A program made the translations under genes and the position numbers. DNA of 14,405 bases from Pyrinomonadaceae bacterium (GTDB lineage: Bacteria; Acidobacteriota; Blastocatellia; Pyrinomonadales; Pyrinomonadaceae). Within the stretch, counting starts at the first letter, position 1. Every line of letters begins with the position of its first letter. The notes under the pieces were generated by a model. It saw nothing but the letters and a program-made list of their open reading frames with translations, did no database searches and was not told where the DNA came from. Location of the stretch: contig JACCRA010000297.1 in the NCBI GenBank assembly GCA_013813825.1, positions 1 through 14,405 of the forward strand, written 5' to 3'. Shown here in pieces: positions 1 through 14,405 of the stretch.

Positions 1-645
1 ACGCTGCTCGGTCTGTTCCTCCGCGTCGCCGGTGAGCAGCATCGAGAATTCGCCGTAGTCGAGCCGGACGACGACTGAATTGGCGTTCGGCTCGTTGCCG
101 CCGGAACGCAGTTGATCTTTCGTGAAGAGCGGCGGCACGGGCGCAAGCACGGTGATGACCGCGCCGCCGCCGAGATCGAAAGTCTGGCCGGGCACCGCGC
201 CGACGTAGGCGACACCGCGCGCCGCAATCGCGTTCAGAAAGTCTTCGTAGTTCTTCGTCGTGTTCGGCACTTTGCTGTCGAGCACGGTGCTGACGGTCGT
301 GCCGTTAATCACTTCGTCAGCACCGCCGATATGGTCGGCGTGGGCGTGCGTCGCGATCAGCAGATCAACGTGATCGACGTTGTGCCGCCGCATCGCCTCG
401 AAAATCTTTTTGCCGTTGCCGGGATTACCGGCGTCCACCAGCGCGGTCTTGCCGCCGGGCGCGACGATCAAAATCGCATCGCCCTGCCCCACGTCCAGCA
501 ACGACACGCGCAACTCCTCGCCCGACGGCGGCGGCAAACGTGGCCCCGGTTGGCGGTAAAACTTAAAATAAGCGAAGAGCGCCGCGCCCGCGATCACCGC
601 CAGCACCACGAGCAAGCATCCGCAGCCACGCTTATTTCTTGCCAC
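1..645 (-). CDS. ComEC-like metallo-beta-lactamase-fold protein, membrane-anchored (3' partial)
   Basis: 215 codons are visible and the gene runs off the left edge. I chose the GTG at 645: a TGA lies immediately before it in frame and a GAGG ribosome binding site sits 8 bases upstream. Residues 9-27 form one hydrophobic segment, probably a membrane anchor. From residue 46 the protein matches the C-terminal hydrolase domain of ComEC/Rec2: VSLLDVGQGDAILIV (47-61), the metal-binding THAHADH (H100, H102, D104, H105) and LLTGDAEE with D207. There is no DNA channel (competence) domain before the hydrolase, so this is a stand-alone version that probably acts outside the inner membrane. Known relatives hydrolyse DNA or phosphodiesters; the substrate here is not evident. 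It lies 33 bases after the antitoxin relic and 224 bases after purF on the same strand, so co-transcription is likely. Confidence 0.85.
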   Translation of the reverse strand, partial: MARNKRGCGCLLVVLAVIAGAALFAYFKFYRQPGPRLPPPSGEELRVSLLDVGQGDAILIVAPGGKTALVDAGNPGNGKKIFEAMRRHNVDHVDLLIATHAHADHIGGADEVINGTTVSTVLDSKVPNTTKNYEDFLNAIAARGVAYVGAVPGQTFDLGGGAVITVLAPVPPLFTKDQLRSGGNEPNANSVVVRLDYGEFSMLLTGDAEEQTEQR

Positions 646-678
646 TCAGATGACCTCAGCTAATACTTTGTGAAACAT

Positions 679-852
679 TCAATCCCACTGCCATTCGTCG
701 TGATCCCAAGCCGTTGGCAAAGCAGAGTCTCCGTCGAATAACAGGTCATCGCCGCGTTCAGCCATCAGGCGAAAGGCTTCTTCCCAATTCTGGCGCGGGC
801 GGTTCGGTGGCTCAGTAATTTCTTCGTCTGACTTCTGCTCCACATGACACAT
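679..852 (-). pseudogene. Truncated AbrB/MazE-type antitoxin: C-terminal toxin-binding tail only
   Basis: A 57-codon frame starts at ATG 852 and stops at TGA 679. Residues 22-57 (NWEEAFRLMAERGDD..., ending DHDEWQWD) match the C-terminal tail typical of MazE antitoxins of the SpoVT/AbrB family: WEEAF, a short acidic helix and a terminal WD-x-x-EWxW motif. That tail wraps the MazF toxin. The N-terminal swapped-hairpin DNA-binding domain, about 45 residues, is absent. Upstream in this frame only about ten codons are open before a stop inside purF. No clear ribosome binding site precedes the ATG. It lies 17 bases after purF and no mazF is adjacent. It may be a decayed antitoxin or a small expressed anti-toxin peptide. 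Family assignment is by motif recall, not by search. Confidence 0.6.
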
Positions 853-869
853 GATGATTTCAAACTCGA

Positions 870-2294
870 TTAATCCGACGGCACCGGCTCATGCTCGCGG
901 GCATATTGGCTCTCGGCCTCGCGCGTGATGCGAGTCGGGTAGCGACCCGTCCAGCAGGCGACGCAGGACGCAGCCGGATCGATGCCGCTGGCTTCGAGCA
1001 TTCCTGCGAGCGAGAGGTAACCGAGCGAGTCGGCCTCAATGAAGTCGCAAATCTCCGCGACGGACATCTGCGCGGCGATGAGGTCAGCCTTGTTCGGCGT
1101 GTCCACGCCGTAGAAGCACGGGCTGACGGTCGGCGGACAACTGATCCGCAAATGCACTTCGCGCGCCCCCGCCTCACGTACCATGCGGACGATCTTTTTG
1201 GACGTGGTGCCGCGCACAATCGAGTCGTCGATTAGCACGACGCGCCGCCCCGCGATCAGATGGCGCACCGGATTAAGCTTGATGCGGACGCCGAAGGAGC
1301 GGATCGATTGCTGCGGCTCGATGAACGTGCGCCCGACGTAATGATTCCTGACCAACCCTTGACGGTAGCTGATGCCTGACTGCGCGGCATAGCCGATAGC
1401 GGCGGCGACGCCGGAATCAGGGACGGGAACCACCAGATCGGCGTCGGCTGGATGTTCGATGGCGAGCCGCTTGCCCATTTTGTGGCGCGACTCGTTGACC
1501 GAGCGGCCGTAGATCAGCGAGTCGGGGCGCGCGAAATAGACGTGCTCGAAAATGCACATCGAGTGCGGGCGCGCGGGCAGCGGGAACGACGAACGCAGGC
1601 CGCGCCGGTCGATGACGATCATCTCGCCCGGCTCCACGTCGCGGACGTAGCTGGCGTCAATGAGATCGAAGGCGCACGTCTCGGAAGCGACGACCCAAGC
1701 TTCTCCGAGTTGGCCGAGCGCCAGCGGGCGAAAGCCGCGCGGATCGCGCACCGCGATTAAAGCGTCGGCGGTCAGGAAGAGCATCGAGAACGCGCCCTCC
1801 GTCTCGCCCAACACTTCGGGGATGGCCGCGCGCAAGTCCGCAGCTTGCGAGCGTGCAATGCCGTGCATGATCACTTCCGTGTCAGAAGTTGAAGAAAAGA
1901 TCGCGCCGGCGTCTTCGAGACGCTTTCTCTCTTCGGTGGCGAACGGCAGATTGCCGTTGTGGCAGACGGCGATCTGGCCGTGCTTGCTGTTGACGAGAAA
2001 CGGTTGCGCTTCGCGGATCGAAACCTCGCCGGCGGTCGAGTAGCGGACGTGCCCGATGGCGCTCGCGCCGGGCAAGCGGTTCAAACGGGCGGCATCAAAG
2101 ACATCCGAGACTAAGCCCATTGCGCGCTCGGAGCGCAACTCGCTCCCATCCGACGAGACGATGCCGCACGACTCCTGCCCGCGATGTTGCAGCGCGTAGA
2201 GGCCGAGGTACGTCAGGCGCGCGGCTTCGGCGTGGCCGTAAATGCCGAACACGCCGCACTCATCGCGAAACTTATCTGCTGCCGGAATGCTCAC
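870..2294 (-). CDS. purF: Amidophosphoribosyltransferase (glutamine PRPP amidotransferase)
   Basis: Catalyses the first committed step of purine synthesis: PRPP plus glutamine gives phosphoribosylamine. Starting at GTG 2294 the protein has 474 residues, the usual length. Residues 1-12 form a short propeptide that ends just before Cys13 (ECGVFG), the N-terminal nucleophile of the class II glutamine amidotransferase domain. HNGNL (112-116) and SSTSDTE (134-140) are glutaminase-site motifs. VVLIDDSIVRGTTS (352-365) is the PRPP-binding loop of the phosphoribosyltransferase domain. Cys247, Cys393 and the CVAC pair (444, 447) match the four [4Fe-4S] ligands of the Bacillus subtilis enzyme, so this is the iron-sulfur, self-processed type. 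The open frame extends upstream to a TTG at 2384, but that part is encoded by an intergenic repeat and does not look like protein. The ribosome binding site at 2294 is poor, so the exact start is uncertain. Confidence 0.96.
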   Translation of the reverse strand: MSIPAADKFRDECGVFGIYGHAEAARLTYLGLYALQHRGQESCGIVSSDGSELRSERAMGLVSDVFDAARLNRLPGASAIGHVRYSTAGEVSIREAQPFLVNSKHGQIAVCHNGNLPFATEERKRLEDAGAIFSSTSDTEVIMHGIARSQAADLRAAIPEVLGETEGAFSMLFLTADALIAVRDPRGFRPLALGQLGEAWVVASETCAFDLIDASYVRDVEPGEMIVIDRRGLRSSFPLPARPHSMCIFEHVYFARPDSLIYGRSVNESRHKMGKRLAIEHPADADLVVPVPDSGVAAAIGYAAQSGISYRQGLVRNHYVGRTFIEPQQSIRSFGVRIKLNPVRHLIAGRRVVLIDDSIVRGTTSKKIVRMVREAGAREVHLRISCPPTVSPCFYGVDTPNKADLIAAQMSVAEICDFIEADSLGYLSLAGMLEASGIDPAASCVACWTGRYPTRITREAESQYAREHEPVPSD

Positions 2295-2350
2295 GAAGTG
2301 ATTCAGTTTGCGCCTTTGAACTAACGCCGTTATTTTGGGGATGAAGCGGC

Positions 2351-2356
2351 ATTGTA
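2351..2356 (-). promoter_or_regulatory. Candidate -10 element of the purF promoter
   Basis: On the minus strand TGC-TACAAT is an extended -10 element, 5 of 6 to TATAAT. Transcription would start near 2344, leaving a leader of about 50 bases before the purF GTG. No good -35 is seen; that region lies in the left arm of the heptamer inverted repeat. Confidence 0.35.
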
Positions 2357-2369
2357 GCAAAGAGAAGCA

Positions 2370-2439
2370 GTAAGCAGTAAGCAATGAGCAGCAAGGGTGA
2401 GAGCTTAGTTGTCTTTACTGCTTACTGCTCACTGCTTAC
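2370..2439. repeat. Heptamer inverted repeat R1, between purF and the glutaredoxin gene
   Basis: The left arm (2370-2396) and right arm (2413-2439) are reverse complements at 22 of 27 positions around a 16-base loop. Each arm repeats every 7 bases; the left arm reads AGCAGTA AGCAGTA AGCAATG AGCAGCA from 2367. It is the first of five such elements in the window. It lies between two divergent candidate -10 boxes. Confidence 0.85.
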
Positions 2440-2451
2440 CATCCTTCGCCG

Positions 2452-2460
2452 TGCTATTAT
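2452..2460 (+). promoter_or_regulatory. Candidate extended -10 promoter for the glutaredoxin gene
   Basis: TGC-TATTAT (2452-2460) is an extended -10 box, 5 of 6 to consensus. Transcription would start near 2467, 26 bases before the ATG. The -35 position falls at the outer edge of repeat R1 and is poor. It mirrors the TGC-TACAAT on the purF side. Confidence 0.4.
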
Positions 2461-2492
2461 TTGGTCAAACAGCTTTGAAGGGGGCGGCCATA

Positions 2493-2741
2493 ATGGAAGT
2501 GAAAGTTTACGGCGCGGATTGGTGCGGCGACACACAGCGGACTCTGGAACACTTGCGGGAGTTGGGCGTGGCGCACAAATACATCAACGTCGAGCAGGAC
2601 GCGCAGGCCGCCGCGTGGGTGCGTGAGCACAACGACGGCAAGGAGCGCAAGCCGACGCTTGATCTCGCCGGCCAAATCCTGACAGAGCCGAGCAGCCGCG
2701 AACTCGATAGCGCGTTGCGCGAAAAAGGATTCATGGCCTGA
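2493..2741 (+). CDS. Glutaredoxin-like protein with a CxxT active site
   Basis: Small cytoplasmic thioredoxin-fold protein of 82 residues. The ATG at 2493 follows a G-rich GAAGGGGG stretch; the frame opens further upstream but there encodes promoter DNA. The first strand and active site read KVYGADWCGDT (4-14), with a single cysteine, Cys11. Thr14 stands where dithiol glutaredoxins have the second cysteine. KPT (53-55) supplies the cis-proline of the fold, and TEPSSREL (64-71) matches the C-terminal helix region of NrdH/mycoredoxin-like proteins. A single cysteine points to monothiol chemistry, such as deglutathionylation or a related mixed disulfide, rather than dithiol reduction. The substrate is unknown. 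The next gene begins 16 bases after the stop, so the two probably share a transcript. Confidence 0.85.
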   Translation: MEVKVYGADWCGDTQRTLEHLRELGVAHKYINVEQDAQAAAWVREHNDGKERKPTLDLAGQILTEPSSRELDSALREKGFMA

Positions 2742-2757
2742 GCGCCGCACCGCCGCG

Positions 2758-3297
2758 ATGGTTCGAGTGAGCACGCCACGTTCGCCACATTCCGCACTCA
2801 TCTTCGCGCTGCAAGCCGCGCTGCTCGCCGCGTTGGCCGGCGCGGGCTGGAGCGTCTATCGTCGTCTCCCGCCGGGCGCGGGCGACGACCTAGCCGCCGT
2901 CGGTCGCGCCACTTCCCAACGGCCGATGCTCCGCATCACCATGCGCCGCGCACCCGGCGACTTGTCCGCCGCGCAAGGCACGACGACCATCCCCGTCCAA
3001 CTGTATTCGATTGATTTGCTATCGGCGCGGCGCGAATACTTCAACGAGCGCCGGCCGGGGCAGCGCTTTGAAGACTTTCTTACCCGTCGCATGGGCGCGC
3101 GCCAGCCGATCACCACCGTCTTCGACGCCGAGGGTCAAACCATCGTCCCCGTCCCGCCCGGCCGCTGGTGGATTCACGCCGGCACGCTCGACGGCGTGCA
3201 AGAAATCACTTGGCGTCTGCCCGTCAACGTCGCCGGCCGCGAGCAACACATCGAACTCACGCCGGCCAACGCTTACATGAAATCGAAAAGTTTTTAA
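2758..3297 (+). CDS. Unrecognised membrane-anchored protein
   Basis: 179 residues; I do not recognise the family. Residues 13-31 (ALIFALQAALLAALAGAGW) are a hydrophobic segment after a short basic N-terminus, either a signal anchor or an uncleaved signal peptide. The remaining 145 residues would lie outside the cytoplasm. They contain no cysteine and look beta-rich, with the stretch FDAEGQTIVPVPPGRWWI resembling a small beta-sandwich (carboxypeptidase-regulatory-like) repeat, though not enough to name it. The ATG at 2758 has no clear ribosome binding site; GTG 2767 is an alternative. It follows the glutaredoxin-like gene by 16 bases and is followed directly by repeat R2, so the two-gene unit probably ends here. 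Confidence 0.75.
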   Translation: MVRVSTPRSPHSALIFALQAALLAALAGAGWSVYRRLPPGAGDDLAAVGRATSQRPMLRITMRRAPGDLSAAQGTTTIPVQLYSIDLLSARREYFNERRPGQRFEDFLTRRMGARQPITTVFDAEGQTIVPVPPGRWWIHAGTLDGVQEITWRLPVNVAGREQHIELTPANAYMKSKSF

Positions 3298-3301
3298 GAG
3301 C

Positions 3302-3387
3302 CATCAGCCATCAGCTATCAGCTATCAGCATTAAGGATTTGGCGGATGGTCTTGGTTTTCCTGATAGCTGATAGCTGACGGCTGACC
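3302..3387. repeat. Heptamer inverted repeat R2, before the alcohol dehydrogenase gene
   Basis: Arms 3302-3328 and 3361-3387 are complementary at 24 of 27 positions around a 32-base loop. The unit is CAGCTAT/CAGCCAT, period 7. The element begins within 5 bases of the preceding stop codon and ends 8 bases before the next ATG, so it is the whole intergenic region. Confidence 0.9.
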
Positions 3388-3395
3388 GCTTGATA

Positions 3396-4355
3396 ATGAA
3401 AGCACTGCGTTTCGAGAACAATCAATTAAGCGTGGCGGAAGTGAAAGTGCCGCGTGCCAGCGAAGAGGCCGTGGTGCGCGTGTTATTGTCGGGTGTGTGC
3501 AACACCGATCTGGAGATCGCGCGCGGCTACGCCGGCTTTCAGGGGACGCTCGGACACGAGTTTGTCGGGGTGGTGGAAGATGCGCCGGAGCAAACTTTGA
3601 TCGGGCGGCGCGTGGTCGGCGAGATCAACGCGGGCTGCGGAAAGTGCGAGGGGTGCGCCGGCGGCGACGCGCGTCATTGTCCGGCGCGGACGGTACTCGG
3701 CATCGTCGGGCGCGACGGCGCGCACGCGGAATTTCTGCGGTTGCCAATTGTGAATCTGCTGCCGGTGCCAGACAGCGTTTCAGACGAGCGCGCGGTCTTC
3801 ACCGAACCGCTGGCTGCCGCGTGCGGCATCATCGAACGCGCGCGGATCGATGCTAATACACGCGTTGCCGTGATCGGCGACGGGAAACTCGGTCTGCTGT
3901 GCGTCCAAGCCTTGAAGGCGCAGGTTGGCACCGGCGTGACGCTCATCGGGAAACACCAAACGAAACTCGCCATCGCCGCCCGGCGCGGCATCGAAACGAT
4001 CTTACTAAAGCAATTGAGCCATTCGCTGAAACATTGCTTCGACGTAGTAGTGGAAGCCTCCGGCGCGGCTGGCGGCTTTGCGTTGGCGCTCGATTTACTG
4101 CGCCCGCGCGGCACGCTCGTCCTCAAGTCAACCTTCAGCGGCACGACTTCGCTCGACGCGGCGCGCATCGTTGTCGATGAAATCAACGTCGTCGGCTCGC
4201 GCTGTGGCCGCTTCGCGCCGGCGTTGGAGCTACTACGGCAAAACACCGTCGATGTCGAGAGCCTGATCAATGAAACGCGCCCACTCGCCGACGGCGTCGC
4301 GGCGCTACAACGCGCGGCCGAGAGCGGCGTGCTCAAAGTTTTGTTAAGACCGTGA
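3396..4355 (+). CDS. Zinc-dependent medium-chain alcohol dehydrogenase family protein
   Basis: 319 residues from ATG 3396; a TTG 6 bases upstream is less likely. The N-terminal GroES-like domain has the catalytic zinc ligands: Cys in SGVCNTD, His and Glu in GHEF, and Glu in FTEPLAAA, as in sorbitol-dehydrogenase-type enzymes. The structural zinc lobe is complete, with four cysteines in CGKCEGCAGGDARHC. VIGDGKLGLL is the glycine-rich NAD(P)-binding turn of the Rossmann domain, and VVVEASGAAGG is the usual following strand. At 319 residues it is slightly shorter than the common 340-350. It should oxidise an alcohol or polyol or reduce the matching carbonyl in the cytoplasm; the substrate cannot be read. 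There is no ribosome binding site: the bases before the ATG are the edge of repeat R2. Confidence 0.9.
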   Translation: MKALRFENNQLSVAEVKVPRASEEAVVRVLLSGVCNTDLEIARGYAGFQGTLGHEFVGVVEDAPEQTLIGRRVVGEINAGCGKCEGCAGGDARHCPARTVLGIVGRDGAHAEFLRLPIVNLLPVPDSVSDERAVFTEPLAAACGIIERARIDANTRVAVIGDGKLGLLCVQALKAQVGTGVTLIGKHQTKLAIAARRGIETILLKQLSHSLKHCFDVVVEASGAAGGFALALDLLRPRGTLVLKSTFSGTTSLDAARIVVDEINVVGSRCGRFAPALELLRQNTVDVESLINETRPLADGVAALQRAAESGVLKVLLRP

Positions 4356-4366
4356 TTAGGGCAATC

Positions 4367-4467
4367 AGCCATCAGCATTCAACTTTCAGCAAATCATTGC
4401 CACTCGAAAGGGGGCACGACGGACTGAAATGTTCTTGCTGACCGCTGACCGCTGACCGCTGATGGCT
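4367..4467. repeat. Heptamer inverted repeat R3, overlapping the EamA start codon
   Basis: The left arm (4367-4392) carries three degenerate heptamers plus 5 bases. The right arm (4435-4467) carries four, with GACCGCT GACCGCT GACCGCT GATGGCT at 4440-4467. On reverse complementing, the outer ends (AGCCATCAGC) and inner ends (CAGCAA) match, and the right arm is longer by exactly one unit. The last heptamer, GATGGCT, contains the ATG of the next gene. Confidence 0.85.
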
Positions 4468-5427
4468 AACTACAAATCCAACTTGGCCGCTGACGCCGCG
4501 CTGGGGTTGACGACGTTGATCTGGGGATCGACGTTCTTCATGGCGAAGGACATCCTGACAGAGTGGCCGCCAATTGCTTACCTCGTGTTCCGGTTCGGGC
4601 TGGCGGGAGGGTTGATGGCGGCGACGTTTCCGCGGCTTTTGAAAAACTCCGGTTGGGCGGAGTGGCGCGCGGGGGCGTTGCTGGGATTGCTGGTCGGCGG
4701 CGGCTTCGCGTTGCAGGCGGCGGGGCAGATCTATACGACCGCCTCGAAGTCAGCGTTTGTGACGGGGCTGACGACGCCGTTGGTCCCCTTCCTCGCTTAC
4801 GCGCTACTGCGCGCACGTCCGACTTGGGGAAATATGTGCGGCGTCGCGCTGGCGTCGCTCGGCGGGGCGCTCATTCTCGCGCCACCGGAAGGAGCGGGCC
4901 TCAAAGTCAATGTCGGCGATCTGCTGACGCTCGCCGCGACCATCCTCTTCGCGACGCACATCACGCTGTTGAGTATCTTCGCGCGTCGTCACGACGTGCG
5001 GCGGATGGCCGTGTTGCAGATTGTGGCGGCGGCGGCAATCTTCGCTCTGTTGTGGGGAGCGTTTCAGGGGGCCGCGAAAATTTTCGGCCTCGCCGCGCTG
5101 CCCGCCTTCGCCGCGCGCGAGACGGTCTCGCTCGCGTGGGGCGCGGGCGTCGCATGGCAACTCCTCTATCTCGCGGTTGTCGGCACGGTCGTCGCGTTTC
5201 TGCTCTGGACGTGGGGGCAGTCGCGTACCACGCCGACGCGCGCCGCGATCATCTTCAGCCTCGAGCCGGTTTTCGCCACCGCCTTCGCCGTCGCGGTGCT
5301 GGGGCCGGGCGAGTGGCTGGGACCGCGCGGCTTCGCCGGCGCCGGCCTCGTCTTCGCCGGCATCATTGTCTCCGAAATGCGTCTCGGCGCGCAGTCTGAA
5401 GCCCAATGCTCGGAGTCCGAAGTCTAA
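4462..5427 (+). CDS. EamA/DMT-superfamily transporter
   Basis: 321 residues, inner membrane. Two EamA repeats of about five hydrophobic segments each can be followed. The first repeat opens with ALGLTTLIWGSTFFMAKDIL, the classic EamA first helix with WGSTF. The second begins near NVGDLLTLAATILFATHITLL and closes with FSLEPVFATAFAVAVLGPGEW, the family's conserved E-P helix end. Members export amino acids, metabolites or drugs; the substrate is unknown. The start ATG lies inside the last heptamer of repeat R3, with no ribosome binding site. The final residues (QSEAQCSESEV) are encoded by the left arm of repeat R5, so both ends appear reshaped by repeats. Confidence 0.92.
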   Translation: MANYKSNLAADAALGLTTLIWGSTFFMAKDILTEWPPIAYLVFRFGLAGGLMAATFPRLLKNSGWAEWRAGALLGLLVGGGFALQAAGQIYTTASKSAFVTGLTTPLVPFLAYALLRARPTWGNMCGVALASLGGALILAPPEGAGLKVNVGDLLTLAATILFATHITLLSIFARRHDVRRMAVLQIVAAAAIFALLWGAFQGAAKIFGLAALPAFAARETVSLAWGAGVAWQLLYLAVVGTVVAFLLWTWGQSRTTPTRAAIIFSLEPVFATAFAVAVLGPGEWLGPRGFAGAGLVFAGIIVSEMRLGAQSEAQCSESEV

Positions 5428-5472
5428 AGTTTTGGCCGTTGGCTTCAGGCTTTGGACTCCAAGCTTCAGACT
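5393..5472. repeat. Heptamer inverted repeat R5, overlapping the 3' end of the EamA gene
   Basis: 5393-5402 pairs perfectly with 5463-5472, and 5412-5429 pairs with 5443-5460 at 15 of 18 positions. The left side holds 7 extra bases, exactly one unit, between the paired blocks. The left arm reads AGTCTGA AGCCCAA TGCTCGG AGTCCGA AGTCTAA, period 7. The EamA stop codon (5425-5427) lies inside it. Confidence 0.8.
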
Positions 5473-5477
5473 TAATT

Positions 5478-5498
5478 TTGTCGCTTGTCACTTGTCAT
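5478..5498. repeat. Three tandem heptamers TTGTC(G/A)(C/T)
   Basis: TTGTCGC TTGTCAC TTGTCAT lie directly after R5. They share the 7-base period but have no complementary partner nearby. This may be a one-armed or decayed member of the same class. Confidence 0.5.
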
Positions 5499-5757
5499 CG
5501 TCTTGGCGTAAAGTCCGCCGAGAAAGTTCTTCTTAACGAGCGCGCCGTCCCGATGCCGCCCGCAACGGGCGCGCCGGTGATCTCGATAGCTGGCTGTCCT
5601 TTTTAGTCGCACTAAGTCACAGCGTTCACGCTTACCGTTGGTGAAGGCTCGGCCCTCATCCCTTTGGAAGTTCGAGAGTGCGGTACTCGCCTGCGCCTCG
5701 TCGGTGAGATTTGGATTTGTCTGGGATGCGACGCACAGCAACCGCCGAGAGTACACG
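5499..5757. other. Non-coding leader upstream of the histidine kinase
   Basis: No convincing gene is seen on either strand. A GC-rich hairpin, CGCCCG-CAA-CGGGCG, is at 5557-5571 with no T-tract. A weak terminator-like element, GATAG-CTGG-CTGTC followed by five T, is at 5585-5604 and could end the EamA transcript. The kinase frame stays open upstream to 5638, but that stretch does not look like protein. No clear -35/-10 pair or sigma-54 element was found, so the kinase promoter is not identified. Confidence 0.4.
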
Positions 5758-6969
5758 GTGAGAGAACCACTGAAAAAGCTGATGCCCGAAGAGCAAGCAC
5801 CCGAAAGGCGCACGGCGGCAAGTCCCACAATTTCGAGCCGCGAAGACGCGCGCCCGCATGGCGGCCGGCTGCCATCAATTGAAACGGCGGAAGATGACCG
5901 ACAACTCGCCGCAGAGTTGTCGGCCGTCTTCGACATGCTCGACGCGGCGCTGCTGCTGCTCGACGCCGAAGGCCGGATCGTGCGACTCAACAGCGTTGCA
6001 AAAGAGTTAGCCGGCCCTGACGTTGAAGCGGAACCTCACGCCTTGACGCTCGGCGACCTCGGAGGCGGGCAGCCGTGGCAGTTGGCGGGCGAGATCACCG
6101 ATAGTCTCAGAAATACTCCCGCCGAACCGAACCGCAAAGCTCAGATCACGGATCAAGCCACCGGGCGCACTTGGGAACTGACGGCGCAACTCTGCGCGGC
6201 CGGCAACGGACAGACGCCGCAACAGCGCACGCTGCTGGCGATCCGCGAGTTGACCGAAACAGTCGCGCGGCACGACGCGTTGCGCCGCCGCGAGTTGATT
6301 GGCGCGATGGAGTCGTTGTGGCTCAACGTCGCGCACGAAGTGCGGAATCCCTTGTTTAGCTTATCGGCGATCCTCGACGCCTTCGAGGCCGAAGCGCCGG
6401 CGCAGGCGCAAGAGTTTGCGGAGTACCTGACGGCGCTCCGGCGACAAGTCGAGCGCCTCAGTAAGCTGATGCAGGAGATACTCGTCTATGGTAAGCCGAT
6501 CAGTTTGGAACTGTCGCCAATCATCGTCGAAGCCTTGATCGAGCAGACGAGCAGCGACTGCGCGGCGCTGGCAAAGACGGCCGGCGTCCGCGTCGTGTCC
6601 GTGGTCGCACCGGACTGCGGCGCGGCGTTCGCCGACCGTCTGCGGCTGACGCAAGTGCTGCACAATGTCATCGAAAATGCGATCCAGCATTCGCAGCCCG
6701 GCGGGATTGTCACAGTGCGGGCGAGCCGCGAACGCCGTCGGCGGCGCGCGTGGATCAGGCTGGAAGTCTCGGATTCCGGCAATGGATTCGCCGCCGCCGA
6801 TCTGCCGCGCGTCTTCGAGCCGTTCTTCACCCGGCGCAAAGGCGGCATCGGTCTCGGTCTGGCAATCGCGCAGCGCATCGTCGAACAGCACGGCGGGCAG
6901 ATCGACGCGCGCAATAAAGGGAACCAATCCGGCGGGGCGCTGATCACTTTCGAGATTCCAGCACATTAG
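5758..6969 (+). CDS. Soluble PAS-domain sensor histidine kinase (NtrB-like)
   Basis: 403 residues from GTG 5758, preceded by a GAGAG at about 6 bases; ATG 5782 is an alternative. No membrane segment, so cytoplasmic. Residues 1-48 are polar and disordered-looking. About 52-165 form a PAS-like sensor (VFDMLDAALLLLDAEGRIVRLN). About 180-250 are the dimerisation/phosphoacceptor domain with LNVAHEVRNPL, phospho-His193. The HATPase domain has the N-box LHNVIENA (N303, N307), the G1 box VSDSGNG (D339), the F-box FEPFF and the G2 box GIGLGL (363-368). All catalytic motifs are intact. The next gene, 90 bases downstream, is a sigma-54 activator, so it should phosphorylate that regulator as NtrB, ZraS and AtoS do theirs. 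The signal sensed is unknown. Confidence 0.92.
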   Translation: MREPLKKLMPEEQAPERRTAASPTISSREDARPHGGRLPSIETAEDDRQLAAELSAVFDMLDAALLLLDAEGRIVRLNSVAKELAGPDVEAEPHALTLGDLGGGQPWQLAGEITDSLRNTPAEPNRKAQITDQATGRTWELTAQLCAAGNGQTPQQRTLLAIRELTETVARHDALRRRELIGAMESLWLNVAHEVRNPLFSLSAILDAFEAEAPAQAQEFAEYLTALRRQVERLSKLMQEILVYGKPISLELSPIIVEALIEQTSSDCAALAKTAGVRVVSVVAPDCGAAFADRLRLTQVLHNVIENAIQHSQPGGIVTVRASRERRRRRAWIRLEVSDSGNGFAAADLPRVFEPFFTRRKGGIGLGLAIAQRIVEQHGGQIDARNKGNQSGGALITFEIPAH

Positions 6970-6972
6970 AAG

Positions 6973-7043
6973 GAAGTGATGAATGCGAAATGATGAATGA
7001 CAGACATTTTGCTTTTAATTCATCATTTCGCATTCATCACTTC
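6973..7043. repeat. Perfect 26-base inverted repeat R4, between kinase and regulator
   Basis: Arms 6973-6998 and 7018-7043 are exact reverse complements over 26 bases, with a 19-base loop. The arm is heptameric, GATGAAT GCGAAAT GATGAAT at 6978-6998. It starts 4 bases after the kinase stop codon. It would form a long RNA hairpin inside a kinase-regulator transcript. There is no T-tract that would make it a standard terminator. Confidence 0.92.
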
Positions 7044-7059
7044 TTTTCGGGGGCGGAGC

Positions 7060-8415
7060 GTGTCGAGAAACAGAATCTTACTGGTTGACGACGACGAAGA
7101 CATTTGTTTCGCACTGAGAAAATTTTTGACCGCGCGCGGCTATGAAGTGATCGCGGCCGGGACGTGTCGCGCGGCGGAAGAGGCGTTCGCCGCCGGCCAG
7201 CCAGATGTGGCCGTGATCGACTACGCCCTGCCGGACGGCAGCGCGCTCGAACTGCTGGCGCGGCTCAGAGAGATCGACTCGTCGGTTCCGCTCGTCGTCC
7301 TCACAGCGCACGGCTCCATTGATCTGGCGGTGCGCGCCATTAAGGAAGGCGCGGAACAATTTCTCACTAAGCCCATCGAATTGCCGGCGTTGCTGGTCGT
7401 CCTTCAGCGTCTGCTGGAAACCGAGCGCGGCCGTAAAAAGCTGCTCGCCCATGCCCTGCACGACGCGCGCGACGCGGTCGATCCGTTTCGGGGGACTAGT
7501 CGCGCGATCCGCGAGTTGGCCGAACACGCGCGCAGCGTCCTCACCTCGCACAGCCCACTCCTGATCGAAGGCGAGACGGGCACGGGCAAAAGCGTGCTCG
7601 CGCGCTGGATACACGCGCACGGCCCGCGCGCCGACGAGCCGTTCGTCGATCTCAACTGCGCCAGCTTCTCGCGCGAATTGTTAGAGTCGGAATTGTTCGG
7701 CCACGAGAAGGGAGCATTCACCGGAGCTATCGCCGCGAAGCCGGGGCTGCTGGAAGTGGCGCACCGCGGCACTGTCTTCCTCGACGAGATCGGCGACATG
7801 GATTTGCAAGTCCAGCCCAAACTGCTCAAGGTGTTGGAAGAGAAACGCTTTCGCAAGGTGGGCGGCGTGCGTGACCGGCAAGTTGACATCCGCCTGATCA
7901 CTGCGACGCATCAGGACTTAAATCGGCTCGCGCTGGTAAAGCAATTTCGCAGCGACTTCTATTTTCGCATCAGCGCGCTTCCGCTTCACGTCCCACCGCT
8001 ACGCCAGCGCGCGGAAGACATCCCGGCCCTGGCCGGGCATCTCCTGAAGTCGCTCGCGGCGGAGTTGAAGCACGAAGAGATCACCCTTGCGCCCGACGCC
8101 CTCGCTGCGCTGCACGCCTATTCTTGGCCGGGCAACATCCGCGAACTCCGCAACGTCCTCGAACGCGCCGTGTTGCTCGCCGGCTCGCCTGTCATTTCCC
8201 GCCGCGACCTGCGTTTTGGCGTCTCGCCCGGCCATCCGGCGACGACCACTGAAGACGATGCCGACGCCACTCTGGAAAGCAACGAACGCCGCCACATCGA
8301 GCGCATCCTCCATGAACAAGGCGGGCGCGTTGACCACGCTGCCGCCTGCCTCGGCCTTTCCCGCAGCGCGCTCTATAAAAAGATCAGCAAGCACTGCATC
8401 GATCTCCCCAAGTAA
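7060..8415 (+). CDS. NtrC-family sigma-54-dependent response regulator
   Basis: 451 residues from GTG 7060, just after a G-rich GGGGGCGGAG; the upstream open frame would be encoded by repeat R4. Domains in order: receiver (5-120) with acidic D10-D12, phosphoacceptor Asp54 (VIDYALPDG), T82 and K104 (TKP); AAA+ domain (about 143-375) with Walker A GETGTGKS (171-178), the sigma-54-contacting GAFTGA loop (218-223), Walker B VFLDEIGD (239-246) and the WPGNIREL sensor region; then a Fis-type helix-turn-helix (410-447, HAAACLGLSRSALYKK). All key residues are present, so it should be an ATP-driven activator of sigma-54 RNA polymerase, switched by the upstream kinase. Targets are not proven; the best candidate in the window is the sigma-54-type site before bcsA. 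Confidence 0.95.
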   Translation: MSRNRILLVDDDEDICFALRKFLTARGYEVIAAGTCRAAEEAFAAGQPDVAVIDYALPDGSALELLARLREIDSSVPLVVLTAHGSIDLAVRAIKEGAEQFLTKPIELPALLVVLQRLLETERGRKKLLAHALHDARDAVDPFRGTSRAIRELAEHARSVLTSHSPLLIEGETGTGKSVLARWIHAHGPRADEPFVDLNCASFSRELLESELFGHEKGAFTGAIAAKPGLLEVAHRGTVFLDEIGDMDLQVQPKLLKVLEEKRFRKVGGVRDRQVDIRLITATHQDLNRLALVKQFRSDFYFRISALPLHVPPLRQRAEDIPALAGHLLKSLAAELKHEEITLAPDALAALHAYSWPGNIRELRNVLERAVLLAGSPVISRRDLRFGVSPGHPATTTEDDADATLESNERRHIERILHEQGGRVDHAAACLGLSRSALYKKISKHCIDLPK

Positions 8416-8555
8416 AATCACTAGTTCGAGCAAAGCAGATCAGAGTGTGCCGCAGTCAAACGCCGAGCGTCACCTGTTCGAATGAAGCGAAGCGTAATGA
8501 GATTCAGGTGCAAGGACTTGTTGAACTGCGCCTTGAGGAAATGTATCGCTTGGGA

Positions 8556-8897
8556 TTAGAGATTCAGCAGAAGACGAAGACGTTGGGCGACCTGTGAAAG
8601 AGTCTGCGGAGTTACCGTCCCTAGAACTTGCGCTAAACGATTAACCGAGATTGCGCGAACAGCTTCACACATGATGAAACTATGCATCGTCAGTCCACCT
8701 TCCGGCGGAGAAACCTCGACGTGTGAGGGAACATTCTTTGCTTTTGAAGTAATCGGAATGACAATGACGATTTCGGCACGGCTTCGATTCAGCCCATCAG
8801 CCGATACAATCAAACAAGGGCGTAAGCCTGCCTGCTCACGCCCTACCGTTGGACTAAAATTAGCCGTCCATATCTCTCCACGAGAAGGATTAGACAC
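8556..8897 (-). CDS. mazF: MazF/PemK-family endoribonuclease toxin
   Basis: 113 residues from GTG 8897. Family motifs are RGEIW (6-10), GREQAGLRPCLIV, with the Arg expected to take part in catalysis, VIPITSK, with the Thr/Ser of the active site, and a closing ISVNRLAQVLGTV. The product should be a ribosome-independent or ribosome-associated mRNA interferase that cuts specific short RNA sequences and stops growth when its antitoxin is lost. Its start overlaps the antitoxin stop by 8 bases, so the two are translationally coupled. The pair and its flanks are visibly richer in A and T than the genes on either side, which fits horizontal acquisition. Confidence 0.93.
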   Translation of the reverse strand: MSNPSRGEIWTANFSPTVGREQAGLRPCLIVSADGLNRSRAEIVIVIPITSKAKNVPSHVEVSPPEGGLTMHSFIMCEAVRAISVNRLAQVLGTVTPQTLSQVAQRLRLLLNL

Positions 8898-9180
8898 TCG
8901 TGACTAATCTCCCGTCTTCTGTCCAAACTTCGTCCGTCTCTAACCCGTCGTTCAACGTGCCTGCCAAGAAATCGCGTTCAGCAATTTCTTCTTGCCAAGC
9001 AGTTTCGTCGCTTTTTAGCGCAGCAAATGATGCATCAAGCTGCTCGAAGAACTGCTTACGATGATATTCCTCTACAGCTTTAGCTAGTACTACTTGCATG
9101 GACTCTTTACTAGCTTCTGATATTTGGCGAAGCAACAAGTGCGACGAGCTACCAATTCTAATCATGCTTGCTTGTGCCAT
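8890..9180 (-). CDS. Ribbon-helix-helix-type antitoxin of the MazF pair
   Basis: 96 residues from ATG 9180, preceded by GAGGG at a good distance; the frame stays open another 41 codons upstream, but that is promoter DNA. Residues 5-45 (SMIRIGSSSHLLLRQI, then SKESMQVVLAKAVEEYHR) fit a short beta strand and two helices, the RHH fold of DNA-binding antitoxins. The acidic C-terminal half (about 50-90, ending LNDGLETDEVW) fits a toxin-neutralising tail. It should neutralise MazF and, with it, repress the shared promoter. This antitoxin is a different type from the AbrB-type relic at 679-852. Confidence 0.85.
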   Translation of the reverse strand: MAQASMIRIGSSSHLLLRQISEASKESMQVVLAKAVEEYHRKQFFEQLDASFAALKSDETAWQEEIAERDFLAGTLNDGLETDEVWTEDGRLVTSV

Positions 9181-9228
9181 GATGTTATCCCTCATTTCTA
9201 CAACGTAAGGGAGAAAGTGTGTGCGTTG

Positions 9229-9257
9229 TGTATAGCTTAAGATACTTAAACTGTCAA
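9229..9257 (-). promoter_or_regulatory. Sigma-70 promoter of the antitoxin-toxin operon
   Basis: On the minus strand a perfect -35 TTGACA (9252-9257) is followed, after exactly 17 bases, by -10 TATACA (9229-9234, 4 of 6). Transcription would start near 9222, about 40 bases before the antitoxin ATG. Confidence 0.75.
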
Positions 9258-9261
9258 CTAA

Positions 9262-9286
9262 GTTGTATACACAATTTGTATACAAC
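9262..9286. promoter_or_regulatory. Palindromic operator candidate for antitoxin autoregulation
   Basis: GTTGTATAC and GTATACAAC are perfect 9-base inverted arms separated by ACAATTT, directly upstream of the -35 box. A related half-site, GTTGTGTATA (9225-9234), overlaps the -10. This placement suits repression by an RHH antitoxin-toxin complex that bridges both sites. Binding itself is inference. Confidence 0.6.
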
Positions 9287-9585
9287 ACTAAAACATTACA
9301 CATTCCTCTAAAGCCACGTCAACGATAAAATTTGTCAGGGTTTAACGCCTGCGAGTTTGTAAAGCAATCCAACGCGCAATGGCGAAGGCAGGAAATGTTT
9401 GACCTGCTCGCCGTCTTTTCCGCTCAAAACTTGATTTACTCCTTCCTCCTGAAATTACCCGAACCGTCTCGAATTGGAGACTGCTAGTCTCGATTTCGAC
9501 ACGCAATTCATAATCGCCATTTTATCGAAAGCCCTAAAACTCTGAATTTACGGGATATTTACGAAAGACCGTGTTAAACTAAGTT
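9287..9585. other. Intergenic region between the toxin-antitoxin operon and bcsA
   Basis: About 300 bases of comparatively AT-rich DNA without a supportable gene on either strand. Its only marked structure is the GTCTC/GAGAC cluster at 9466-9491. No heptamer repeat of the R1-R5 kind was found here. Confidence 0.5.
9466..9491. promoter_or_regulatory. Candidate upstream activator (enhancer) site: three GTCTC/GAGAC half-sites
   Basis: GTCTC (9466-9470), GAGAC (9477-9481) and GTCTC (9487-9491) have centres 11 and 10 bases apart, about one helical turn. The last two extend to a 6-base palindrome, GAGACT-GCT-AGTCTC. They lie roughly 120-145 bases upstream of the start expected from the sigma-54 site, the usual distance for NtrC-type enhancers. 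Confidence 0.4.
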
Positions 9586-9600
9586 TGGCAGACGAATTGC
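9586..9600 (+). promoter_or_regulatory. Candidate sigma-54 (-24/-12) promoter before bcsA
   Basis: TGGCA-GACGAA-TTGC matches the invariant parts of TGGCAC-N5-TTGC with exact spacing; GG is at 9587-9588 and GC at 9599-9600. Transcription would start near 9612. The caution is that this is only about 2 bases before GTG 9614 and after GTG 9602, so the message would be essentially leaderless. Confidence 0.5.
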
Positions 9601-9613
9601 CGTGTTTATCAAT

Positions 9614-12600
9614 GTGGGGCAGCGAATCCTTATTGTTGACGATGATGAAATCATCCGCTTCGCAGTCGAGCGGTACTTTACTAAGCTCGGCTATGAAGTA
9701 GTGCCAGCCGAAACTTTTGAAGAGGCGCGGGCGATGCTGAGTGAGCGGCGGTTCGCCCTCGTGATCACGGATTTGCGCTTAGGCGGAACCGACAGCGCGG
9801 AAGGTTTTGAGATCGTCGAGTTGGTGCGCGTCACCGCGCCGGGCACGCGGACGATCATTTTCACCGCGCACGAGTCGCCGCAGATTAAAGCGGAGGCGCT
9901 CAAGCGCGGCGCTGACCGGCTGCTACATAAAACGATCCGACTGCCCGACTTGGCTCAGTCAGTCTCCGCTCTGTTAGCCGAAGAGATGACCGCCTCCCCG
10001 GTTGCCTTCTCGCCTTTGACATCCAGTGTGGAAAAGTTCCACGCCGTCGCACCTTTCGCGGCGCGAGTCGAAAGCCCGCCGCAGCACTCGCCGCCGTTGG
10101 ACCGGGTTCCCGCCTTTCATCCCGCCGCCGATCTCCATGCCGACGCGACGCCTTCAGACGCACCGACACCACACGCCATCCCGGACTTCACACCGCTTGA
10201 GCCTTCCACAGGAAGCAACAACGGGCGGGCGCATCTTCTGCTTGGCAGAGCCTCAGTTCGTCTCGCGGCGCGGATCAGAGAACACCGTTTGTTCGGTCGC
10301 GTGATCAGCGAGGTCGAACGGCGCGCGGAAGGGCGGCCGGTGGCGTGGTGGAGTTGGATCGCGCTGTTCGCGCTGTTCATCTACATGGCGCTCGTCTCGG
10401 TGGACGTTCGGGCGCAAGTCGTGATCAGCGTGGCGGCGCTCGGTCTGATGCTGTTGCTGCGAAAGTCGAAACAGGCAGTCGTCAGGCGCAACGTCTTCTT
10501 CCTGCTCGGCTCGTTCCTCAGCCTGCGGTATTTCTTCTGGCGCACTTTCGACACGCTCACCTACGTCGATTTTCTCAGCTTCGGTGCGGCGATTCTGCTC
10601 TATCTGGCGGAAGTTTACGGCATCACGATCTACGTCGTCAGCATGTTCGTCAACGTCGCGCCGTTGGAACGTGAGCCGGCCCCGCTGCCGAAGAATCAGG
10701 ACGAGTGGCCGACCGTGGACATCATGGTGCCCTCGTACAACGAAGACCCGGATATTCTCGAAGTGACACTGCTGGCCGCGACGCAGGTGCGCTATCCCGA
10801 ACGCAAGTTTAACGTCTATTTGCTGGACGACGGCGGCACCGTTCAGCGGCGCAACGACCGTGATCCGGCGAAGGCCGCAGCGGCGCGGCAGCGGTACGAA
10901 ACTTTACGCTCCTTGTCGGCGCACATCGGCGCGACCTACGTGACGCGCGAAAAAAATGTTCACGCCAAAGCCGGCAACATCAACTCCGGCCTCGCGCACA
11001 GCAACGGCGATCTCGTCTTGATTCTTGACGCCGATCACGTCCCCGCCGCCGACATTCTGGAAAAGACGGTCGGACTGTTTCTGCAAGACGAAAAGATGTT
11101 CCTCGTCCAGACGCCGCACTTTTTCATCAACCCCGATCCGATTGAACGCAACCTCGACACTTTCCAGACGATGCCGAGCGAGAATGAGATGTTCTATCGC
11201 GTCATCCAGAAGGGCTTGGACTTCTGGGGCGCATCGTTCTTCTGCGGCTCAGCGGCGCTGCTCCGGCGCAAGTATTTAACGGAGATCGGCGGCATCTGCG
11301 GCGAGAGCATTACCGAAGACGCCGAGACGGCACTCGAACTGCACAGCCGCGGCTATCACAGCGCCTACATTCAGCAACCGATGATCGCCGGCCTCCAACC
11401 CGAATCCTTCAACGGCTTCGTGGTACAGCGCACGCGCTGGGCGCAAGGCATGGTGCAAATCTTCATCCTGAAAAACCCGCTCTTTAAGAAAGGACTGACG
11501 CTGGCGCAACGGCTCTGCTATTTCAACAGCTCGTTCTTCTGGTTCTTCGCTTACTCGCGCATCGTCTTTCTTCTCGCGCCGGCCGCCTACCTGCTGTTGG
11601 GTTTGCAGATTTACCGCACCGACTTTCTACACTTTCTCGGCTATGCCGTGCCGCACCTGATCGGAGCTTTCCTCGTGCAAGACTACCTGTTCGGACGGGT
11701 GCGCTGGATCATAATGTCGGAATTGTACGAACTGATGCAGGCGGTCTTCGCCTTGCCCGGCATCATCAAGGTTTTCATCAACCCACGCGCCCCATCCTTC
11801 GCCGTGACGCCGAAGGGCGAGCAACTGAACGAAGATTTCATCTCGCCGCTTTCGTTCCGCTTCTACGTTTTGTTGCTGCTGAACATCGTCTGCATCATCG
11901 TCGCGGCTTGGCGCTACACGTCCATGCCGCAGGAGCAAGGCGCGGTAGTGATCACGGCCGGGTGGGCGGTCTTTAACGTCTTTTTGACGCTCGCCGCGCT
12001 CGGCGTTTTGCGCGAACGGAGCCAGCGCCGCTCCGTGCCGCGCGTCCCGACGCGCACGGGCGCGACGATCATCGGCGAGGGACTGCCGCCAGTGCCCGGC
12101 ATGTTGCACGACTTTTCGGTTTCGGGCGCGCGGATCGTCGTCGATCATAGTTACCAATCGCTGCTCGAAAATTTCGAGGGCGGCAGCCTGCGCGTCCACC
12201 TCCCAACTTCGGGCGTCGAAACGGACATCGAGTTTATCGTCCGCAACCGCTTCACCGCCGGCAACGGTTATTCAGTCGGCGTCCAGTTCCGGCCGCAGAC
12301 GGCGGATGTGCGCGCCGACATCATCGAGTTGATGTATGCGCGCAGCGAACGCTGGAACCGTTTTCAGACTGATCGCCGCCACGCCATCGGCATTTTCGGC
12401 GGCCTCGGTTTTTTCATGAAGCGCGGCATCGTCAACTCCGCTTCGCACCTTAAACTGCTCGCAGAGTCTGCCGGCAAAAACCTCTCCGTGCAGACTGCCC
12501 GCCTGATCGAACGGCAACTCAAGCCGGCTCTCGACAGCACCAAAGCGAAAATTTTGCAGCCCGCTAACGGGCATCACCGCCACCACCATCACCACCCCAA

Positions 12601-12652
12601 CCAGCCGAACCGGCTGCCCGAGTTGCCGGCGCAGGAGACAGTCACCAAATGA
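9614..12652 (+). CDS. bcsA: Cellulose synthase catalytic subunit with N-terminal receiver domain (REC-GT2-PilZ)
   Basis: Inner-membrane processive glycosyltransferase that makes beta-1,4-glucan from UDP-glucose and pushes it through its own channel. The start is GTG 9614 or GTG 9602; residue numbers here count from 9602 (1016 residues). Residues 8-126 are a receiver domain: D13-D15, phospho-Asp57 (VITDLRL), T88, K110, although Thr replaces the usual Pro after the Lys. A Pro/Ala-rich linker (127-245) follows, then membrane helices from 249. The GT2 core has LLDDGG (D409-D410), DADH (D476, D478), FFCGS (546-550), TED (571-573) and QRTRW (609-613). FAVTPK (733-738) is the gating loop. A PilZ domain follows, with RSQRR (806-810) and DFSVSG (837-842), both c-di-GMP-binding motifs. 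A natural His-rich run, HHRHHHHH, starts at 991. No clear ribosome binding site is seen. Confidence 0.95.
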   Translation: MGQRILIVDDDEIIRFAVERYFTKLGYEVVPAETFEEARAMLSERRFALVITDLRLGGTDSAEGFEIVELVRVTAPGTRTIIFTAHESPQIKAEALKRGADRLLHKTIRLPDLAQSVSALLAEEMTASPVAFSPLTSSVEKFHAVAPFAARVESPPQHSPPLDRVPAFHPAADLHADATPSDAPTPHAIPDFTPLEPSTGSNNGRAHLLLGRASVRLAARIREHRLFGRVISEVERRAEGRPVAWWSWIALFALFIYMALVSVDVRAQVVISVAALGLMLLLRKSKQAVVRRNVFFLLGSFLSLRYFFWRTFDTLTYVDFLSFGAAILLYLAEVYGITIYVVSMFVNVAPLEREPAPLPKNQDEWPTVDIMVPSYNEDPDILEVTLLAATQVRYPERKFNVYLLDDGGTVQRRNDRDPAKAAAARQRYETLRSLSAHIGATYVTREKNVHAKAGNINSGLAHSNGDLVLILDADHVPAADILEKTVGLFLQDEKMFLVQTPHFFINPDPIERNLDTFQTMPSENEMFYRVIQKGLDFWGASFFCGSAALLRRKYLTEIGGICGESITEDAETALELHSRGYHSAYIQQPMIAGLQPESFNGFVVQRTRWAQGMVQIFILKNPLFKKGLTLAQRLCYFNSSFFWFFAYSRIVFLLAPAAYLLLGLQIYRTDFLHFLGYAVPHLIGAFLVQDYLFGRVRWIIMSELYELMQAVFALPGIIKVFINPRAPSFAVTPKGEQLNEDFISPLSFRFYVLLLLNIVCIIVAAWRYTSMPQEQGAVVITAGWAVFNVFLTLAALGVLRERSQRRSVPRVPTRTGATIIGEGLPPVPGMLHDFSVSGARIVVDHSYQSLLENFEGGSLRVHLPTSGVETDIEFIVRNRFTAGNGYSVGVQFRPQTADVRADIIELMYARSERWNRFQTDRRHAIGIFGGLGFFMKRGIVNSASHLKLLAESAGKNLSVQTARLIERQLKPALDSTKAKILQPANGHHRHHHHHPNQPNRLPELPAQETVTK

Positions 12653-14405
12653 GACGCAGGATCAGTAAAGTTTTCAACTTCGGTTTGAGCCTGACAGTTT
12701 TGTTAATCAGCCTCGGGCCGCTCCCCGCCGCCGAAGCGCAAAACGCGAACCGCGCGACAGCCGTGAAGGGCAACACGAACGGCAACTCAAATCGTAACCG
12801 CGCCACCAGCAGCACGCCGGCCACTACTGCAAACTCCGCCACCAACGCGAACACCGGCGACGCTCAGTCGCCCGTTACAGGACTGTCTGACACGCCCGCC
12901 GCCGCACCGACTGGACCAGCCGCCGGCGACGGCCCGGTTTACGAAATGACGCTGGCGCGGTTGTTAGGACGCGGCGAGCCGCTGTATTTGCGGAGCGCGG
13001 CGGGCGAAGGCCAAGTGCTGATTCCAGTCTCCGCCCGCATGAAAATCAACAGTTTGAATTTGCACTTGGAATTCACCAACTCGATCTCGCTGCTCCCGGA
13101 GCGTTCGCAGTTGGTCGTCTCCGTTGACGACGTAGTGGTGAAGCAGTTTTTGCTGCGTCCCACGCCGGCGACAGTAATTGAAGACATCGCGTTGCCCGTC
13201 AACCTCCTGACGCCGGGCTATCGCCGTTTGAAGTTCCGCGTCGCGCAGCACTACACGCTGGAATGCGAGAACCCGGCCGCGCCGGAATTGTGGACGCAGA
13301 TCGACACGGCGCGCTCGCTCCTGACGCTGCGCGGCGAGATGCAACCGCTACCGCAACCCACGCTCGCGCGTCTCGGCGACTTGGTGGACGAAAAGCTGTG
13401 GGGCGAATACGCCGTCAACATCGTCACCGCGAACCAAAGTTTGCGCGACGAGCATCTGCGCTGGGGATCACTGGTGGCGCAGGGCATGGCGCTGCGCCTG
13501 AAGTTTAAGCCGCTGCACCTGCGCCACGTCGCGGCGACGCGCGGCGGAAGCAGTGGCGGCCTCGATCAGGCGGCGTTGAAAGGCCGCGATAATGTTCTCA
13601 TCGGGACCAGTACGGAACTGTCCGGGCTGCTGCCGCCTGAGATCATGTCGCGCGTCGGGCGCGGCGGCTTCCTCGGCGTCTTCCCGCTCGCGGGCGATCC
13701 GGCGCACTTCCTCGCCGTCATCTCCGGCGGCAACGATGAGGACGTGACGCGCGCCGCTACCGCCTTCCCATTCATGAATTTCCCTTTCCCCGACGCGCCG
13801 TTCACCGAGATCGCCGCCAACGAGATTCCCGAATTTCCGGCCTACGCCGCCGAGCGTTCGATCAACGTCAACGCCACGTACCCGTTCACCTACTTCGGCG
13901 CGCAGACGACGACCTTGCGCGGCATGAGTTCCGGCGAAGTGTCGTTGGAGATGGACGTGCCCGCTGATCTCTTCGCGCGCGAAACGAGCGTCGTGGAGAT
14001 GAGCCTGCACTTCTCCTACGGCGCGGCGCTCAGGAACGACTCGGTATTGAACATTAGTCTTAATGATCGCTTCGAGAACGCCGTCCACTTAGGCGACGAG
14101 GGCGGCGCGGTCTATCGCGATTACAAAGTCTCGATCCCTTTGCGCTCGTTCCGCGCCGGGCGCAACGAATTGACGTTGGCCCCCAACATGACGCCGCTCG
14201 TCTCCGGCAAGTGCGAGATCATTCAAGACCATAACCTTCAGTTCACGCTCTTTGACGACTCGACGTTGACGGTGCCGAACGCCGCGCACGATGCGCCCGA
14301 GCCATGTCAACTCACCCTCGTCCGAATTGACGCTCAGGGGCGTAGTGAACGGCGCTTTGGAATTGAGGGGGGCTTCAGCGAGCAGTTTCCGATCAATCGC
14401 GCCGA
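12649..14405 (+). CDS. bcsB: Cellulose synthase periplasmic subunit BcsB (3' partial)
   Basis: 585 codons are visible; the gene continues past the right edge. The ATG at 12649 overlaps the bcsA stop as ATGA, with AGGAG about 11 bases before it, so translation is coupled. Residues 1-30 are a signal peptide (basic start, hydrophobic LTVLLISL, AEA before Q31). Residues 31-95 are an Asn/Thr/Ser/Ala-rich flexible linker. The beta-rich body then begins (VYEMTLARLLGRGEPLYLRS). ECENPAAPELWTQI, with Cys206, matches the characteristic BcsB motif, and FDDSTLTVP near 14250-14277 matches another conserved BcsB segment. BcsB carries glucan-binding and flavodoxin-like domains, guides the polymer across the periplasm and is needed for BcsA activity through its C-terminal membrane anchor, which lies outside the window. 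Confidence 0.94.
   Translation, partial: MRRRISKVFNFGLSLTVLLISLGPLPAAEAQNANRATAVKGNTNGNSNRNRATSSTPATTANSATNANTGDAQSPVTGLSDTPAAAPTGPAAGDGPVYEMTLARLLGRGEPLYLRSAAGEGQVLIPVSARMKINSLNLHLEFTNSISLLPERSQLVVSVDDVVVKQFLLRPTPATVIEDIALPVNLLTPGYRRLKFRVAQHYTLECENPAAPELWTQIDTARSLLTLRGEMQPLPQPTLARLGDLVDEKLWGEYAVNIVTANQSLRDEHLRWGSLVAQGMALRLKFKPLHLRHVAATRGGSSGGLDQAALKGRDNVLIGTSTELSGLLPPEIMSRVGRGGFLGVFPLAGDPAHFLAVISGGNDEDVTRAATAFPFMNFPFPDAPFTEIAANEIPEFPAYAAERSINVNATYPFTYFGAQTTTLRGMSSGEVSLEMDVPADLFARETSVVEMSLHFSYGAALRNDSVLNISLNDRFENAVHLGDEGGAVYRDYKVSIPLRSFRAGRNELTLAPNMTPLVSGKCEIIQDHNLQFTLFDDSTLTVPNAAHDAPEPCQLTLVRIDAQGRSERRFGIEGGFSEQFPINRA

Follow-up and report, generated by a model that had tools for sequence, protein, structure and literature searches.

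The locus and its fusion gene

The window, by which we mean the whole 14,405-nucleotide stretch analysed here, is the entire contig (C111) of a Pyrinomonadaceae assembly of 3.96 Mb (78% complete, 819 contigs). Its features, and the comparable receiver genes of related loci, are collected in Table 1.

Table 1. Features of the window and of three related loci (positions in nucleotides)
Feature	Position	Strand	Basis and remarks
Histidine kinase (HisKA + HATPase_c)	5638..6969	+	Pfam, NCBIfam; no own receiver in Pfam
NtrC-type sigma-54 activator (receiver + AAA+ + Fis-type HTH)	6997..8415	+	Pfam; homology to relatives from 7069
MazF/PemK-like toxin gene	8556-8897	-	Family match; between NtrC and fusion
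Unnamed 137-aa ORF, partner of the MazF-like gene	8890-9303	-	Without family match
Upstream box 1, GTCTCGAATTGGAGAC	9466..9481	+	Near-palindrome, 16 bp; 120 nt 5' of the -24/-12 element
Upstream box 2, GTCTCGATTTCGACAC	9487..9502	+	16 bp; 21 nt after box 1, 99 nt 5' of the -24/-12 element
Sigma-54-type -24/-12 element, TGGCAGACGAATTGC	9586..9600	+	Sole exact TGGCA-N6-TTGC in the window
REC-linker-BcsA-PilZ fusion gene	9602..12652	+	ORF call, Pfam, NCBIfam; 1016 aa, GTG start, alternative start GTG 9614
Receiver (REC) domain, residues 9-121	9626..9964	+	Pfam, conserved residues, model, structure match; D57 = phospho-acceptor
Ala/Pro-rich linker, residues 126-244	9977..10333	+	Composition, full-length model
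BcsA catalytic and membrane core, residues 247-953	10340..12460	+	TIGR03030; encloses PilZ
PilZ domain, residues 808-912	12023-12337	+	Pfam, motifs
bcsB	12649..14405	+	PF03170, 210 bits; overlaps bcsA stop codon, ended by contig end
Stand-alone receiver directly 5' of EAL-domain gene	L195 8235-9568; L197 7146-8346; L262 6706-7979	Locus orientation	Pfam (L195, L197); clustering (L262)

In the fusion protein Pfam finds a Response_reg domain (72.5 bits; cut-off 30.2), GT2 families and PilZ (39.4 bits; cut-off 22.5), and the NCBIfam model TIGR03030 (CelA) scores 891 bits against a curated cut-off of 699. The 119-residue linker includes 19 Ala and 15 Pro, and the receiver lies N-terminal to the first membrane helix, which starts at about residue 247. 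An earlier note on this DNA had described receiver residues D13, D14, D15, D57, T88 and K110, a Pro-rich linker of about 120 residues, a full BcsA core with its gating loop and an intact PilZ domain; all four descriptions were borne out, the receiver residues falling at just these positions in the alignment. The domain scores and the open frame rule out an ORF that arose by chance or a misreading of two genes as a single one. The REC-BcsA-PilZ fusion frame with intact domains is confirmed as real, and is known from one contig of one MAG. The C-terminal tail of the protein is His-rich (HHRHHHHH, window about 12560-12650).

The synthase part carries the BcsA motifs DDG 409, DADH 476, FFCG 546, TED 571, QRTRW 609 and FAVTPK 733, catalytic and gating-loop motifs included, and both c-di-GMP motifs of PilZ are present, R810-R814 (RxxxR) and D837FSVSG842 (DxSxxG). 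Among solved chains, BcsA structures (5ej1, 4p00, 4hg6) come closest over residues 249-937. From the motifs and the model score, the fusion is predicted to be a true UDP-forming, c-di-GMP-responsive BcsA. The genome has 15 GGDEF matches, and therefore c-di-GMP can be made in the host; no BcsB match was found in it besides the adjoining bcsB.

A putative sigma-54-type promoter and upstream boxes

The exact pattern TGGCA-N6-TTGC is found once in the window against 0.17 expected, and at least once in 33 of 200 shuffled sequences. Box 1 fits the pattern GTCY-N7/8-RGAC, to which box 2 is not an exact fit. Taken alone, the promoter element and boxes of the window are only suggestive. Among relatives of the locus, TGGC-N7-TTGC lies within 500 bp 3' of the NtrC gene in 14 of 21, the rate over 16 loci being 0.025 per 500 nt with the sites themselves included; these were the 16 loci in which a site had already been seen, none being shown in L255, L259, L265, L268 and L269. 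Upstream of the promoter, at a distance of 50-160 bp, GTCY-N7/8-RGAC is present in 9 of the 16 loci scanned, where shuffles and random stretches of those loci average 0.2 and never exceed 2; the significance is somewhat overstated because the pattern was formed after viewing the same loci. The genome contains rpoN. A wider regulon of such boxes was considered and rejected: allowing up to 2 mismatches, the genome holds 18 sites versus 7 for the reversed control, none of them convincing, with a one-mismatch site on contig C628 judged by its ORFs only.

The promoter also bears on the start codon. Since the sigma-54 site, if real, puts the transcription start near 9612, the in-frame GTG at 9614 (Val5) would be a likelier start than 9602, provided that the site is genuine. 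This is a weak point of the promoter, because the -12 element ends at 9600 and this GTG would have a leader of about 2 nt. For three Acidobacteria, an average of 13% of genes have been predicted to be leaderless (PMC3160421), so such a leader, and a near-leaderless transcript of the fusion from GTG 9614, are possible. Control at the promoter was absent from the earlier note, as were Leu107 and the published archaeal fusions, both considered below.

A conserved kinase-NtrC-receiver locus

Orthologues of the window NtrC (52-64% identity) were found in a further 23 genomes of the class (Blastocatellia), after which identity drops to 43-45%; the underlying search matched 28 of 162 class genomes at E <= 1e-110, own genome included. 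We examined the loci of 21 of the 23, the two omitted having partial matches. A stand-alone receiver belonging to one sequence cluster follows NtrC on the same strand within 2.5 kb in 13 of these 21 relatives, and in a 14th (G114, L255) it lies 8.3 kb downstream. Four loci (L265, L267, L268, L269) reach the contig end less than 2 kb from NtrC, and in L263, L264 and L266 the clustered receiver was not seen in the stretch examined after NtrC. The window has kinase, NtrC and receiver in the same order as its relatives, but with the receiver fused to the synthase, and its kinase is 41% and 37% identical to the kinase ends that occupy the corresponding place in G161 and G009. The kinases of L251-L254, L256-L259 and L268 have an N-terminal receiver-like domain, which Pfam does not find in the window kinase. 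The ORF lists of the relatives show no counterpart of the MazF-like gene pair at the corresponding position.

Within the class, the window receiver is matched best by stand-alone proteins (41-46% identity). In a tree of 123 columns it falls in a 19-row clade with the locus receivers (97/91), apart from the NtrC receivers, a placement to be read with the length of its row (1.08) and the tool's warning that long rows are placed unsurely; the clade includes L092, L098, L100 and L270, which are not shown beside an NtrC gene. The window NtrC groups with its own orthologues (100/99). A copy of the receiver from the neighbouring NtrC gene, its best match in the own genome (33%), was rejected on the same tree, which puts the window receiver with the stand-alone receivers under the same caution on long rows. 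The reading that fits the fusion best is that a receiver from an older kinase/NtrC/sigma-54 locus was linked to a bcsAB pair that had been acquired. BcsA is rare in the class (2 of 162 genomes at E <= 1e-60, own genome counted), which suggests the acquisition.

The surroundings of the stand-alone receivers give some idea of what the older locus may have controlled. In G161 and G009 (by Pfam) and in G156 (by sequence clustering) the receiver directly precedes an EAL gene, a possible receiver/phosphodiesterase pair, and this adjacency hints at long-standing c-di-GMP or surface-polymer outputs. In L252, L253, L254, L257, L258 and L259, PEP-CTERM proteins (clusters F5 and F10) lie between NtrC and the receiver behind a sigma-54 promoter, which would fit secreted surface proteins as older targets of the NtrC-type regulator; two of these proteins were scanned, and both exceed the TIGR02595 cut-off.

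One proposed kinase for two receivers

The positions of receiver helix 1 that contact the kinase, which we take to be 17, 18, 21, 24 and 25 of the fusion, agree with the residues of RR468 that the title of entry 4ja2 names as rewired. The residues found there are IIARY for the window receiver and DIAKF for the window NtrC. When locus receivers are compared with NtrC receivers, the score per column is 1.56 at these positions and 1.32 in the remainder of the domain; for locus receivers against other REC domains, a small and partly poor comparison set, the values are -0.39 and 1.01. For the window receiver, an unclean row (L261_other) ties with NtrC at a contact score of 10. For a shared kinase, this likeness is only supporting evidence. 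The neighbouring kinase is the likely donor for NtrC, and we propose it as donor for the fused receiver as well. It had been named before as a candidate partner, a suggestion that is now better supported by the conserved gene order and the similar contact positions. We arrive at a reading whose chances we consider evenly balanced, namely that the kinase would phosphorylate both NtrC, turning the operon on, and the fused receiver, tuning the enzyme, alongside c-di-GMP.

A receiver with altered switch residues

Alignment with related receivers shows that the fused receiver keeps the residues of phosphorylation: the acidic pair D13/D14, D57, T88 and K110. Modelled alone, it has a standard receiver fold (pLDDT 91) that matches solved receivers (3crn, TM 0.90), and the closest solved chains to residues of about 8-123 are NtrC-type receivers. 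The full-length model is mostly confident in the BcsA core and leaves residues 49-218 at pLDDT <50, probably because its alignment held one other receiver; REC had no confident place in it and was therefore modelled separately. The modelling called for at the outset has given the fold of both parts; a docked receiver, which we also considered, was rejected in view of the low pLDDT of residues 49-218.

Two residues near K110 depart from the related receivers, a set of 24 (28 alignment rows minus four window copies). Leu107 (K110 minus 3) stands where all 24 have Phe or Tyr, and Thr111 (K110 plus 1) where 22 have Pro and 2 have Ala. The Thr in place of Pro had been pointed out earlier and does set this receiver apart, but it is not the sole departure. 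The aromatic residue at K-3 and the Pro at K+1, usual features of the receiver switch that are common and not strictly defining, are both absent from the fusion. The former position has been tied to Y-T coupling and signal output, and K+1/K+2 to conformation (PMC12632262). Because Leu107 and Thr111 replace kept residues and the receiver branch is long, the switch may be altered or lost; because the phosphorylation residues remain, it may be shifted rather than dead.

These departures also argue for a different view, in which the receiver works independently of phosphate as a module for assembly or docking: the fusion would place the synthase or make it dimerise, and phosphorylation would carry little weight. 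Both substitutions lie at positions linked to output or conformation, the receiver branch is long, and a precedent exists in E. coli, whose Bcs complex includes BcsE with its degenerate REC* (PMC7439463, PMC11470070). However, the window receiver retains all its phosphorylation residues, unlike REC* of BcsE, and its kinase-contact positions are still NtrC-like; we regard this view as unlikely, though it is the strongest of the competitors. More doubtful by a good measure is that the fused receiver acts mainly as a phosphate sink or competitor that tunes NtrC phosphorylation with little effect on the synthase. The five stand-alone receivers of the locus scanned by Pfam have no output domain, and the fused receiver and NtrC share similar kinase-contact residues, as a sink would have it; yet for a sink the fusion to a membrane synthase would be needless, and the receivers placed directly before EAL genes suggest c-di-GMP outputs. 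Phosphorylation of NtrC and the synthase by a common kinase is the reading that we carry further.

Rarity of the fusion

Protein-database searches with the whole protein, residues 1-330 and residues 5-128 returned no second REC-BcsA-PilZ protein. With the whole protein, a Pfam receiver occurs in 1 of the 120 proteins listed of 1768 at E <= 1e-3, the window protein itself; among the 26 matches listed for residues 1-330, and the 101 listed of 2040 candidates for residues 5-128, only the window protein has glycosyltransferase domains. The search depends on shared 5-residue words, and thus distant fusions, for instance archaeal ones, would be missed. We examined 173 BcsA-core frames, comprising 6 window copies and 167 others with some duplicates; of the locus-less matches in the phylum of G512 (a Nitrosomonadales MAG) they include the frames of at least 903 aa, and of 507 relatives in one listing they cover 80. 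None of the 167 matches the receiver profile, nor, by profile comparison, do the long N-terminal extensions of the 16 other BcsA frames listed with one. BcsA itself was found in 40 of 396 genomes of the phylum sample, own genome counted, and in 71 of 398 genomes of the phylum of G512. Three BcsA matches have one to three internal stop codons (G822:C7:45549-47765, G780:C33:129-2300, G706:C3:41384-43618) and are decayed genes, sequencing errors or cases of another genetic code.

An assembly artefact joining two genes is very improbable: the fusion is seen once, in a fragmented MAG, and the nearest BcsA relatives (58-60% identity) are without REC, but the frame is open across 1016 codons, linker included, GC is 58-65% on either side of the joint, though GC3 is higher in BcsA (0.80) than in REC and linker (0.68-0.69), and locus order, promoter and boxes match those of relatives up to the receiver.

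Proposed mechanism and comparison with known systems

The fusion frame with its intact domains, and the conservation of locus, promoter and boxes in relatives, are the observations on which the following scheme is built. A stand-alone receiver of the older kinase/NtrC/sigma-54 locus would have been joined to the N-terminus of BcsA. The neighbouring kinase would phosphorylate two receivers, that of NtrC and that of the synthase (at D57). Phosphorylated NtrC would bind the GTCY...RGAC boxes and drive the REC-bcsAB operon from the sigma-54 promoter, the D57-bearing receiver on its flexible cytosolic tether might change activity, assembly or position of the enzyme and so glucan synthesis, and c-di-GMP on PilZ would release the gating loop, as with other BcsA proteins. 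The two-input cellulose switch put forward in the earlier note holds as to architecture, both possible inputs being present; that phosphorylation affects the synthase is still an inference. More tentatively, and with the balance somewhat against it, the system may form a coherent feed-forward switch, in which the kinase turns on transcription of the synthase through NtrC and sigma-54 and also licenses the enzyme through its receiver, with c-di-GMP needed at PilZ. Cellulose synthesis would then require a sustained kinase signal and c-di-GMP at the same time. The idea of phospho-control is testable because the kinase/NtrC/receiver locus is conserved, and the ancestral state, with a separate receiver beside kinase and NtrC, can be compared with the derived state, in which the receiver is fused to the enzyme.

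Control of BcsA by c-di-GMP is a textbook case of allostery. The literature searched yielded no case of a bacterial cellulose synthase controlled directly by phosphorylation in cis, nor a paper treating receiver-glycosyltransferase fusions as a topic.

In its regulatory part the window resembles the PrsK/PrsR systems of PEP-CTERM/exopolysaccharide loci, which likewise combine a kinase, an NtrC-type regulator and a sigma-54 promoter with an upstream site; the PEP-CTERM proteins between NtrC and receiver in the relatives recall the same loci (PMC1569441, PMC9850573). Between NtrC and the fusion, the window shows no PEP-CTERM gene. The PrsR model TIGR02915 gives 344 bits for the window regulator and 355-357 for the relatives, below its cut-off of 502.6. 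By this analogy the window regulator may work like PrsK/PrsR without being PrsK/PrsR.

On the enzyme side, core, gating loop and PilZ of BcsA from R. sphaeroides (4p00, 4p02, 5ej1; for 4p02 see PMC7063779) and E. coli (7lby, 9fmv) align with residues 249-937 of the fusion, and both enzymes, unlike it, are without a receiver. E. coli BcsA has an N-terminal domain of its own, recruiting BcsG, where the fusion has the receiver (PMC11470070). As in the fusion, a receiver fold is found inside the E. coli cellulose synthase complex, in BcsE; there, however, it belongs to a separate protein, is degenerate (REC*), and phosphotransfer is held unlikely, whereas the receiver of the fusion is in cis with its residues kept (PMC7439463).

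The closest published architecture is that of the REC-BcsA and REC-REC-BcsA proteins of Methanobacteriaceae, 13 of which are listed, including MTH_548, with N-terminal receivers on a BcsA-like glycosyltransferase (PF13641) as in the window (PMC5847659). A receiver on a BcsA-like enzyme is therefore already in print. The REC-BcsA-PilZ fusion came up in no other genome searched, and the literature searched yielded no bacterial REC-BcsA accompanied by PilZ and bcsB. Compared by description, the published proteins are archaeal, with PilZ nowhere mentioned in the text of PMC5847659, and that of the window is bacterial, with TIGR03030, PilZ and bcsB. Should the feed-forward reading be correct, this bacterial cellulose synthase would, within the searches made, be the first to act as a response regulator itself and to take c-di-GMP as its second input.
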